From the NCBI RefSeq assembly GCF_006716425.1, contig NZ_VFOZ01000002.1:682001-746000 (forward strand): a stretch of DNA of 64,000 nucleotides, read 5' to 3'. The notes under the pieces were generated by a model. It made no database searches. It worked only from the letters and a program-made list of their open reading frames with translations, and was not told the DNA's origin. Made by a program: the position numbers and the translations under genes. Positions 1-64,000 of the stretch are shown here, piece by piece; position 1 is the stretch's first letter, and each line of letters begins with the position of its first letter. This DNA comes from Actinoallomurus bryophytorum (lineage in GTDB: Bacteria > Actinomycetota > Actinomycetes > Streptosporangiales > Streptosporangiaceae).

Positions 1-293
1 GAGGGGCCCGCCTGGGTTGCCTAGCGAGACTAAATTTTTTCTGCGGAGTTGTCGCCGGCCTTGTTTCTTCTCGGCATTCAGAGATGCGACCGCGTCGTCT
101 TCGCCCTCCTCGTCATCAGCAACTGCAGTTGTTGCCGCCTATCAGCGGCGATCACGCAGCGCGCCCGCGGCGTGACGGTTCTTGGACACCTTCGGCCTAT
201 TGGCGCAAGCGAAGAAGAGAAAATGACCGGTCCCGGACGAGCTGCCAGCTACGACGAAAGCTGGAGGCACGGCTTCGGCCCCCGGTGAAAGGA
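1..293. other. No gene recognised
   Basis: I see no convincing coding frame. The short frames here lack ribosome-binding sites and have mixed third-position composition. The stretch lies downstream, on the minus strand, of a relic glycosidase C-terminus, so it may be decayed intergenic DNA. Confidence 0.4.
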
Positions 294-368
294 TCAGCCA
301 GCCGCGATGGCGAAGACGCCGATGGCTCCGCCGGGCGAGGACGGCAGGGCCTTCGCTGACCGTAGGCC
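294..368 (-). pseudogene. Relic of a secreted glycosidase C-terminus
   Basis: Read on the minus strand, the last codons before the TGA at 294-296 give a tail ending GAIGVFAIAAG. That is identical to the last 11 residues of the GH92 enzyme at 6484-9750, and a degenerate ALPSSPG stretch precedes it where GH92 has TLPPSLST. Nucleotide similarity to 6481-6540 is also visible by eye. Further upstream (beyond about 368) the match fades and no long frame remains. I read this as the surviving 3' end of a related gene whose body was lost. Duplication of the neighbouring gene's end is the alternative. Confidence 0.6.
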
Positions 369-469
369 CACAACCAGCGAGAGGCCGGTTTCCAGGAAAC
401 GGAGCGGCCCAGCCTCTCTGACTGAGTCGGCCAAGGTGACCTGCTATCTCTCGGTCGTACCATCATCAA

Positions 470-1180
470 ATGGAGTACCGGCCCACGCAGTACGGCAAGC
501 CTCGCGGTGAATACGTCCCGCTGCGCGTCCAGCCGAGACTGGCCAGTTGGATGGCTGCTGGTCATCCAGACCAGGTCCGGTTGGAAGAGTTCCTGTCTCA
601 CGCCTGTGAGCGGGTCCAGGGGCAGCTGGAACGGGCGCCGGAGCCGTTGGCTCTCAGTCTCGAGGTGGGGCTTCCCGGGTCGACCTCACTCGTGGGCTCT
701 CACGATCTCGACAATTACCTCCTCCCCTTGGCGAAGCGGCTGGGCAAGCTCAGTGGCCGAGACTTCGTCTCGGTATGGGGGAGCAAGCAGCATGCCGACT
801 CCTCGTCCGTTTGAGTAGGCCAGGCCACGCCAATGGCCGAGCTGCTATCCGGCGAGTCGTTCACGGTCCAGACGAGTGCATCATCTGATTCGACGGCATA
901 CAAGCGACAGATCCACGATCAGCTCACCGGAGCATGCGAGATCGTCGGTGAGGGCGCCGTGTCGATGCACCTCGCCTTTTCCGTCGGGGCTCGCCGTAAT
1001 TGGCTCAACCTGTGGAAGGCGACAATCGATGATATGGACCCGATTCTTGGCCAGGCGGTCCCCAGATGGCCGTGGCACCCATGTGATGGCCGCATCGTCG
1101 AGCTGGGTTTGCACCGCAGCATCGAACCCTCTTTGAAAAACGAGGTTGTGATCTCCATTAACGCCAGTCCCAAGACTTAA
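470..1180 (+). pseudogene. RusA-like two-part protein split by an in-frame stop
   Basis: Two consecutive frames, 470-814 (114 aa) and 833-1180 (115 aa), lie in the same reading frame. Only the TGA at 812-814 and six codons separate them. The first half contains HDLDNYLLPLAKRLG and a WGSK motif. The second contains NLWKATIDDMDPILG followed by CDGRIVELGLHR. Both patterns resemble the D..DN..K..lD.L core of RusA-type resolvases, but I cannot confirm that family. Read through the stop, the protein would be about 236 aa and would look continuous. The likely reading is a nonsense-disrupted gene. Two separate short proteins, or a sequencing error at the stop, are alternatives. GC content is lower than in the genes after 6 kb. 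Confidence 0.5.
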
Positions 1181-1411
1181 GCCGCCCGTGTGCAGGTGGA
1201 ATATGAAAACGTACATCGAGTACAGCTGTGGGGCCGATCCGGCCTGTCCGACACCGATGACCGCGACGCTTGGGCCGGTCGATGTAGATCGCTGGTGTCA
1301 GTGCACTCGATCTGCACATATGGTCGGGATTGTCAGTCCGTTATTGTGACTGAGCGCCATTCGTGTGACCATATCCATACAGCACGATTTCAGGGGACTG
1401 CCGGGAGTCTG

Positions 1412-2402
1412 ATGGAGAGCAAGAGGTGCGTCAACTGTCATGCGTCGGTGTCGGGACGCGCCGATACCGGTGTTCGCGGTCCGGACATCGCCTGGATGGT
1501 TCACTGCACGGCATGCGCTGTGCTGGTCGAGGGCCAGATGGAACCCATCGTCGCCCGACCCAGCGGAGCATTCATCGATATCTTCCGATGTCGCTCCTGC
1601 GGGACGCCGCGGGCCTGCCGACCCGGGTGGCGCACCCGTTGCATGATCTGCCTTGACGACCGGACCCGTCTTCCGACTGACGCCGGGGACCTAGCAACGA
1701 AAGTCCTTAATACACTGCCGCACCGAACCGACATCAGCACAATCCTCGGCCAAGGCCACAGCGGTGACCCTCGCGACGTATGGCGGTACTGCGCTCGCCA
1801 CATCGTCGAAGACCGGACCGCCTCGCTTGCACGACCCGGATGGACGGTACTAGCCACCGATATCTGGGGTCTGCCGTGGGAGATCGAGACACGCGAGGCC
1901 GAGTCGCACGGCACCTGGGCCCGCCATGAAATCTGTGGCACCGTACAGAAGGTCACGCGGGCCCGTCCCGAGTGCAAAAACTGCCCGCCCGAGGAAAATT
2001 CCCGTACCCACCGGGCCAAGGCGGCCCAACCCCAGCACCTCTACCTGGTTTGCTACGGAAAGCTCTGCAAGTTCGGGCACGGTGACGCCAATCGAGTCAA
2101 CCTACACCTCCGAGCTGGAGCTAACCCCATCCGTGTGCTCAAAGCACCCTTCGAGCAGGTCGTCGCCGCTGAAAGCGCAATCAGACGCGTACCGAGACCG
2201 CATCATCGGCGCCGTTCACCGCGGAATGCCTACGAGCTTCGGGGCCGGGACTGAGGTGCTGCCCGCCACCATCGACCTCGACATCCGCACATACCTCACT
2301 GGGGCCTGGGTCGAGGACGTAACCCATCGATTCAAGCCGACGCCGAGGCACACGAGACAACGGCGCCGATGGCGGAATCCCGTCCAGCGTCGACGCCAAT
2401 GA
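1412..2402 (+). pseudogene. Zinc-ribbon protein with GIY-YIG-like end, frameshifted
   Basis: An ATG at 1412, preceded by GGGAG at 1403-1407, opens a frame to 2254. It contains several CxxC pairs (CVNC, CTAC, CRSC, CMIC, CKNC), which suggests zinc ribbons. A C-terminal segment around 2038-2170 reads LYLVCYGKLCKFGHGDANRV, resembling the start of GIY-YIG/T5orf172 domains. After VVAAE near 2172 the frame turns to low-complexity basic sequence. The overlapping frame (1926-2402) then becomes protein-like, with AYRDRIIGAVHRGMPTSFG and a GTEVLP motif, up to the TGA at 2400-2402. The simplest explanation is one gene of about 330 codons broken by an indel between 2160 and 2175. The family assignment is tentative. 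Confidence 0.5.
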
Positions 2403-2534
2403 TCTGAGCATGCCAACGGATGACGCCGTGAGCACGCAACGCACTCATCGGCCGTGACTCGAATGCGGCGGGTCTATGGACTTCGGGTAAGCAACGAATC
2501 AGGATGGCATGCGTGACTGTGCTGGAGGTGCGGT

Positions 2535-2867
2535 GTGCAGGCCACAGGCTGGAGCAACGGTCAGGCCCACTCCACGGGCGCCGGCTACGGACTTCGAATC
2601 TCCGCCGGTGATCGCGATCAATGGTTCGACCGATCATGGAGTCATGTAGAGATCGCACTCGGCGGGGACTCCGTCGCCACCGTGCGACTATCCCCATCGT
2701 TCTGGCGTTCATGCACAGAACTGCGCAGCGCCGTCATCGGGCGATGGTTTCTGTCGCGACGCCTCGCTCCGTGGCCGAGAGGAAGACCACCGGTTCTTAC
2801 GCTACGCCAGACCGGTAGTAACAGGTTCGAGCTGCTACCCCCGTCGTCGGAGAGACGTCGAGGGTGA
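2535..2867 (+). CDS. Conserved hypothetical protein
   Basis: A 110-aa protein with a GTG start placed 6 nt after GGAGG (2524-2528). It opens with a GWSNG motif and GAGYGLRIS, and carries WFDRSWSHVEI followed by SPSFWRSC and RWFLSRRLAPWPRG, then ends in a basic tail. This pattern is typical of a short actinobacterial family of unknown function that I recognise but cannot name. No signal peptide or membrane segment is visible. The gene lies 68 nt upstream of, and on the same strand as, a PD-(D/E)XK nuclease, so the two may be cotranscribed. No function is assigned. Confidence 0.65.
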   Translation: MQATGWSNGQAHSTGAGYGLRISAGDRDQWFDRSWSHVEIALGGDSVATVRLSPSFWRSCTELRSAVIGRWFLSRRLAPWPRGRPPVLTLRQTGSNRFELLPPSSERRRG

Positions 2868-2935
2868 CCGCGTAGCCGAGCTATTCACCCGCCCCGTGTA
2901 TGGACGTTGCGGTCGAGAAGCGCCACGATCGAGGC

Positions 2936-4066
2936 ATGTCCGACCTTGACGGTATTCGCGGTCTGATCGACGGCTTTGAAGATGATCCGATGCTGGCCAT
3001 GTCCCAGGGCAGCAAGGAGCTTTTCCATTCCGACCTACTGGCCTGGTATCTCACCCGCTTCCCGATACTTCGCGAGGCGGTTCTTGATGCCTGGGGGGTG
3101 GAACCCGACCCCGCGGCCGACGGCACTGGAGGGGTGCGGCGAGAGTGGCGTCATCTCGATCTTGTCGTGGACAGTCCTGGACGGCAGCCACTCGTGGTGG
3201 AGAACAAAATGTTCTCCCTTCCGAATGAACGCCAGCTCGACGCCTATACCAAGACGGTGACCGCGCTTCAGCCCGCAGAACCGTCCCTGGTCCTGTTGAG
3301 CCTCACCGATCCAGGATGGCGCGACGGCCGATACGTGGGCCCACATACATCCACCCCGTGGATTTACCGTAGCTATCAGGAACTGATGCAGATCCTGTAC
3401 CAGAACCGACGTGCGGTGGATGGGGCGGATGACGGATTCGCAGGGGTAGTGCTAGATCGCTGGCTAGCCATGCTGGGGCGGCTGCGCTCTCTAGTCGAGA
3501 TGGTGGGACGTCCTGGTCTCGACGAACCGTTGGATCTTGATGGGGAATCACGCCAGCAGTTGCAGCGGCTGCGACTGGACGCGCCCGTGCAGAAGATGCG
3601 ATTCCAGGTCGTTGCAACACAGGTCCACCGGCGGCTCGCCGGAAAGCTCCCGGACATCGACATTGACGTCGGCGCCGGGCTTTCGAACAGAGCAGGGTTC
3701 GTCGGAGGATTCGCCGACCGCGTGGGACCTCGCCTGGGCTGGCAAATACAGCAGAGGCAATTCCGGCTCGCGTTCGTCGTCCCGGTCGGTGATCCCGGCC
3801 ACGGGCGTACGGAACACGCGTGGCAAGCTCGTTATGAGCATGCCCGGCGCTACGCGGACTACTTCGACTTCGACGCGGTTCGCGAGCTCGTTCCCACCGC
3901 CGGTCTGGAGCGGCCTGAGGGGCAGCCGCTGGGATTTCAGCGGTTCAACCCGGACTTCGCCTACCGGTATGTGCCCGTCCCCGGGATCACTGTCGGCCAA
4001 GCCATCGAACTCGGCGTCCGATACATGCAGCGCGCCCATGGATTCCAACTCCAGCAAGCCGGATGA
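2936..4066 (+). CDS. Stand-alone PD-(D/E)XK nuclease superfamily protein
   Basis: A 376-aa protein carrying the nuclease core D75 (in HLDLVVD) and E89-N-K91 (in VVENK), the metal-binding and catalytic triad of PD-(D/E)XK folds. The N-terminal segment with ELFHSDLLAWYL fits the PDDEXK_4-type group (PF14281-like), whose members are often orphan restriction-like or defence-associated nucleases. The C-terminal half (about 190-376) is soluble and unassigned. I chose the ATG at 2936 because the family-like sequence starts there (MSDLDGIRGL). An in-frame ATG at 2900 would add 12 residues, and neither start has a strong ribosome-binding site. No methyltransferase lies nearby, so a classical restriction system is not supported. 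Confidence 0.75.
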   Translation: MSDLDGIRGLIDGFEDDPMLAMSQGSKELFHSDLLAWYLTRFPILREAVLDAWGVEPDPAADGTGGVRREWRHLDLVVDSPGRQPLVVENKMFSLPNERQLDAYTKTVTALQPAEPSLVLLSLTDPGWRDGRYVGPHTSTPWIYRSYQELMQILYQNRRAVDGADDGFAGVVLDRWLAMLGRLRSLVEMVGRPGLDEPLDLDGESRQQLQRLRLDAPVQKMRFQVVATQVHRRLAGKLPDIDIDVGAGLSNRAGFVGGFADRVGPRLGWQIQQRQFRLAFVVPVGDPGHGRTEHAWQARYEHARRYADYFDFDAVRELVPTAGLERPEGQPLGFQRFNPDFAYRYVPVPGITVGQAIELGVRYMQRAHGFQLQQAG

Positions 4067-4139
4067 AGCGGGCGATGGAACGGGATGGAACGCCTTTTTC
4101 ATGAGGCGCCCAGGTTGGCGCCCGGAAGGAGCGAGTGCC

Positions 4140-4412
4140 ATGCCCCGATACCTGGTTCAGCGGACGTTCAAGGATGGGCTTGTCATCCCGGTCAGCGAGG
4201 AGGGCGCCGCGGCCTGCCGGGTCGTCGTCGACAACAACGCGGGCCAGGACGTCACGTGGGTGCATTCGTACGTCAGCCGGGACAAGAGCGTCTCGTACTG
4301 CGTGTACGACGGGCCGTCCCCGGAGGCGATCCGCAAGGCCGCTGAGGCCAATGGGCTCCCGGTCGATCACATCACGGAGGTCACCGTCCTGGATCCGTAC
4401 TTCTACCACTGA
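4140..4412 (+). CDS. DUF4242 / SCO4226-like small protein
   Basis: A 90-aa protein beginning MPRYLVQRTF, the signature start of the DUF4242 family. The Streptomyces member SCO4226 is a nickel-binding ferredoxin-like-fold protein. The sequence has the VTWVHSYVSRDK segment and the PSPEAIRKAAEANGLPVD helix typical of the family, and ends in PYFYH. The start is set by GGAAGGA at 4124-4130, 9 nt upstream. It is monocistronic and followed by a perfect 19-bp hairpin at 4475-4516. Nickel binding is family knowledge, not shown here. Confidence 0.85.
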   Translation: MPRYLVQRTFKDGLVIPVSEEGAAACRVVVDNNAGQDVTWVHSYVSRDKSVSYCVYDGPSPEAIRKAAEANGLPVDHITEVTVLDPYFYH

Positions 4413-4474
4413 TCCCCGAACGGCCCGCCCTCGCAATGACCATTCGCGCCGAGTAGAGACAACCATCCGGACGC

Positions 4475-4516
4475 GCGTGAGAAGGGCCCGGCCGGGTGGC
4501 CGGGCCCTTCTCACGC
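4475..4516. terminator. Bidirectional hairpin terminator
   Basis: A perfect 19-bp inverted repeat (4475-4493 and 4498-4516) with a GGGT loop. It sits between the convergent DUF4242 gene and the membrane-protein gene on the minus strand. There is no T-tract, as usual for actinobacterial terminators. Confidence 0.85.
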
Positions 4517-4532
4517 AGGGGTGCGGGGACGG

Positions 4533-5138
4533 TCAGGAGGCGTCCGCGGCGACGGTGGGCTGGGCGCTGCTCAGCTTCGGCAGCAGTTCCGCGGCAGGCC
4601 CGACGCGGCGCAGGTGCAGGAAGCCGAGTCCGGCGAGCGCCAGCATGAGGGCGGCACCCACGAACGCGGCGATGGCGGCGTACAGCGCGATCTGCCCCAT
4701 CTGCCAGAAGGCGTAGGCGTTCAGCAGCATGCCGCGCAGCGTCTCGCCCTTGAAGATCGTGTTGACCTGGTTGGCCAGTTCGGTGTTCTTCGGCTGGGCG
4801 TTCGCCGTCTTCGACAGTTGGGCGTAGGTCTGGCCGCCGCCGAGTTTCTGCAGGTGAACGGCGATGAAGTGGTCGGCGTAGGCCTTTGCCTGGGCGCCGT
4901 TCGCCAGCTGCTTCCCGGCGTACTGGTTGAGATAGGGCCCGACCTTGGGGTCGGCCAGCTCGGCGGTCCCCTTCGCGGGGAACTGGATCTGCTGCGCGAC
5001 CAGTTGGCTGCGCACATTGCTGTTCGCGAACTGGTGCCCCCACAGGAGCAGGCATCCGGCGGCCACGAGGACTGCGGCGACGACGACTCCGGCGGTGGTC
5101 ATCAGCGCGTCAAAGGTCTTGCGGTTCACGGCGTCCAT
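4533..5138 (-). CDS. Two-TM membrane protein, conserved hypothetical
   Basis: A 201-aa protein. A first membrane segment lies at about residues 8-32 (LMTTAGVVVAAVLVAAGCLLL). A long extracytoplasmic region of about 110 residues follows, including PKVGPYLNQYAGKQLANGAQAKAYADHFI. A second membrane segment sits around 150-178 and the tail is short and cytoplasmic. I recognise the pattern as a conserved actinobacterial membrane family of unknown role. The ATG at 5136-5138 is chosen over the longer frame because the upstream sequence is Arg/Pro-rich and not protein-like. An AAAAGGG stretch directly precedes the start. It is convergent with the DUF4242 gene. Confidence 0.75.
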   Translation of the reverse strand: MDAVNRKTFDALMTTAGVVVAAVLVAAGCLLLWGHQFANSNVRSQLVAQQIQFPAKGTAELADPKVGPYLNQYAGKQLANGAQAKAYADHFIAVHLQKLGGGQTYAQLSKTANAQPKNTELANQVNTIFKGETLRGMLLNAYAFWQMGQIALYAAIAAFVGAALMLALAGLGFLHLRRVGPAAELLPKLSSAQPTVAADAS

Positions 5139-5360
5139 CCCTTTTCTCTTCTCAATCCGGGAGCCGTCTGGGTCGGCTTCCCGGTCCACTCCATGGTCGG
5201 GATCAGGCCGATGGAACGCAGGGGTCGAAGGTCCCTGCCGCGACGGAGCTTGGTCCTGAGGTCGGCCCGGCGCCGCGTACGAACGCGATCGCGGAACGCA
5301 GCACTCAGCCGAGCCTTCGACGGACCGGTCGCGAAATCGAAGAGCCTTCTCCCGGACCAT

Positions 5361-5406
5361 TACTTAATGTATGTTAATGACCACAGGTAGTGATCGGGAG
5401 GTCTGC
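5361..5406 (+). promoter_or_regulatory. AT-rich upstream region of the EF-hand gene
   Basis: A locally AT-rich stretch with TTAATG repeated at 5364-5369 and 5374-5379, one helical turn apart. The ribosome-binding site GGGAGG at 5396-5401 follows. It may hold a promoter and operator, but no clear -35/-10 pair is assigned. Confidence 0.35.
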
Positions 5407-5967
5407 ATGAACGACGAGTCCCCTCAGGCACGTTCCGGCGCACACGAGCGACTGTTACTGCGGTTCCGAATACTCGACACCGACGGGAACGGCTATCTGG
5501 ACGAGGCCGATTTCGAGCGGCTCGCCGGCAAGGTGCTCGACGCGATGGGCGAGCCGCGCGAGTCGTCGAAGGGCCAGGCGGTCATCGACGGGCACCGCCG
5601 CTTCTGGGCGGGCCTGCGCGCGACCCTCGACGCGGACGGCGACGGCCGGGTAGGGCGCGAAGAGTACCTCGCCAGGTTCGGCGACCCCGGGGAGGCCGAA
5701 CGGACCGTCGCCGACTACGCGACCTCGGTGGCCGCGCTGGTCGACCGCGACGACGACGGGTACGTCGAACGCGATGACTTCATCGCCTGCATGACGGCGA
5801 GCGGATTCCCGGCGTCCAACAGCGTGACCGTGTTCGAGGAGCTGGACGCGTCGGGCGATGGCCGGATCCCGGTCGACCATTGGGCCGCGGCGATCGTGGA
5901 CTGGTACAGGTCGGAGCGCACCGACATCCCCGGCCAAGTCCTGGTGGCACGGACCTCGGATACCTGA
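5407..5967 (+). CDS. Four-EF-hand calcium-binding protein
   Basis: A 186-aa soluble protein with four EF-hand loops: D24-D35 (DTDGNGYLDEAD), D75-E86 (DADGDGRVGREE), D113-D124 (DRDDDGYVERDD) and D147-H158 (DASGDGRIPVDH). The fourth loop has His at the bidentate position 12 and is probably weak or non-functional. The layout matches actinobacterial calerythrin/CasA-like calcium buffers or sensors. The start is the ATG at 5407, 5 nt after GGGAGG, rather than the upstream in-frame ATG at 5371. There is no signal peptide, so it should act in the cytoplasm. Confidence 0.9.
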   Translation: MNDESPQARSGAHERLLLRFRILDTDGNGYLDEADFERLAGKVLDAMGEPRESSKGQAVIDGHRRFWAGLRATLDADGDGRVGREEYLARFGDPGEAERTVADYATSVAALVDRDDDGYVERDDFIACMTASGFPASNSVTVFEELDASGDGRIPVDHWAAAIVDWYRSERTDIPGQVLVARTSDT

Positions 5968-6115
5968 TCCTGCCGGCACGGCAACGACTCCGGGACCGTT
6001 ACCCCCCGGCGCCCCCTGGTATCGATCTCGAGCTAGTCATGCCTCTTCAAATAGACGAAGCCCGCGAAGTAACCTCCGAAGCCAACGAATACAAGCTTAT
6101 TCTCCCGCCCTAGAG

Positions 6116-6322
6116 TTACTCTTCGCCGCGTAGAGAAGCTCGACTGGCGTACCGGTAAAGGCCGATGGCCAGCAGGAAAAACACCGCACTCGGTATGAGA
6201 GCGCCGAGAGTGGCCCGGCTGACTCCCTCGGACACCATCGCGAAGACCGTCATCGAAGTTCCGAGCACACAGAGGACCGCACACGTCGTCGCGGCCTGTT
6301 TTGGGCTCATCCTACTACTCAC
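6116..6322 (-). CDS. Small two-TM membrane protein
   Basis: A 68-aa frame with two hydrophobic segments (about 10-31 and 38-58) and a basic C-terminus (YRYASRASLRGEE), consistent with a small inner-membrane protein. The start is uncertain. A GTG at 6322 has GGAG about 13 nt upstream, and an in-frame ATG at 6310 gives 64 aa. No family is recognised. It faces the 3' end of the GH92 gene on the same strand, separated by that gene's terminator, so it may be downstream in a weak read-through unit. Confidence 0.45.
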   Translation of the reverse strand: MSSRMSPKQAATTCAVLCVLGTSMTVFAMVSEGVSRATLGALIPSAVFFLLAIGLYRYASRASLRGEE

Positions 6323-6441
6323 AGGGCGATCACTTCTCCACCATCAAAGAAATGTATTCATTGGGACGGAACAACGAGGTGAATACGTTCGCTGCTCATT
6401 AGACTCCTCAAGAGGTGACAGAGACAACCGCCCCACATACG

Positions 6442-6472
6442 GAAGGCCGGGGCCGTGACGGCCCCGGCCTTC
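6442..6472 (-). terminator. Hairpin terminator after GH92
   Basis: A 14-bp perfect inverted repeat (6442-6455 and 6459-6472) with a TGA triloop. It lies 11 nt beyond the stop codon of the GH92 gene. Confidence 0.8.
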
Positions 6473-6483
6473 GGTGAGAAGGG

Positions 6484-9400
6484 TCAGCCGGCCGCGATGG
6501 CGAAGACGCCGATCGCGCCCGTGCTCAGTGAGGGCGGCAGGGTCACCGAGGCGACCGTCTTACCAGCGGTGATGGGGATGGTCTGGGAGAAGACGTACGT
6601 CTTCACCCCGTCCTTTCCGGTCGTGTAGTTGCGGTACGGAGTGGTACCCGTGATCACGTTCCCGAACAGAGGGCTGCCGCTGCCCGCCGACAGGGTCCAG
6701 TCGCTGAACCCTAGCGTCGCCGTCGACGAAGACCCGTCCGTGTAGGTGATCGTGGCCGTGCCGGACGAGCCGTCCGTTCCGGCGTTGTGCGCGCTGCCGA
6801 GGAAACCCAGCTTGGTCGCACCGGCGGGCGAGTCGACGGGGATGTTCTGGCCGCCGACCGAGATGTTGTCCGGTTGACCCGCCGGTACGTCCGGCCAGGT
6901 GTACGCGATCCCGCCCGACGTGACGGACGCTCCCGGAGCCAGACCGGCAGCCGTTAGGGCCTGTTCGGAATAGCTCCAGCCGCCGCCGTCGTAGTTGGCA
7001 CCAGAAGGTGCACTGTCATCGCTGATGCCGGCGTTGTCATAGAACGGGGTCAGGTCGCCCGGCTTGGCGACGATAACGCCCAGCGACACCGGGAGGATCT
7101 TCCCCGACGGGCTGGTGAGGGTGAAGTTGATCGGATAGTTCCCGTCCGTGTCGCCCGCGGTCACCGTGAGGTCAACGGAGGCGCTGCCGCCCGACGGTAC
7201 GTTCAGGGTGCCGCTCGACGGGCTGACGGTGACACCGGAAGGCGCCGAGGCCGTCCACTGCACCGCCTGGTCGCCCGAGGAGACCGACTTCACCGTCAGC
7301 GTCGTCTTCGCCGAACCGCCGGGCCGCAGGTTCACCGACGACGGGCTCAGCGCTCCGGTGGCGGCGAAGGTCGGGCCGTACGACGGAGGCGCGTCCGACG
7401 CGCCCGTGCCCCACGACGTCTCCGCCGTGCTCATCTTCCAGTCGATCGTGGCGCCCTTGGCCAGCGTCGAGAACGGAACGTACAGCTTGCTGTTGGCCTT
7501 TCCGTTGATCTTCTGGGACTTCACGTAGTACTCAGACGGCGACGCGTCCGGAGCGGTGATCTTGATGGTCTTCCCGCTCGGCAGTGAAATCGTCGCGCGC
7601 GGGAAGCCCGGGCTGCCGAAGACCAGCGTGTCGCTGCCCGGGTTCTCCGGGTACATGCCGAGCATCGACCAGACGAACGCGGCGCTGTTCGCGCCGAGGT
7701 CGTCGTTGTCCTGCAGGCCGGACGGACCGGGCAGGTACAGCCCGTACCGCAGGGTGTTGGCGGCCTGCTGAGCGCCGGCCGGGTCGCCGGCGTAGTCCGG
7801 GGCGTACTCCTCACCGTGGCCGAACTCGTTGGAGAGCAGGGCGTACTCCCCGTTCCCGTCCGGCCTGGACAGGAACTTGCGCAGCGCCGGCTTGACCTTG
7901 GCGTTGCCGCCGAGGAGCGAGAACAGGCCCGCGTAGTCGTTGGGCACGTCCCACAGGTACTGCTCCGCGGTGCCCTCGATGTAGTGGCTGCTCGTGGAGG
8001 GGGTGATACCGGGCAGGAACGCGCCGTTCTTCAGTCGTGGCGTGAGCAGGCCGGTCGAGGTGTTGAAGACGTTCGCCCAGTTGTTCGCGCGGTCCTGGAA
8101 CTTGGTCGCGTTCGCGGAGTCGCCGAGGGACGCGGCGAAGCGGGACAGGGCGAAGTCCGCGCTGTCGTACTCCAGCAACGAGGACACCTGGGCGTGCGGG
8201 TTGCAGCAGCCGTACGTCCCGTCCTCGGGCAGGTAACCGTACTGGTCCTCCAGCGCCGTCCCCGGCCGTACGTCGTTGACCGTGGTGGCCTGTTTCACCA
8301 TGTTCGCCAGCGCGGTCTTCGTGTCGAAGTCCTTGGCGCCGAAGGCGTAGTAGTCGGCGATCAGAGCGCTGCCCGGGTCTCCGGCCATCACCCAGTTGTC
8401 CAGGTGCAGGTAGCCCCACTGCTGGATGATGCCGTTCTCGGCGTAGTAGTTGACCTGCGACTGCGCCTGGTCGCTGGCCTCCTTCGGCGTCAGCATGGCC
8501 TGGAGCTGGGCGACCGAGTGGTAGGTGTCCCAGCCCGAGTACATGCCGTACTGCTGCTTCTGCTTCCCCGACACCGAGTGGACCTTGACGTCCGAGCCCA
8601 TGAACTGGCCGTTCACGTCGGAGGTGATGTTCGGCTGGATGAAGTTGTGGTAGAGCGCGCTGTAGAACAGCTGCGTCGTCGCCGCCGAGGAGCCGGACAC
8701 GTTCATCCGGCCGAGCAGGGTGTTCCACGACTTCTGCGCGGCCTTCTTGACCGAGTCGAAGTTCCAGCCGGGGTTCTCCGTACGCCAGTTCAGCGCGGCG
8801 TTGTCCGCGCTCACGTACGAGATGCCGACCTTCGCCTGGACCGTCGCACCCTTGGTCGTGTCGAAAGTGACCGAGGCCGCCTGGGGACTCGACCCCGAGC
8901 CGGTGATCACCTTGGACGCGGTGAAGGGACGATCGAAGGTGATGTCGTAGTAGACGGTGTACTTGGCGGAGTCGCCGCAGAAGCCGCCGCTGGTGTCCGA
9001 GCCCTTGATCTCGTTGTTGCCGACGATCTGGGCGCTGGAGGCCGAGTCGCCGTTCTGGCTGTCCATCAGCTTGATGAGGAAGCCCGCCTGAGTGGTCGAC
9101 GGGAAGGTGAACCGGCCCATCGCGCTGTGCGGAGTCTCGGTGAGCTGCGTGGTGATGGTGTCGGGCAGGTTGCTCTGCGCCGAGTAGTAGCCCGCCTGGG
9201 CGACCTCGCCGGCGTTGGTGAACGCGGTGGTGGCCTCGTTCGGGTCACCGCTCGGCAGGTCACCGGTGATCGGCAGGATCGGGATGTCCCCGGCCGCGCC
9301 GCAGCCGGGGCCGCTCACGTGCGTGAGGCTGTAGCCGGTGAGCTCTTCGTCACCGTAGTTGTAGCCGCCGCCCGCGTTCCGGTGCGGCATGGTGTCCGGG

Positions 9401-9750
9401 CTCCACTGCACCATGCCGTACGGCACGTCCGCGCCGGGGAAGGTGTTGCCACCGCCGGTCGTCCAGGTACGCGTGTCGACCAGCGAGGCCGGGTCGCTCA
9501 CGTTCGAGAGCGTCGCGGTCTCCTTGGCGGCCTTCGGCAGCGCCTTGGCCGCGAGGGGTTTCGGGCAGTCGGTCAGACGCCCGTCGGGTCCCTTGACGCA
9601 GGTGGCCGTGTTCGCGTGGGCGTTCTTGAGCTGGGTTCCGGGACTGGGCACGGGGCTCGGCCCCTGTGCCAAGGCGGGCAAGCCGCTGCCCAGGACCGTC
9701 GCCGTGGCCAGTGCCACGGCGGCGGCCAGGCGCGCCGCCGATCGTCTCAT
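6484..9750 (-). CDS. Secreted GH92 alpha-mannosidase
   Basis: A 1088-aa exported glycosidase. Residues 1-28 form a Sec-type signal (RRSAAR, then a hydrophobic core ending ALAQ). The GH92 body (about 80-780) has GGNTFPGADVPYGMVQWSP near its start, YIEGTAEQY at about 588-597 (the Glu aligns with the general acid) and DNDDLGANSAAF near 680 (aligning with the GNEDCGQ calcium/base motif). An NEW3-type beta domain follows (about 800-890). The last 170 residues form a domain also found at the end of the GH3 enzyme at 55638-59249. GH92 enzymes are Ca-dependent exo-alpha-mannosidases acting on fungal mannan and N-glycans. The ATG at 9750 has GGAGGGG upstream, and a LacI-type palindrome lies 29 nt before the start. 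Confidence 0.92.
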   Translation of the reverse strand: MRRSAARLAAAVALATATVLGSGLPALAQGPSPVPSPGTQLKNAHANTATCVKGPDGRLTDCPKPLAAKALPKAAKETATLSNVSDPASLVDTRTWTTGGGNTFPGADVPYGMVQWSPDTMPHRNAGGGYNYGDEELTGYSLTHVSGPGCGAAGDIPILPITGDLPSGDPNEATTAFTNAGEVAQAGYYSAQSNLPDTITTQLTETPHSAMGRFTFPSTTQAGFLIKLMDSQNGDSASSAQIVGNNEIKGSDTSGGFCGDSAKYTVYYDITFDRPFTASKVITGSGSSPQAASVTFDTTKGATVQAKVGISYVSADNAALNWRTENPGWNFDSVKKAAQKSWNTLLGRMNVSGSSAATTQLFYSALYHNFIQPNITSDVNGQFMGSDVKVHSVSGKQKQQYGMYSGWDTYHSVAQLQAMLTPKEASDQAQSQVNYYAENGIIQQWGYLHLDNWVMAGDPGSALIADYYAFGAKDFDTKTALANMVKQATTVNDVRPGTALEDQYGYLPEDGTYGCCNPHAQVSSLLEYDSADFALSRFAASLGDSANATKFQDRANNWANVFNTSTGLLTPRLKNGAFLPGITPSTSSHYIEGTAEQYLWDVPNDYAGLFSLLGGNAKVKPALRKFLSRPDGNGEYALLSNEFGHGEEYAPDYAGDPAGAQQAANTLRYGLYLPGPSGLQDNDDLGANSAAFVWSMLGMYPENPGSDTLVFGSPGFPRATISLPSGKTIKITAPDASPSEYYVKSQKINGKANSKLYVPFSTLAKGATIDWKMSTAETSWGTGASDAPPSYGPTFAATGALSPSSVNLRPGGSAKTTLTVKSVSSGDQAVQWTASAPSGVTVSPSSGTLNVPSGGSASVDLTVTAGDTDGNYPINFTLTSPSGKILPVSLGVIVAKPGDLTPFYDNAGISDDSAPSGANYDGGGWSYSEQALTAAGLAPGASVTSGGIAYTWPDVPAGQPDNISVGGQNIPVDSPAGATKLGFLGSAHNAGTDGSSGTATITYTDGSSSTATLGFSDWTLSAGSGSPLFGNVITGTTPYRNYTTGKDGVKTYVFSQTIPITAGKTVASVTLPPSLSTGAIGVFAIAAG

Positions 9751-9778
9751 TGGTCTTCCCCTCCGGGGTACGCGGAAA

Positions 9779-9792
9779 TGACAACGTTGTCA
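9779..9792 (-). promoter_or_regulatory. LacI-family operator upstream of GH92
   Basis: TGACAACGTTGTCA is a perfect 14-bp palindrome with the central CG typical of LacI-family operators controlling actinobacterial glycosidase genes. It lies 29 nt upstream of the GH92 start codon. No LacI-family regulator gene is in this window. Confidence 0.75.
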
Positions 9793-9899
9793 GCGCAGGC
9801 ATCGTGACCCTTGGTGCGGAAAACGGTCAATCCGAAATGGCTAAAGACTCGCAAGACGTCCTAAAGCGGACAAAGGGTGGACAGCGCGGCCGAAGAGCC

Positions 9900-10859
9900 C
9901 TAATGGGGGCTGCGGCCGAAGGTGATGCGGTAGTCGCAGAGCCCCGAACACGTGAACACGCTGGTGGCGTCGTCGTTGACGTAGGAGTAGGCGAACGGCT
10001 CGGCACGCTTGAACACGGCGGCCGAGTCGATCGGCCACTGCGCGGGCACGCACTTGGGCCGGGGCGCCCACTCCCCCCGGCAGCAGGTCTGGTCGGTGTT
10101 CAGGGCGACGCACGCGCTCCGGCAGGCGACCACGGCGCCCCCGTGGGTCACCCGCAACCTCGCCGGGCAGGTCGCGTTCGTATCCTGCGTGCATCCCGCC
10201 GCGACGCAGCCGGTCGAGCTGATCTTGTCTGGCGTACGGCCGCCCGTGTGGTTGATGTACATCGGCAGGTTCGAGCCGTCCACCAGGCTGACGTCGTAGA
10301 AGTCCATGCCGCGCCAGGCGTTCAGGTTGAACTCGGCCAGCGTGGCCGGCAGCGCGCCCCAGTGACTGCCGCACTGGAAGCGCCCGCCGCAGTCTCCGGT
10401 CACGCAGTGCGTATGACCCGAGCAGCCGGTACGCGCCCAGACCCGGGCGTCCCAGTGGTCCGGCAGGACGACGCTGACCTTGCCGCCCGGCGGCAGCCGC
10501 CAGCCGGTCGCCTTGATGGGATGCTTCGGGTCGGCCGCCACGGCGGGCCAGATGGTACGGGCCGTACGGTTGACCATCGTCAGCAGCCGCTGTCCCGCTC
10601 GGCGGTTCGGCTTCGGAGCCGTACGCGGCCGGGCCGACCGGAGCGACGGAGTCAGCGTCGGCGACGGACTCGGCGCCGAGGCCGAAGCCGAAGCCGAGGC
10701 CGAGGCCGAGGGGACGATCGGCGCGCCCGCCGCGGGTCTGGAGTTCGACGCGGCCCGCTCCCCTGTGAACGGCCCGGCCAGCAGCAGGGCGGCGACGAGA
10801 CCGAGCCCGCAGGCACAGGCGGCGAGAACGAGGGTACGTCGAGAGCTCTTGAGATGCAC
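9900..10859 (-). CDS. Membrane-anchored thaumatin-like protein
   Basis: A 319-aa protein with an N-terminal hydrophobic signal or anchor (about 8-30), a Ser/Ala/Pro linker that includes six SA repeats, and a thaumatin-like domain from about 95. The domain shows VNRTARTIWPAV, GWRLPPGGKVSVVLPDHWDAR-type sequence, GDCGGRFQCG and FYDVSLVDGSNLPM, with 14 cysteines in the mature part (seven possible disulfides). Thaumatin-like proteins are mostly plant or fungal antifungal proteins, some binding or cutting beta-1,3-glucan. Bacterial ones are uncommon. The GTG start has GGAGG upstream, inside the end of the sigma/GH128 gene. Only 12 nt separate the two genes, so they are almost surely cotranscribed. 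Confidence 0.88.
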   Translation of the reverse strand: MHLKSSRRTLVLAACACGLGLVAALLLAGPFTGERAASNSRPAAGAPIVPSASASASASASAPSPSPTLTPSLRSARPRTAPKPNRRAGQRLLTMVNRTARTIWPAVAADPKHPIKATGWRLPPGGKVSVVLPDHWDARVWARTGCSGHTHCVTGDCGGRFQCGSHWGALPATLAEFNLNAWRGMDFYDVSLVDGSNLPMYINHTGGRTPDKISSTGCVAAGCTQDTNATCPARLRVTHGGAVVACRSACVALNTDQTCCRGEWAPRPKCVPAQWPIDSAAVFKRAEPFAYSYVNDDATSVFTCSGLCDYRITFGRSPH

Positions 10860-10871
10860 GGAATCCTCCAG

Positions 10872-12665
10872 TCAGTGCGACCGCAGGCCCTGGAAGGCCC
10901 TGCCGACGGTGGTCGGGGTGCCCGACTCGGTGAACAGGCCGGTGCCACTGCCCTTCGTGGCCGGCAGGGCGAACCACGCATAGCGTTCGACGCCATGAAG
11001 GCCCGCGAGCATCGTCGTCGACGCCCTGAGGAAGGCGGCCTGCTGCGCCTGGGACGGATACACCGAGGTCGCCCCAAAGCGGATCAGCGCGTACTCGGTC
11101 AGCCAGATCGGCTTGTGGTAGCGCGCGTACACCGCCTGCACGTACTGCCGCAGCTGGCCGACCGCGCGCGAGGAGTCGAAGTCCGACCCGTACCAGTGCA
11201 GCGTGATGAAGTCGACCCGGTAGTGGCGCGCGGCGGCGCCGCGCATGAACTTGTCGAGCCAGCCGCCGGCGGTGGCGCCGTTCGCCGCGACCGCCGGGCT
11301 GCCGAGCCGCATCCCGGTCGCCGTCAGCTTCGGCCAGAGCGCCAGCGCCTGAGACGGTGACATGTTCGACTGCGCGGTCATGTCGGGCTCGTTGAAGCCC
11401 AGGAGCGTACGGCCCCGCGCCTTGGCCTGGGCGAGCGTCGCCGCGGTGACCGAGCGGGACCCCCAGATCATCGGCACGTACTCCACACCGCCCGGCTTGG
11501 TGATCCCCGAGCTGCCGGCCGCCCAGTCGTAGTACCAGCAGGCTCCCGACGCGCGCAGCGCCGGACCCGCCGCGCCGAACTTCCAGGTGGCGACACCCTT
11601 CATGCACGAACCGGCGGCGGCGCGTACGGCCGGCGGGTGGCCCTTGGGGATCAGTGCGGGCGCGGTCGGGGTGGGGGTACGCGCCGGATCGGGAGCGGCG
11701 GCGGACGAGGACGCCGCGGTGGGTCCCGTCGCGGCGGCGGGCCGTTCACCACCGCCCCGGCCGAGCGTGGCGAGGCCCACCAGGCCCGCGACGGCGCCGG
11801 CGGCGAGAGGCACGGCGATCAGGGCCTTCGCGGAAAGATGCGGAGCGGCGTGCCGGGTACGGACGACGCCCGGCCCGAACGCGCCCGGCAGACTCGCGTG
11901 CGCGAAGGAGGTAGGCACCGGGACGAGCGGCAGCGAGGCCAGCAGCCGTTCGGCCGGGATCAGGTCCGACGAGCGGGCCGAACAGCCGGCGCAGTCGCGG
12001 ATGTGCCGGGCCAGGCGCTTGCGCCACAGTGGCGCCGGCCTGCCGTCCCAGTCCGTCAGGAGCGCCGTCAGCCCGGCGCACTCCCCCGGGTCGGCCAGGA
12101 CGCGCACCACGGCGCGCCCGGTGTCGAGCCGCTCCTTCATCCGCTGCACCCGCACCGCGACGTGCTGCCGCGGCAGTTCGAGCGCGGCTGCCAGGTCCGC
12201 ACGTTCGAGCCGGCCGCCCTCCTCCAGCCACCACAGCGCCAGCAGCTCCCGGTCGTCGTCGTCGAGCCACCGGGTCGCCTCGGCGATCTCCTTGCGCTGG
12301 CCGGACAGGCTGAGCCGCAGGATCGTCACCTCGGCGAAGTCGGCGTCCGGATCGGCGACGTCGGGAACGTCCTCGAGCGGCGTGAGACGCGCACGTGACC
12401 GGTGGTAGTCGCGGATCTGGTGGATCGCCACCGCGACCAGCCAGGACCGGAAGGCGGCCGGCTTCCGTAGCGCGGAGACGCCGCGCAGCGTCCGCAGGAC
12501 CGTCTCCTGCACGACGTCGTCCACGTCCGGGTGGCCGTTCAGCGCCCGGCCGACGATGTTGTAGAGCAACGGGAGGCAACCCGACGCGAGGTCCGCGAGC
12601 GCTCGCTGATCACCACGCTGCGCCGCGCGTACCGTTCTGACACTGGGCAGGGGGTTTGCCACCAC
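10872..12665 (-). CDS. ECF sigma factor fused to zinc-finger, TM and GH128 domain
   Basis: About 597 aa. Sigma-2 (about 10-85, with DVDDVVQETVLRTLRG) and sigma-4 (about 120-180) form an ECF sigma factor. HIRDCAGC (about 220) matches the HxxxCxxC zinc motif of anti-sigma factors. One membrane helix (about 280-303) and an Ala/Pro/Thr linker lead to a GH128 beta-1,3-glucanase domain (about 350-597). That domain has LLGFNEPDM (acid/base Glu near 425) and WLTEYAL (nucleophile Glu near 522), so it looks catalytically intact. Topology would put sigma inside and GH128 outside. The GTG at 12665 follows GAGAGAG by 9 nt. A GTG at 12719 is an alternative start. Inferred role: sensing extracellular beta-glucan and releasing or activating the sigma part. 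The thaumatin-like gene follows 12 nt later. Confidence 0.88.
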   Translation of the reverse strand: MVANPLPSVRTVRAAQRGDQRALADLASGCLPLLYNIVGRALNGHPDVDDVVQETVLRTLRGVSALRKPAAFRSWLVAVAIHQIRDYHRSRARLTPLEDVPDVADPDADFAEVTILRLSLSGQRKEIAEATRWLDDDDRELLALWWLEEGGRLERADLAAALELPRQHVAVRVQRMKERLDTGRAVVRVLADPGECAGLTALLTDWDGRPAPLWRKRLARHIRDCAGCSARSSDLIPAERLLASLPLVPVPTSFAHASLPGAFGPGVVRTRHAAPHLSAKALIAVPLAAGAVAGLVGLATLGRGGGERPAAATGPTAASSSAAAPDPARTPTPTAPALIPKGHPPAVRAAAGSCMKGVATWKFGAAGPALRASGACWYYDWAAGSSGITKPGGVEYVPMIWGSRSVTAATLAQAKARGRTLLGFNEPDMTAQSNMSPSQALALWPKLTATGMRLGSPAVAANGATAGGWLDKFMRGAAARHYRVDFITLHWYGSDFDSSRAVGQLRQYVQAVYARYHKPIWLTEYALIRFGATSVYPSQAQQAAFLRASTTMLAGLHGVERYAWFALPATKGSGTGLFTESGTPTTVGRAFQGLRSH

Positions 12666-12892
12666 GGCACTGGACTCTCTCACAATCAGGAGACGCGGCC
12701 ACAGGTCACCCGATAACACTTTTCTCGCCCGAATATCGCCGGCACGCTCATGGCCGGTCGTTCCGTGACCGTCCGCCTACCTTGCGTTCCTCGACTCTCC
12801 GAGCCCGGACGCCCGCCGCATGCGCACGGCCGGAGTCGGCCGATCCGTTCGCGATAAATACGCTCGCGCGCCATTTCATCGCGATGGTCCCA

Positions 12893-12907
12893 CCACCATC
12901 ATGGTGG
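12893..12907. repeat. Short inverted repeat upstream of nuclease gene
   Basis: CCACCAT C ATGGTGG has 7-bp arms around one base. It lies 30 nt before the nuclease start and could be an operator half-pair or chance. There is no further support. Confidence 0.3.
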
Positions 12908-12936
12908 CCGACACAAAACGGTCATCGGAGGATCTC

Positions 12937-15369
12937 TTGCGCGTCCATGTCTTGTCCGGGCTGACGAGGGCGACCGCGGGTGTCGCCGTCTGCGGCCTCG
13001 CGCTCGCCACGCTGGTCGCCGGGGGCGACACGGCGGCGTCCGCCACACCGGCGACGTCCGTGGTGGTCAACGAGGTGTACGGCGGCGGCGGAAACTCCGG
13101 CGCGACCTACACCAATGACTTCGTCGAGCTCACCAACCGCGGCGACGCCGCCGTGAGTCTCGACGGCTGGTCGGTCCAGTACCACCCCGGCGGTGCGACC
13201 GGCACCTGGCAGGTCACCACGCTGAGCGGCTCGCTCGCGCCCGGCGGCTTCTACCTGGTCGGCGAGGCCAAGGGCACGGGCGGCACGCAGGCCCTGCCCA
13301 CGACGCAGGCCACCGGGAACATCGCCATGTCCGGCACCGCCGGCACGATCGCCCTGGTCCACGACACCGCGGCGCTGACCTGCGCGGACCCGGCGGCCTG
13401 CCAGAGTGCCTCCGTGGACCTCGTCGGCTACGGCACCGCCGCGCTCAGCGAGACCGCTCCGGCGGCGGGCGCGTCCAACACCGCGTCGGTGCAGCGGAGT
13501 GACAAGGCGGACAGCGACGACAACTCCGCCGACTTCAGCGCCGCGGACCCGACGCCCGGCGCCGCGAACGCCGGCGGCGACGGAGGAGGCGGCGGTGGCG
13601 GTGGCGGCGAGCCCGGTCCGCTGCGCATCCACGACATCCAGGGCACCAGCTGGATCTCGCCGCAGAACGGCCAGCACGTCACCAACGTGCCCGGGATCGT
13701 CACGGCCATCCGGCCTGCGGGCAGCAGCCGGGGGTACTGGATCCAGGACCCGGCCCCGGACACGAACCCGGCCACCAGCGAGGGCCTGTTCGTCTTCAGC
13801 TCCTCGCCGGGCGTGGCGGTGGGCGACTCCGTCCTGGTCTCGGGCACGGTCAAGGACTTCTATCCGCTGTCGAGCGGCGACACGGTGGAGAACACCTCCA
13901 ACCTGTCGGTGACCGAGCTGAACAGCCCGGTCGTCAGCGTGCTCTCCCACGGCAACGCACTGCCGGATGCCGAGGTCCTCACGCCGACCACGGTTCCCGG
14001 CAAGTACGCCCCGGACCTCGGGGGCACCGACATCGAGTCCACGCCGATCACCCCGGCACGCTCGGCCCTGGACTTCTGGGAGTCACGGGAGGGCATGCGG
14101 GTGCAGGTCGACGACGCCCGCGCGGTCGGCCCGTCCAACGACTTCGGTGAGCAGTACGTCACGACGAAGCCGGCGCAGAACCCCTCCTACCGCGGTGGCA
14201 CCGAGCTGCTCGCGGAGAACGCCGTACCCTCCGGCCGCATCGAGGTCACCACCGCGGACGGCAGCGACCCCGGCGTCTCGGTCGGCGACGTGTTCACCGG
14301 CGCGACGGCCGGCCCGGTCGACTACTCCCAGTTCGGCGGTTACACGATCGCCGCGACGCAGGTCGGCACCGTCAAGCACAGGAACCTGCCGCCCGTCGTC
14401 GCCACGCCGCAGGACCGCAAGCAGCTCGCGGTGGCGACGTACAACGTGGAGAACCTCGCGCCCGGCGACCCCGCCGACAAGTACACCAAGCTCGCGCAGG
14501 GCGTCGTCACCAACCTGGCCAAGCCCGACATCGTGGCGGTCGAGGAGGTGCAGGACAACACCGGCGCCACCGACGACGGCGTGGTCGCGGCCGACCAGAC
14601 GCTGACCAAGCTGACCGCGGCGATCGTCGCGGCGGGCGGCCCGAAGTACGACTGGCGTGAGATCGACCCGGTCAACGACCAGGACGGCGGACAGCCCGGC
14701 GGCAACATCCGGGTCGTCTACCTGTTCAACCCGGCACGGGTGTCGTTCGTGGACCGCGGGTCGTCGTCGGTCGACCGCTCCACCACCCCGACGTCGGTCG
14801 AGAAGCTCCACGGGAAGCCCGCTCTCACCCTGTCCCCGGGACGGATCGACCCGGCGAGCACGGTGTGGAACGCCAGCCGCAAGCCGCTCGCGGGCGAGTT
14901 CCGGTTCCGGAACAAGCCGGTGTTCGTCATCGCGAACCACTTCGACTCCAAGCTCGGTGACCAGAACGCGGACGGCCGCTTCCAGTACCCCGCCCAGTCG
15001 TCGGCGGTGCAGCGCGCGGGCCAGGCCAAGGAGGTCCACGACTTCGTCCAGCGGATCCAGAAGGTGGACAAGAAGGCCGATGTCGTCGTGCTCGGCGACC
15101 TGAACGACTACCAGTTCAGCCCGGCGCTCGCGACGCTGCGGACCGGGAACGCCGGCGGGCACGGCAGGCCGATCCTGACCGACCTGATCAGCACGCTCCC
15201 GCGCAACGAGCAGTACACCTACGTGTTCGACGGCCTCTCCGAGGTGCTCGACCACATCCTGGTGACCCCGGCCGTACGCGGCGTGCGGTACCAGGTGATC
15301 CACATCAACGCCGAGTACACCGACCAGACGAGCGACCACGACCCACAGGTGCTCCGGATGACCCCGTAA
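12937..15369 (+). CDS. Secreted ExeM/NucH-type endonuclease with lamin-tail domain
   Basis: 810 aa from a TTG start. The start is chosen because GGAGG lies 5 nt upstream and the product then begins with a clean signal peptide (VLSGLTRATAGVAVCGLALA, cleaved near ASA). A lamin-tail domain (about 35-150, VVNEVYGGGGNSGATYTNDF) is followed by a Gly-rich linker and an OB-like region. The C-terminal endonuclease/exonuclease/phosphatase domain (about 500-810) has VATYNVENL, IVAVEEVQDN, VVVLGDLNDY and SDHDPQV. These match catalytic positions of the DNase I-like fold in ExeM/NucH extracellular nucleases. The role is digestion of external DNA for nutrition or biofilm release. It is divergent from the sigma/GH128 gene. 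Confidence 0.9.
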   Translation: MRVHVLSGLTRATAGVAVCGLALATLVAGGDTAASATPATSVVVNEVYGGGGNSGATYTNDFVELTNRGDAAVSLDGWSVQYHPGGATGTWQVTTLSGSLAPGGFYLVGEAKGTGGTQALPTTQATGNIAMSGTAGTIALVHDTAALTCADPAACQSASVDLVGYGTAALSETAPAAGASNTASVQRSDKADSDDNSADFSAADPTPGAANAGGDGGGGGGGGGEPGPLRIHDIQGTSWISPQNGQHVTNVPGIVTAIRPAGSSRGYWIQDPAPDTNPATSEGLFVFSSSPGVAVGDSVLVSGTVKDFYPLSSGDTVENTSNLSVTELNSPVVSVLSHGNALPDAEVLTPTTVPGKYAPDLGGTDIESTPITPARSALDFWESREGMRVQVDDARAVGPSNDFGEQYVTTKPAQNPSYRGGTELLAENAVPSGRIEVTTADGSDPGVSVGDVFTGATAGPVDYSQFGGYTIAATQVGTVKHRNLPPVVATPQDRKQLAVATYNVENLAPGDPADKYTKLAQGVVTNLAKPDIVAVEEVQDNTGATDDGVVAADQTLTKLTAAIVAAGGPKYDWREIDPVNDQDGGQPGGNIRVVYLFNPARVSFVDRGSSSVDRSTTPTSVEKLHGKPALTLSPGRIDPASTVWNASRKPLAGEFRFRNKPVFVIANHFDSKLGDQNADGRFQYPAQSSAVQRAGQAKEVHDFVQRIQKVDKKADVVVLGDLNDYQFSPALATLRTGNAGGHGRPILTDLISTLPRNEQYTYVFDGLSEVLDHILVTPAVRGVRYQVIHINAEYTDQTSDHDPQVLRMTP

Positions 15370-15380
15370 CCCACGGCGTA

Positions 15381-15415
15381 CGGCGGCGGGCGGGAGCTCC
15401 TCCCGCCCGCCGCCG
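15381..15415 (+). terminator. Hairpin between convergent nuclease and PI-PLC genes
   Basis: A 16-bp perfect inverted repeat (15381-15396 and 15400-15415) with a CTC loop. It is placed to terminate the nuclease gene and, from the other side, the PI-PLC gene. Confidence 0.85.
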
Positions 15416-15431
15416 TCGCGAAGGCCGTACG

Positions 15432-16469
15432 TCAGCCTCGGGGCAGCACCTGCGACATCACGGACGGCAGGGCGAACCAGTCGCACGACACGATGCTCGC
15501 GTGGGCCTTGGCAAGCTGGGCCACCCGGTCCTTGGCGTCCGCCACCGACGGGTTCGTGTCGCTGAGAGCCGGTGGCACGTTGTGCGCGTCGGTCATGGTG
15601 AGCAGGTAGTGGTTGGTGTCGTAGAAGGAGGTGTCGACGCCGCTCACATAAGAGGCGGCGTCGCCGTCGAAGAGAACGAACCACGGCCGGATGCTCGTGT
15701 CGGCGTACTGCGTGCGCGGGTCGCCGCCGGTCGCGCCGAGTACGGCCGGGAACGTCGTGGCGGTGGCGATGTTGCCGGCGGCCTTGAGGTTCTTCAGGTA
15801 GGTCGCGTACTCCACGTCGGTGTGCAGCCTGTCGGTCGGGTTGCCCAGCTCGACCGTGCCGGGGATGACGTACAGGATGACCTTGCCGGCCAGCGCCGAA
15901 CGGCTCGGCCAGGCGTTCGCCTTGGCGGCCTCGTCGAGGGTCGCGTGGCCGCCGAGCAGGTCGGCGGGCCTGTACAGGGTGTTCCCGAGGTGGGCGTTCA
16001 CCTCCGCGTCGAACCCGGCGGGGCCCATCCCGTAATTGTTCTGGAAGCCGGCCTTCAGCTCCACCTTGACAAAGATCGGGCCCTGCGTGGGGTGCGCGGT
16101 GAGCCAGTACTTGATGTCGTCGAGACAGGACCCGAGGTCCTTGTTGGCGCTGCCCGTGTAGATGTCGGAAGGGCTGGACGCGTTGACGCAGTTGTTGTCA
16201 TTGCTGGTCGGCTTGTCGTGGCTGACCTTCCATTCGCGGGTGAAGATGTCGTCCCAGGCGTCCAGCTCGATCATGGACGCGCCGGTGTCGAGGCCCTGGG
16301 CCAGGTACGGGAAGTCGGCCTTGACGTAGGCGTTGTGGAGGCCCACGACGCTGGACTGGGCCACGGATGTGGCGTCCGCGGCGGCCGGCCGCGTCTGGGT
16401 GACGGACAGCGCGGGTACCGCCAGCGCGGCGGCGGTCACCGCGCACAGGCGAACACGGTTGGACAGCAT
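15432..16469 (-). CDS. Secreted PI-specific phospholipase C (Ca-dependent type)
   Basis: 345 aa. The signal peptide spans about 1-31 (cleavage near AAA-DA). The PI-PLC X-like domain has the two expected histidines, H45 in VGLHNAY and H84 in KVSHDKP, with acidic ELDAWDD (68-74) between them and FVKVELKAG further on. This fits the PF16670 calcium-dependent PI-PLC group known from Streptomyces, which cleaves phosphatidylinositol to inositol phosphate and diacylglycerol outside the cell. The start is the ATG at 16467-16469, preceded by GGAGGCTCC. A 22-bp inverted repeat lies 20 nt upstream. Confidence 0.88.
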   Translation of the reverse strand: MLSNRVRLCAVTAAALAVPALSVTQTRPAAADATSVAQSSVVGLHNAYVKADFPYLAQGLDTGASMIELDAWDDIFTREWKVSHDKPTSNDNNCVNASSPSDIYTGSANKDLGSCLDDIKYWLTAHPTQGPIFVKVELKAGFQNNYGMGPAGFDAEVNAHLGNTLYRPADLLGGHATLDEAAKANAWPSRSALAGKVILYVIPGTVELGNPTDRLHTDVEYATYLKNLKAAGNIATATTFPAVLGATGGDPRTQYADTSIRPWFVLFDGDAASYVSGVDTSFYDTNHYLLTMTDAHNVPPALSDTNPSVADAKDRVAQLAKAHASIVSCDWFALPSVMSQVLPRG

Positions 16470-16489
16470 GGAGCCTCCAGAAGCCAGTG

Positions 16490-16511
16490 GTGAATCGCGG
16501 GGTTGATTCAC
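16490..16511 (-). promoter_or_regulatory. Inverted repeat upstream of PI-PLC
   Basis: GTGAATC-N8-GATTCAC (arms 16490-16496 and 16505-16511) lies 20 nt upstream of the PI-PLC start. The arms are perfect and the spacing is operator-like. The cognate regulator is unknown. Confidence 0.5.
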
Positions 16512-16702
16512 GCACCGGGACGCTAAACCGCCGGGCCTGGGAAGAGGAAGAACTCCCGGATGAACGATTGGCTATCGATTGTTGACAGCGGTCAGGATGC
16601 GGCGGACAGGTTTCTGTAAGAGCCGAGAGCGCCGTGCGGCGAACCCGGAGGGCCTCGGGTCGCACCGATGGGCGCGCCGGCACGTCAGATCTGTGAGAAG
16701 GC

Positions 16703-19700
16703 GTGGATCCGGCGGACGGGGTGCCCATGATGGACGACATGAACACCCGTGAGCGGATCGGCCATCTGCACGACTACCTGAGCGCGCTCGCCCAGGAGGT
16801 CCACGCGAAGCCCGTCCGGCATGTCGGGGACTACGAGGTGCCGGTCGCGCCGTCCGAGGTGCCGTCCCATCCCTCCGTACGGCTCGGCGCCGCCGCCGGG
16901 CAGGCATGGCTCCGGGTGGGCAAGACGCCAAAGCCTCTGCCCCCGGCCGTACCGGACGCCCTGGCACCGCTCCTGAGTGATGTGACCCTCGACGATCCGT
17001 TCGCCGCGCCGCGGCCCGAGGATCCCGCGCTCGCCGCCTGGCTGGCCGAGGTCTGGGAGCCCTGGGCGAATGACGCGCGGCCCGCGGCCGCCGCGCGGCG
17101 CCTGTACGAGACGCTGTTCCGGCTCCGGCAGCGGATGCGCAACGACGAGGCGACCCACGAGCTGGTGTGGGGACACGGCGTTCTCGGGTGGAGCTTCGCC
17201 GGTCGGCAGATCTGCCATCCGCTGCTGATCAGCCGCGTGCGCGTCACGTTCGACGACGAGTCCGGGGACCTCTCAGTCGTCCCGGACGGCCTGCCCGCGC
17301 TGGAGCTCGACTGCCTGCAGGGGCTCGGTGTGCCCGACCTCGGCCGGCTCGGCCGCATCGGCGAGGAGCTGGCGGCCGAGCCCGTCGACGTCTGGGCGGA
17401 GGAGGCACGTGCGCTCTACCGAAGGATCGTGGCACCCCTGGGGCTGGACGACCGGCTCGACGAGGGCCCGGAGCTGCCCGAGACCTCCGACGCGCCGGTC
17501 ATCGCGGACACCTGGCGGCTGGTGGTCCGCAGACGTCGCGTGATGTTCGGACGGTTCTTCGAGCAGCTGAAGCTGTCGATGGCGGACCGGGCGACGCTGC
17601 CGGCGCCGATGGTCGCGCTCGCGGGCGGCGAGACCGCCGGACGGGACGCCGAGGACTGGGCGCCGGTCGCCGACCGGTTCCTGCTTCCGCTGGCCGCCAA
17701 TGCCGAGCAGGAACAGATCGTCCGCAAACTCGCCACGCACAGCGGCGTCACCGTACAGGGCCCGCCCGGCACCGGAAAGAGCCACACGATCGCGAACCTG
17801 GTGTCCCATCTGGTGGCCCACGGCAAGCGTGTGCTGGTCACCGCGCACAAGGACCAGGCGCTGACCGTGCTCCGCGACAAGATCCCGGCCGACCTGCGCG
17901 ACCTCTCCCTCGCCGTGCTCGGCTCCTCCTCGGCCCACCTCACCGAGCTGCAGCGGTCCGTACAGGCCATCACGTCGGCGGCCGACGGCGTGGACGAGGA
18001 ACAGGAGACACGAGCGGTCGCGGCGCTCCGTACCCGCCTCGACGAGGTAGAGGCCGAGGTGCTGCTGCTGCGCAAACGCCTCCGGCACGGGCTCGAACGC
18101 GAACAGGAGGTCCTGGAGATCGCCGGTCATCCGCGCCGCGCCGCCGAGGTCGCCGACTGGCTGGTCCAGCACCAGGACGCCCTGGGCCGGATCCCCGACA
18201 CCCTCACGCCCGAGACGGCCTGCCCGCTGACCGCCGCCGAGCTCGCGGAGCTGTTCTCCCTGATCCACCGGATCGGCGCGGACGACACGATCGCCTGCAC
18301 CCCCGATCTTCCGTCCGCGGGCGACCTCCCGTCCGCCGAACGCCTCGCACGGGACGCCGAGGAGGTACGGCGCCTCGCGGGCGTCCTGGCGGGCCACGAC
18401 CTCGCGCGGATCGACGAGATCGGCGACGCGGAGCTGGGCCGTCTGGCCGACGACACCGGCCGCGCCGCCGCACACCTGGCCGGTCTGGAGGACGACTGGC
18501 TGGTCCGGCTGCGCGCGCAGGTCGTCCAGGACCGGCAGTGGCTCGACCTGTGGGGCGGCCACACCGAGCGGCTGCGCCAGGACTCCCATCAGTGCGCACT
18601 GCTGCGCGCCACGATCGCCGGCTCCCGTGTCGAGGTGCCCGGCCGCACGTACCGCGAGACGCTCGGGCTGCTCGACCAGCTCGGCCGTCGCTACGCCGAG
18701 AACAAGAAGGTCTCCTCACTCGTCAACCGCGACCTCGCGCAGTTCGTACGGGAGGTGAGCGTCGACGGCGAGCCGCCGCAGACCGTGGAGGACGTCGACA
18801 AGATCGCCGCGCACGTACGCCTGCGGAGGCTCCGCGAGGCGCTCGCCCAGCTGTGGGCCGACGAGTTCGTGGCGGCGCTGTCGGCGCCGCCCGTACCCCC
18901 GGGCATCGCGGCCGTGGAGATCTGGATCGACGAGCGGGCCCAGCAGATCGCCGACGCCGTGCGATGGGAGACCGCCGGGTGGCCGCGGCTGCGCGAGCGC
19001 GTCGCGTACGTGGTCCACGCCCCCGCCGGTCCCTCGGCCGATGACCTGCACGGGCTCGCGGGCGTCCTGGACGGTCTGCGCGCCCGGCAGCGTCAGCGCG
19101 CGCTGCAGACCGATCTGACCCGCCTCGGCGAGTGGCTGTCCTCGGCACGCGCGCGGCCCGAGGCGAGCTCGCTGTGGGGCGACCTGCTCGACGCGCTCAC
19201 CACCTCGGACTGGGAGCGCTGGGACGCCGCGGTGGCGCGCGCGGCGCGGCTGGGCGCGCTGCGCCCGGAGGTCGTACGCCTCGCCGCGCTGTACGACCGG
19301 CTCGGGGCGGTGGCGCCGCGGTGGGCGGAGCTGGTCCGCGAGAGCGGCGGCGACCCGCTCCGGTGCGGCGACCCGGCCCGTCTGGACCTGCTGTGGCGGT
19401 GGCGGCAGGCCGAGACCTGGCTTTCGGGCGTCATCGGGGACGACGACGTCGCCGAGGTGCAGCGGCGGCTCGACGGCGCGCAGGAGGAGCAGCGGCGGCT
19501 CACGCTGGAGCTGACCCGCCGGTCGGCCTGGCTCGCGATGAAGCACAACCTGGACCACACCCAGCGGCAGGCGCTGGTCGGCTGGCTCCAGACGCTCCGC
19601 AAGATCGGCAAGGGCACCGGCGCCGCGGCGAACAAGTGGCGCGCCGAGGCCCAGCGCCTGATGCCGCACGCCATGGGCGCGGTGCCCGTCTGGATCATGC

Positions 19701-20926
19701 CGTACTACCGGGTCGTGGAGTCGTTCGACCCTTCGGTGGCGCCGCCGTTCGACGTCGTGATCGTCGACGAGAGCAGCCAGTGCGACACGTTCGCGCTCGG
19801 CCTGCTGGGACTCGGCGCCAAGATCGTCGTGGTGGGCGACGACAAGCAGATCAGCCCGTCCGCGATCGGCACCGAACGCGACCGGGTCGACGAGCTCATC
19901 CGCACGCACCTGGGCGACTTCCCGCACGCGCTGCTGCTGGACCTGGAGTCGAGCCTGTACGACGCGTCGGCCCGGCTGTTCCCCGGGGTCGTACGCCTGC
20001 GCGAGCACTTCCGCTGCCTGCCGCAGATCATCGAGTTCTCCTCCCAGCACTACTACGCCGGCGAGATCCAGCCGCTGCGCGAGGAGACCTCACGGCTGCC
20101 GGGCCCCGTCGTACGCGCGGTGTACGTCCCGGACGGCGTGCGCCAGGACCTGGCGATCGGCAACGTCAACGAGGCGGAGGCCCGTGCCCTGGTCGACCAG
20201 CTGGTCCAGTGCTGCGCCGACCCCGCGTACGAGGGCCGTTCGATGGGCGTGATCTCGATGCTGGGCACCAGCCGGCAGGCGGCCCACATCGACGCCGCGC
20301 TGCTGCACAAGCTGGGCCCGGAGGAGTACGAGGCGCGCCGGCTTCGGTGCGGCGACGCGTACAGCTTCCAGGGCGACGAACGCGACGTCGTCTTCATCAG
20401 CGTCGTGGCGGACGACGCACGCAGCGCTGCCACGTCGCGGCTGTACGAACAGCGGACGAACGTCGCGGCCAGCCGCGCCCGCGACCAGATGTGGGTCTTC
20501 CACAGCGTCCGGCCCGATGAGCTCCACCCGGAGGACCAGCGCGCCAAACTGATCAGGTACGCCGCGGACGGGCAGCGCTCCCCTGACCTGGCCCGCGACC
20601 TGGAGTCCCGCTGCGAGTCCGACTTCGAACGCCGCGTCCTGCGCCTGCTGCTGGCGCGCGGCTACCGGGTGACTCCCCAGCATCCGGTGGGCAGCCTGCG
20701 CATCGACCTGGTCGTACGCGGCGGCGGCCGCAAACTCGCCGTCGAGTGCGACGGCGACAAGTACCACGGCCCGGACCAGTGGGAGCACGACCTACGCCGC
20801 CAGCTGGTCCTCGAACGCCTCGGCTGGCGCTTCTGGCGCGTCCGCGGCAGCGCCTTCTACCGCGACCCCGAGTCGGCGATGGCGACCCTGTGGCCGCTGC
20901 TCGACGAGCTGGGCATCGTGCCCTGA
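16703..20926 (+). CDS. SF1 helicase with C-terminal MTES_1575-type REase domain
   Basis: 1407 aa. An unassigned N-terminus (1-340) is followed by a Walker A motif GPPGTGKSHTI near 352. A long insertion contains helical segments (about 430-950). Walker B VIVDESSQCD is near 1018, and later helicase motifs are FQGDERDVVFISVV and NVAASRARDQMWVF. The C-terminus (about 1300-1400) has RIDLVVRGGGRKLAVECDGDKYHG, WEHDLRRQLVLERLGW and FYRDP, matching Vsr/DUF559-like REase_MTES_1575 nucleases fused to helicases. Such proteins are candidate nucleic-acid surveillance or defence enzymes. Start options are the GTG at 16703 and ATGs at 16727, 16730 and 16739. No partner gene is adjacent. Confidence 0.88.
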   Translation: MDPADGVPMMDDMNTRERIGHLHDYLSALAQEVHAKPVRHVGDYEVPVAPSEVPSHPSVRLGAAAGQAWLRVGKTPKPLPPAVPDALAPLLSDVTLDDPFAAPRPEDPALAAWLAEVWEPWANDARPAAAARRLYETLFRLRQRMRNDEATHELVWGHGVLGWSFAGRQICHPLLISRVRVTFDDESGDLSVVPDGLPALELDCLQGLGVPDLGRLGRIGEELAAEPVDVWAEEARALYRRIVAPLGLDDRLDEGPELPETSDAPVIADTWRLVVRRRRVMFGRFFEQLKLSMADRATLPAPMVALAGGETAGRDAEDWAPVADRFLLPLAANAEQEQIVRKLATHSGVTVQGPPGTGKSHTIANLVSHLVAHGKRVLVTAHKDQALTVLRDKIPADLRDLSLAVLGSSSAHLTELQRSVQAITSAADGVDEEQETRAVAALRTRLDEVEAEVLLLRKRLRHGLEREQEVLEIAGHPRRAAEVADWLVQHQDALGRIPDTLTPETACPLTAAELAELFSLIHRIGADDTIACTPDLPSAGDLPSAERLARDAEEVRRLAGVLAGHDLARIDEIGDAELGRLADDTGRAAAHLAGLEDDWLVRLRAQVVQDRQWLDLWGGHTERLRQDSHQCALLRATIAGSRVEVPGRTYRETLGLLDQLGRRYAENKKVSSLVNRDLAQFVREVSVDGEPPQTVEDVDKIAAHVRLRRLREALAQLWADEFVAALSAPPVPPGIAAVEIWIDERAQQIADAVRWETAGWPRLRERVAYVVHAPAGPSADDLHGLAGVLDGLRARQRQRALQTDLTRLGEWLSSARARPEASSLWGDLLDALTTSDWERWDAAVARAARLGALRPEVVRLAALYDRLGAVAPRWAELVRESGGDPLRCGDPARLDLLWRWRQAETWLSGVIGDDDVAEVQRRLDGAQEEQRRLTLELTRRSAWLAMKHNLDHTQRQALVGWLQTLRKIGKGTGAAANKWRAEAQRLMPHAMGAVPVWIMPYYRVVESFDPSVAPPFDVVIVDESSQCDTFALGLLGLGAKIVVVGDDKQISPSAIGTERDRVDELIRTHLGDFPHALLLDLESSLYDASARLFPGVVRLREHFRCLPQIIEFSSQHYYAGEIQPLREETSRLPGPVVRAVYVPDGVRQDLAIGNVNEAEARALVDQLVQCCADPAYEGRSMGVISMLGTSRQAAHIDAALLHKLGPEEYEARRLRCGDAYSFQGDERDVVFISVVADDARSAATSRLYEQRTNVAASRARDQMWVFHSVRPDELHPEDQRAKLIRYAADGQRSPDLARDLESRCESDFERRVLRLLLARGYRVTPQHPVGSLRIDLVVRGGGRKLAVECDGDKYHGPDQWEHDLRRQLVLERLGWRFWRVRGSAFYRDPESAMATLWPLLDELGIVP

Positions 20927-20939
20927 CGCCTTGGCCTGC

Positions 20940-21878
20940 TCAGGGCTGCCGCGCCGCCTGTTCGTCCGCGACCTGGATGATCGTCTTCCCGGACGTGCGG
21001 CGGTGGCGGGCGAACGCGGAGGCCGTCTCGGAGAGTGGTCGCACGGCGCCGACGATGGTTTTGAGCCGTCCGGCCCGGACGCGCTCGGCGAGGTCGATCA
21101 GCCGGGCGCGGTCGGGTTCGACGACGAAGAAGACGGCTCGCCCGTCCTTGGGTCGCACCGTGGGTGGCATGGCGATGGTGACGAGGGTGCCGCCCGGCCG
21201 TACGAGCTCGGCCGATCGCTCGAGGATGGCGCCGCCGATGACGTCGAAGACCACGTCCACCTCGCCGGCGTCCCGCAGATCTTCGGCGTCCAGGTCGAGG
21301 AAGGTCTGCGCGCCGAGGCCGAGCGCGACGTCGCGGTCGTCGGCTCGGCCGGTGCCGATCACGCGGGCGCCTGCCTCCCGCGCGAGCTGGACGGCGATCG
21401 AGCCGACACCGCCCGCGGCGCCGTGAATGAGGACGGTCTGGCCGGTCGTCAGGTGGGCGTGGTCGAAAAGTCCCTGCCACGCGGTCAGTCCGGAGATGGG
21501 CAGCGCGGCGGCGACCGTGTGGTCGATGTCGGCCGCGAGGGGTGCGAGGTTGCGCGCCTCCACCGCGGTGTACTCGGCCAGGGATCCGTTGCGGGTCCAG
21601 TCGGCCAGTCCGAACACCCGCTGGCCCACGGTGAGGCCGGTGGTTCCGTAGCCGAGCTCGACCACGGCTCCGGACAGCTCGTGCCCGGGGATGCTGGGTG
21701 TACGGTCGCGGCCGGCGCGATCGGTCCACGTCGCCGGCCAGTCGAGCTCTCCGGGGGTGAAGCCCGCGGCGTGCACGCGCACGATGACGTCGTTCTCCGC
21801 GGCGTGGGGGTAGGGCATGTCCGTCAGGGTGAGGCCGCCGACACCCGCGTCACGGTCTCGTACGGTGATCGCTCGCAT
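20940..21878 (-). CDS. NADP-dependent MDR oxidoreductase
   Basis: A 312-aa zinc-free medium-chain dehydrogenase/reductase. The N-terminal GroES-like fold includes PGHELSGAVVELG. The Rossmann segment has VLIHGAAGGVGSIAVQLA (about 150-168) for NADP(H). The usual structural zinc cysteines are absent, as in quinone oxidoreductase-like members. The substrate cannot be deduced. The ATG at 21878 has GAGAGGATT upstream. It ends 13 nt from the helicase gene, convergently. Confidence 0.88.
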   Translation of the reverse strand: MRAITVRDRDAGVGGLTLTDMPYPHAAENDVIVRVHAAGFTPGELDWPATWTDRAGRDRTPSIPGHELSGAVVELGYGTTGLTVGQRVFGLADWTRNGSLAEYTAVEARNLAPLAADIDHTVAAALPISGLTAWQGLFDHAHLTTGQTVLIHGAAGGVGSIAVQLAREAGARVIGTGRADDRDVALGLGAQTFLDLDAEDLRDAGEVDVVFDVIGGAILERSAELVRPGGTLVTIAMPPTVRPKDGRAVFFVVEPDRARLIDLAERVRAGRLKTIVGAVRPLSETASAFARHRRTSGKTIIQVADEQAARQP

Positions 21879-21921
21879 GCTCGAATCCTCTCAGGGACAT
21901 CATCGCGTGGCCCTACGAGGG

Positions 21922-22560
21922 TCAGCTCGGCCAGGGTGAGCCGACGATGCGCTCGACCGTCGTCGTGCGCCGGAAGCCGGGGATGAAGTGTTCGAGCACG
22001 TCGGAGTTCACGGTGCCGTTCGTGGTCTCGGGGCGGTCCTTGAGCCCGTCGACGTAGGCGCGCAGGAACGCGTTCTTGAAGTCCCCTCGCGGGTGGACGG
22101 CGAGGATCTCGTCCAGCAGCTCGTGTTCCAGACCGTCCAGGCCGAAGCCGACCACGTCGGTCAGGACGCCGAGGTGCGTGGTCGCGATCTCCGGGGCCAT
22201 CCGGCCGGGGACGCCCGGCGTGGTGTGCAGCGCGATCGCCGTCCAGACGGTCTCGGCCGCGGCCGCCGGGAAACCCCGGTCCAGGAGGAACCTGCGCGCG
22301 TGGTCGGCGCCGTCGACCTCGAAGCGCTGCTCGGCATCGGAAAAGGGAGTCAGGAGGCCGCTGTCGTGGAACATGGCCGCCAGGTAGAGCAGCTCCGGGT
22401 CGGGTCGCACGCCGAGCCTGTGAGCGTGGATCAGGCCGAAAAAGAAAACCCGCCGGGAGTGGTGGTAGATGAGAGGGCTGGTCGTCTCCTGGATGAACCT
22501 GGTCGCCTCGGCGACCGCCGCCGTCTCAGGAACCTCCAGCCCCGCGATGACCTCTGGCAT
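21922..22560 (-). CDS. HD-domain protein (cyanamide hydratase-like)
   Basis: A 212-aa soluble protein with the metal-binding HD pattern: YHHSRRVFFFG (about 34-44), MFHDSGL (about 65-71) and a downstream histidine in ALHTT. The order and length match the HD-type group annotated as cyanamide hydratase-like in bacteria. Actual substrates of these bacterial members are mostly unknown. The start is the ATG at 22558-22560. AGAGG lies close upstream, giving short spacing. It follows the MDR gene's upstream region on the same strand. Confidence 0.75.
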   Translation of the reverse strand: MPEVIAGLEVPETAAVAEATRFIQETTSPLIYHHSRRVFFFGLIHAHRLGVRPDPELLYLAAMFHDSGLLTPFSDAEQRFEVDGADHARRFLLDRGFPAAAAETVWTAIALHTTPGVPGRMAPEIATTHLGVLTDVVGFGLDGLEHELLDEILAVHPRGDFKNAFLRAYVDGLKDRPETTNGTVNSDVLEHFIPGFRRTTTVERIVGSPWPS

Positions 22561-22718
22561 GGCCTCTGACTTCCGGGAAGTGGATCGTGTGTCCGACTTC
22601 CATGCTGCCCGCTGAGCGCCGTTCGGCACACCTAGCCGATGCGGCCACCGGGGACATAGCCGTCGTCGAGCGCTGAGGCGGTCTGGACCAGGGGTCTGCG
22701 GGACCTGAGCGTTCGTGA

Positions 22719-23957
22719 TCAGAGGTCGGCCAGCTTTTTGTGCAGGAAGGCCCGTTCGCGCTCGTTCCCGACGAGTTCGAGCGCGTTCCGATAGGCCGTT
22801 GCCGCCTCTGCGGTCCGGCCGAGTTTGCGCAGGAGATCCGCCCGTGCCGCCGGGAGGAGGTAATAGTCCCGCAGTGCGTGTCCGTCCAGCGCGTCCAGTG
22901 CTGTGAGACCGGCCTGCGGGCCGTCGCGCATCGCGACGGCCACCGCCCGGTTGAGCTCGACCACTGGCGACGGGGACACTCGTGCCAGCACGTCGTAGAG
23001 GGCCACGATCTGCGGCCAGTCGGTCGTGGCGACGTCGGGCGCCTCGGCGTGGATGGCCGCGATCGCCGCCTGGATCGCGTACGGCCCGGAGCGGGGCCCG
23101 CACAGGGCGGTGACGACCAGGTCGCGTCCCTCGGCGATGTGGTCGGCGTTCCATCGCCCGCGGTCCTGGTCCTCGAGCGAGACGAGCTCTCCCTCCGCGT
23201 CGACGCGGGCCGCGCGGCGGGCGTCGACCAGCAGCAGCAGAGCGAGCAGCCCGCTCACCTCGGGTTCGGCGGGCAGCAGCCGGTGCAGGATCCGGGTGAG
23301 CCGGATCGCCTCGTCGGTGAGATCGGCACGCACCAGGTCCTCGCCCACGCTGGCCGTGTAGCCCTCGGTGAAGATCAGGTAGATGACACGCAGCACGCCG
23401 GTCAGGCGCCCGGCCAGCTCGTCGGCCTCGGGCACGCGGAACGGGATTCGCGCGCTCGAGATCTTGCGCTTGGCCCGTACGATCCGCTGCGCCATCGTGG
23501 CCTCCGGCACCAGAAAGGCCCGCGCCACCTCCGAGGCGGACAGCCCCGCAAGGCACCGCAGCGTCAGCGCGATCTGGGCCTCGATCGACAGCGCGGGATG
23601 GCAGCAGGTGAAAAGCAGGCGCAGCCGTTCGTCGGGGACGTCGCCGGTCTCCCACTCGGGTACCGCCGGGACGAGATGCTGCGCCTCGACGTGCATGATC
23701 GCGAGCCGGGCCGCGTAGGCCTTGTCCCGCCGCAACCGGTCCACGGCCTTGCGCCGCGCGGTCGTGAGCAACCAGGCCACAGGTGCCGACGGCACACCGT
23801 CGACGGGCCAGCGCTCCAGCGCGGCCTCGATCGCGTCGGATGTGACGTCCTCTGCGAGGTCGAGGTCGCCGAACTGGCGCACGAGCATGCCGAGCAGCCG
23901 ACCCCGCTCCTCCCGGAACACCGCCTCGACGGAGCCGGCCGCTCGTCTGCCGGTCAT
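22719..23957 (-). CDS. ECF42-type sigma factor with TPR-like C-terminus
   Basis: 412 aa. Sigma-2 (about 10-80, [23 protein letters not shown]) and sigma-4 (about 110-165, [28 protein letters not shown]) are followed by a long DUF6596/TPR-like C-terminal extension (about 180-412) typical of the ECF42 group. That group lacks an anti-sigma factor and is encoded beside DGPF/YCII proteins. Here the ATG overlaps the stop of the upstream DGPF gene by an ATGA, so the two are translationally coupled. The in-frame extension upstream of 23957 lies inside that gene and is rejected. Targets are unknown. Confidence 0.92.
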
Positions 23958-24310
23958 GACAGGCCGAAGTCCTGGATCGGGCGTACCTCGACGCGCCAGG
24001 CCCGTGCCCCGGGGCAACGGGCAGCCCAGTCGATCGCCGTATCGAGATCGGGAAGGTCGAGGATGTAGTACCCGCCGAGGTACTCCCGGGTTTCGGCGAA
24101 GGGTCCGTCGGTGATGATGCGGTCCCCGGTCCTGCCCACCTGGACGGAGGTGGCGGTCTCGAAGGAGTCCAGCACGTTGCTGTCGACCATGACGCCGGCG
24201 TCACAGACGGCCTTGTGATAGCCCATGAACGCCTCCATGAGGCCCTGGTCGGCCTCGGCCGTCAGCGGATCGGAGTCCTGGCTACCGATGATCAGCAGCA
24301 TGTACTTCAC
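23954..24310 (-). CDS. YCII/DGPF-family protein
   Basis: 118 aa beginning MKYMLLIIG and containing [19 protein letters not shown], with the eponymous DGPF motif near residues 88-91. It has the ferredoxin-like YCII fold. These proteins accompany ECF42 sigma factors, where the partner is proposed to act in the same pathway, though its biochemical role is not settled. The GTG at 24310 has GAGGAG upstream. The stop overlaps the sigma gene's ATG. Confidence 0.9.
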
Positions 24311-24620
24311 GGTGATCTCCTCATCTCATCTGTCGTCTTCGTGCGTGCCCGCGGTGCGGCACATCGAGATGACGAATGGTGGGGCCGCGAATCGACAGCC
24401 CGCCAGAGGATTTCTTCAGGCCCGTTCGGGCCACGCTCACGGGATCCTGCGCCTCGTACGACTGTACGTGCAGGGCGACGAATCGATCAGAGCCGCCACG
24501 ACGCACCGGCACCGGAGATCATGTAGCCACCCCGGACAAGATCAAGTCACACTCACCGAGATATAGACTGACCTGCTCGGATTTCGCCTTGCAGGATCGA
24601 TCAGGGTTACGGGGACAGGG
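24311..24620. other. Divergent intergenic region, no gene seen
   Basis: 310 bp between the DGPF/sigma operon (minus) and the small secreted-protein gene (plus). Short frames here lack ribosome-binding sites and conserved-looking sequence. It should hold both promoters, but I cannot assign boxes. Confidence 0.5.
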
Positions 24621-25043
24621 ATGCCGACTCACGAGTGGACCATGGCCGGCGATGAGTACGGCTCGCCTCCGCGCCCCAGGCGGAAGACTCGCCCGATCGT
24701 CGCCCTGGGCGTGCTGGGGTTCCTGGGACTGGTCACCGCGCTCTTCTTGATCGGTGTGCCGGGAGGGAGTACCCCGTCCCTCGGCCCGAAGAACTACCGG
24801 ACCAGCGTCGACTGCCAGGTGAACACCGTCGGATCGCGGGGCACGGTGACCATCAGCGGCACGATCACCGGCGACGCTGCGCGTTACTCGGTCACCGTCG
24901 AGGTTCTGGATTCGGCCTCGCAGCAGAGGATCGGCGTTCAGACCTTCGAGGTTCGCGGCACGACCACCTTCGGAGGAACCACCGAGGCGCAAGCTCCCAT
25001 TGGATCCGCAGGCATCGAATGCAAGATCACCAAGGTGGCCTAG
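24621..25043 (+). CDS. Membrane-anchored extracytoplasmic protein, unknown
   Basis: 140 aa. A basic N-terminus (RPRRKTR) precedes a single hydrophobic segment (about 26-46, IVALGVLGFLGLVTALFLIG). A predicted extracytoplasmic beta-rich domain follows, with two cysteines (in SVDCQV and IECKI) that could form a disulfide near its two ends. The N-in anchor makes a surface protein likely. GGGGACAGG precedes the ATG. No family is recognised and no neighbour points to a function. Confidence 0.65.
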   Translation: MPTHEWTMAGDEYGSPPRPRRKTRPIVALGVLGFLGLVTALFLIGVPGGSTPSLGPKNYRTSVDCQVNTVGSRGTVTISGTITGDAARYSVTVEVLDSASQQRIGVQTFEVRGTTTFGGTTEAQAPIGSAGIECKITKVA

Positions 25044-25143
25044 CCGATTGCCCATGGGCCAGCGTCTGCCACGGTGGATATCCGCAGGCAGTCGCCTGTC
25101 CGGCGTTCACGCACCCCACGGAAACCCCTGCTTTGCGCATCTA

Positions 25144-25172
25144 TTGACATAGATCAACCCGATTGTCAGAGT
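25144..25172 (+). promoter_or_regulatory. Promoter of GH31 gene, probably leaderless
   Basis: TTGACA (25144-25149), a 17-bp spacer, then CAGAGT (25167-25172) as a -10-like box, 7 nt before the GTG at 25180. The spacing implies transcription starting at or near the start codon. No convincing ribosome-binding site is present. Confidence 0.5.
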
Positions 25173-25179
25173 TCATGCC

Positions 25180-28100
25180 GTGACAGGCGCGGATCGGTAC
25201 CCAGTGCTCATCAAACTGATCGGGGCGTGCGCGGTGCTGGCCGGCCTGGTCGCGGCCGTTCCACAGACCGCCGCCGCATCGCCGGCCGGCACGCGGGCGG
25301 ACCGGCACGCGGTGCGCTCGGGTGACGCCCGCTTCGAGGTGCTCTCGCCCACGTTGATCCGGATGGAGTACGCCGGCGACGGGAAGTTCACCGACGCCGC
25401 GACCTTCAACGCGATCGGGCGTGACGACTTCCAGCACACCGCGTTCACGCACAAGGTGAGCGGCGGGTGGCTGACGGTCGACACCGGGCGGCTGACGCTG
25501 CGGTACAGGGTCGGCTCCGGACCGTTCACCGCGCAGAACGTGTCACTGCGCCTGCGGGGCGGGGTCACCGCCCATCCCTCGTGGCCGGCGCCCGCCACCT
25601 GCACCGTCGGTGACCTGTGCGAGGCGGAGAAGACCATGCTCGCGGGCGGTGTGAGCGTCGCCACCGACCACACGGGCTACACCGGCCCGGGGTTCGCCGC
25701 CGGTTTCCAGAGCGTGGGCGGCTCGCTCACCTACCGGCTCGACGCGCCGTCCGCCGGGACGTACGAGCTCCGGCTCCGCTACGCCAACGCCCAGGGCGGG
25801 GACGGCCAGAACACGACCCGTACGCTCAGCGCCGCCGTCGACGGCGGCACCCCGTCCACGCTGACCCTGCCGAAGACGGCGGACTGGAACACCTGGGCCT
25901 TCGCCACGTCGCCGTTGCAGCTGTCGGCCGGCACGCACACGCTCGTCGTCTCCCGTGGGCCGGACGACTCGGGCAATGTGAACGTCGACAGCCTCGCGGT
26001 CCTGCCGCCCGGCGCTCCGTACCCCGCGCCGCAGGTCTCGGCGACGCCCTGCGACCAGGGCAGCGTCTGCGAGGCCGAGGACGGCGCGCTCACCGGCGGC
26101 GCCCGGCTCGCCGCCGACCACAACGGCTACTCCGGCGGCGGCTTCGTCGGCGGCCTGGAGCGGGCGGGCGCCACCGACAGCGTCGCGCTGCGGAACGTCC
26201 CCGCCGACGGCCGGTACGCCCTGCAGGTCAGGTACGCGAACGGCGGCGGCTCGGCGCGCACGATCTCCGTCGCGGTGAACGACGGGACGCCGGTGTCGGC
26301 GACCCTGCCGCCGACGGCCGACTGGGACAGCTGGGCGACGGTCATGGTGCCGGTGACCCTGACCAAGGGCTCGGACATCGTCGCGCTCGGCTGCCCGACG
26401 GACGACAGCTGCCACGTCAACCTGGACACGGTCGCCGCCACCTCGGCCACGTCGCCGGTCCTGCCGGCGCACAGCCCGCTCGGCGGGTACCGGCGCGGCC
26501 TCGACGGCGTGGACAGCGGAGCCGTCACCACACCGGGCCTGCTGTACCGCGACGGCTGGGACCTGCTGGACGACACCACGTCGGCGCTGTACGACCCGGC
26601 GAAGCGTGCCGTACGCCAGCGGCCGCACCAGGAGCCGTACCAGGACTCCTACCTCTTCGGGTACGGGCAGGACTACAAGACGGGCCTGGCCGACCTGGCG
26701 ACGCTGACCGGCCCGCCGAACCTGCTGCCCCGCTGGGCCTACGGCGTGTGGTTCTCGGAGTACTACGACTTCACCGCCGCGGACTACGAGAACACCGTGC
26801 TGCCGAAGTTCCGCTCCGAAGGCGTGCCGCTGGACGTCCTGGTGACCGACACGGACTTCAAGGCCCCGGCCTCCTGGGACGGCTGGGAAATGGACCCGAA
26901 GAAGTTCCCCGATCCGGCGGCCTTCTTCGACTGGGCCGCCGAGCAGGGACTGCACAACACGCTGAACATCCATCCGAGCATCGTCAGCGGCGACCCGCAG
27001 TACGCCGCCGCCCAGGCCACCGCCAAGAACAAGCTGGCCGCGAGCGGCTGCTCGGCTCCTTCGGGGCAGACCTGTCACGTGTTCGACTGGAGCGACCCGG
27101 ACCAGCTGAAGGCCTACTTCGACCTGCACCAGACGATGGAGAAGCAGGGAGCGGACTTCTGGTGGCTGGACTGGTGCTGTGACGACTCCCACTCGTCCAT
27201 GCCGGGCGTGACCCCGGACGCGTGGATCAACCAGAAGTACACCGACGACACCGCCAAGAACGTGGGCCGCGGCTTCGCCTTCTCGCGGGCGTTCGGTTCG
27301 CTGCAGGCAGGCGGCTACAGCGGCCAGGCGGGAGTGCCGACCGGCCCCTGGGCGGACAAACGGACGACCGTGCACTTCACCGGCGACACGACGTCGAGCT
27401 GGGGGACGCTGCGCTACGAGGTCGGCTACACGCCGGGCGAGTCGGCATCGACCGGCCTGTCCGCGGTGAGCCACGACATCGGCGGCTTCAACGGCCCGTC
27501 CCACCTCGCCGACGACCTGTACGTGCGGTGGGTGCAGCTCGGGGCCTTCCAGCCTGTCCTACGGCTGCACGGCAACCACAGCGACCGGCTGCCGTGGCAG
27601 TACGGCGACCAGGCGAAGGCGGCGGCGGAGAAGTTCCTCAACCTCCGCGAGGATCTCGTGCCGTACACCTACACCCTGGCGCACGAGGCGGCGGCGACCG
27701 GGATCCCGGCGGTCCGCGCGACGTACCTGGAGTACCCGGACCAGCCGGGCGCCTACGACGCGGCGTCGCGTGAGTACTTCTACGGTTCGGACGTGCTGGT
27801 GGCCCCGGCGACCTCGGCCGGCACGTCGGCGGCGACGTCTGTCTGGTTCCCGCCGGGCCGGTGGACGGACTACTTCAGCGGCAGGACCTACACCGGCCCG
27901 TCCGTGCAGGACGTCACCACGGACTGGAACGCGATGCCGGTGTTCGTGAAGGCCGGCGGGATCGTCCCCACGCGCACGGACGACGTGACCAACGACGTAC
28001 AGAACCCGCTGACCAAGGTGACGCTCACGGTGGCGGGCGGTGCCGACGGCTCGTACGCCCTGTACGAGGACGACGGCCACTCGTCGGCCCCGAAGTCGGC

Positions 28101-28353
28101 CACGACCGGGGTGCGCTACACGGAGAAGACCCACCTGCTGCGTATCGCGCCGGTCCGTGGCACGTACAAGGGCCAGGTCACCGACCGCCGGTGGACCGCC
28201 GTCTTCACGGACGCCGCCGCACCGGGGACCGTACGGATCGACGGGGCGAACGCCCCGGCGGGAAGCTGGAAGTACGACGCGAACCGCCGCACGCTCACCG
28301 TGACGGTGCCGACGCGATCGGTACGGGCCGCCACGACCATCAGCTACAGCTGA
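25180..28353 (+). CDS. Secreted GH31 glycosidase with two inserted CBM35/6-like modules
   Basis: 1057 aa with a signal peptide (cleavage near residue 34, AAA-SPAG). The GH31 N-terminal beta domain (35-140) is interrupted by two tandem carbohydrate-binding modules. Each starts with CEAE (about 146 and 296) and has a YTLRLRYAN-type strand. The GH31 barrel resumes near 430. Catalytic candidates are the Asp of WWLDWCCD (about 662) and the Asp of HFTGDT (about 735). Distal beta domains complete the enzyme. GH31 enzymes cleave alpha-glucosides or related alpha-linked sugars. The exact specificity is open. The GTG start fits the leaderless promoter at 25144-25172. A later in-frame GTG at 25203 is possible. 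Confidence 0.88.
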   Translation: MTGADRYPVLIKLIGACAVLAGLVAAVPQTAAASPAGTRADRHAVRSGDARFEVLSPTLIRMEYAGDGKFTDAATFNAIGRDDFQHTAFTHKVSGGWLTVDTGRLTLRYRVGSGPFTAQNVSLRLRGGVTAHPSWPAPATCTVGDLCEAEKTMLAGGVSVATDHTGYTGPGFAAGFQSVGGSLTYRLDAPSAGTYELRLRYANAQGGDGQNTTRTLSAAVDGGTPSTLTLPKTADWNTWAFATSPLQLSAGTHTLVVSRGPDDSGNVNVDSLAVLPPGAPYPAPQVSATPCDQGSVCEAEDGALTGGARLAADHNGYSGGGFVGGLERAGATDSVALRNVPADGRYALQVRYANGGGSARTISVAVNDGTPVSATLPPTADWDSWATVMVPVTLTKGSDIVALGCPTDDSCHVNLDTVAATSATSPVLPAHSPLGGYRRGLDGVDSGAVTTPGLLYRDGWDLLDDTTSALYDPAKRAVRQRPHQEPYQDSYLFGYGQDYKTGLADLATLTGPPNLLPRWAYGVWFSEYYDFTAADYENTVLPKFRSEGVPLDVLVTDTDFKAPASWDGWEMDPKKFPDPAAFFDWAAEQGLHNTLNIHPSIVSGDPQYAAAQATAKNKLAASGCSAPSGQTCHVFDWSDPDQLKAYFDLHQTMEKQGADFWWLDWCCDDSHSSMPGVTPDAWINQKYTDDTAKNVGRGFAFSRAFGSLQAGGYSGQAGVPTGPWADKRTTVHFTGDTTSSWGTLRYEVGYTPGESASTGLSAVSHDIGGFNGPSHLADDLYVRWVQLGAFQPVLRLHGNHSDRLPWQYGDQAKAAAEKFLNLREDLVPYTYTLAHEAAATGIPAVRATYLEYPDQPGAYDAASREYFYGSDVLVAPATSAGTSAATSVWFPPGRWTDYFSGRTYTGPSVQDVTTDWNAMPVFVKAGGIVPTRTDDVTNDVQNPLTKVTLTVAGGADGSYALYEDDGHSSAPKSATTGVRYTEKTHLLRIAPVRGTYKGQVTDRRWTAVFTDAAAPGTVRIDGANAPAGSWKYDANRRTLTVTVPTRSVRAATTISYS

Positions 28354-28420
28354 GCCGGTCTCGGGATCCCCCCGAACGGTCCGTTCCCCTAGCGCGTCCC
28401 GCCTGCGCTCGGATGGACCG

Positions 28421-28713
28421 ATGGCGGAGGTATCGCCGTTCACCGAGGGCGACCTGCGGGAGCCGGCCGGGGTGCGGTCGTTCGAGCGAGGGCAGGGGTA
28501 TCGCCACGCGGTCACCGGCATCGAGATCACGGCCGGACGCACCTCACCGGGGACGACGACTACCGGAAGATCGTGAGCCTGCTCCTGTCCGTACGCGCCT
28601 GCCACCACCGCCTGGGCACGGACGGCGACTTCACCGCGTACGTCACCGGGCTTCGCAACGCCCAGCGCCGTAAACGGAACCTGATGAAGATCCTCGACCA
28701 GAACGGTCTGTGA
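28421..28713 (+). pseudogene. SWIM zinc-finger protein with large internal deletion
   Basis: The ATG at 28421 gives an N-terminus typical of SWIM zinc-finger proteins (FTEGDLREPAGVRSFERGQG), which runs out of register near 28540. In another frame, 28542-28713 encodes a C-terminus typical of the same family: DDDYRKIVSLLLSVRACHHR, then RKRNLMKILDQNGL and a TGA. The whole middle, including the CxCx(n)CxH finger, is missing and the two ends are out of frame. This is a relic produced by an internal deletion. A product is unlikely. Confidence 0.7.
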
Positions 28714-29203
28714 CAGCACTCGATATCACCGTCTACGCGGCTTTCGCGACCGGCGCGAGCGCACCAAGAGCAGGTCGAGTGAGAGTTACCGGACTTTGCG
28801 TCCGCCGGGAGTGTGGACGGAAATTCCGTTGCCTGATCGTGAATGGATTTGCCCGGAAGACAGTCGCTCCTTTACTCCCTTGGTCGCAGGAGACGACGAG
28901 TCACGCCGGCCCATTCCGACCAGCGACAGGGGCCCTGGACCTCGCTCGTCTCCGGCCGGCCACGGACCGCTCATGCCCTGGCTCCCCGTACACCATGCGA
29001 CTCCCCTGCCCACACGCCGTGCGACAAAGCCGCCATTCGGAGCAGTCCGGAAGTAGTCAAAGGTCGGTACGCACATGGATATCGGTATTGATGTGAGCAT
29101 TCTGCGTATGACAGCTTGAAACAGGCGATAAGGCCACAAACAGGCCCGAACACCACGGGCGCCATCACCATCAGATCGGCATTTCATCCAAGGGGGAAAT
29201 CTC
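28714..29203. other. 490-bp region without a recognised gene
   Basis: Base composition falls toward AT around 29050-29190. Short frames on both strands look random. The last 20 bp hold the AAGGGGGA ribosome-binding site of the next gene. A promoter for that gene is expected, but no boxes are assigned. Confidence 0.45.
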
Positions 29204-29461
29204 GTGCATATCTCTAAGCGTCTGGCCCTGACCATCTCCGGTGGCGCCTTCGTGGGCGCGGCCGCACTCGGCCTCGGTGCCGCGGCCCCGGCCGGCGCCG
29301 CCGTCTCGACTCCCACGCAGGGCGTGGCGAGCCACCTGTTCTGCGGTGGCGGCGGCTGCGGCGGTGGCTGGGGCGGCGGCTGTGGCAGCAGTTGCGGCTG
29401 GGGCGGCGGCGACTGGGGCGGCGGATTCTTCTTCGACGATGACGACGACGACTGCGACTAG
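29204..29461 (+). CDS. Small secreted Gly/Cys-rich protein with poly-Asp tail
   Basis: 85 aa. A signal peptide (about 1-32, ending PAGAA) is followed by a short spacer and a mature core of glycine, cysteine and tryptophan (CGGGGCGGGWGGGCGSSCGW). The end is an aromatic-acidic tail FFFDDDDDDCD. Six cysteines and eight aspartates in about 50 mature residues suggest metal binding, disulfide cross-linking or a structural surface role. No family is recognised. The GTG start has AAGGGGGA upstream, and a 10-bp hairpin follows at 29496-29526, so the gene is monocistronic. Low complexity makes homology searches unreliable. Confidence 0.75.
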   Translation: MHISKRLALTISGGAFVGAAALGLGAAAPAGAAVSTPTQGVASHLFCGGGGCGGGWGGGCGSSCGWGGGDWGGGFFFDDDDDDCD

Positions 29462-29495
29462 GACTCGATCCGACACCGGGAGGGCAGGACGCGAC

Positions 29496-29526
29496 GGGGC
29501 CTCGCACCGTACGGGCGCGAGGCCCC
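29496..29526 (+). terminator. Hairpin terminator after the Gly/Cys-rich gene
   Basis: A 10-bp perfect stem (29496-29505 and 29517-29526) with an 11-nt loop, 35 nt beyond the stop codon. Confidence 0.7.
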
Positions 29527-29615
29527 ACCGCATGGACGGCACACGGGAAGCACGTGCCAGGCGCCTTACCGGGCATGACACCGATAACGGAGCTGGTCAG
29601 CGTCCCTTCACCACC

Positions 29616-29841
29616 GTGAAACATTCACTCCAGGTGATCGCGGTCGGCGGCGAGGTCCCATCCGAGCGAGGAATGCACCCTCGTGACGGCCGGGCGGCTC
29701 GTCGTGGAGGTCGCCGGCAACGAGTACTCCCTCGATGCCGGCGACAGCTGCCACTTCGACTCCCGGCTCCCGCACCGCTACCTCGACCCGCACGACGAAC
29801 CGGCCGAGTTCGTCGTCTCGGTCACCCCGCCCGGGTACTGA
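29616..29841 (+). pseudogene. Relic of an HTH-cupin regulator (cupin end only)
   Basis: The frame 29668-29841 encodes EECTLVTAGRLVVEV and DAGDSCHFDSRLPHRYLD, ending VSVTPPGY. This is the characteristic C-terminal cupin of XRE-cupin transcriptional regulators. An upstream frame from 29616 (VKHSLQVIAVGGEVPSE) looks like the preceding strands in a different register. The helix-turn-helix is absent. This is a truncated, probably frameshifted remnant. Confidence 0.5.
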
Positions 29842-29946
29842 TCCGGGTGCGGTGCCGGAGGCCGTCCTCGAGGGCGGCAACGCGGGTATCCACCGCTGAG
29901 TGCCGGGCGTGGTCCGGTGCACGGATCCGCGACGAAGGAGGACGTC

Positions 29947-30369
29947 ATGTCGAAGCCGCCGCTTCCCGAGGCCGCCATCGCCATGTTGAGCAATCCGAAC
30001 CCTGCCGTCATCACCACCCTCCGTTCGGACGGACAGCCGGTCTCCACCGCCACCTGGTATCTCTGGGAAAACGGCCGGGTGCTGGTGAACATGGACGAGG
30101 GCCGCAAACGACTCGAGCACATGCGCGACGACCCTCGGGTCACGCTGACGGTCCTGCAGGAAGGCGACTGGTACACCCATGTGACCCTGATCGGGAAAGT
30201 CGCCGAGATACGCGACGACGAGGACCTGACCGACATCGACCGGCTGTCCCTGCACTACGTGGACCAGCCGTACGCCGAACGGGACCGCCGCCGCGTCAGT
30301 GCCTGGATCGATGTCGATCGCTGGCACGGCTGGGGCGGCTTCCGCGACAGCGACCAGGCGTTCGGCTAG
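29947..30369 (+). CDS. PPOX-class FMN/F420-dependent oxidoreductase
   Basis: A 140-aa split-barrel flavin or deazaflavin protein. It contains PAVITTLRSDGQPVSTATWY (about 16-35) and the GRKRLEHMRDDPRVTLTVL strand, typical of the pyridoxamine 5'-phosphate oxidase-like family, TIGR03618 type. Actinobacterial members mostly use F420. The ATG at 29947 sits 5 nt after GGAGGA. The in-frame start at 29917 would add ten poorly conserved residues. The substrate is unknown. Confidence 0.88.
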   Translation: MSKPPLPEAAIAMLSNPNPAVITTLRSDGQPVSTATWYLWENGRVLVNMDEGRKRLEHMRDDPRVTLTVLQEGDWYTHVTLIGKVAEIRDDEDLTDIDRLSLHYVDQPYAERDRRRVSAWIDVDRWHGWGGFRDSDQAFG

Positions 30370-30418
30370 AAGTCGTTCGATCGACGACGAGGCGCTCGGC
30401 CTGAACCCTTCCGGCGCC

Positions 30419-30530
30419 TCAGCCGTACGTCAGGGTCGCCGGGTCCGCGCTCAGGACGTGGACCCGGGTCCGGCCGGTACGGCCGAAGGTGTCAGCGCCG
30501 GAACGCCGATCTGTATCTCCTGTCGGACAC
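30419..30530 (-). pseudogene. Possible C-terminal gene fragment
   Basis: On the minus strand, the codons ending at the TGA 30419-30421 read TFGRTGRTRVHVLSADPATL and then TYG. Codons through the last 18 residues all end in G or C, which is coding-like. The frame overlaps the end of the membrane-protein gene, whose own last codons (AGG, AGA, AGA) are rare. Either this is a gene relic or the neighbour's 3' end is shifted. Weak evidence. Confidence 0.25.
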
Positions 30531-31235
30531 CGTGATGAACACGCGCACGGTCAGGACGGCGCCGGCGAGGACCGCGGGAATGACCCAGACCGCGGGGCGC
30601 CACAGATCCCTGAGGCCGATGAAGATGATGCCGGCCCACCAGCCGCCGATGACGATCGGCGTCGCGCCGGCGAGGGGCAGGCCCCAGCCGACGATCAGCA
30701 TCACGCCGATCCAGCACAGCAGCCAGGCGGCGCCTAACGACCAGTACGACCACTGCTCGTCGCTGTGCGCGCCGATCCGGAGCCGTGCGATGCGGCCACG
30801 CCAGACGTCGGCCGTGCCTGTCGTGCCCGCCTTCGCCGCGTCGTAGATGGCGCCGTCGACGTCGTACGTGTGACTCTTGCCGTCCGCGGTCCGCACCTTC
30901 AGCTTGTAGTGCGTGGTCTGGGACATGGGGAGGGCGGCCAGGACCCGGCCCGTCAGCGAGGGAGCCAGCCGGAACGGGCCGAGCGGGGGCTGCGGAGGGG
31001 GAGGTTGCGGAGGCTGGGGTGGAGGCTGGTAGGGCTCGGGGTCCTCGGTCGTGTAGCTCGACTTCGACAAAACGGTCATGCGCACCTGCGTGATGCAGTC
31101 GTCCCGCGGCTCGGCGCCGCAGTACGACGCCTTCTCGAACGCGCGTAGGTCGTGGTAGGGGCCGATGCCCAGGGCGACTCCGCCGGCGATGAACGCCAGC
31201 CCCGCGACGAGCGCCGCCCAGTGCCCTCTTGTCAT
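30492..31235 (-). CDS. Multi-TM membrane protein with Pro-rich loop, unknown
   Basis: 247 aa. An N-terminal membrane helix (about 5-26) is followed by an extracytoplasmic part with two cysteines (ASYCGAEPRDDC) and a proline/glutamine-rich stretch (PPPQPPQPPPPQPP, near 75). Next comes a beta-rich domain with a DGKSHTYDVDG segment. Three further helices lie around 165-235. No family is recognised. The ATG at 31233-31235 is chosen because the hydrophobic helix begins just after it, although the ribosome-binding site is poor and an ATG at 31256 is possible. The last codons are unusually rare (AGG, AGA). Confidence 0.6.
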   Translation of the reverse strand: MTRGHWAALVAGLAFIAGGVALGIGPYHDLRAFEKASYCGAEPRDDCITQVRMTVLSKSSYTTEDPEPYQPPPQPPQPPPPQPPLGPFRLAPSLTGRVLAALPMSQTTHYKLKVRTADGKSHTYDVDGAIYDAAKAGTTGTADVWRGRIARLRIGAHSDEQWSYWSLGAAWLLCWIGVMLIVGWGLPLAGATPIVIGGWWAGIIFIGLRDLWRPAVWVIPAVLAGAVLTVRVFITVSDRRYRSAFRR

Positions 31236-31390
31236 GTGACCCACACCACCCAGCATGGCGGACCGGGCCGACAGAAACGACCGCTGCGAGCGGCGAATGA
31301 CTACCACCTCGCGGAGGGCGACCCCGATTCGCCTCCCGGCGGCGTGCCCGTGATACTCATCGGTAACAAGTCGACGTGAGGAGCAGGCCG

Positions 31391-32392
31391 ATGAAGACGC
31401 GCGAGGTTCATCTGAAGGCACGCCCGCAGGGCTGGCCGACGCCCGAGGACTTCGCGGTCGTGGAGGCCGAGCTGGCTCCGCCGGGCGACGGCGAGGTGCT
31501 CGTGCGCAACCTCTTCATGTCCGTCGACCCGTACATGCGCGGGCGGATGAACGACGTGAAGTCCTACGCCCCGCCCTACCGGCTGGACGAGGTGATGTAC
31601 GGCGGGGCCGTCGGTGAGGTCGTGGAGTCGCGCTCCCCCGACCTCGCCGAAGGCGACGTCGTTCTGCACCAGTCCGGCTGGCGTGAGCACGCCAAGGGGC
31701 CGGCGAAGCGGTTCCGCAAGGTCGCCCCGATCGAGGGGGTGTCCTTCTCGGTATACCTCGGCGCCCTGGGAATGACCGCGTTGACCGCGTACGTCGGGCT
31801 GCTCGACATCGCCGGAATGCGCGACGGCGACACGGTCTTCGTCTCCGGCGCGGCCGGCGCCGTCGGCTCGATCGCCGGCCAGATCGCCAGGCAGCGTGGG
31901 GCGGCACGGGTCGTCGGCAGCGCGGGCTCGGACGAGAAGGTCGCCTACCTGACGGACCGGCTGGGCTTCGACGCGGCGTTCAACTACAAGTCCGGGCCGG
32001 TACGCCGTCAGCTCGCCCAGGCGGCCCCGGACGGCATCGACGTCTACTTCGACAACGTCGGCGGCGACCACCTCGAGGCCGCGATCGGCGCCCTCCGGCA
32101 GGGCGGCCGGGCCGCGCTGTGCGGTGCGATCTCGTCCTACAACGCGACCGAACCGCCGCCGGGCCCCCGCAACCTGGGACTCCTCGTCAGCCGGCGGCTC
32201 ACACTCAAGGGCTTCATCGTGAGCGACCACAACGACCGGTACCCCGACTTCGTACGGGAGATGGGCGGCTGGCTCCGCGACGGGAAGATCACCTTCGAGG
32301 AGACCGTGGTCGACGGCATCGACAACGCCGTGGACGCCTTCCTCGCCATGCTGCGCGGCGAGAACCTCGGCAAGATGATCGTGCGGCTGTAG
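31391..32392 (+). CDS. NADP-dependent oxidoreductase, CurA/prostaglandin-reductase type
   Basis: A 333-aa zinc-free MDR enzyme. SVDPYMRGRMND (about 42-53) and the Rossmann motif SGAAGAVGSIAGQIA (about 150-164), followed by FNYKSG, DVYFDNVGG and NLGLLVSRRLTLKGFIV-type sequence, are characteristic of the leukotriene B4 dehydrogenase/curcumin reductase family. It would reduce activated double bonds of enones with NADPH. The ATG at 31391 has GAGGAG upstream. A 13-bp terminator hairpin follows. Confidence 0.92.
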   Translation: MKTREVHLKARPQGWPTPEDFAVVEAELAPPGDGEVLVRNLFMSVDPYMRGRMNDVKSYAPPYRLDEVMYGGAVGEVVESRSPDLAEGDVVLHQSGWREHAKGPAKRFRKVAPIEGVSFSVYLGALGMTALTAYVGLLDIAGMRDGDTVFVSGAAGAVGSIAGQIARQRGAARVVGSAGSDEKVAYLTDRLGFDAAFNYKSGPVRRQLAQAAPDGIDVYFDNVGGDHLEAAIGALRQGGRAALCGAISSYNATEPPPGPRNLGLLVSRRLTLKGFIVSDHNDRYPDFVREMGGWLRDGKITFEETVVDGIDNAVDAFLAMLRGENLGKMIVRL

Positions 32393-32413
32393 CCCCGCCT
32401 CGTACCTGTCGCC

Positions 32414-32444
32414 TCCGGTGTGGCCGCCGGACGGCCACACCGGA
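32414..32444 (+). terminator. Hairpin terminator after the MDR gene
   Basis: A 13-bp perfect inverted repeat (32414-32426 and 32432-32444) with a CCGGA loop, 22 nt beyond the stop codon. Confidence 0.8.
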
Positions 32445-32482
32445 CCTCACCCCGGTACGTGACCGCACGCCTGCTCGTTGTC

Positions 32483-32562
32483 GATCGAAATGGATCGAAC
32501 GGGTGGCCTGCCATGGCCAGAGTCAGATCATTGTTGACGCTATATGTCTGAAATGTTACGAC
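32483..32562 (+). promoter_or_regulatory. Promoter region of GH27 gene
   Basis: TTGACG (32534-32539), a 17-bp spacer and TACGAC (32557-32562) form a plausible sigma-70/HrdB promoter about 97 nt before the start codon. Upstream, GATCGAA occurs twice (32483-32489 and 32493-32499) with a 10-bp period, a possible activator site. Confidence 0.5.
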
Positions 32563-32658
32563 CAGCGGGAGCGTCCGTGATCGGTGAGGCGCCGGTCCGA
32601 TGCCGGCTACCCCCTGGGGTCTCGTCGCCGCGGGACGCGCGACCTGTGGAGGCGCGGT

Positions 32659-34242
32659 ATGCGCAAGGCTGCGGTCATTCTCGCGCTGGTGACGCTGTTC
32701 GCTCCGGCGGCGGCGACCGTCACCGCGTCACCTGCGGAGGCTCTGGGGAACGGGCTCGCCAAGACGCCGCCGATGGGGTGGAACGACTGGAACGCCTTCG
32801 GCTGCGGTATCAGTGAGCAGCTCGTCAAGGACACCGCCGACCGCATGGTGGCGAACGGCATGAAGGACGCCGGCTACCAGTACGTCAACATCGACGACTG
32901 CTGGATGACCCACAACCGGGACTCCGCGGGAAACCTCGTGCCCGATCCGGCGAAGTTCCCCGACGGGATCAAGGGCACCGCCGACTACGTCCACGGCAAG
33001 GGGCTCAAGCTCGGCATCTACGAGAGCGCCGGCACCGCGACCTGCGCCGGATATCCGGGCAGTCTCAACCATGAGCAGCAGGACGCGAACAGCTTCGCCG
33101 CCTGGGGCGTCGACTACCTGAAGTACGACAACTGCAACAACCAGGGCGTGCCCTACCAGCAGCGGTACAACGCGATGCGCGACGCGCTCGCGCGTACCGG
33201 CCGGCCGATCGTCTACAGCCTCTGCGAGTGGGGCGAGGACAGCGTCTGGACCTGGGGCTCGGCCACCGGCAACCTCTGGCGGACGACCGGGGACATCAAC
33301 GCGTCGTACGGATCGATGCTGTCGATCTTCCACAGCAACGTGAAGCTCGCCCAGTACGCCGGTCCCGGTGGGTGGAACGACCCCGACATGCTCGAGGTCG
33401 GCAACGGCATGTCGTTCACCGAGGACCGGTCGGAGTTCAGCCTGTGGGCCGAGATGGCGGCGCCGCTGATCTCCGGTACGGATCTGCGCGGTGCGACGCC
33501 CGCCACTCTCTCGCTCTACACCGACCGCGACGTGATCGCGGTCGACCAGGACTCGCTCGGCAGGCAGGGCACCCAGGTGTCCTCCTCCGGCGGCCTCGAC
33601 GTGCTCGCCAAGCCGCTCTCGAACGGCGACGTCGCGGTCGTGCTCTTCAACGAGAACGGCTCCGCCGCGACGATCTCTACCACGGCGTCCGCGGTCGGGC
33701 TGCCCTCCGCCTCGTCGTACCGGCTGAACAACCTCTGGTCGCACGTCGTCACCGGCACCAGCGGTTCGATCTCGGCGACCGTGCCCGGGCACGGTTCGGT
33801 GATGTACCGGGTGTCGCAGGGCAGTGGGAGCAGCGTGGGCACCACCCACCCGCTGGTCGCCGCGTCTGCGAACCGGTGCCTGGACGTCTACGACAACCAG
33901 ACCACGCCGGGCACGAAGATCGAGCTGTGGGACTGCGGCGGCGGCGCCAACCAGGGGTGGACGCCGACCGCGGCCGGTGAGCTGCGCGTCTACGGCGGCA
34001 CCCAGTGCCTGGACGCGTACAACAACCAGACCACGCCGGAGACGAAGGTCGAGCTCTGGGGCTGCAGCGGCGGCGCGAACCAGCGCTTCGAACTGCGGCC
34101 CGACGGCACCATCGTGGGAACCCAGTCCGGGCTCTGCCTCGACGTGGCCCACGGCGACCAGTCCTCGGGCAACGTCAACGGCGCCCAGATCCAGCTCTAC
34201 ACGTGCAACGGCGGCGCCAACCAGCAGTGGCGCCTGGGCTGA
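32659..34242 (+). CDS. Secreted GH27 alpha-galactosidase with ricin-type CBM13
   Basis: 527 aa. A signal peptide (about 1-28, ending AEA) precedes the GH27 barrel (30-310). It has MGWNDWNAFGC, nucleophile D157 in YLKYDNC, and the acid/base Asp in GGWNDPDM (241-243). A beta-sandwich follows to about 390. The C-terminus (395-527) is a ricin B trefoil with repeated CLDVYDNQT/GGGANQ units, typical CBM13 galactose/xylan binding. GH27 removes terminal alpha-galactose, and some members act on beta-L-arabinopyranosides. The ATG at 32659 follows GGAGGCGCGGT. The longer frame adds a non-signal Arg-rich leader. Confidence 0.93.
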   Translation: MRKAAVILALVTLFAPAAATVTASPAEALGNGLAKTPPMGWNDWNAFGCGISEQLVKDTADRMVANGMKDAGYQYVNIDDCWMTHNRDSAGNLVPDPAKFPDGIKGTADYVHGKGLKLGIYESAGTATCAGYPGSLNHEQQDANSFAAWGVDYLKYDNCNNQGVPYQQRYNAMRDALARTGRPIVYSLCEWGEDSVWTWGSATGNLWRTTGDINASYGSMLSIFHSNVKLAQYAGPGGWNDPDMLEVGNGMSFTEDRSEFSLWAEMAAPLISGTDLRGATPATLSLYTDRDVIAVDQDSLGRQGTQVSSSGGLDVLAKPLSNGDVAVVLFNENGSAATISTTASAVGLPSASSYRLNNLWSHVVTGTSGSISATVPGHGSVMYRVSQGSGSSVGTTHPLVAASANRCLDVYDNQTTPGTKIELWDCGGGANQGWTPTAAGELRVYGGTQCLDAYNNQTTPETKVELWGCSGGANQRFELRPDGTIVGTQSGLCLDVAHGDQSSGNVNGAQIQLYTCNGGANQQWRLG

Positions 34243-34407
34243 GGAAGCCGACGCCGCGCCGGCCCCTGGAGAACCTCCGTACGGCGCGGCTCGGCGGTAC
34301 CCTCACGGCCGAAGGCGATATCGTCCATCCTTCGGTCCCGCTCTGCCGCACATCACACGGGCGCTCTCTGAGATGGCGCCCGCAGTACGAGCGGGCGGAA
34401 GGGGATC

Positions 34408-35112
34408 GTGGTGAACGGTGTTCCTCGAGCGGGGGGCTTGTTCGCCGACGCCATCAAGACGTTCTTCCGGTCCAGCCACCCGATGAGGGTGGGCGCCGAA
34501 GACGCCGCCGCCCACGGCGGCGCGGACGCGGCCGGGCCCGACTTACTCCTCCGGCTCCGGCCGTCGGGCATTTCCAGGTTCTCCGACAGCATTCATCCGC
34601 CGAGCCCCGAACACGCCCTCCTCATCCGCGCATCCCATGGAGAGGTGGCAGCCATTCTCGACGCCGCGCGTGGCCGGCGGCTGACCCAGGGGGACATCGA
34701 TCGGCTTCTTCACCAGGTGAACCCGACCGGATCGGGTCGCAACTGCCTCGAGTGCTCGCTGGCACTCGACGACATGCTCGCCAGGAGGGCGGTCGTCGCG
34801 GGACCGTGCCGCGAGACCATCAACACGAAATCGGTCTCCCAGATGCTCGACGAGCGTTCGCTGTACGCCCTTCCGGGTCTTCGCGCGGACGAGCTGCGAG
34901 TCGTCGAGTCACAGTTGACGTCCTTCGGCGGCGGAGCCCGGGGCATCATCCTGAGACTGGGGCGGACGAGCGAAGGTGTTCCCAGCCACACGTACAACGT
35001 CGCGAACATCAACGGCAAGATCCTGTACCTCGACGGCCAGGTGGGCAAGTCGTTCGCCCGCCATCCCGCTCGGGGACAGCTTTCGACCTACAACTTCTAC
35101 CGAGCAGCCTGA
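34408..35112 (+). CDS. Papain-fold (Tox-PL-like) deamidase toxin
   Basis: 234 aa. The C-terminal part (about 100-234) has the papain-like triad order of Tox-PL glutamine deamidase toxins: C113 in NPTGSGRNCLECSLALDDML, H194 in SHTYNVANI and D209 in YLDGQ. No LXG, WXG, signal or other trafficking domain is present. The N-terminal 100 residues are unassigned, with a short SPEHALLIRAS segment. Two adjacent GTG codons (34408 and 34411) follow GGAAGGGG. An Imm35-like gene starts 12 nt downstream, supporting a toxin-immunity pair. The target is unknown. A cytoplasmic housekeeping hydrolase is less likely given that partner. Confidence 0.75.
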   Translation: MVNGVPRAGGLFADAIKTFFRSSHPMRVGAEDAAAHGGADAAGPDLLLRLRPSGISRFSDSIHPPSPEHALLIRASHGEVAAILDAARGRRLTQGDIDRLLHQVNPTGSGRNCLECSLALDDMLARRAVVAGPCRETINTKSVSQMLDERSLYALPGLRADELRVVESQLTSFGGGARGIILRLGRTSEGVPSHTYNVANINGKILYLDGQVGKSFARHPARGQLSTYNFYRAA

Positions 35113-35123
35113 TGAGGTGAACC

Positions 35124-35426
35124 GTGATCACCAGGGATGACGCCATTCGCATCGCGCGGGAATTCCTCCGTGAGGTCTACCCGCACGAGAGCCGTCCCGT
35201 CGCCATCGCCGAGTCGGCGACGGTGGAGAAGCCCTATGGCTGGCTTTTCGTCTACGACACGGCCGAGGCGTTGCGGACGGGTGAGCCCGGGCTCGTGGGG
35301 AACGGACCTCTGCTCGTCCGGCGTCAGGACGGCAGAATCATCGAGTTCTCCTCCTTCTACACGAGCGCGTCCGCACTCGAGGCGTACGAGGAGGATCCAG
35401 CTGGATTCCGGCCCACGGACGGCTGA
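35124..35426 (+). CDS. Imm35/YrhB-like immunity protein
   Basis: A 100-aa soluble protein. It begins with ITRDDAIRIAREFLREVY and continues with a GWLFVYDTAEAL strand, GNGPLLVRRQDGRIIEFSSF and a final SALEAYEEDP. This is the pattern of the YrhB/Imm35 family (PF15567), found next to polymorphic toxins and particularly papain-fold ones. GAGGTG lies 5 nt before the GTG start, 11 nt after the toxin stop. It is expected to bind and neutralise the upstream toxin. Confidence 0.8.
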   Translation: MITRDDAIRIAREFLREVYPHESRPVAIAESATVEKPYGWLFVYDTAEALRTGEPGLVGNGPLLVRRQDGRIIEFSSFYTSASALEAYEEDPAGFRPTDG

Positions 35427-35544
35427 CCGTGCCCGCCGCGTCGGTGATCCGGCCCGGACGGTGGGTGTGGGAGGTCAGCGGCCGGCGCAGCCTGGGAAAG
35501 GCGGCTCTTTTCAAATCCACCGGGCTGGAGTACACACGGGGAAA

Positions 35545-35560
35545 CTGACCGGCGAATCAG
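35545..35560 (+). promoter_or_regulatory. Inverted-repeat operator upstream of APC permease
   Basis: CTGA-N8-TCAG (35545-35548 and 35557-35560) lies 37 nt before the permease start. Its arms and 8-bp spacing match the longer repeat before the FAD gene at 37142-37161, suggesting one TetR-type regulator for both. Confidence 0.5.
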
Positions 35561-35597
35561 CAACGGGGGGCGCCGGCCCGGCAGAGAGGCAGCCCTC

Positions 35598-37151
35598 ATG
35601 GCCGCGATCCCCGACAGCTTCACCGGCGACTGGGAACTCCAGAAGACCCACCTGCGAAAGTCGTTCTTCCGGCTGGACATCGCGGCCTTCCTGGTCTGCG
35701 CGCTGGTCGGCCTGGACACGCTGGGCACCGTCGCCAACAAAGGCCCGCAGGGCCTGGTCTGGCTCCTGTTCCTGGCGGTGTTCTTCTTCCTGCCGTACGG
35801 GCTGCTCGCCGCCGAGCTCGGGTCGGCGTTCCCCTTCGAGGGCGGGCCGTACGTCTGGACGAAGCTGGCCTTCGGGCGGTTCGCCGCCGGGGTCAACCAG
35901 GTGCTCTACTGGCTCTCCAACCCGGTGTGGCTCGGCGGCACTCTCACCATCGTGGCCGTCACCACCTGGGAGAAGTTCTTCTTCGACCTGCCGGGCATCT
36001 GGCGCTACGTCGGCGGCGCGATCTTCGTCTGGACCGGTGCGCTGGCCGTGCTGCTGGCGTTCCGCGTCGGCAAGTGGCTGCCCACGATCGGGGCCATCTC
36101 CCGCATCCTGCTGATCGGCACCTTCGTCGTCTCGGTGGTCATCTACGGCGTCGAGCACGGCGTCCACCTGGTCGGGCACGAGTTCAAGCCCAGTTACATC
36201 GGCTTCGTCGGGCTGGTGCCGATCCTGGTCTACAACTACGTGGGCTTCGAGCTGCCGAGCACCGCCGCCGAGGAGATGGGCGACCCGCAGAAGGACGTGC
36301 CCTCCTCGATCCTGCGCGCGGGCGTCCTGTCGGTGATCCTGTACGGCGCGCCGATCCTGGGCACCCTCCTGGTGCTGCCGGGCAACGCGATCGGCAGCCT
36401 GGGCGGGTTCGTGGACGCGTGCAAGGCGGTGTTCACCGTGTACGGCGGGCACGTCGCGGCCGACGGCTCGGTCACGCTGACCGGCGCGGGCTCGGTCATG
36501 GGCAAGATCGCCGCGCTCGGCCTCATCCTCGGGGTGCTGACCAGCGGCATCACCTGGTCGATGGGCGGCGACCGGGCCCAGGCGGTGGCCTGCGCGGACG
36601 GCGCCGGTCCCGCGTTCCTGGGGAAGTTCTCCACCCGCTTCGGCACGCCGATCCGGGTGAACATCCTGTCTTCCATCCTTTCCACCATCGTCATGGTGGC
36701 GGCCTTCCTGATCACCAAGGGTGACGCGCAGAAGTACTTCTCGGCCGTGCTCGGGCTGGCCATCTCCACGACGTTCATCTCCTACCTGCTCGCGTTCCCG
36801 AGCCTGTACGTGCTGCGCCGCAAGATGCCCGACGTCGAGCGCCCGTACCGCTCGCCGGTGCCGTGGCTGGTCTCGGCGCTGCCGACCGTCTTCGTCCTCT
36901 TCACGCTCGTGCAGCTGGTGTGGCCGGGACTGGGGGTCGGCTGGTTCGGCACGTCGGGCGACCCGGCCGGATCGCTGCCCGAGGGGTTCGCCGGCGACCG
37001 GCTCGGCTACATGCTGAGCCAGCTCGTCCCGCTCGCGCTGTGCCTCGGCCTCGGCGCGCTCTTCTACGTGCTCGGCGCCCCGGCGAGGAAAGCCGGACGA
37101 AACGGACCCTTGCCTCCCCCCGCCTCGCGAGAGACGATCAGTACTGACTGA
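35598..37151 (+). CDS. APC-superfamily amino acid/amine permease
   Basis: 517 aa with about 12 membrane helices. An N-terminal tail (ELQKTHLRKSFFRLDIAAF) precedes TM1, then comes the conserved LPYGLLAAELGSAFPFEGGPYVW region of APC transporters. VGFELPSTAAEEMGDPQKDVP (about 215-235) is the family's consensus loop. It imports amino acids, polyamines or related amines by proton symport. The cytoplasmic C-terminus is short. GAGAGGCAG precedes the ATG. The FAD oxidoreductase follows after 21 nt, likely in one operon or under the internal operator that overlaps this stop codon. Confidence 0.9.
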   Translation: MAAIPDSFTGDWELQKTHLRKSFFRLDIAAFLVCALVGLDTLGTVANKGPQGLVWLLFLAVFFFLPYGLLAAELGSAFPFEGGPYVWTKLAFGRFAAGVNQVLYWLSNPVWLGGTLTIVAVTTWEKFFFDLPGIWRYVGGAIFVWTGALAVLLAFRVGKWLPTIGAISRILLIGTFVVSVVIYGVEHGVHLVGHEFKPSYIGFVGLVPILVYNYVGFELPSTAAEEMGDPQKDVPSSILRAGVLSVILYGAPILGTLLVLPGNAIGSLGGFVDACKAVFTVYGGHVAADGSVTLTGAGSVMGKIAALGLILGVLTSGITWSMGGDRAQAVACADGAGPAFLGKFSTRFGTPIRVNILSSILSTIVMVAAFLITKGDAQKYFSAVLGLAISTTFISYLLAFPSLYVLRRKMPDVERPYRSPVPWLVSALPTVFVLFTLVQLVWPGLGVGWFGTSGDPAGSLPEGFAGDRLGYMLSQLVPLALCLGLGALFYVLGAPARKAGRNGPLPPPASRETISTD

Positions 37152-37161
37152 CGGATCAGTA
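37142..37161 (+). promoter_or_regulatory. Inverted-repeat operator upstream of FAD gene
   Basis: TACTGA-N8-TCAGTA (arms 37142-37147 and 37156-37161) overlaps the permease stop codon and abuts the AAGGAG ribosome-binding site of the next gene. It is a candidate binding site for the TetR protein at 38747-39343. Confidence 0.55.
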
Positions 37162-37172
37162 AGGAGCCGCCC

Positions 37173-38744
37173 GTGTACGACGTCCTGGTGATCGGCGGCG
37201 GGCACAACGGCCTCGTGGCCGCCGCCTACCTGGCAAAGGCCGGCCTGCGGGTGTGCGTCTGCGAGGCGCGCGAGGTGGTCGGCGGCGCGGCGGTGAGCGA
37301 GCACCCGTTCGGCCCCGACTACACGGTCACGTCCCTGTCGTACGTGGTCAGCCTCCTGCCGCCCGCGCTGGTCCGGGATCTGCGGCTGGACCGGCACGGC
37401 TACCACGTCTACCCGCAGGGGCCCTACTTCGCGCCGCGCGCCGACGGCGGCCACCTGCGGCTGCCGGACGACCCGGCGCGGCGCCGGGAGGAGATCGAGC
37501 GGTTCTCCTCCAAGGACGCCGCGGCGTACGAGCGCTGGGACGCCTGGATGAACGAGCTGGGCGGGATCCTCGGCCCGCTGCTGGAGAGGATCCCGCCCAA
37601 GCTCGGCTCGCGGAAACCGGCGGATCTCGCCGGGCAGGCCGGCCTGCTGCGCAGCCTGCGCGGCGTGAACGTACGATCGGCGGTCGACGTCACCCGCATC
37701 CTCACCGACAGCATCGCCGACCTGGTCGAGGACCGCTTCGACTCCGACGCGATGCGCGGCATGCTGTCGGTGTCCGGGGTGATCGGCACGTGGGCGGGCC
37801 CGCGCTCGGCCGGCACCGCGTACGTCATGCTCCACCACCATGTCGGCGAGACCACGTGGGGGTTCCCGCGCGGCGGCATGGGCGGGGTGACCAAGGCCCT
37901 GGCCTCGGCGGCGCGGGAGTTCGGCGCGGAGATCCGCACGTCCGCGCCGGTGGCGCGCATCGGCGTGAAGGACGGCCGCGCCACCGGCGTCACGCTGGAG
38001 TCCGGGGAGGAGCTGACCGCGCGCACCGTCGTGACGACCGCGCACCCGGCCATCTCGTTCCTGCGGCTGCTGGACCGCCGCGACCTGCCCGAGGACTTCG
38101 TCGGCGACATCGAGCGCTGGAAGACGCGCAGCGGCACCGTCAAGATCAACCTGGCCGTGGACCGGCTGCCGGAGTTCAGCGGCGTCTCCGGCATCGACCC
38201 CGAGGTGCACGGCGGCACGATCGTGCTGGCCGAGTCTCTCGACGACGTCGAGGGCGCCTTCCAGGACGCGGTGGCCGGCCGGGCCGCGGCACTGCCCTTC
38301 GCCGACGTCTGCATCCCCAGTGTGTTCGACGACTCCCTGGCGCCGGAGGGCCACCACGTCGTCTCGATGTTCACCCAGTGGGTGCCGCATACCTGGCACG
38401 ACTCCCAGCCTGAGGCGGAGCTGGAGGCGTACGCGGACCGGGTGGTGGCCCGTATGGAGGCGGTCGCGCCGGGCTTCACCTCCTCGGTGCTGCACCGCCA
38501 GGTGATCGGCCCGTACGACATGGAGCATGAGTACAACCTGGTCGGCGGCAACATCTTCCACGGCGAGCTGACGCCGGGCCAGATGTTCCACGCGCGGCCC
38601 GCGGCCGGGTACGCCGACCTGCGTACGCCGGTCAAGGGGCTCTACCAGGCGGGCTCGTCGACCCATGGCGGCGGAGGCGTCACCGGCGTGCCCGGCCGCA
38701 ACGTCGTACGCCAGGTGCTCCGGGACCGCCGGAGGCGCCGGTGA
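37173..38744 (+). CDS. FAD-dependent oxidoreductase, phytoene-desaturase/PYROXD2-like
   Basis: 523 aa. The N-terminus has the dinucleotide-binding motif VIGGGHNGLVAAAYLAKAGL followed by CEAREVVGGAAV. The C-terminus contains GLYQAGSSTHGGGGVTGVPG, typical of the NAD(P)/FAD-dependent amine-oxidase-like family related to CrtI and PYROXD2. No signal peptide. It probably oxidises an amine or unsaturated substrate brought in by the adjacent permease. No carotenoid genes are nearby, so carotenoid desaturation is unlikely. The GTG start has AAGGAG upstream. It ends 2 nt from the convergent TetR gene. Confidence 0.88.
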   Translation: MYDVLVIGGGHNGLVAAAYLAKAGLRVCVCEAREVVGGAAVSEHPFGPDYTVTSLSYVVSLLPPALVRDLRLDRHGYHVYPQGPYFAPRADGGHLRLPDDPARRREEIERFSSKDAAAYERWDAWMNELGGILGPLLERIPPKLGSRKPADLAGQAGLLRSLRGVNVRSAVDVTRILTDSIADLVEDRFDSDAMRGMLSVSGVIGTWAGPRSAGTAYVMLHHHVGETTWGFPRGGMGGVTKALASAAREFGAEIRTSAPVARIGVKDGRATGVTLESGEELTARTVVTTAHPAISFLRLLDRRDLPEDFVGDIERWKTRSGTVKINLAVDRLPEFSGVSGIDPEVHGGTIVLAESLDDVEGAFQDAVAGRAAALPFADVCIPSVFDDSLAPEGHHVVSMFTQWVPHTWHDSQPEAELEAYADRVVARMEAVAPGFTSSVLHRQVIGPYDMEHEYNLVGGNIFHGELTPGQMFHARPAAGYADLRTPVKGLYQAGSSTHGGGGVTGVPGRNVVRQVLRDRRRRR

Positions 38745-38746
38745 AC

Positions 38747-39343
38747 CTAGAGAGCGGGTACGCCCAGCTCCCGCGCGGCCTGGTCGTAGGCCCATGCCTC
38801 GGCCTGGCGCCGGGTGAGCACGCCGCGGTGCACGGTCGTCTGGACCGAGAGACCGTCGATCAGGGCCGTGATGCGCCAGGCGGCGGCCTCCGGATCGGGG
38901 CAGTCGAACTCCCCCGCCGTGACACCCTCCGCGATCAGCCCGGCGATCGTGTCGCGCCAGCGCAGGTCGAGCCGCCGGCACACGCGGCGCAGCTCGGGCT
39001 CGCGGAGCGCCGCGGACCAGCCGTCGATCCACAGGCGCCAGCCCGGGGCGGCCGAGCCACTCGGGTGGTAAAGCCGCAGCGCACGTACGAGGCGCTGCCG
39101 GGCCGAGCCGCCGGACCCGGCGACCTGCGCGAGCCGGTCGAGGTCGCGCCGGGCCGCGTAGCCGAACGCCTCGGCGACCAGCCGGTCCTTGGACCGGAAG
39201 TGGTAGAAGACCAGCGCGGTGCTGACGCCGAGGGCGGTGGCCACGTCGGCCACCCGGATGGCCGCCACCCCGCGCTCGGCGATCTGCGCCACGGTCGCGC
39301 GCAGGATCTCCTCGCGCCGGTCGTCAACGGTCAGCCGCGCCAC
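38747..39343 (-). CDS. TetR-family regulator (BetI-like)
   Basis: 198 aa. The N-terminal HTH (about 10-55) reads ILRATVAQIAERGVAAIRVA and then LGVSTALVFYHFRSKDRLV. The ligand domain has the BetI-type pattern, with LWIDGWSAALREPELRRV and AALIDGLSVQTTVHR-like segments. It is divergent from the Rieske oxygenase by only 32 bp and convergent with the FAD gene, so it probably controls this cluster via the CTGA-N8-TCAG sites. The GTG start lacks a ribosome-binding site and is 6 nt from TAGTGT, indicating leaderless translation. Confidence 0.88.
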   Translation of the reverse strand: MARLTVDDRREEILRATVAQIAERGVAAIRVADVATALGVSTALVFYHFRSKDRLVAEAFGYAARRDLDRLAQVAGSGGSARQRLVRALRLYHPSGSAAPGWRLWIDGWSAALREPELRRVCRRLDLRWRDTIAGLIAEGVTAGEFDCPDPEAAAWRITALIDGLSVQTTVHRGVLTRRQAEAWAYDQAARELGVPAL

Positions 39344-39349
39344 GGGCCG

Positions 39350-39355
39350 ACACTA
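39350..39355 (-). promoter_or_regulatory. -10 box of leaderless TetR gene
   Basis: TAGTGT on the minus strand ends 6 nt before the GTG start codon at 39343, the TANNNT-plus-6 arrangement of actinobacterial leaderless genes. It lies within the 32-bp divergent region shared with the Rieske gene. Confidence 0.55.
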
Positions 39356-39375
39356 TCCCGGTACAGGCGCCCGGC

Positions 39376-40479
39376 ATGAGGTCCTGGCCGCCCGCGCCCA
39401 TCCCCGCGGCCGATCTCGGCCCGGCGCTCAGGCCGTTCGGCGAGGCGACCATGCTGCCCGCGAGCGCGTACGCCTCCCCCGAGGTCCTCGCGTGGGAGCG
39501 GCGGCACCTGTTCGCCGGGACGTGGAGCTGCCTCGGGCGCGCGGACGAGCTGCTGACCGCCGGCGCCACCCAGCGCGCGGTGCTCGCCGGCGACGTCCCG
39601 GTGCTGGTCACACCGGACGGCGCGTTCGCCAACACCTGCCGGCACCGTGGGCACGAGCTGCTGGCCGAGGGGTGCACCTCGGACCGTGACCTCATCGTCT
39701 GCCCATACCACGCCTGGGCGTACCGGCTGGACGGCAGCATGCGCGGCGCACCCGGCTTCAAGATCACCGGGTACGACCTGACGCCGCTGCCGATGACGGC
39801 GTGGCACGGCTGGGTGTTCGTCAACGCCACCGGCGACGCGCCGCCGTTCGCCGAGCACGCGGGCGCGCTGACGGTGCTGGTCGAGCCGTACGCGCCGGAG
39901 CGGCTCACGCTCGCGGCGCGGCACGAGTACGACGTGCGGGCCAACTGGAAGGTGATCGCCGAGAACTACCACGAGTGCTACCACTGCCCGCTCATCCATC
40001 CCGAGCTGTGCGCGGTCTCGCCGCCGGCGAGCGGCGACAACTACGACCTGCCGGGCGCCTGGGTCGGCGGCTCGATGGACCTGCGCGACCACGCGGAGAC
40101 GATGTCGCTGGACGGGCGGTCCGGTGGCGCTTTCATCACGGGCGCCGACCGCCGGCGGGTGCACTACTTCGGGCTGCTTCCGGACCTGCTGATCTCGCTG
40201 CACCCGGACTACGTCATGACCCACCGCCTGCGGCCGCGCGCGCCGGACCGTACCGGGATCGAGTGCTCCTGGTACGTCCCGGAGGGCGTACGCGACGCGG
40301 GCTACGCGGTGGAGTTCTGGGACCGGACGAACCGCCAGGACTGGACCGCGTGCGAGTCCGTGCAGCGCGGCCTGGCCTCGCCGCACTTCCGGCCGGGTCC
40401 CTTCGCCCCGGACGAGGACGCCGTGCACACGTGGGTGCGCACGATCGCGCTGGCCTACCAGGGCGAGCCACCGTCGTAG
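39376..40479 (+). CDS. Rieske non-heme iron oxygenase, alpha subunit
   Basis: 367 aa. The Rieske 2Fe-2S ligands are C88 and H90 (CRHRGHE) and C109 and H112 (CPYH). The mononuclear iron site is in NWKVIAENYHECYHCPLIHP (H203, H208), with D322 in NRQDWTAC as the likely carboxylate. The layout matches choline, carnitine or glycine-betaine monooxygenase-like enzymes, which demethylate or hydroxylate quaternary amines using a separate reductase. No reductase gene is adjacent. The ATG at 39376 has no ribosome-binding site. A good hairpin terminator follows. The co-located permease and FAD enzyme suggest an amine catabolic pathway. Confidence 0.9.
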   Translation: MRSWPPAPIPAADLGPALRPFGEATMLPASAYASPEVLAWERRHLFAGTWSCLGRADELLTAGATQRAVLAGDVPVLVTPDGAFANTCRHRGHELLAEGCTSDRDLIVCPYHAWAYRLDGSMRGAPGFKITGYDLTPLPMTAWHGWVFVNATGDAPPFAEHAGALTVLVEPYAPERLTLAARHEYDVRANWKVIAENYHECYHCPLIHPELCAVSPPASGDNYDLPGAWVGGSMDLRDHAETMSLDGRSGGAFITGADRRRVHYFGLLPDLLISLHPDYVMTHRLRPRAPDRTGIECSWYVPEGVRDAGYAVEFWDRTNRQDWTACESVQRGLASPHFRPGPFAPDEDAVHTWVRTIALAYQGEPPS

Positions 40480-40520
40480 GCGGGCCGGCCGTCACGCCTC
40501 CGAGGTGACGGCGGGCCCGC
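40480..40520. terminator. Hairpin between convergent Rieske and MFS genes
   Basis: A 16-bp stem with one mismatch (40480-40495 and 40505-40520) and a 9-nt loop, starting directly after the Rieske stop codon. Confidence 0.8.
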
Positions 40521-40526
40521 CCCAGG

Positions 40527-41945
40527 TCACCGCCGGACCGCGGGTCTCACGAAGGCGATGGCCAGGACCAGCGCCACCGCGATGAAGACCGTCGCCACGT
40601 CGAACGCGACGGCGGCACCGTGCACCTGGCCCCCGTGCCTGCTCGCGGTACCGAAGATCGAGACCAGGACGGCCATGCCCAGCGCGCCGCCGACCTGCTG
40701 CATCGTCTGCAGCATGCCCGAGGCCGCCCCGGAGTCCTCGCGCCGCACCCCGGACAGGATGGTGAGGGTGACCGGCAGGAAGACCAGGCCCGCTCCCAGC
40801 CCGAACAGGATCATCGGGCCGAGCACACCCGCGGCGTACCCGCTGGTGGCCGACAGGCGCGTCAGCCACAGCATCCCCACGATGATGAACGGCAGGCCGG
40901 TCAGCATCAGCCGCCGCGGCCCGAACCTGGGCACCAGCCGGGGCGCCAGCCGCGCGACGCCGAACAGCAGGCCCGTCATCGGCAGGAACGCCACCCCGGC
41001 CTCCAGCGGGCCGAAGCCGAGGGAGTTCTGCAGGAACTGCACCAGGAAGAAGAACATCCCGAACATCGCCGCCGCGAGCAGCAGCATGATCAGATATGCC
41101 CCGGACCGTGCCCGGTCGGCGAACAGCCGGAGCGGCACCACCGGCTGCCGCGCGCGTGCCTCCACGGTGACGAACGCCGCGAGCATGATGACCCCGGCGG
41201 CGAACGCCAGCAGGGTGGTCGAGTCGCTCCAGCCCGCGTCGGAGGCGCGGATGAAGGCGTACACCAGGGCGACCATGCCGGTGACGGACGTGATCGCCCC
41301 GGCGATGTCGAGACGGCCCCGGTGCCGTTCGGTCTCCTCGATGAACAGCGGTGCGATCAGCAGCACCGCGACGCCGACCGGCACGTTGATGAACAGCACC
41401 CAGCGCCAGGAGAGCCAGTCGGTGAGCACGCCGCCGAGGATCAGGCCGACGGACGCCCCCGCCGATGACGTGGCGGAGAAGATGCTCAGCGCCCGGTTCC
41501 GCTCGGCGCCTTCGGCGAAGTTCGTGGTGATCAGGGCCAGCGCGCCGGGCGCCGCCAGGGCCGCCCCGACGCCCTGCACCCCTCGCGCCGCGAGCAGCCA
41601 CGCCGCGGAGGTGGCGAGCCCGCCGAGCAGCGAGGCGAGCGTGAAGATCGCGATGCCCGCGAGGAAGACGCGGCGTCGTCCGAGCACGTCACCGGCGCGG
41701 CCGCCCAGCAGGAGCAGGCCGCCGAACGCGAGGGAGTAGACGTTGGTCACCCACGACAGGCCGGTCGCGGAGAAGTGCAGGGTGTGCTGGATCTTGGGCA
41801 GGGCGACGAACACGACGGTCGCGTCGAGCACGACCATGAGCTGGCACGCGACGATCACGGCCAGCGAGATCCCGGGATGTCGCGCGTGCCGCGGCGGTCT
41901 CCCGGCGAACGGTGTGTCTCGTGTGGAGACGGTCTGCTGGGACAT
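40527..41945 (-). CDS. DHA2-family MFS multidrug exporter
   Basis: 472 aa with about 14 helices. Motif D1 LDATVVFVALPKI near 41-53, motif A GGRAGDVLGRRRVF (about 80-93) and motif C-like GLILGGVLTDWLSWRW identify the EmrB/QacA drug:H+ antiporter group. It is divergent from a TetR gene, with two matching operators between them (42020-42057), a classical repressor-exporter pair. The ATG start is followed by a short soluble N-terminus rich in Arg/His. The substrate cannot be read from the sequence. Confidence 0.92.
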   Translation of the reverse strand: MSQQTVSTRDTPFAGRPPRHARHPGISLAVIVACQLMVVLDATVVFVALPKIQHTLHFSATGLSWVTNVYSLAFGGLLLLGGRAGDVLGRRRVFLAGIAIFTLASLLGGLATSAAWLLAARGVQGVGAALAAPGALALITTNFAEGAERNRALSIFSATSSAGASVGLILGGVLTDWLSWRWVLFINVPVGVAVLLIAPLFIEETERHRGRLDIAGAITSVTGMVALVYAFIRASDAGWSDSTTLLAFAAGVIMLAAFVTVEARARQPVVPLRLFADRARSGAYLIMLLLAAAMFGMFFFLVQFLQNSLGFGPLEAGVAFLPMTGLLFGVARLAPRLVPRFGPRRLMLTGLPFIIVGMLWLTRLSATSGYAAGVLGPMILFGLGAGLVFLPVTLTILSGVRREDSGAASGMLQTMQQVGGALGMAVLVSIFGTASRHGGQVHGAAVAFDVATVFIAVALVLAIAFVRPAVRR

Positions 41946-42019
41946 GAGTCATAGACTCCTTCTGCAGGAAGAGTGCCGGGCGTCCCCCGAAGTGGCTGTC
42001 GGAGCCGCCCGACCTTAAA

Positions 42020-42057
42020 CGGAGGGTGCCTCCGCAACGATACGGAGGTACCCTCCG
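42020..42057. promoter_or_regulatory. Twin TetR operators between MFS and TetR genes
   Basis: CGGAGG-GTG-CCTCCG (42020-42034) and CGGAGG-TAC-CCTCCG (42043-42057) are two copies of the same 15-bp inverted repeat with centres 23 bp apart, in the divergent promoter region. They are likely bound by the adjacent TetR protein. Confidence 0.8.
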
Positions 42058-42082
42058 GTATGCAACCGTTCCGGGAGGAGCG

Positions 42083-42649
42083 ATGACGACCGCCGAGCGG
42101 CGCCCCATGCGCGCCGACGCGCGCCGCAACTACAAGCGGCTGCTCACCGAGGCCAAGCGCGCGTTCCTCGAACAAGGCGCCGAGGCCTCGCTGGAGGACA
42201 TCGCGCGCCACGCCGAGGTCGGCATCGGCACGCTGTACCGCCACTTCCCCACCCGTCTGGCGCTGCAGGAGGCCGTCTACCACGGCGAGGTCGACGAGCT
42301 GTGCTCGAAGGCCTACGACCTCCTGGAGGCCGAGTCCGGTGGCGACGCGCTGTCCGCCTGGATGCACGCGTTCATCGGCTACGCCGCGAGCAAGCGCGGG
42401 CTGATGCAGACGCTGAAAGAGGTCATCGACCGGCGGTCCGACCTGTTCACCAAGTGCCACGACGAGATCCAGGAGGCGGCTGGTGCGGTCCTCGCCGCGG
42501 CACAGGAGGCCGGGACCGTACGCGCAGGGGTGACCGCCTCGGACCTGTTGCGCCTCACTCATGGGCTTTCCGTGGCGACCGAGCGCGTCCCCGAGGACAC
42601 CGACCGGCTGCTGTCCTACCTGCTGGACGGCCTGCGCCCCCACCACTGA
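42083..42649 (+). CDS. TetR-family repressor
   Basis: 188 aa. The HTH (about 8-55) includes FLEQGAEASLEDIARHAEVG and GTLYRHFPTRLALQEAVY. The C-terminal SBP65/TetR_C-type ligand domain has GYAASKRGLMQTLKEVI. The ATG at 42083 follows GGGAGGAG. The longer in-frame extension would read through the operator region and is rejected. It is expected to repress the divergent DHA2 exporter, and itself, through the twin operators. Confidence 0.92.
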   Translation: MTTAERRPMRADARRNYKRLLTEAKRAFLEQGAEASLEDIARHAEVGIGTLYRHFPTRLALQEAVYHGEVDELCSKAYDLLEAESGGDALSAWMHAFIGYAASKRGLMQTLKEVIDRRSDLFTKCHDEIQEAAGAVLAAAQEAGTVRAGVTASDLLRLTHGLSVATERVPEDTDRLLSYLLDGLRPHH

Positions 42650-42724
42650 CCGAATCGTCGCCGGGAATGCCCGGCCGACGCGGATCCGTTATCTCCTGAG
42701 ACCCCATCAGGAGAGGATGATCGT

Positions 42725-43948
42725 GTGACGGCCACGGCCGAGCGGACGGCGTACGCCACGGCGGGCCGGGCGGAGCGAGTTCGCCTCTTCCTCGTCCTGG
42801 GCGCGCTGAGCGCGATCGGCCCGCTGTCCATCGACATGTACCTCCCGGCCCTGCCGAGGCTCACCCACGACCTGTCGGCCGGTGCCTCACTCGTCCAGCT
42901 GACCCTGACCGCCTGCCTCGTCGGCCTCGCCGCCGGGCAGGTGGTGGCCGGGCCGCTCAGCGACATGTGGGGACGCCGGCGCCCGATGCTGGCCGGCATC
43001 GTGATCTACACGATCGCCTCCCTGCTGTGCGTGGTGGCGCCCACCGTGCAACTCCTGATCGCGCTGCGGCTGATCCAGGGGGTGGCGGGCGCGGCCTGCA
43101 TCGTGATCTCCCGCGCGATGGTGCGCGACATGCACGACGGTCCGGCCGTGGCGCGGTTCTTCTCGCTGCTGATGCTCGTCAACGGCGTCGCGCCGATCGC
43201 CGCGCCGGTGATCGGCGGACAGGTCCTGCGCTTCACGTCCTGGCGCGGGGTGTTCGTCGTCCTGACCGTCATGGGCGCGCTCATGGCGGTCTCGGCGCTC
43301 GGGCTGCGCGAGACGCTGGCGCGGCCGGAGCGGCACACGGGCGGCCTGCGGGCCGCCCTGCGGACCTATCGCGAACTCTGCGCCGACCGGGTGTTCGTGG
43401 CGTACGCCCTGGCGGGCGGCCTGGCGTTCGCGGCGATGTTCGCCTACATCTCAGGATCGCCTTTCGTCACCCAGAACATCTACGGCCTGTCCCCCCAGAC
43501 GTTCAGCCTGATCTTCGCGGTGAACTCCCTGGGCATCGTCGCGCTCGGCCAGGTGAGCGGGCTGCTGGCCGGACGCGTACGGATGATGACGCTGCTCACC
43601 GCCGGCCTCCTGGTCTCCCTGGCCGGAGGCGTGCTGCTCGTGGTGGCGGTGTTCGCCGGCCTGGGCCTGCCCTTCGTGCTGGTCGCCCTGTTCCTCGTCG
43701 TGTCCGCGATCGGCCTGGTCATGCCCAACTCCGCGGCCCTCGCGCTGTCCGGCCGCCCGCCCAACATCGCGGGCAGCGCCTCGGCGCTGTTCGGCCTGAC
43801 CCAGTACGTCATCGGCGCCGCCGCCGCGCCGCTCGTCGGTGTGGCCGGTTCGCACTCGGCCGTCCCGATGACGCTGGTCATCGTCTGTGCCGCGGCCGCC
43901 GCCGTGCTCGTCCTCGCGACCCTCACCCGAGGCCACCGGACCGCCTGA
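42725..43948 (+). CDS. Bcr/CflA-family MFS drug exporter
   Basis: 407 aa with 12 helices. SIDMYLPALPRLTHDL near 38-53 and GPLSDMWGRRRPMLAG (motif A, about 79-94) are diagnostic of Bcr/CflA transporters. RAMVRDMHDG follows in TM5. It exports bicyclomycin- or chloramphenicol-like drugs, or sulfonamides, in known members. The GTG start lies 8 nt after GGAGAGG. It is downstream of the TetR gene by 75 nt and may share its regulation, giving the locus two exporters under one repressor. Confidence 0.9.
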   Translation: MTATAERTAYATAGRAERVRLFLVLGALSAIGPLSIDMYLPALPRLTHDLSAGASLVQLTLTACLVGLAAGQVVAGPLSDMWGRRRPMLAGIVIYTIASLLCVVAPTVQLLIALRLIQGVAGAACIVISRAMVRDMHDGPAVARFFSLLMLVNGVAPIAAPVIGGQVLRFTSWRGVFVVLTVMGALMAVSALGLRETLARPERHTGGLRAALRTYRELCADRVFVAYALAGGLAFAAMFAYISGSPFVTQNIYGLSPQTFSLIFAVNSLGIVALGQVSGLLAGRVRMMTLLTAGLLVSLAGGVLLVVAVFAGLGLPFVLVALFLVVSAIGLVMPNSAALALSGRPPNIAGSASALFGLTQYVIGAAAAPLVGVAGSHSAVPMTLVIVCAAAAAVLVLATLTRGHRTA

Positions 43949-43949
43949 G

Positions 43950-43971
43950 CCGCGGGGGATGACGCCCGCGG
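43950..43971 (+). terminator. Weak hairpin after the Bcr/CflA gene
   Basis: CCGCGGG (43950-43956) and CCCGCGG (43965-43971) with an 8-nt loop, just after the stop codon. The stem is short, so termination may be partial. Confidence 0.45.
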
Positions 43972-44098
43972 ACGGTACGGGGTCAACCGATCGGCTGATG
44001 GGGTGATCCACCCCTGCCGTACCCGTGCGGTCGATCCGCCACAGGGGTCTCGCGGGCGATGCTCTGGAGCGTAGTCACCAGCACCAGGGAGCGCGGTC

Positions 44099-45004
44099 AT
44101 GGCGGTCATCGAAGTCAGCAAGCTGCACAAGCGCTACGGCGGCACCGTCGCCGTGGACGACGTGTCGTTCGACGTCGAGAGAGGCGAGATCTTCGGCATC
44201 CTCGGCCCGAACGGCGCGGGCAAGACCACCACCGTCGAATGCGTCGGGGGCCTGCGGACGCCCGACCACGGCGCCGTCTCGGTGCTCGGGCTGGACCCAC
44301 GCCGCGACCGTGCGGATCTCACCCAGCGGGTCGGCGTGCAGCTGCAGCAGAGCGAGCTGCCGGAGAAGATGAAGGTCGGCGAGGCGCTCGAGCTCTACAG
44401 CTCCTTCTACCGCAAGCCCGCCGACTGGGAACGCCTCATCGACGACCTGGGGCTCGGCGGCAAGCGCGACGCCAGGTTCGGCAAGCTGTCCGGCGGCCAG
44501 AAGCAGCGGGTGTCGATCGCACTCGCGCTGGCCGGCAGCCCGGAGATCGCGATCCTGGACGAGCTGACCACCGGGCTCGACCCGCAGGCGCGCCGTGACA
44601 CCTGGCAGCTGATCGAGCAGATCCGCGACCGCGGCGTGACGATCGTGCTGGTCACGCACTTCATGGAGGAGGCCGAGCGCCTCTGCGACCGCATCGCCGT
44701 GATCGACTCCGGCCGGGTCGCCGCCATCGACACACCCGCCGGGCTCGTGTCGCGGGTCAGCCCCGGGCAGCGCATCCGGTTCCGGCCCTCGCCCGCGCTG
44801 GACGACCGGCTCCTCCGTGACCTGCCGGAGGTCCACGAGGTGACCAGGTCCGGTGAGCAGCTCGCCGTGTCGGGGAGCGACGGCCTCCTGCAGGCGGTCA
44901 CCTCCGTGCTCGCCCGCAACAACATCATCGCCGCCGACCTTCGCGTCGAGCAGACCAGCCTCGACGACGCCTTCGTCGCCCTCACCGGCCGCAGCATCAA
45001 CTAA
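44099..45004 (+). CDS. ABC transporter ATP-binding protein (DrrA-type)
   Basis: 301 aa. Walker A is GPNGAGKTT (about 39-47). A Q-loop QLQQSELPEK is followed by the signature LSGGQKQRVSIALAL (about 128-142), Walker B IAILDELTTGLDP and H-loop LVTHFMEE. The C-terminal DUF4162-like tail (about 215-301) is typical of DrrA/NatA exporters. It pairs with the permease 15 nt downstream and a sensor kinase and response regulator. GGGAGC precedes the ATG at a suitable distance. Confidence 0.93.
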   Translation: MAVIEVSKLHKRYGGTVAVDDVSFDVERGEIFGILGPNGAGKTTTVECVGGLRTPDHGAVSVLGLDPRRDRADLTQRVGVQLQQSELPEKMKVGEALELYSSFYRKPADWERLIDDLGLGGKRDARFGKLSGGQKQRVSIALALAGSPEIAILDELTTGLDPQARRDTWQLIEQIRDRGVTIVLVTHFMEEAERLCDRIAVIDSGRVAAIDTPAGLVSRVSPGQRIRFRPSPALDDRLLRDLPEVHEVTRSGEQLAVSGSDGLLQAVTSVLARNNIIAADLRVEQTSLDDAFVALTGRSIN

Positions 45005-45019
45005 GGAAGCGAGACCCCC

Positions 45020-45754
45020 ATGTTCGCCCGGATCACCTTCATGGAGTTCAAGCTCAACATGCGTGAGTTCGTCGTGCCGCTGTTCGTGCTGGTCCTGCCG
45101 GTCGCGCTGCTGCTCGGCTTCGGCTTCCAGCCCGGTAGCCGCAAGGCCGACGCCGACCTCGGCGGCCAGACCGGCGCCGAGTACATCGCCGCGATCGGCG
45201 CGGGCATCGCGCTGGCCATCCTCGGGCTCAGCGTGCTGCCCGCGACGCTGGCGACGTACCGGGAGAAGGGCGTACTGCGGCGCCTGGCCACCACACCGGT
45301 GCGACCCGTCTACCTGCTGGCCGCCCAGCTCGTCCTGTACGCCGTCGGGGCACTGTTCACGGTCGCCGTGCTGATCGTCGCCGGTGACGTGCTGTTCGGC
45401 ACGCCCGTCCCGAAGTCCCTGTTCGCCTTCCTCGGTGCGCTGGTGCTCGGCATGGCGGCGCTGTTCGCGATCGGGCTGCTCGTCGCGGCCGTGGCGCCCA
45501 CCGCCAAGGCCGGTCAGGCGATCGGCATGATCCTGTTCTTCCCGAGCCTGTTCCTCGGCGGCGTCTACATCCCCCGCGAGACGATGCCGGCGGTCCTGCG
45601 GAACATCGGCGACTACTCGCCGCTCGGTGCGACCCTGAAGACGATGCGGGACGCGTGGATGGGCACGTCGCCCCATATCGCGCAGTTGGCCATAATGGCC
45701 GCGTACGCCGTCGTCGCCGGGCTGGCCGCGACCAAGCTCTTCAGGTGGGAGTGA
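45020..45754 (+). CDS. ABC-2 type permease
   Basis: 244 aa with six membrane helices. The N-terminus (RITFMEFKLNMREF) leads to a first helix at 15-35 (FVVPLFVLVLPVALLLGFG). The conserved FFPSLFLGGVYIPRETMPAVL segment (about 170-190) and a YSPLGATLKTMRDAW region are typical of DrrB/ABC-2 exporters. GGAAGCGAG lies before the ATG, and the kinase gene starts 2 nt after the stop, so the four genes form one operon. The exported substrate is unknown. Confidence 0.92.
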   Translation: MFARITFMEFKLNMREFVVPLFVLVLPVALLLGFGFQPGSRKADADLGGQTGAEYIAAIGAGIALAILGLSVLPATLATYREKGVLRRLATTPVRPVYLLAAQLVLYAVGALFTVAVLIVAGDVLFGTPVPKSLFAFLGALVLGMAALFAIGLLVAAVAPTAKAGQAIGMILFFPSLFLGGVYIPRETMPAVLRNIGDYSPLGATLKTMRDAWMGTSPHIAQLAIMAAYAVVAGLAATKLFRWE

Positions 45755-45756
45755 CC

Positions 45757-46986
45757 GTGGCAGTGCCGCCCAGCGGCTGGGAACGGCGCGAAGCGATCAT
45801 GCTCCGCGTCGTTCCCTACTGTGCGCTGGCCATCTCGGTCGTCCTCATCGCGTTCGACGGCTCCCTGCCGGCTGAGCGCATGCTCGCCACGATGGGCGTC
45901 GTCCTGATCGCGGTGGCCTGGCTGCTCCTCACCACCCGCGTCGGGCCCGCCTGGGCCCAGCGCCCCTGGGGCGCGGCGATCCACTTCACGGGATTCACGC
46001 TCCTGTCCGCGACACTCGTCTACCTCAGCCCGCTGTGCGGGTTCTTCGCCTGGTCCGGTTATCTCCAGGTGGGGACCCTGCCGGGCCGCTCGAAGTGGGC
46101 CGGTGTGGCGGCGACGGCAGCGGTCGTCTCCAGCACGTACGTCGGCGGTTTCCAGCACATCGACGGCTCCACGTTCGTCGTCTACCTGATCTTTACGGGG
46201 GCGGGCATCGCCCTCGGCGGCGGGTTCCTGTTCTTCGGCACGATGCTCGGCGAGCAGAACGCCAAGCAGCGCACCATGCTCACCGACCTCGCCGAGGCCA
46301 ACGCCCAGCTCGAGGCGGCCCTGGCGGAGAACGCCGGCCTGCACGCGCAGCTGCTGACGCAGGCACGCGAGGCGGGCGTTCTGGACGAGCGCGCCCGCAT
46401 GGCGCGGGAGATCCACGACACCCTCGCCCAGGGCTTCACCGGGATCATCGCCCAGATCGAGGCGGCCCGGCAGAACCCCGGCCAGTGGCTGCGCTTCGCC
46501 GACCAGGCGCAGGCCCTGGCGCGGGAGAACCTCTCCGAGGCACGCCGATCCGTACAGGCGCTGCGGCCCGAGCATCTCGAGGACGCGCACCTGCCCGAGG
46601 CGATCACCGGGATGAGCGAACGCTGGTCCGCGGCCTGCGGGGTCGCGGTGGGCGTCGAGACCACCGGCGACCCCCGGCCGATGCTCGCCGACGTGGAGGT
46701 CGCGCTGTTCCGCGTCGCGCAGGAGGCCCTGACCAATGTCGCCAAGCACGCGAAGGCGTCCCGTGTCGGCCTGACGCTGTCGTACATGGACGACGTCGTG
46801 CTGCTGGACGTACGTGACGACGGCGTGGGCTTCGAACCGGGTGTGGCCAACGGGGGGTTCGGCCTGTCGTCCATGCGCCAGCGGCTGCTGCGGGTCGCGG
46901 GCAGCCTCGCGATCGAGAGCAGTCCCGGAGAGGGCACCGCCGTCAACGCGAGCGTTCCCGCCCTGCCGGCCGGAGGAGGGGCATGA
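45757..46986 (+). CDS. NarL/DesK-type sensor histidine kinase
   Basis: 409 aa. Five predicted membrane helices (about 15-175) form the sensor part with almost no extracellular loop, so it probably senses membrane state or a drug in the bilayer. A coiled-coil linker (LTDLAEANAQLEAALAENAG) leads to the HisKA_3 domain with phospho-acceptor H220 in MAREIHDTLAQ. HATPase_c follows (about 310-405, DDGVGFEPG and GFGLSSMRQR). The GTG at 45757 follows GGGAG. The stop overlaps the regulator's ATG (ATGA). Confidence 0.9.
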   Translation: MAVPPSGWERREAIMLRVVPYCALAISVVLIAFDGSLPAERMLATMGVVLIAVAWLLLTTRVGPAWAQRPWGAAIHFTGFTLLSATLVYLSPLCGFFAWSGYLQVGTLPGRSKWAGVAATAAVVSSTYVGGFQHIDGSTFVVYLIFTGAGIALGGGFLFFGTMLGEQNAKQRTMLTDLAEANAQLEAALAENAGLHAQLLTQAREAGVLDERARMAREIHDTLAQGFTGIIAQIEAARQNPGQWLRFADQAQALARENLSEARRSVQALRPEHLEDAHLPEAITGMSERWSAACGVAVGVETTGDPRPMLADVEVALFRVAQEALTNVAKHAKASRVGLTLSYMDDVVLLDVRDDGVGFEPGVANGGFGLSSMRQRLLRVAGSLAIESSPGEGTAVNASVPALPAGGGA

Positions 46987-47597
46987 TCCGCCTGTTGATC
47001 GTCGATGACCATCCGATCGTCCGCGACGGCCTGCGCGGCGTCTTCGCCGCCGAGCCTGACCTGGAGGTCGTCGGTGAGGCGGCCAACGGTGCCGAGGCGA
47101 TCCGGCGGGCCGGCGAGGCCGACGTCGTGCTCATGGACCTTCGCATGCCGGAGATGGGCGGCGTGGAGGCGATCACACGGTTGCGCGAGACGTGCCCGGA
47201 CGTGCGCGTCCTCGTGCTGACGACGTTCGACACCGACAGCGACGTGCTCCCGGCCATCGAGGCGGGTGCCACGGGCTACCTGCTCAAGGATGCTCCGCGC
47301 GAGGAGCTCCTGCGCGCCGTCCGGTCGGCGTTCCGCGGCGAGTCGGTGCTGTCGCCGTCGGTCGCGGGCCGCCTCATGGGCCGGGTGCGCCGGCCGACGG
47401 ACGGCACCCTCAGCAAGCGCGAACGCGAGGTGCTCGCCCTCGTCGCCGACGGCACCACCAACCGCGAGGCGGCCAAGCGGCTGTTCGTCAGCGAGGCGAC
47501 CATCAAGACCCACCTGCTGCACATCTACGACAAGCTGGGAGTACGCGACCGGGCGGCCGCGGTCGGCGAGGCGTACAAACGCGGCCTGCTGTCCTGA
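46983..47597 (+). CDS. NarL-family response regulator
   Basis: 204 aa. The receiver domain (1-118) starts MIRLLIVDDHPIVRDGL, with phospho-acceptor D52 in VLMDLRMP. The LuxR-type HTH (about 138-200) has LSKREREVLALVADGTTNRE and FVSEATIKTHLLHIYDKLGV. Translation is coupled to the kinase by a 4-nt overlap. It probably controls the preceding ABC exporter operon. Confidence 0.95.
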   Translation: MIRLLIVDDHPIVRDGLRGVFAAEPDLEVVGEAANGAEAIRRAGEADVVLMDLRMPEMGGVEAITRLRETCPDVRVLVLTTFDTDSDVLPAIEAGATGYLLKDAPREELLRAVRSAFRGESVLSPSVAGRLMGRVRRPTDGTLSKREREVLALVADGTTNREAAKRLFVSEATIKTHLLHIYDKLGVRDRAAAVGEAYKRGLLS

Positions 47598-47666
47598 ACG
47601 TGCCGCCGACTCCACGGCGACATTCGTACAAGACCGATGGCCAGTGGCCCATGCATCATCCCGTGC

Positions 47667-48488
47667 ATGAGTGAGTACGACGTTGAGCTCTCGCAGGGGA
47701 TGCACGTGGTCCACGACGGCCCGCGGCAGGCGCCGCCGCTGTTGCTCATCCACGGATCGGGGGCCGCGGGCGCCTCCTGGGGCCCGATGGTCCCGGCACT
47801 GGCCGGCCACCATCACGTCATCCGGATCGACCTCCCGGGCTGCGGCCAGTCCCCGCCCGCGCCGTCGTACGACGTGCCCGCCCAGGCGGGCCGGGTGGCG
47901 GCGTTGCTCGACGACCTCGGCCTCCGTCACGTCGCCGTGGCCGGGCACTCCAGCGGCGGCTACGTCGCCACCGCGCTCGCCGAACGGCGCCCCGGCCTGG
48001 TGGGGTCACTCGCGCTGATCAGCACCGGCCCGAGTCTCGACGCGCTCCTTCCGCAACCGCTCATCCTCCGGGTCCTGCTGGGCCCGCCGCTCGGCCCGCT
48101 CATCTGGTCGATACGGTCGGACGCGTGGATCCGGAAGGGGGCCAACGCGACGGCCGCCCGCCCGGTCGACATCCCGGACGACCTGGTCGCCGCGGTACGC
48201 GGCATCAAGTACCGCACGATGAGGGAGGTGCTGCGCCGGAACACCGCCTACATCGCCGAGAGCAGCGTTCCCGAGCGTCTCGCCGCGCTCGAGGTCCCGG
48301 TGCTGGTGATCTGCGGCGCCGCCGACCGCAAATGGGATCCGGCGTCCGCGCGTCAGTACGACGCGGTGCCGAACGCGCGGGTGGAGCTGCTGCCCGGCGT
48401 CGGGCATGTGCCCCTCCTGGAAGCGCCCGAGATCACCAGCGGGCTGCTGCTGGACTTCACGGCGACGGGCTCTGGCGCCCGCCCGTGA
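47667..48488 (+). CDS. Alpha/beta hydrolase
   Basis: 273 aa. The oxyanion-hole motif LLLIHGSGAAGASWG is followed by the nucleophile elbow GHSSGG (S95). The acid is probably in CGAADRKWDP, and the catalytic His is in PGVGHVPLLE. No signal peptide. The ATG at 47667 is taken because the upstream codons are not family-like. No ribosome-binding site is obvious. An AraC-type regulator follows 23 nt downstream on the same strand. The substrate (ester, epoxide or C-C bond) cannot be told. Confidence 0.88.
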   Translation: MSEYDVELSQGMHVVHDGPRQAPPLLLIHGSGAAGASWGPMVPALAGHHHVIRIDLPGCGQSPPAPSYDVPAQAGRVAALLDDLGLRHVAVAGHSSGGYVATALAERRPGLVGSLALISTGPSLDALLPQPLILRVLLGPPLGPLIWSIRSDAWIRKGANATAARPVDIPDDLVAAVRGIKYRTMREVLRRNTAYIAESSVPERLAALEVPVLVICGAADRKWDPASARQYDAVPNARVELLPGVGHVPLLEAPEITSGLLLDFTATGSGARP

Positions 48489-48499
48489 TCCCAGGGGAA

Positions 48500-48505
48500 T
48501 AGGCT
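48500..48505 (+). promoter_or_regulatory. -10 box of leaderless AraC gene
   Basis: TAGGCT, then six bases (GCTCCC), then the GTG start codon at 48512. No ribosome-binding site is present, so the gene is likely transcribed leaderless from just after the hydrolase gene. Confidence 0.55.
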
Positions 48506-48511
48506 GCTCCC

Positions 48512-49366
48512 GTGCTTCCGAGCGCGACACCACTCGACTGGGCGTGGTCGGACGTGGACGTCGCGGTGCCCCGCCCGTCACGTCGGCCGCCGGGGATCAG
48601 CATGGCCGGTTTCCGCCAGCGTGTCCCCGTGCTGTGGGATGTGGCCATGGTGGCGCACCCATCCGTCACGCTGCTCGTCGACCTGAGCGAGGGCGAAGGC
48701 GCCGTCTACGACACCCATGGCCGGCGCGAGCGCGGCAGTGTCGTCGTCGGGCTCCTCCCCGGAGATGTCCGGGCGGGCGGCCGGTCGCGGGTCGAGTGCC
48801 TCCAGATCCGGCTGGAGCCGGTCGCGGCGGCGGCGATGCTCGGCCCATCGGCCGAGCTCACCGGTTCGGTCGTGTCGCTCGAGGACCTCTGGGGCCGCGA
48901 CGCCGGACGGGCCGAGGACAGGCTGCGCGCCGCCGCGTCGTGGGACGAACGGTTCACGATCGCGGCGGAGATCCTCGGCCGGCGACCGGCCACCCGCCGG
49001 ATCGATCCGGAGGTCGCCCACGCCTGGCGGCGGGTGCTCCTGACCCGCGGGCGGCTGCGGGTCGATGGCCTGGCGGACGAGGTCGGCTGGAGCCGCAAGC
49101 GCCTGTGGTCCCGCTTCCGGTCCCAGCTCGGCATCTCCCCCAAACGCGCCGCCCGGCTGGTGCGGTTCGACCACGCCGCCCACCTTCTCGCGGCGGGCCA
49201 CGCCCCCGCCGGCGTCGCCACCGAGAGCGGCTACACCGACCAGTCCCACCTCCACCGCGAGGTCAGGACGTTCGCCGGGCTCACGCCCGCGGCCGTGGCC
49301 GTCGCGCCGTGGCTCACGATCGACGACGTCGCGTGGCCGGCCTCATCGCCGGCCGAAGCCCGGTGA
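48512..49366 (+). CDS. AraC-family transcriptional regulator
   Basis: 284 aa. The N-terminal region (about 1-170) is a ligand-binding AraC-type domain of the DUF6597-like kind, with VTLLVDLSEGEGAVYD. The C-terminal double HTH (about 175-260) has RVDGLADEVGWSRKRLWSRF and the second helix pair GVATESGYTDQSHLHREVRT. The start is leaderless. It is downstream of the alpha/beta hydrolase and may regulate it. Confidence 0.9.
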   Translation: MLPSATPLDWAWSDVDVAVPRPSRRPPGISMAGFRQRVPVLWDVAMVAHPSVTLLVDLSEGEGAVYDTHGRRERGSVVVGLLPGDVRAGGRSRVECLQIRLEPVAAAAMLGPSAELTGSVVSLEDLWGRDAGRAEDRLRAAASWDERFTIAAEILGRRPATRRIDPEVAHAWRRVLLTRGRLRVDGLADEVGWSRKRLWSRFRSQLGISPKRAARLVRFDHAAHLLAAGHAPAGVATESGYTDQSHLHREVRTFAGLTPAAVAVAPWLTIDDVAWPASSPAEAR

Positions 49367-49402
49367 CGGGTGGCGTCCACGTGCGGCGATGACAGGCCGC
49401 GC

Positions 49403-51100
49403 TCAGCGGTGCGCGCCGACGCCGGTCAGGGCACGTGCGGACAGCTCGGCGAAGCGTTCCGGGTCGGCGCGTTCGCGGCTCAGGAACGTGCCGGCGACCG
49501 CGCACAGGAAACCGGCGGGGATCGAGACCAGCGCGGGGTTCTCCAGCGGGAACCAGGCGAAGTCCACGCCCAGCGGGAGCAGCGACAGGCTCTCCCCGGT
49601 GAGGGGATCCACCTTGCCCGACACGACCGGGGAGAAGACGACCAGCGTGATCGAGGTGACCAGCCCGCCGTAGATCCCGGCGACCGCGCCCACCCCGTTG
49701 AAGCGCCGCCAGAACAGGCTGAAGACGATGGCGGGGAGGTTCGCCGACGCCGCGATGGCGAAGGCGAGACCCACCAGGAACGCGACGTTGAGATTCTGGA
49801 CGAAGACGGCCAGCGCGATGGCGACGGCGCCGATGAGCACGGCGGCCACCCGCGCGACCGCGACCTCCTGGCGCTCCCGTGGGCGCCCGAACATCAGCAC
49901 GTGGCCGAAGTAGTCGTGCGCGAGCGAGGTGGAGGCGGCCATCATCAGTCCGGCGACCGCCGCGAGGATGGTCGCGCAGGCCACCGCGGCCACGAAGGCC
50001 AGCAGGACGTCGCCGCCCGCCCGGCCGGCGAGGTGCTCGCCCAGCTCGCGTGCCAGCTGCGGCACGGCGGCGTTGCCGGACGGGTCCTGCGCGATGATCT
50101 CGTCGCGGCCGACCAGCGCTGCGGCGCCGAAGCCGAGCGCCAGGGTCATCAGGAAGAAGCCGCCGATGAGGCCGATGGCCCAGTTGACCGACCTGCGTGC
50201 GGTACGGGCGTCCGGCACCGTGAAGATGCGGTTGACGACGTGCGGCAGCCCGGCGGTGCCGAGCGCCAGCGCGAGCGCGAGGCTCACGAAGTCGAGCTTG
50301 CCGGCCAGTGTCTCGGCCGGCCGGCCGGCGACCTCCCGGCCGAAGCGCAGGCCGGGTTCGAGGAAGGCGTCGCCACGGCCGCTCTCGCGGGCGGCCGACC
50401 CCAGCAGGTCGCTCACGTCGAAGCCGAACCGGCCCAGGACCAGCCCGGTCATCGCGACCCCCGCGGTCATCAGCAGCATGGTCTTGACGATCTGCACCCA
50501 CGTGGTGCCCTTCATCCCGCCGAACACCACGTAGAGGATCATCAGGGCACCCACGACGGCGATCGCGCTCGCCCTCGCGGTGCCCGCGGACATGCCGAGG
50601 AAGGTCGTGCCCGGCCTGATGCCGAGCAGGAGGCCGATCAGCGCGCCGGCGCCGACCATCTGCGCGACCAGGTAGAACACCGACACCGTGACCGTGGACA
50701 CCGCGCCGGCGATACGGACCGGGGACTGCCGCCGCACCCGGTACGCCGGCACGTCCGTGAGGGTGAACCGGCCGACGTTGCGCATGAGCCCGGCGAGCAG
50801 CAGGACGGGCAGCCAGCCCACCAGGGAGCCGATGGAGTAGAGGAACCCGTCGTAGCCCGACAGTGAGATGAGCCCGGCGATGCCCAGGAACGAGGCGGCC
50901 GACATGTAGTCGCCGGCGAGCGCCAGGCCGTTCTGCCGGCCGGAGAAGCCGCGCCCTCCGGCGTAGAAGTCGGTGGCGCCGTCGGTGTGCCTGCGCGCCC
51001 AGAGCGTGATGCCCAGGGTGACGCAGACCAGGCCGGCGAACAGGGCGAAGGTGATCGTACGGGCATCGCCGGAGACGGCGCCCGCCGCAGCGGGGATCAT
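49403..51100 (-). CDS. actP: Cation/acetate symporter, SSS family
   Basis: 565 aa with about 13 helices. FYAGGRGFSGRQNGLALAGD and YMSAASFLGIAGLI (about 45-75) are the sodium:solute symporter core of ActP-type transporters. GGMKGTTWVQIVK and LGTAGLPHVVNRIFTVPDA (about 280-300) are diagnostic. It takes up acetate or short carboxylates with Na+. The ATG at 51098-51100 overlaps the stop of the DUF485 gene (ATGA), the usual yjcH-actP arrangement. The longer frame upstream lies inside that gene and is rejected. Confidence 0.93.
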   Translation of the reverse strand: MIPAAAGAVSGDARTITFALFAGLVCVTLGITLWARRHTDGATDFYAGGRGFSGRQNGLALAGDYMSAASFLGIAGLISLSGYDGFLYSIGSLVGWLPVLLLAGLMRNVGRFTLTDVPAYRVRRQSPVRIAGAVSTVTVSVFYLVAQMVGAGALIGLLLGIRPGTTFLGMSAGTARASAIAVVGALMILYVVFGGMKGTTWVQIVKTMLLMTAGVAMTGLVLGRFGFDVSDLLGSAARESGRGDAFLEPGLRFGREVAGRPAETLAGKLDFVSLALALALGTAGLPHVVNRIFTVPDARTARRSVNWAIGLIGGFFLMTLALGFGAAALVGRDEIIAQDPSGNAAVPQLARELGEHLAGRAGGDVLLAFVAAVACATILAAVAGLMMAASTSLAHDYFGHVLMFGRPRERQEVAVARVAAVLIGAVAIALAVFVQNLNVAFLVGLAFAIAASANLPAIVFSLFWRRFNGVGAVAGIYGGLVTSITLVVFSPVVSGKVDPLTGESLSLLPLGVDFAWFPLENPALVSIPAGFLCAVAGTFLSRERADPERFAELSARALTGVGAHR

Positions 51101-51453
51101 CGCTCTTCCTCGGAGTCGGCGGCGACCCGCGCCCGCAGCGGGTCGAGCACGCGACGCGAGTAGCGGGAGTAGCGCCAGGCAAGGAAGAACGTCGAGGCGA
51201 ACTGGAGCACGCCGAACACGAGGGCGACGTTGACGTTCCCGGCCAGCCGGTACCGCATCAGGTCGCGGGCGAATGCCGCGGCAATGACATAAAGCAAATA
51301 CCACGCGACAAGGAGGGCAGTGACTAAGGACGCCACACGCCCAGTTTTTCTGCGTAAGACAATAAAACGCTCATCTTGGCTTATTGCGACATATCGCGCA
51401 TGATCCGGGGAATCCGCACTACGCCGTGGTGATGGCGGTGATCCGATGACCAC
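51097..51453 (-). CDS. DUF485 membrane protein (YjcH-like)
   Basis: 118 aa with two membrane helices (about 42-63 and 75-97). The family-like segment is DERFIVLRRKTGRVASLVTA, followed by YVIAAAFARDLM. DUF485 proteins accompany ActP and are thought to assist the symporter. The start is the GTG at 51453, which follows AAAGGGG by a good spacing. The longer frame has no family sequence upstream. The last codons overlap the actP start. Confidence 0.88.
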   Translation of the reverse strand: MVIGSPPSPRRSADSPDHARYVAISQDERFIVLRRKTGRVASLVTALLVAWYLLYVIAAAFARDLMRYRLAGNVNVALVFGVLQFASTFFLAWRYSRYSRRVLDPLRARVAADSEEER

Positions 51454-51582
51454 CAGGCACCCCTTTCTGCCGGGGAGAACCTCGCGGGTTTTCCACCCCG
51501 CCATAAGAGCAGAACTCGGTGCGCGCATTCATGATTTCGCCGGAATCCCAGCCGCGCCGGAGACCGGGCTCGGCACGGGCCG

Positions 51583-51588
51583 TACCGT
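51583..51588 (+). promoter_or_regulatory. -10 box of leaderless anmK
   Basis: TACCGT, then six bases (GAAAGG), then the GTG start at 51595. The purine run is too close to the start to act as a normal ribosome-binding site, so leaderless translation is likely. Confidence 0.5.
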
Positions 51589-51594
51589 GAAAGG

Positions 51595-52821
51595 GTGCGT
51601 GTCCTCGGACTGGTCTCCGGCACGTCGTTCGACGCGATCGAGGTGGCGGCGGCCGACCTGGCCGCCGAGGGCGAGGAGCTGACGCTCCGGCCGCTCGGCT
51701 CGCTCTCGGTCCCGTACGCGCCGGCTCTCGCCCGTGCCATCGCCGCCGCGCTGCCTCCGGCCGCCACCACGGCCGAGGCGATCTGCTCGCTCGACACCCG
51801 GATCGGGCAGGCGTTCGCCGAGGCGGCGGCGCGCGGCGCGGGTGAGCTCGCCGGCGGCCGGGCCGACCTGGTCGTCTCCCACGGGCAGACGCTCTACCAC
51901 CAGGTGGCGGACGGCCGTGTCCTCGGAACCCTGCAGATCGGCCGGCCCGCGTGGATCGCCGAACGCACCGGCCTCCCGGTGGTCGCCGACCTGCGGGCGC
52001 GCGACGTCGCCGCCGGCGGTCAGGGCGCCCCGCTCGTCAGCCTCTTCGACACCCTGCTGCTCCGCGGCGGCACACCGCGTGCCGCGCTCAACCTCGGCGG
52101 CATCGCGAACATCACCGTGCTCGCGCGGGGACGCGAGCCGGTGGCGTTCGACACCGGACCCGCCAACGCGCTGCTCGACGCCGTGGTCGCCGAGGCGACC
52201 GGGGGTGAGCGTCGCTACGACGCCGGCGGCGCCGGCGCCGCGGCGGGCACCGTGCACGATGGCCTGCTGGACGTGCTGCTGGCCGAGCCGTACTACGCGG
52301 CGCCGCCGCCCAAGACGACGGGCAAGGAGCTGTTCGGCCTCGGTCACGTACGTTCGGCGCTGGCCGCGCTCAGGGGCGACCCGCCCTCCGGCGCCGACCT
52401 GCTCGCGACGCTGACCCGGCTCACGGCCACGACGGTCGCCCGCGCGATCGCCGCGTACGAGGTGGACGAGGTGATCGCCTCCGGCGGCGGCACCGCGAAC
52501 CCTTCACTCATGGCCGACCTCGCGGCGGAACTGCGCCGCGAGGCCGGAGCCCGGCTGCGTTCGATCGAGGAGTTCGGCATCCCGTCCGGCGCGAAGGAGG
52601 CGTACGCGTTCACCGTCCTCGGCTGGCTGACCGCGCACGGCCTGCCGGGCACGGTCGCCTCGTGCACGGGGGCGAGCGGCCCACGCGTGCTGGGCGTGGT
52701 CGTCCCGGGCGCCGACGGGAAGCTGCCTTCACCATCGGCCGCCGCGGTGCCCCCGCGCCGCCTGCGCATCGCGCCGGTCCGTACGGACCCGCGACATGCC
52801 GGTCCGCGTCGGCCGAGCTAG
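51595..52821 (+). CDS. anmK: Anhydro-N-acetylmuramic acid kinase
   Basis: 408 aa. The N-terminal ATP-binding motif VLGLVSGTSFDAIE corresponds to the family GLMSGTSxDGxD, with Phe-Asp-Ala in place of the usual x-Asp-Gly. VVSHGQTLYH, LNLGGIANITVL and FDTGPANALLD follow in canonical order, as does ASGGGTANPSLM near 300. AnmK phosphorylates and opens anhydro-MurNAc from cell-wall recycling to MurNAc-6-P. The C-terminal 25 residues are an atypical Arg/Pro-rich tail. It is divergent from DUF485-actP by 141 bp. Confidence 0.92.
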   Translation: MRVLGLVSGTSFDAIEVAAADLAAEGEELTLRPLGSLSVPYAPALARAIAAALPPAATTAEAICSLDTRIGQAFAEAAARGAGELAGGRADLVVSHGQTLYHQVADGRVLGTLQIGRPAWIAERTGLPVVADLRARDVAAGGQGAPLVSLFDTLLLRGGTPRAALNLGGIANITVLARGREPVAFDTGPANALLDAVVAEATGGERRYDAGGAGAAAGTVHDGLLDVLLAEPYYAAPPPKTTGKELFGLGHVRSALAALRGDPPSGADLLATLTRLTATTVARAIAAYEVDEVIASGGGTANPSLMADLAAELRREAGARLRSIEEFGIPSGAKEAYAFTVLGWLTAHGLPGTVASCTGASGPRVLGVVVPGADGKLPSPSAAAVPPRRLRIAPVRTDPRHAGPRRPS

Positions 52822-52876
52822 AAGCCAGGTAATGGGATACTTTCTAGCGAATCGCTTTCAGGGGGATCATGGCGCG

Positions 52877-53977
52877 ATGGACTCTACGGGGGACGCGGCC
52901 CGATCGATTCAGGGCTACGAGATCATCGAGACGCTCGGCCAAGGGGGGTTCGGGACCGTCTACCGCGCGCGGCAGCTCGCCGTGGGGCGCGAGGTGGCGC
53001 TCAAGATCGACAGCCGGGTGCTGATCACCGACCGCGACAAGCGGCGGTACATGCGGGAGGTCAGGGCGGCCGGGCACCTGTCGGACCACCCGCACGTGGT
53101 CGCCGTGTACGACGCGGGGGTGCTCGGCGACGGGCGCCCGCACATCGTGCTCGAGCTGTGCCCGAACGGCTCGCTGGCCGGCCGGCTGCGCGGCGGCGGG
53201 CCGTTCCCGGCCGCCGAGGTACGGGACATCGGGGTGCACATCGCCGGCGCGCTCGCCGCGGCCCACGAGGTCGGGATCCTGCACCGGGACGTGAAGCCCG
53301 CGAACATCCTGGTCAACCGGCACGGTGCCGTGGCGCTCACCGACTTCGGCCTCGCCACCATGCCCACGCCGGGGCCGGAGTCGACGGCGACCCCTGAGAC
53401 GCTGACCCCGGCGTTCGCCCCGCCGGAGGTGTTCGACCTGGTCGAACCGACCGTGGCGGGCGACATCTACTCCCTCGGCGCGACGCTGTACGCCCTGCTG
53501 TCCGGCCGGCCTCCGTTCTTCCCGGCGGAGGGCCGGCCGAGCATGGTGGCGCTCATGGCCGCGCGGCTCGGGCCCGTGCCCGACATTCCCGGCGCGCCGC
53601 CCGGGCTCGTCGCTGTGCTCCAGCAGGCCATGGCGTACGACCCCGCCGACCGGCCTGCCACCGCCGCGGCCCTGCGGGACGTGCTCGCCGGTGCCGACCT
53701 CTCCCCTCCACCGAACGGCGGAGCGCGCCGGTCCGTGCCTGCCGGCCACGGCCGGCACCGATCGGCCAACGGGCGCGGCGCGGCAGGCGTGGCGACCGCG
53801 GCGCGGAACCACGATCCCGGCCCTCTCGTACCGTCCGTGTCCACGGGATCGGTCCCCTCCGGCGAGCCGGCCGTCTCCGCCGGCAGGCGCAGCCTCAGAA
53901 GCCGTTCGCTGCTCGCCGTGGTCATCGCGGTCATCGTCGTGGCCGGTGCGCTGATCGCCTACTCGGCCGGCGGCTAG
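52877..53977 (+). CDS. Transmembrane Ser/Thr protein kinase
   Basis: 366 aa. The kinase domain (about 14-270) has the glycine loop LGQGGFGTVY, ATP lysine K43 in VALKID, the catalytic loop HRDVKPANIL (D138) and DFG (D156), followed by APPE. A Pro/Gly/Ala-rich juxtamembrane region (about 275-335) leads to one C-terminal membrane helix (about 340-362) with almost no extracellular part, so no sensor domain is visible. Start choice: the ATG at 52877 is closest to the kinase domain. An in-frame ATG at 52832 is possible. AGGGGG lies about 11 nt upstream. Confidence 0.9.
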   Translation: MDSTGDAARSIQGYEIIETLGQGGFGTVYRARQLAVGREVALKIDSRVLITDRDKRRYMREVRAAGHLSDHPHVVAVYDAGVLGDGRPHIVLELCPNGSLAGRLRGGGPFPAAEVRDIGVHIAGALAAAHEVGILHRDVKPANILVNRHGAVALTDFGLATMPTPGPESTATPETLTPAFAPPEVFDLVEPTVAGDIYSLGATLYALLSGRPPFFPAEGRPSMVALMAARLGPVPDIPGAPPGLVAVLQQAMAYDPADRPATAAALRDVLAGADLSPPPNGGARRSVPAGHGRHRSANGRGAAGVATAARNHDPGPLVPSVSTGSVPSGEPAVSAGRRSLRSRSLLAVVIAVIVVAGALIAYSAGG

Positions 53978-54026
53978 GGCGTCACCGCGGCGGTCCGGCC
54001 CGTGGCCCCGCGACGCTGACCGCGGT

Positions 54027-55334
54027 CTAGAGGTACTGGCCGAACAGGTCCACCGTGGGCCAGGTGGTCATCGCGTTCGCCACGCTGTGCAGCGGCGCGC
54101 TGATCGAGTTGTAGTCGTAGACCAGCCCGGACGGGTCGTCCCGCTGGTCGAAGAGCACCGCCCAGGTGATCCCGTCGAAGCGGCGGGTCACGATCGTGGT
54201 CGTGCCCGGAAGGCTGCCGTCGTGCCAGGTGTTCTGGCCGCCCGTGACGTCCCGCACCATCCAGCCGAAGCCGTAGTAGTAGCCGTCGGCGTTCAGGCCG
54301 GTCTCCGGCTGGGCGAACATCGCGTCCACGGACGTCTTCGTCAGGACAGTCGTCGTCAGGTCGAAGATCTGGGTGAACTTCACGTGGTCGACGGCCGAGG
54401 TCAGCCATCCGCCCATCGCGGTCCGGTTCTCCACGTTGAAGGACCCGTACGGCGTGGACACCGTGGTCCCCGCGGCGTCGAACACGGACGGGCCCGTGTA
54501 CTGGGAGTAGTAGGGAACCTCGCCCGTGGCCGCGCCGGTCCTGAGCGACTTTCCCGGCCGGTTGCGGGTGATTCCCAGCGGCGTGAGCACCTTCTGCTGG
54601 ACGTAGGTGGCGTACGCCGTCCCGGAGACCTTCTCCACGATCTGCCCCAGGAGCAGGTAGCCGTAGTTGCTGTAGGCGTACGTGCTGCCCGGCGCGTGGT
54701 CCAGGGGCAGCCCCGCCCCGTACTTGACCATGTCGGCCTTGCCGATCGGCAGTGGCACGCCGAGCGTGGTGGCGATCTTCCGGTCCTCGTACGTCGGGTC
54801 CGGCGTGATGTCGCGGTCCCAGCCGCCGAGATGCTGGAGCAGCCGCCGTACAGTCACCTGGCCCAGGCGCGGGTCGGCGGTGGTGCCCGTGGGCGGCGTC
54901 ATGTCGATCAGGCTGGTCACCGGGGCGGACAGGCTGAGCCTGCCGTCCTGGACGAGCCGCATCACGGCGGTCGCGGTGATCGCCTTGCTGAGGCTGCCCA
55001 GCCGGAACAGCGAGGTGGGCTGGACGCTCAGCGTCGTGTCGTCGCTCCAGGTGTAGCCGCGCGCTAGGATGAGCTTGCCCTTGCGCATGACCGCCAGCGA
55101 GCCGGACGGGATGTTCCGCGCCTGCATGAGGGTCTTGATCGCCGTGTCGAAGCCGCCCAGGCCGGTCCCCGCCGAGCCGCTCACGCGCCAGGTGCGCGTG
55201 GCGGTCGCCGCACGGGTACCGGCCCGCACGGCTTGCGTTCCGCAGCCGCCGGCCAGCGTGGGAACGGCCGCCGCCAGTCCCATCACGCCCAGCATCCGCC
55301 CGAAGTCCCGCCGGCTCGGCTGTGAGTGCGTCAC
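54027..55334 (-). CDS. Tat-exported beta-lactamase-family serine hydrolase (lipoprotein)
   Basis: 435 aa. The Tat motif SRRDFGRML (7-15) is followed by a hydrophobic stretch and the lipobox LAGGC (C31). The serine hydrolase fold has SxxK at S114-L-S-K117, YSNYGY near 220 (YxN) and HDGSLPG in place of KTG. This matches class C-like esterases and D-aminopeptidase or PBP4*-type proteins rather than true beta-lactamases. GGAGGGG precedes the GTG start. The substrate is unknown. Confidence 0.9.
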   Translation of the reverse strand: MTHSQPSRRDFGRMLGVMGLAAAVPTLAGGCGTQAVRAGTRAATATRTWRVSGSAGTGLGGFDTAIKTLMQARNIPSGSLAVMRKGKLILARGYTWSDDTTLSVQPTSLFRLGSLSKAITATAVMRLVQDGRLSLSAPVTSLIDMTPPTGTTADPRLGQVTVRRLLQHLGGWDRDITPDPTYEDRKIATTLGVPLPIGKADMVKYGAGLPLDHAPGSTYAYSNYGYLLLGQIVEKVSGTAYATYVQQKVLTPLGITRNRPGKSLRTGAATGEVPYYSQYTGPSVFDAAGTTVSTPYGSFNVENRTAMGGWLTSAVDHVKFTQIFDLTTTVLTKTSVDAMFAQPETGLNADGYYYGFGWMVRDVTGGQNTWHDGSLPGTTTIVTRRFDGITWAVLFDQRDDPSGLVYDYNSISAPLHSVANAMTTWPTVDLFGQYL

Positions 55335-55509
55335 GACCCCTCCGATGTTCCGTGATGTCCACCGAGCACCCTAGTGAAGATCATCTTTCGTGATCATGAT
55401 TTCTGGATCATGGCGCTGGAGTCGTGGGCGGCTCTGGCCCGGCGCGCGAGTGCGGCGGAGAGAAGACACGGGACCGGTCCGGACCCAGGACAGACCTCCG
55501 ACCAATTAC

Positions 55510-55549
55510 TTAACAACTTGTTGACTTCCGGATTATTTCGCCGTAACCA
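55510..55549 (+). promoter_or_regulatory. Promoter and inverted repeat upstream of GH3
   Basis: TTGACT (55521-55526), a 17-bp spacer and TAACCA (55544-55549). An inverted repeat TTAACAA-C-TTGTTGA (55510-55524) overlaps the -35 box and could be a repressor site. The -10 match is only moderate. Confidence 0.5.
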
Positions 55550-55637
55550 TGACCTAGATCGCACAGATCACCCCCACCCCGCGACCGGTGACAGCGCACG
55601 ATCACCCCCGCCAGAGTTGTGATCACGGAGTCAACTG

Positions 55638-58600
55638 ATGTCACGACGCAAGCCCACGCGACGGCGCGCCCTCCTGGCCGCCGCGTGCTCACTCGCAGCC
55701 ACGATCGGCCTGGTCGGCGCCTCGACGCCGGCCGCCCACGCCGACACCAAGCCGGTCTACCTGGACACCGGCCATTCGTTCGAGGAACGTGCCGCGGACC
55801 TGGTCTCGCGCATGACGCTCGACGAGAAGGTGAACCAGCTCAAGACCAACAGCGCACCGGCCATCCCGCGCCTGGGCGTGCAGCAGTACACCTACTGGAG
55901 CGAGGGCCAGCACGGGATCAACACCCTCGGCGCGAACACCGACCACGGCTCGGCCTCCGGCGGAGTGCCGGCCACGAGCTTCCCGACCAACTTCGCCTCG
56001 TCCATGTCGTGGGACCGCGACCTCATGTACGACGAGACGACGGCGATCTCGGATGAGGCGCGGGGCTTCCTCGACAAGTCCCTGTGGGGGGTCGGCGCGA
56101 ACAACATCGGACCGAGCAAGGACGACTACGGTTCGCTGACGTACTGGGCGCCGACCGTCAACCTGGACCGCGACCCGCGCTGGGGCCGTACGGACGAGGC
56201 GTTCGGCGAGGACCCGTACCTCGTCGCGCAGATGGGCGGCGCCTTCGTCAACGGTTACCAGGGCCAGGACAAGGACGGGAAGCCCAGCACCGGGTACCTG
56301 AAGGTCGCCTCGACCGCCAAGCACTACGCGCTGAACAACACGGACAACGACCGGACCGGGATCAGCTCCGACACCGATGACCGGACCCTGCGGGAGTACT
56401 ACACCGCCCAGTTCCGCGACCTCATCGAGAACGCCCACGTGTCCGGGTTGATGACCTCCTACAACGCCATCAACGGCACCCCGGCCGTCGCCGACACCTA
56501 CACGGTGAACCAGCTGGCCCAGCGGACGTACGGCTTCGGCGGTTACGTCACCTCCGACTGCGGCGCCGTCGGCACCACCTGGCAACTGCCGCCCGGCGGT
56601 CACGACTGGGCCCCGCCCGGCTGGACCACCGACCACAAGTCCAGCCCGACCTGGACCAACACCACCACCGGCGCGACTCTGTCCGGCCAGGCGGGCGGCC
56701 AGGCGTACGCGCTGCGTGCCGGCACCGACGCCAACTGCACCGGCGCCGAGGCCACCGCGCAGAACATCAGGGACGCCATCGCCACCGGCGCCATGAGCGA
56801 GGGCGTGCTCGACACCGCGCTGGTCCGCCTCTTCACCGTGCGGATGCGGACCGGGGAGTTCGACCCGCCGGGCGACGTCCCGTACACCAAGATCAGCAAG
56901 GACGTCATCCAGAGCGCCGAGCACCAGGCCCTGGCCGAGAAGGTCGCCGACAACTCGCTCGTCCTGCTCAAGAACGACGGAAAGCTGCTGCCGGCGGACG
57001 GCTCGAAGCTGAACAAGGTGGTCATCCTCGGCGACCTGGCGAACAAGGTCACGCTCGGCGGTTACTCCGGCGCGCCGGCCAAGCAGGTCAGCGCCGTCGA
57101 GGGCATCACCTCCGCGGTCAAGGCCGCCAACCCGTCCGCCTCGGTGGTCTTCGACGCGGCCGGCACGTCCACGACGGCCACCGGTGACGCGACCCTCAGC
57201 GACGCCACCAAGGCCGACATCAAGGCCGCGGACCTCGTGGTCGTCTTCGTCGGCACGGACGACGCCGTCGCGCACGAGGGCATGGACCGTACGAGCCTGG
57301 CCATGCCCGGCAACTACGACTCCCTGATCGACCAGACCGCCGCGCTGGGCAACCCGAAGCTGGCGCTCGTGGTCCAGTCCGGCGGCCCCGTCAAGATCGA
57401 CGACGTCCAGGACAAGGTGTCCTCGATCGTCTTCAGCGGCTACAACGGCGAGAGCCAGGGCACCGCGCTGGCCGACGTCCTGCTGGGTGCGCAGAATCCG
57501 GCCGGGCACCTCAACTTCACCTGGTTCAAGGACGACTCACAGCTCCCGCCGATGTCCGACTACGACATCACGCCGGGCGCCACCGGCGGGATCGGCCGTA
57601 CGTACCAGTACTTCACCGGCACGCCGACCTACCCCTTCGGCCGCGGGCTGAGCTACACCGGGTTCACCTACTCCCACGTCGCGGCCGACGAGGCGTCGGT
57701 GACCGCCGACGGCGACGTCACCGTGGGTTTCGACGTCACCAACAGCGGTGACACGGCGGGCGCCACGGTCGCGCAGCTGTACGCCGCCACGCCGTTCACG
57801 GTCCCGGGTGTCGAGCTGCCGAAGAAGCGGCTGGCCGGCTTCCACAAGACCGCGGTGCTGCGGCCCGGGGAGACCGAGCACGTCACGCTCACCGTGAAGA
57901 TGGCCGACCTGGCCATCTGGGACGCCCAGAACATGAAGTCGTTCGTGCCGGACGGCGCCTACCGGTTCCAGGTCGGGGCCGACTCCGCCGACGTCGCCGG
58001 CTCGGCCGACGTACAGGTCACCGGCGCGCTGACTCCCAAGACGCGGTATGTCACCGTGCAGCCCGAGGCCGTCGGCTACAAGGTCGGGGACACCATCGAC
58101 CTGACCGGCAAGAACCGGTGGATCAAGGACGACACCGACCACACGCGGGAGAAGCGCAACCTCGACGTGACCGCCGACGACGTCGTCGAGGCGGTCAACG
58201 ACGACCAGTCATTCGTCGACCTGAAGCAGGCCGACGTCCACTACAGCAGCACCGACACCGGCGTGGCGACGGTGAGCGACGCGGGGCTGGTGACGGTGGT
58301 CGGCTCCGGCGTGACGACCATCAAGGTGACGGTCGACGGCGTCACGGGCTCGGCGGCCATCACCGCCAAGTACCCGTACACGGTCACCGGGCCCTCGACC
58401 ATCGAGCCCGGCGGCACCGCCACCGCGACGACCACGTTCACCAACTCGGGACCGGACGCGCTGAGCGACGTGACGATGTCGCTCACCGCCCCCGACGGCT
58501 GGACCGCGGAGGCGAGCTCCCCGGCAACGTTCGCCAGTGTCGCCGGCGGCGAGTCCGTGCACACGACCTGGTCGGTCAAGGCCCCGGCCGACGCGCCGCG

Positions 58601-59249
58601 CGCCGGCTACGAGCTCCAGGCCAAGGTCGCCTACACCGATCAGGACGGCCGGCAGGGCACCGGTGACGCGACGACGCTCCTGGCCATCCCGTTCGCGTCA
58701 CTGGCCGACGCGTACACCAACACCGCGATCACCGACGACGCCGACCCGTCGGCGGGCAACCTGGACGGCGGCGGCCTGAGCCTGTCGGCGCAGGCGCTGG
58801 CCGCCGCCGGCATCACGCCGGGCGGCACGGTCGCGCACGGCGGGCTCACCTTCACCTGGCCGGACGTCCCGGCGGGCAAGGCGGACAACGTCGTCGCCGG
58901 CGGGCAGGCGTTCGAGTTCTCCGGGTCGGGCGCCCGGCTCGGCTTCCTGGGACTGGCCAACAACGACACCTCGTCGGGCAGCGGCCTGATCACCTACACG
59001 GATGGCACCACCCAGCCGTTCACGATCACGTTCCCCGACTGGTGGGCCGGCGGCGGGGACACCGTCGCCACCTTCCCCTACATCAACACCGCGTCCGGGA
59101 AGCAGAACCAGACCGTCCACCTGTTCATGTCCACGGTCACGCTGCAGGCGGGCAAGCAGGTACGGCTGGTCACCCTTCCCAACATCAGTCACGGGGTGTC
59201 GAGCGGCACCAACGCCATGCACGTCTTCGCCGTCACCAGCGGCGGCTAG
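55638..59249 (+). CDS. Secreted multidomain GH3 beta-glycosidase
   Basis: 1203 aa. A twin-Arg-like signal (RRKPTRRRALLAAACSLAA) is cleaved near HADTK. The GH3 barrel (about 45-390) has RDPRWGRTDEAFGEDPYL and nucleophile D307 in YVTSDCGAVG. The GH3 C-domain (about 430-660) includes VLLKNDGKLLP and an FnIII-like domain. A Big_2 bacterial Ig-like domain lies near 830-915, an NEW3 domain near 915-1015, and a final 185-residue domain resembles the GH92 C-terminus. GH3 xylosidases and glucosidases share this core. Specificity is not certain. CGGAG precedes the ATG. Confidence 0.92.
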   Translation: MSRRKPTRRRALLAAACSLAATIGLVGASTPAAHADTKPVYLDTGHSFEERAADLVSRMTLDEKVNQLKTNSAPAIPRLGVQQYTYWSEGQHGINTLGANTDHGSASGGVPATSFPTNFASSMSWDRDLMYDETTAISDEARGFLDKSLWGVGANNIGPSKDDYGSLTYWAPTVNLDRDPRWGRTDEAFGEDPYLVAQMGGAFVNGYQGQDKDGKPSTGYLKVASTAKHYALNNTDNDRTGISSDTDDRTLREYYTAQFRDLIENAHVSGLMTSYNAINGTPAVADTYTVNQLAQRTYGFGGYVTSDCGAVGTTWQLPPGGHDWAPPGWTTDHKSSPTWTNTTTGATLSGQAGGQAYALRAGTDANCTGAEATAQNIRDAIATGAMSEGVLDTALVRLFTVRMRTGEFDPPGDVPYTKISKDVIQSAEHQALAEKVADNSLVLLKNDGKLLPADGSKLNKVVILGDLANKVTLGGYSGAPAKQVSAVEGITSAVKAANPSASVVFDAAGTSTTATGDATLSDATKADIKAADLVVVFVGTDDAVAHEGMDRTSLAMPGNYDSLIDQTAALGNPKLALVVQSGGPVKIDDVQDKVSSIVFSGYNGESQGTALADVLLGAQNPAGHLNFTWFKDDSQLPPMSDYDITPGATGGIGRTYQYFTGTPTYPFGRGLSYTGFTYSHVAADEASVTADGDVTVGFDVTNSGDTAGATVAQLYAATPFTVPGVELPKKRLAGFHKTAVLRPGETEHVTLTVKMADLAIWDAQNMKSFVPDGAYRFQVGADSADVAGSADVQVTGALTPKTRYVTVQPEAVGYKVGDTIDLTGKNRWIKDDTDHTREKRNLDVTADDVVEAVNDDQSFVDLKQADVHYSSTDTGVATVSDAGLVTVVGSGVTTIKVTVDGVTGSAAITAKYPYTVTGPSTIEPGGTATATTTFTNSGPDALSDVTMSLTAPDGWTAEASSPATFASVAGGESVHTTWSVKAPADAPRAGYELQAKVAYTDQDGRQGTGDATTLLAIPFASLADAYTNTAITDDADPSAGNLDGGGLSLSAQALAAAGITPGGTVAHGGLTFTWPDVPAGKADNVVAGGQAFEFSGSGARLGFLGLANNDTSSGSGLITYTDGTTQPFTITFPDWWAGGGDTVATFPYINTASGKQNQTVHLFMSTVTLQAGKQVRLVTLPNISHGVSSGTNAMHVFAVTSGG

Positions 59250-59263
59250 CGGCCGGGGACCGG

Positions 59264-59299
59264 GGACCGGGTGAGCCTCGCTCGAGGCTCACCCGGTCC
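59264..59299. terminator. Hairpin between convergent GH3 and regulator genes
   Basis: A 17-bp perfect inverted repeat (59264-59280 and 59283-59299) with a CT loop, 14 nt after the GH3 stop. It may serve both directions. Confidence 0.85.
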
Positions 59300-59368
59300 A
59301 GGACGCGATTTTCTTCTGTGACTTCACGTTCCACAGGCCGCATCGCCCCGGGTTCCGCGGACGCGCGG

Positions 59369-60043
59369 TCATCGGGGGTGACGGCCGCCGGCGGGGTCGA
59401 CGAGCCCGCTCTCCCAGGCCCAGGCGGCGACCTCCACTCGGTTGCGGAGCCCCAGCTTGGTCTGGACGCTGGACACGTGACTCTTGACGGTGCTGAGGGA
59501 GATGAACAGCTCGGCGCCGATCTCCTGGTTGGTGCGGCCTCGGGCGATGGCGTGGATGACCTCGATCTCCCGGCCGGACAGCGGCTGTGCGGGTTCGGCG
59601 ACCGCCGGGGTCTTCGTGGGCGCGAGGTGCTTGAGGAGCCGCACCGTGACGGAAGGGGAGATGAGGGCGTCTCCGGTGCTGGCGGCGCGTACGGCCTCGA
59701 CCAGCAGGGCGGGGCCGGCGTTCTTGAGGATGAAGCCGACCGCCCCGGCGCGCAGCGCCCCGTAGACGTACTCATCGAGGTCGAAGGTGGTGACGATGAC
59801 CACCCGGAGCGGGTCCGTGACGTCGGGGCCGGCCAGGACACGGGTGACCTCGATGCCGTCGAGACGGGGCATCCGGATGTCGATGAGGCAGACGTCGGGG
59901 CGCAGGCGGCGCGCCTGGGCCACGGCGCCTGCGCCGTCCGCCGCCTCGGCGACCACGGTGATGTCGGGCTGGTCCTCGAGGATGAAGCGCAGCCCGCTGC
60001 GGACCATCTCCTGGTCGTCGGCGATCAGCACCCGGATGGTCAT
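59369..60043 (-). CDS. NarL-family response regulator
   Basis: 224 aa. The receiver domain starts MTIRVLIADDQEMVRSGL with D55 in CLIDIRMP. The LuxR HTH (about 150-212) reads LSGREIEVIHAIARGRTNQE and FISLSTVKSHVSSVQTKLGL. Its start overlaps the kinase stop (ATGA). Together with the kinase it is divergent from an ABC exporter operon, its likely target through an inverted repeat at 61244-61274. Confidence 0.95.
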   Translation of the reverse strand: MTIRVLIADDQEMVRSGLRFILEDQPDITVVAEAADGAGAVAQARRLRPDVCLIDIRMPRLDGIEVTRVLAGPDVTDPLRVVIVTTFDLDEYVYGALRAGAVGFILKNAGPALLVEAVRAASTGDALISPSVTVRLLKHLAPTKTPAVAEPAQPLSGREIEVIHAIARGRTNQEIGAELFISLSTVKSHVSSVQTKLGLRNRVEVAAWAWESGLVDPAGGRHPR

Positions 60044-61200
60044 GGCCTGCCCGGGGCGGGCAGCGTGGCGAGCACCGACCAGCCGGTCCCGGTCCCCGGA
60101 CCGGCGCTGAGCGTCCCGCCGAGGGCCTCGACGCGCTCGCGCATGCCGACCAGCCCGTATCCGCCGGAGTGCGGGAACCGGTGCGAGCCGGCCGCGGGCG
60201 CGTCGTCGGTGATCTCGACGGTGATGTTCCACCGGTCGTGGGCGAGCGCCACGGTCACCTCGTGTGCGCCGGAGGCGTGGCGGGTCACGTTGGTGAGGGC
60301 CTCCTGGACGACCCGGCAGACGGTGGTGGTCACCTCCGGGGGCCAGGACGGGTCGGTGGGTCCGTCGGGCAGCCGCAGCCGTACGGCGGGACCGCGCCCG
60401 GCGAAGCGTTCCACGAGGTCGGTGAGCCGCTCGGGCCCGGGAGTGAGCCCACCGGCGTCGTCGTCGTCCCGCAGCAGGCCGATGACCTGGCGCATGGAGG
60501 CCAGAGCGTCGCTGCCGGCGGACTCGATCGCCGCCAGGTTGTCCTCCAGCGTCGGTGCGTTCCTGCGCGCGGCGATCCGTGCGGCCTGGGCCTGGATGAC
60601 GACGCCGGTGATGTGGTGCGCCGCGGCGTCGTGGAGCTCCCGCGCGAGGGCGAGGCGCTCGTCCCGGCGTACGGTCTCGATGGCGGCCTGGCGGCGGCCG
60701 TCGAGGGAGCGTAGCCAGAGGCCGGTGCCCACGGCGGCGCACAGTCCCAGCCCCATGGACCAGGTCGCCGCGTAGGAACACGGCGTGCCGTCGCGGATGA
60801 AGACCAGGTATCTCTCCATGGTGCCGGCCGTCACCACCACCCCGCCCGCCACGATGGCCGCCGCCGGACGTACCGGAAGCACCCGGCACGCGGAGCCGAC
60901 GAGCACGAACAGGGCGAGGACCGCGGCACCGCCCGGCTGTCCCGGCAGGTGCCAGCGCCAGGCGGCCAGCTCGGCGGCCCCGCAGACGACCAACGCCACC
61001 GCCGCCGCCCGCGTACGGGAGTGTCCGCGCAGCAGGGCCGCCGCGCACACGACCGCCCCGACGGCGAGGTCGAACATCCAGTTGGCGCCGTTGCCCGCGA
61101 GCGTGTGTGCGCCGACGGCCAGCGCCCCCGTGAACATGACGGCGAACCCGGCGTTGGCGACCGTCCCGGGCCGCTCGGCCAGGCGATCCAGCATGTTCAT
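60040..61200 (-). CDS. DesK/NarL-type sensor histidine kinase
   Basis: 386 aa. Six hydrophobic segments (about 15-155) form the membrane sensor. The HisKA_3 domain follows with H190 in LARELHDAAAHHI, then HATPase_c with CRVVQEALTNVTRHA and GGYGLVGMRERVEALGG. In the N-box-like region, TDDAPAAG replaces the usual DDGxG, a degenerate but common variant. The ATG at 61200 is six bases from TACTCT (61207-61212 on the minus strand), fitting leaderless expression. Confidence 0.9.
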   Translation of the reverse strand: MNMLDRLAERPGTVANAGFAVMFTGALAVGAHTLAGNGANWMFDLAVGAVVCAAALLRGHSRTRAAAVALVVCGAAELAAWRWHLPGQPGGAAVLALFVLVGSACRVLPVRPAAAIVAGGVVVTAGTMERYLVFIRDGTPCSYAATWSMGLGLCAAVGTGLWLRSLDGRRQAAIETVRRDERLALARELHDAAAHHITGVVIQAQAARIAARRNAPTLEDNLAAIESAGSDALASMRQVIGLLRDDDDAGGLTPGPERLTDLVERFAGRGPAVRLRLPDGPTDPSWPPEVTTTVCRVVQEALTNVTRHASGAHEVTVALAHDRWNITVEITDDAPAAGSHRFPHSGGYGLVGMRERVEALGGTLSAGPGTGTGWSVLATLPAPGRP

Positions 61201-61206
61201 GCGTTC

Positions 61207-61274
61207 AGAGTACGGAGCTGCCCGCGGACGGCGTAGTGGCCGAAAGTACGACCGGTCTCCCCCGAACCGTACTT
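61207..61274. promoter_or_regulatory. Divergent promoter region of second TCS/ABC module
   Basis: The -10 box TACTCT of the kinase gene lies on the minus strand at 61207-61212. Just beyond it, AAGTACG (61244-61250) and CGTACTT (61268-61274) form an inverted repeat with a 17-bp spacer, a plausible response-regulator dimer-of-dimers or paired-site target between the two operons. Confidence 0.5.
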
Positions 61275-61351
61275 CCGGCCGGTGCGGGCGCCAGGCCGGA
61301 AACCGCAGGGTGAGCGGCACGCTTTCCGCCGACCACTCAGGAGGACATGGC

Positions 61352-62215
61352 ATGACCGCTGCTCTGCGGGCCCGGGGACTGGGCAGGAGATTCGGGCGGC
61401 ACCGCGCGCTCTCGGACTGCACCCTCGACATCCCGGCCGGACGGGTCGTCGGGCTCGTCGGCCCCAACGGCGCCGGGAAGACCACCCTGCTGAGCCTGGC
61501 CGCCGGGCTGCTGACACCGACGTCGGGCACCATCGAGGTGTGCGGCGGGCGACCGGGCGGCGGTCCGGCGCAGCTGGCCAAGGTCGGTTTCGTCGCCCAG
61601 GACACGCCGGTCTACGCCAGGCTGACCGTCGCCGAGCATCTCAGGCTGGGCGCCCGGCTCAACCGGGGCTGGGACGCGCGGCTGGCGGCGGACCGGATCC
61701 AGCGGCTCGGCGTGCCCCCCGGCCGGCGGGCCGGAGACCTGTCCGGCGGTCAGCGCGCCCAGCTCGCCCTGACCCTCGCCATCGCCAAGCGGCCCGAGCT
61801 GCTGATCCTCGACGAACCGGTCGCCAGCCTCGATCCGCTCGCCCGGCGGGAGTTCCTGCAGGAGCTGAGCGAGACGGCAGGCGGACTCAGCGTCCTGCAC
61901 TCCTCCCACCTGGTCTCGGACATGGAGCGGGTCTGCGACTACCTCATCGTGCTCGTCGCCTCCCGCGTACGGGTGGCCGGCGAGGTCGGTGAGCTGCTGG
62001 CCGGCCATCAGCTCCTCACCGGGCCGAGCACCACCGCCGTCCCCTCCGGGCCGCACGTCATCTCGGTACACCGCACCGACCGCGTGACGACCGTGCTCGT
62101 ACGGGCCGGCGCCACGGCCGGCGATCCCGTCTGGTCGGCCGGCCCGGCCGGCCTCGAAGACCTCGTCCTCGGCTACATGAGCCCGTCCGTTCCCGCCCTG
62201 GAGGTGCAGCGATGA
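61352..62215 (+). CDS. ABC transporter ATP-binding protein
   Basis: 287 aa. Walker A is GPNGAGKTTLLSL (about 37-49), the signature LSGGQRAQLALTLAI (about 129-143), Walker B LLILDEPVASLDP and the H-loop region LHSSHLVSDME. An accessory C-terminal domain (about 215-287) is present. AGGAGG precedes the ATG at 61352. The longer in-frame reading is antisense to the kinase and rejected. The permease start overlaps its stop (ATGA). Confidence 0.93.
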   Translation: MTAALRARGLGRRFGRHRALSDCTLDIPAGRVVGLVGPNGAGKTTLLSLAAGLLTPTSGTIEVCGGRPGGGPAQLAKVGFVAQDTPVYARLTVAEHLRLGARLNRGWDARLAADRIQRLGVPPGRRAGDLSGGQRAQLALTLAIAKRPELLILDEPVASLDPLARREFLQELSETAGGLSVLHSSHLVSDMERVCDYLIVLVASRVRVAGEVGELLAGHQLLTGPSTTAVPSGPHVISVHRTDRVTTVLVRAGATAGDPVWSAGPAGLEDLVLGYMSPSVPALEVQR

Positions 62216-63213
62216 TCTGGCTGACGTGGCGCCAGCTCCGTACGCAGGCCGCGGTGGTGTTCGGCCTCATCGCCGTCCTCGCCGTTCTCCTGGCGGCCAC
62301 CGGCCCGCGGCTGGCCGGCCGGTACGGCACCGATTCGTTCCTGAGCGAGATCGGCGGCGCCGACACCGCGCTCTACCTGCTCGGCGCCCTCGCCCTGCTC
62401 GCGCTGCCGTTCGTCATCGGCATGTTCTGGGGCGCCCCGATGATCGCCCGGGAGCTGGAGGCCGGAACCCACCGGCTCGTCTGGACCCAGGGCTCCACCC
62501 GCACCCGCTGGCTCCTGACCAAGCTCGGCCTCACCGGACTGACGGCCATGGCCGCCGCCGGACTGCTCAGCCTCGCGGTGACCTGGTGGTCCGGCCCGAT
62601 CGACAGGGCCATCGCGGACGCCAGTGGCGCCGGCGCGGCTCCCGGCCCGGGCCTCCTGATCTTCCCGCGCCTGTCACCCGAGATCTTCGACTCGCGCGGG
62701 ATCGTGCCCCTCGGCTACGCGGCCTTCGCCTTCGTCCTCGGCGTCACCGTCGGAGTCATCGTGGCTCGCATTCTGCCGGCCATGGCCATCGTGCTCGCCC
62801 TCCTGGCCGTCACCCAGATCACCATGTCCGTGGGCGTCCGGCCCCACCTCGAGACGCCCGAGCGCCTCACCACCACGATCACGGCGACGAACATCCTCCG
62901 TATCGACAGGGGCGGCCACCTGACCCTGGCCATCGACAGGCCGGGCGCGTGGAGCACCGCGCAACGGACCGTCAACGCGTCCGGGCGGACGGTCCGGCCA
63001 CCGTCGTGGATGGGCGACTGCCTGCCCGGCCCGGGGCAGCGGGACCAGGGCTGCTTCGCCAGGCTCGAACGCGAGGGGTACCGGCAGGTGGTGACCTACC
63101 AGCCGGCCGGCCGCTTCTGGGCCATCCAGCGGGACGAGGCGCTGGTCTACCTCGCCCTCGCCCTCCTCCTGGCCGGACTGTGCGCCTGGTGGACCCGCCA
63201 CCGGCTCTCGTAG
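62212..63213 (+). CDS. ABC-2 family membrane permease
   Basis: 333 aa with six membrane helices: two near the N-terminus (about 13-30 and 50-72), two around 100-120 and 160-175, one near 180-205, and one at the C-terminus (about 305-325). A large extracytoplasmic region lies at 215-300 with DCLPGPGQRDQGCF, where two cysteines could pair. WAPMIARELEAGTHRLVWTQ-type sequence near 85-100 is typical of this ABC-2 subgroup. Translation is coupled to the ATPase gene. A 17-bp terminator follows. Confidence 0.88.
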   Translation: MIWLTWRQLRTQAAVVFGLIAVLAVLLAATGPRLAGRYGTDSFLSEIGGADTALYLLGALALLALPFVIGMFWGAPMIARELEAGTHRLVWTQGSTRTRWLLTKLGLTGLTAMAAAGLLSLAVTWWSGPIDRAIADASGAGAAPGPGLLIFPRLSPEIFDSRGIVPLGYAAFAFVLGVTVGVIVARILPAMAIVLALLAVTQITMSVGVRPHLETPERLTTTITATNILRIDRGGHLTLAIDRPGAWSTAQRTVNASGRTVRPPSWMGDCLPGPGQRDQGCFARLEREGYRQVVTYQPAGRFWAIQRDEALVYLALALLLAGLCAWWTRHRLS

Positions 63214-63220
63214 CCCGTCG

Positions 63221-63257
63221 TCCCTCCCTCCACCGGTACGACCGGTGGAGGGAGGGA
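63221..63257 (+). terminator. Hairpin terminator after ABC operon
   Basis: A perfect 17-bp inverted repeat (63221-63237 and 63241-63257) with an ACG triloop, 8 nt after the permease stop. Confidence 0.85.
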
Positions 63258-63320
63258 GGTTTCCCGGCGAGCACGTGGTGGGACGTACGGGACAACGCCG
63301 CAGCGAGAGATGGATACCGC

Positions 63321-64000
63321 GTGTCGATATCGGGCGAGATAAGGCAGCAGGTCGCCGGCGCGCTGGAGCTCTCGGCGGAGGCACGGGGCTCCGTCGAGGC
63401 GGCCGCCGAGCTCGTCGACTCGGCGGTGGGGAACCTGACCGCCGTGCTCGCGGCGTCGAACGACCCCAAAGCCGGGCAGGCCATCCAGTCGCTCATCCAG
63501 GCCGGGGAGCGGCTGGGCGAGATCGCCGGCCTGTTCGGCGTGGTCGCGGGCGAGCTGCCGGTCTTCCTCGGCCGCCTCGACCAGACCTCCGACGTCAAGG
63601 CCGAGCGTGGCTCCACCGTCTCGACGTCACACGGGAAGGGCGGGAAACAGAAGGCGTCCGTGGCGCGGCCCGAGAGCCGCGAGGATCCCGCCACCGAGGA
63701 GAAGACCTTCATGGCCTGGTGGGGCACCAAGTCACGGGAGATCGCCGACGCCGGTTCGGCGGAGAGCGCCATCGGGGAGGCCGCGGACCGCCTCTTCTCC
63801 GGCGGGGTACGCGGGGTCGCGATCCGCATCGGCAAGGGCGAGCGGGAGCAGTCGCCGCTGCGGATCTACATCGACACCACCGCGGGACGCGCCGCCGTCT
63901 CCTGGCAGGGCAGCCCCGGCGTCGAGTCCGGCGTCGACCCCGACCAGCCGCTGCTCGTCGAGGACGACCCGAAGCTGCCACCGGTGACGGTCCCGCCCGA
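63321..64000 (+). CDS. Partial gene: helical N-terminus with possible Imm1-like domain
   Basis: An open frame from the GTG at 63321 (GAGAGATGG upstream) runs off the window after about 226 codons. The N-terminus (1-90) is Ala/Glu-rich and helical, SISGEIRQQVAGALELSAEA, resembling small secretion-associated or WXG-like helical domains. A charged Ser/Lys linker follows, then a domain from about 130 containing RIYIDTTAGRAAVSWQG and DPDQPLLVEDD. This resembles Imm1-type immunity proteins of polymorphic toxin loci. The assignment is tentative because the end and downstream neighbours are not visible. Confidence 0.6.
   Translation, partial: MSISGEIRQQVAGALELSAEARGSVEAAAELVDSAVGNLTAVLAASNDPKAGQAIQSLIQAGERLGEIAGLFGVVAGELPVFLGRLDQTSDVKAERGSTVSTSHGKGGKQKASVARPESREDPATEEKTFMAWWGTKSREIADAGSAESAIGEAADRLFSGGVRGVAIRIGKGEREQSPLRIYIDTTAGRAAVSWQGSPGVESGVDPDQPLLVEDDPKLPPVTVPP

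Follow-up and report, generated by a model that had tools for sequence, protein, structure and literature searches.

A predicted ECF sigma factor joined to an external GH128 domain, and its thaumatin-like neighbour, in Actinoallomurus bryophytorum

A stretch of 64,000 nt from the 9.47 Mb genome of Actinoallomurus bryophytorum, referred to below as the window, carries a frame in which an ECF sigma factor is joined to a predicted beta-glucanase domain, and directly behind it a gene for a thaumatin-like protein. An earlier note on this DNA proposed that sigma factor, glucanase and thaumatin make up a unit for sensing beta-1,3-glucan and responding to it. We asked which parts are present, what controls their expression, whether their association is found elsewhere, and what kind of signalling they would support.

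The two genes and their domains

The earlier note had placed sigma regions 2 and 4, an HxxxCxxC zinc motif, one transmembrane helix, a Pro/Ala linker and a GH128 domain with both catalytic glutamates in a single frame, and each of these elements is found in an intact minus-strand gene (Table 1). Region 2 is recognised by Pfam (Sigma70_r2, E 7.3e-13), and in the region 4 segment Pfam reports an AsnC-type helix-turn-helix alone, below cut-off; region 4 is spanned by the sigma70-ECF model TIGR02937 (6.3e-18, profile 2–161 of 165), and sigma-E (1or7) matches over residues 17–188 (1.4e-9). With regions 2 and 4 only and a match to the ECF model, the protein classifies as an ECF sigma factor. The zinc motif consists of the expected H-x3-C-x2-C plus an upstream Cys; the columns of Cys202, His227, Cys231 and Cys234 are invariant in an alignment of 29 sequences, and the motif is present in 78 of 79 aligned sigma rows. 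The sole hydrophobic segment lies within residues 283–308. The AlphaFold model (pTM 0.47) leaves the seating of the zinc domain on sigma unsettled.

Table 1. Positions of the features in the window
Feature	Position	Strand	Details
ECF-type promoter TGTTATC-N17-GTCTCC	12689..12718	-	precedes sigma-GH128 gene
Sigma-ZAS-TM-GH128 fusion gene	10872..12683	-	603 aa; start probably a leaderless GTG 5 nt past -10 element
Sigma-70 region 2	12387..12578	-	Pfam PF04542
Sigma region 4-like helix-turn-helix	12135..12266	-	TIGR02937 coverage; helices in AlphaFold model
Anti-sigma-type zinc motif C-x24-H-x3-C-x2-C	11982..12080	-	Cys202, His227, Cys231, Cys234
Single transmembrane helix	11763..11825	-	residues about 287-307; mean hydropathy >1.6 in one segment only
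GH128 subgroup I domain	10893..11549	-	catalytic Glu432 (11388-11390), Glu530 (11094-11096)
Thaumatin-like secreted or membrane-anchored protein	9900..10859	-	319 aa, 12 nt behind sigma-GH128 gene

The external domain matches Pfam Glyco_hydro_cc (PF11790, E 3.5e-50), and when predicted separately folds with a pLDDT of 93.2. Glu432 lies in GFNEP and Glu530 in WLTEY, equivalent to the pair E102/E199 of AmGH128_I, where E199 was located via an E199Q chain in the alignment and E102 via the spacing of 97 between them; together with the subgroup I fold this assigns the domain to GH128 subgroup I. Both glutamates are kept in all 45 aligned GH128 domains, 32 of which are sigma-linked, and the VIA-align rows span the GH128 part alone, with the zinc domain outside them. 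AmGH128_I itself (6uaq, from Amycolatopsis mediterranei) is a subgroup I endo-beta-1,3-glucanase whose solved chain is the enzyme alone, with no sigma. The subgroup I fold and intact glutamate pair predict the same activity for the domain described here.

The second gene begins 12 nt downstream, as the earlier note stated, and the gap (10860–10871) contains GGAGG. Its product matches PF00314 over nearly the entire profile (1–208 of 209, E 3.2e-64), the single match in the window's genome, and belongs across its whole domain to the family of plant thaumatin-like or PR-5 proteins (2ahn, E 2.5e-40; 3zs3). Plant members have 16 Cys; the count of 14 given earlier is correct, with eight of these found in 37/37 aligned thaumatin domains and the other six in 25/37, so that the full-length match and the conserved cysteines both assign the protein to the thaumatin family. 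It differs from plant PR-5 proteins in its bacterial origin, hydrophobic N-terminus, low-complexity linker and location behind an ECF-type promoter. The N-terminal hydrophobic stretch could be either a membrane anchor or a signal peptide.

The position of the sigma-GH128 start codon requires comment. The longest open reading frame begins at 12719, which is upstream of the promoter described below and therefore is not the translation start. In four loci of the window's clade (L109, which is the window, L015, L016 and L017) a GTG or ATG sits exactly 5 nt past the -10 element in the context GTCTCC-N5-RTGAGAGAGT, and because of this we regard a leaderless GTG at 12683 as the likely start; the start at 12665 adopted in the earlier note is possible but less likely.

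The earlier note had allowed that its reading would fall if the fusion were not conserved in relatives. It is conserved, in two congeners (85 and 78 % identity) and in other genera, and because of this recurrence an assembly join between sigma and GH128 is unlikely.

Two kinds of known system resemble this architecture. Bahari is said to have described in 2011 an RsgI-type anti-sigma factor of Clostridium thermocellum with an outside glycoside hydrolase as putative carbohydrate sensor. In RsgI systems the anti-sigma is a separate protein from its sigma, which belongs to the sigma-I type. The likeness is in a glycoside hydrolase placed outside a membrane anti-sigma; unlike the RsgI type, the window has an ECF sigma and its ectodomain in one frame. 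The closer counterparts are ECF52 and ECF53, in which an ECF sigma, a zinc anti-sigma-like domain, a transmembrane helix, a proline-rich linker and a carbohydrate-active ectodomain form one chain (PMC10766802, PMC8999054, PMC5826349). All of these features occur in the window's protein, and its placing as ECF52/ECF53-type, and with ECF53 in particular, rests on descriptions in parts of these reviews rather than on a group sequence model or tree. The earlier note mentioned that ECF factors with C-terminal extensions are known in actinobacteria; sigma-glycosyl-hydrolase fusions have also been predicted in print, and according to the portion of a 2024 review consulted they await experimental validation (PMC10766802). 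The fusion is for this reason of a known kind. The studied ECF52 member SCO4117, as far as the available extracts describe it, bears a carbohydrate-binding module, not a GH128 domain, and its putative promoter motif, CSGYN-17-SRHA, differs from the one reported here; the same extracts mention no thaumatin partner for ECF52 or ECF53.

A promoter motif at the operon and before thaumatin genes of relatives

Reading the upstream regions of the sigma genes side by side revealed a bipartite motif, [CT]GTTRTC-N16/17-GTCTCC. The form TGTTRTC-N15-17-GTCTCC has one match in the window (12689–12718) against 0.02 expected. With up to three mismatches allowed, the strict form of the motif has one site in the whole 9.47 Mb genome, at the sigma-GH128/thaumatin operon, one in genome G001 and two in genome G006, with sites preceding the orthologues in both; the G006 pair comprises an exact site at the sigma-GH128 gene and a 2-mismatch site elsewhere. 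The strict pattern read backwards, as a control, gave no match in any of these three genomes. At that stringency the single strict site would make the operon the sole target in this genome, and weaker targets are possible. Two looser matches were rejected as promoters on inspection by eye: C1:492194 lies inside an apparent alpha/beta hydrolase gene on the opposite strand, and C1:4502410 overlaps the first codons of an apparent kinase gene. Scans of 9500–13000 for sigma-70 promoters and terminators found nothing.

The motif was then sought in relatives, at the loci whose distribution is given in the following section. As a regular expression it precedes 25 of 32 sigma-GH128 genes (it was not found before the other seven), 13/47 other sigma genes and neither of 2 fusion genes, and both strands of the 971 kb scanned hold 40 matches at other places. 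It precedes 19/22 thaumatin genes, a count obtained with an expression that had been widened to C/T after the thaumatin upstreams had been viewed, since the first version demanded T as its opening letter and the convergent thaumatins escaped it; L022 and L024 had already shown the C form before their sigma genes. We therefore built a matrix from 24 sigma promoters whose loci have no thaumatin in the fetched stretch (training sites chosen with the same widened pattern), and scored with it 650-nt thaumatin upstreams together with 1500 control windows drawn from the same loci.

Seventeen of the 22 thaumatin upstreams score above the 99th percentile of the control windows; these copies before thaumatin genes come from Streptomyces, many of whose rows are close relatives, and from L017 and G338. 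The other five are the thaumatins of the window, L015 and L086, the divergent one of L078 and the convergent one of L020, which falls just below threshold. Two of these, the window and L015, are operonic, with the thaumatin on the same strand behind sigma. By the same measure 0/9 thaumatin-GH128 fusion genes and 0/2 thaumatins beside a GH128 without sigma exceed the 99th percentile. A thaumatin gene divergent or convergent to a sigma-GH128 gene usually has its own copy of the motif, and the conserved promoter copies support a wiring in which the sigma gene is self-promoted and thaumatin is a target.

Distribution of the fusion and of the thaumatin linkage

The full fusion is found in 3 of 8 genomes of the genus sample, the window's own counted; four others have weak sigma matches only and one has none. 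PF11790 occurs in 8/148 genomes of a class sample and shares a frame with sigma in 2, again including the window's. From a GTDB genome scan the best 80 of 130 relatives yielded 79 loci, which small profiles divide into 30 sigma-GH128 loci, 47 loci of other sigma relatives and 2 with thaumatin-GH128 fusions; among the 30, two have a split frame, and L055, lying at a contig start, shows the GH128 end alone. The GH128 label requires two changes on the sigma tree.

A thaumatin gene lies within the fetched stretch (the locus with up to 6 kb of flank) at 14 of 30 sigma-GH128 loci vs 0 of 47 other sigma loci, a difference for which Fisher's test gives 1.7e-7 when rows are treated as independent, which overstates their independence as the rows are related and many of the thaumatin loci come from closely related Streptomyces. 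On the sigma tree the thaumatin-linked rows belong to two clades, one of four rows that includes the window and one of 16 rows that includes Streptomyces and G338. The gene orders vary. The thaumatin was seen to follow sigma on the same strand in two genomes only, the window's and that of Actinomadura sp. DC4; the MAG L017 has it convergent, Streptomyces has it divergent or has both a divergent and a convergent one, and G338, with its two tandem sigma-GH128 genes, has it divergent. No thaumatin was found within the fetched stretch at the other 16 sigma-GH128 loci, nor anywhere in 11 of the 28 sigma-GH128 genomes searched, so the thaumatin is optional. In the congener A. iriomotensis sigma-GH128 is present and a thaumatin was not found, and the locus keeps the tested neighbours GH92, LTD nuclease and PI-PLC. 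The sigma/glucanase/thaumatin unit of the earlier note is real in the window, but as a same-strand arrangement it was seen in only two genomes.

Thaumatins are themselves rare. They occur in 8/394 genomes of a class sample that includes the window's genome, and seven of the eight are fused or adjacent to GH128: four are fused to it, one adjoins (slightly overlapping) a GH128 frame, and two, the window's among them, adjoin sigma-GH128 genes. The eighth is at a contig end, with a GH128 at the end of another contig. Among 47 genomes selected for sigma relatives, drawn from 50 of the 79 loci, 29 thaumatins were found in 19, namely in 17/28 genomes with sigma-GH128, 2/2 with thaumatin-GH128 and 0/17 others. 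All but two of the 29 either form one protein with GH128 or neighbour GH128 or a sigma of the family studied here, counting L138, whose GH128 end lies on another contig; the exceptions (L121 and L129) are at contig starts.

Proposed activation and alternative readings

What the sequences themselves show is the order of the domains, an intact active site, the motif at the sigma gene and its copies before thaumatin genes of relatives with other gene orders. The explanation we favour, and consider probable, is that the fusion is a self-activating, membrane-tethered ECF sigma factor with a beta-1,3-glucanase outside, whose target is its own operon with the thaumatin-like protein. At rest the fused zinc anti-sigma domain would hold sigma at the membrane; given this domain and the transmembrane helix, sigma would stay membrane-held until processed, as proposed for ECF52/53. 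Contact of the GH128 domain with beta-1,3-glucan, most likely of fungal walls, would be the signal, and sigma would be freed inside, probably by the stepwise proteolysis for which the consulted parts of PMC8999054 and PMC5826349 propose a role in ECF52/53 activation. Transcription of the sigma-GH128 and thaumatin genes by freed sigma would give the surface more glucanase-sensor and a thaumatin that may bind glucan or act against fungi. By hydrolysing bound glucan the enzyme could also switch the signal off.

A lesser but serious contender is that the circuit serves to feed on beta-1,3-glucan (fungal, algal or callose) and that the thaumatin helps GH128 by binding carbohydrate instead of attacking fungi. 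Thaumatin and GH128 do form one protein without sigma at nine loci (L082, L093, L097, L099, L100, L101 and L145–L147), as a binding module and its enzyme might. However, the operon consists of two genes, with no transporter or beta-glucosidase, and the neighbouring GH92 gene is at the same place in A. iriomotensis, which is without thaumatin. This reading differs from the favoured one in purpose alone.

We think it unlikely that GH128 is mainly a glucanase displayed on the membrane, with sigma sustaining its expression or answering membrane or wall stress and glucan as substrate rather than signal. The retention of the active site in every aligned sigma-linked domain speaks for such a role, as a pure binding sensor would not need it, as does the replacement of the hydrolase by a CAP domain in related sigmas on the same scaffold (33/47 other sigma relatives), which means that the scaffold is not tied to glucan. 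On the other hand, the secreted neighbours under the common motif tend to pair with the ectodomain, a suggestive pattern: GH128 with thaumatin, GH128 with CBM32-DUF1996 in two Planomonospora, and CAP with CAP at L040 and L083; and other sigma-GH fusions are discussed, in the part of PMC10766802 consulted, as carbohydrate-linked regulators. That the thaumatin stands beside sigma-GH128 by accident is highly improbable, for although the same-strand 12-nt arrangement was found only in the window's genome (the same-strand order recurring in Actinomadura sp. DC4) and the A. iriomotensis locus has no thaumatin, chance is largely refuted by the rarity of thaumatins elsewhere, their linkage in varied gene orders and two sigma clades, and the promoter copies before them.

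What is new here is the ECF-type promoter, the motif copies before thaumatins and the GH128-thaumatin tie. Searches of open-licence literature returned no paper pairing an ECF sigma factor with thaumatin or GH128 and none pairing glycoside hydrolase family 128 with a sigma factor; papers with thaumatin and GH128, or with thaumatin, sigma factor and Streptomyces, look unrelated from the portions available, which likewise hold nothing on a thaumatin partner, a common promoter or a GH128-thaumatin tie. The locus supplies beta-1,3-glucan as a candidate ligand, together with a promoter and an output of two genes, small enough for one plasmid, and this makes the question of the glycosyl hydrolase in ECF52/53 directly testable. 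Actinobacterial thaumatins gain a consistent partner in GH128 and, in part, a regulator.

A more far-reaching proposal can be made only tentatively, namely that the protein is a bacterial counterpart of a pattern-recognition receptor directed at fungi, which would touch beta-1,3-glucan, become a transcription factor and raise a PR-5-like thaumatin defence, and that it is one plug-in of a wider sigma family whose outside domain foretells a secreted partner under the same promoter (GH128-thaumatin, CAP-CAP, GH128-CBM32-DUF1996, and an unnamed domain with lyase-AbfB). Nine of the other sigma relatives were searched with Pfam, seven having CAP and two no named ectodomain. In the two Planomonospora the motif stands before the CBM32-DUF1996 gene, which is divergent from sigma-GH128; at L040, L083 and L060 it stands before CAP-domain genes that diverge from sigma relatives, and in Nonomuraea (L052, L085) before a lyase-AbfB gene located behind sigma. 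Tentatively, such loci may form local circuits, each with a sigma that bears an external domain and drives its own gene together with a single secreted neighbour; that a neighbour under the common motif tends to match the type of the ectodomain is suggestive only. Among seven stand-alone CAP frames, four have no motif (one of them, at L060, overlaps the sigma frame) and three are preceded by it.

Genes flanking the window locus

In both A. iriomotensis and Actinomadura sp. DC4 the locus is flanked by the GH92 mannosidase, LTD endonuclease/exonuclease-phosphatase and PI-PLC-like genes that also neighbour the sigma-GH128/thaumatin locus of the window. What varies in the stretch from sigma-GH128 to GH92 is therefore the thaumatin gene.

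Features of the window and of loci (L) fetched from relatives' genomes; motif, the ECF-type promoter motif
Locus	Position	Strand	Feature
Window	6484-9750		GH92 mannosidase
Window	12820-15369		LTD endonuclease/exonuclease-phosphatase
Window	15432-16511		PI-PLC-like
L052 (Nonomuraea)	7717-7745		second motif copy, before alginate-lyase-like + AbfB protein gene
L085 (Nonomuraea)	7804-7832		second motif copy, before alginate-lyase-like + AbfB protein gene
L070 (Planomonospora)	5568-5596	minus	motif, towards divergent F5/8 type C (CBM32-like) + DUF1996 gene
L081 (Planomonospora)	4772-4800	minus	motif, towards divergent F5/8 type C (CBM32-like) + DUF1996 gene
L026	147-175	minus	outward-facing motif, close to contig end
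L027	139-168	minus	outward-facing motif, close to contig end
L102 (genome G338)	2588-7136		sigma-GH128 tandem pair + divergent thaumatin

Genes facing the promoter motif

The outward-facing motifs of L026 and L027 are consistent with a divergent thaumatin gene severed by a contig break, and each of the two genomes has a single thaumatin, at the start of another contig (L121, L129). Both Planomonospora loci carry the CBM32-like + DUF1996 gene in thaumatin's stead. In L040, L060 and L083 the motif precedes a divergent CAP-domain protein gene; the sigma's own ectodomain is likewise CAP in L040 and L083, and the CAP and sigma frames of L060 overlap.

The second motif copy behind the sigma relative in Nonomuraea is seen in L068, L069 and L074 as well as in L052 and L085, where the protein encoded behind it has a weak TAT-signal match. 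In L034, the sole Nonomuraea sigma relative given to Pfam, no Pfam ectodomain was found.

Other GH128 arrangements

L082, L093, L097, L099, L100, L101 and L145-L147 encode single-chain proteins that lack sigma and have a thaumatin domain ahead of the GH128 domain; the promoter motif was not found before these fusion genes. The sigma and GH128 parts lie in separate frames in L025 and L037, which is a frameshift, either real or from sequencing. One of the two tandem sigma-GH128 sigmas of G338 has a long branch in the sigma tree.
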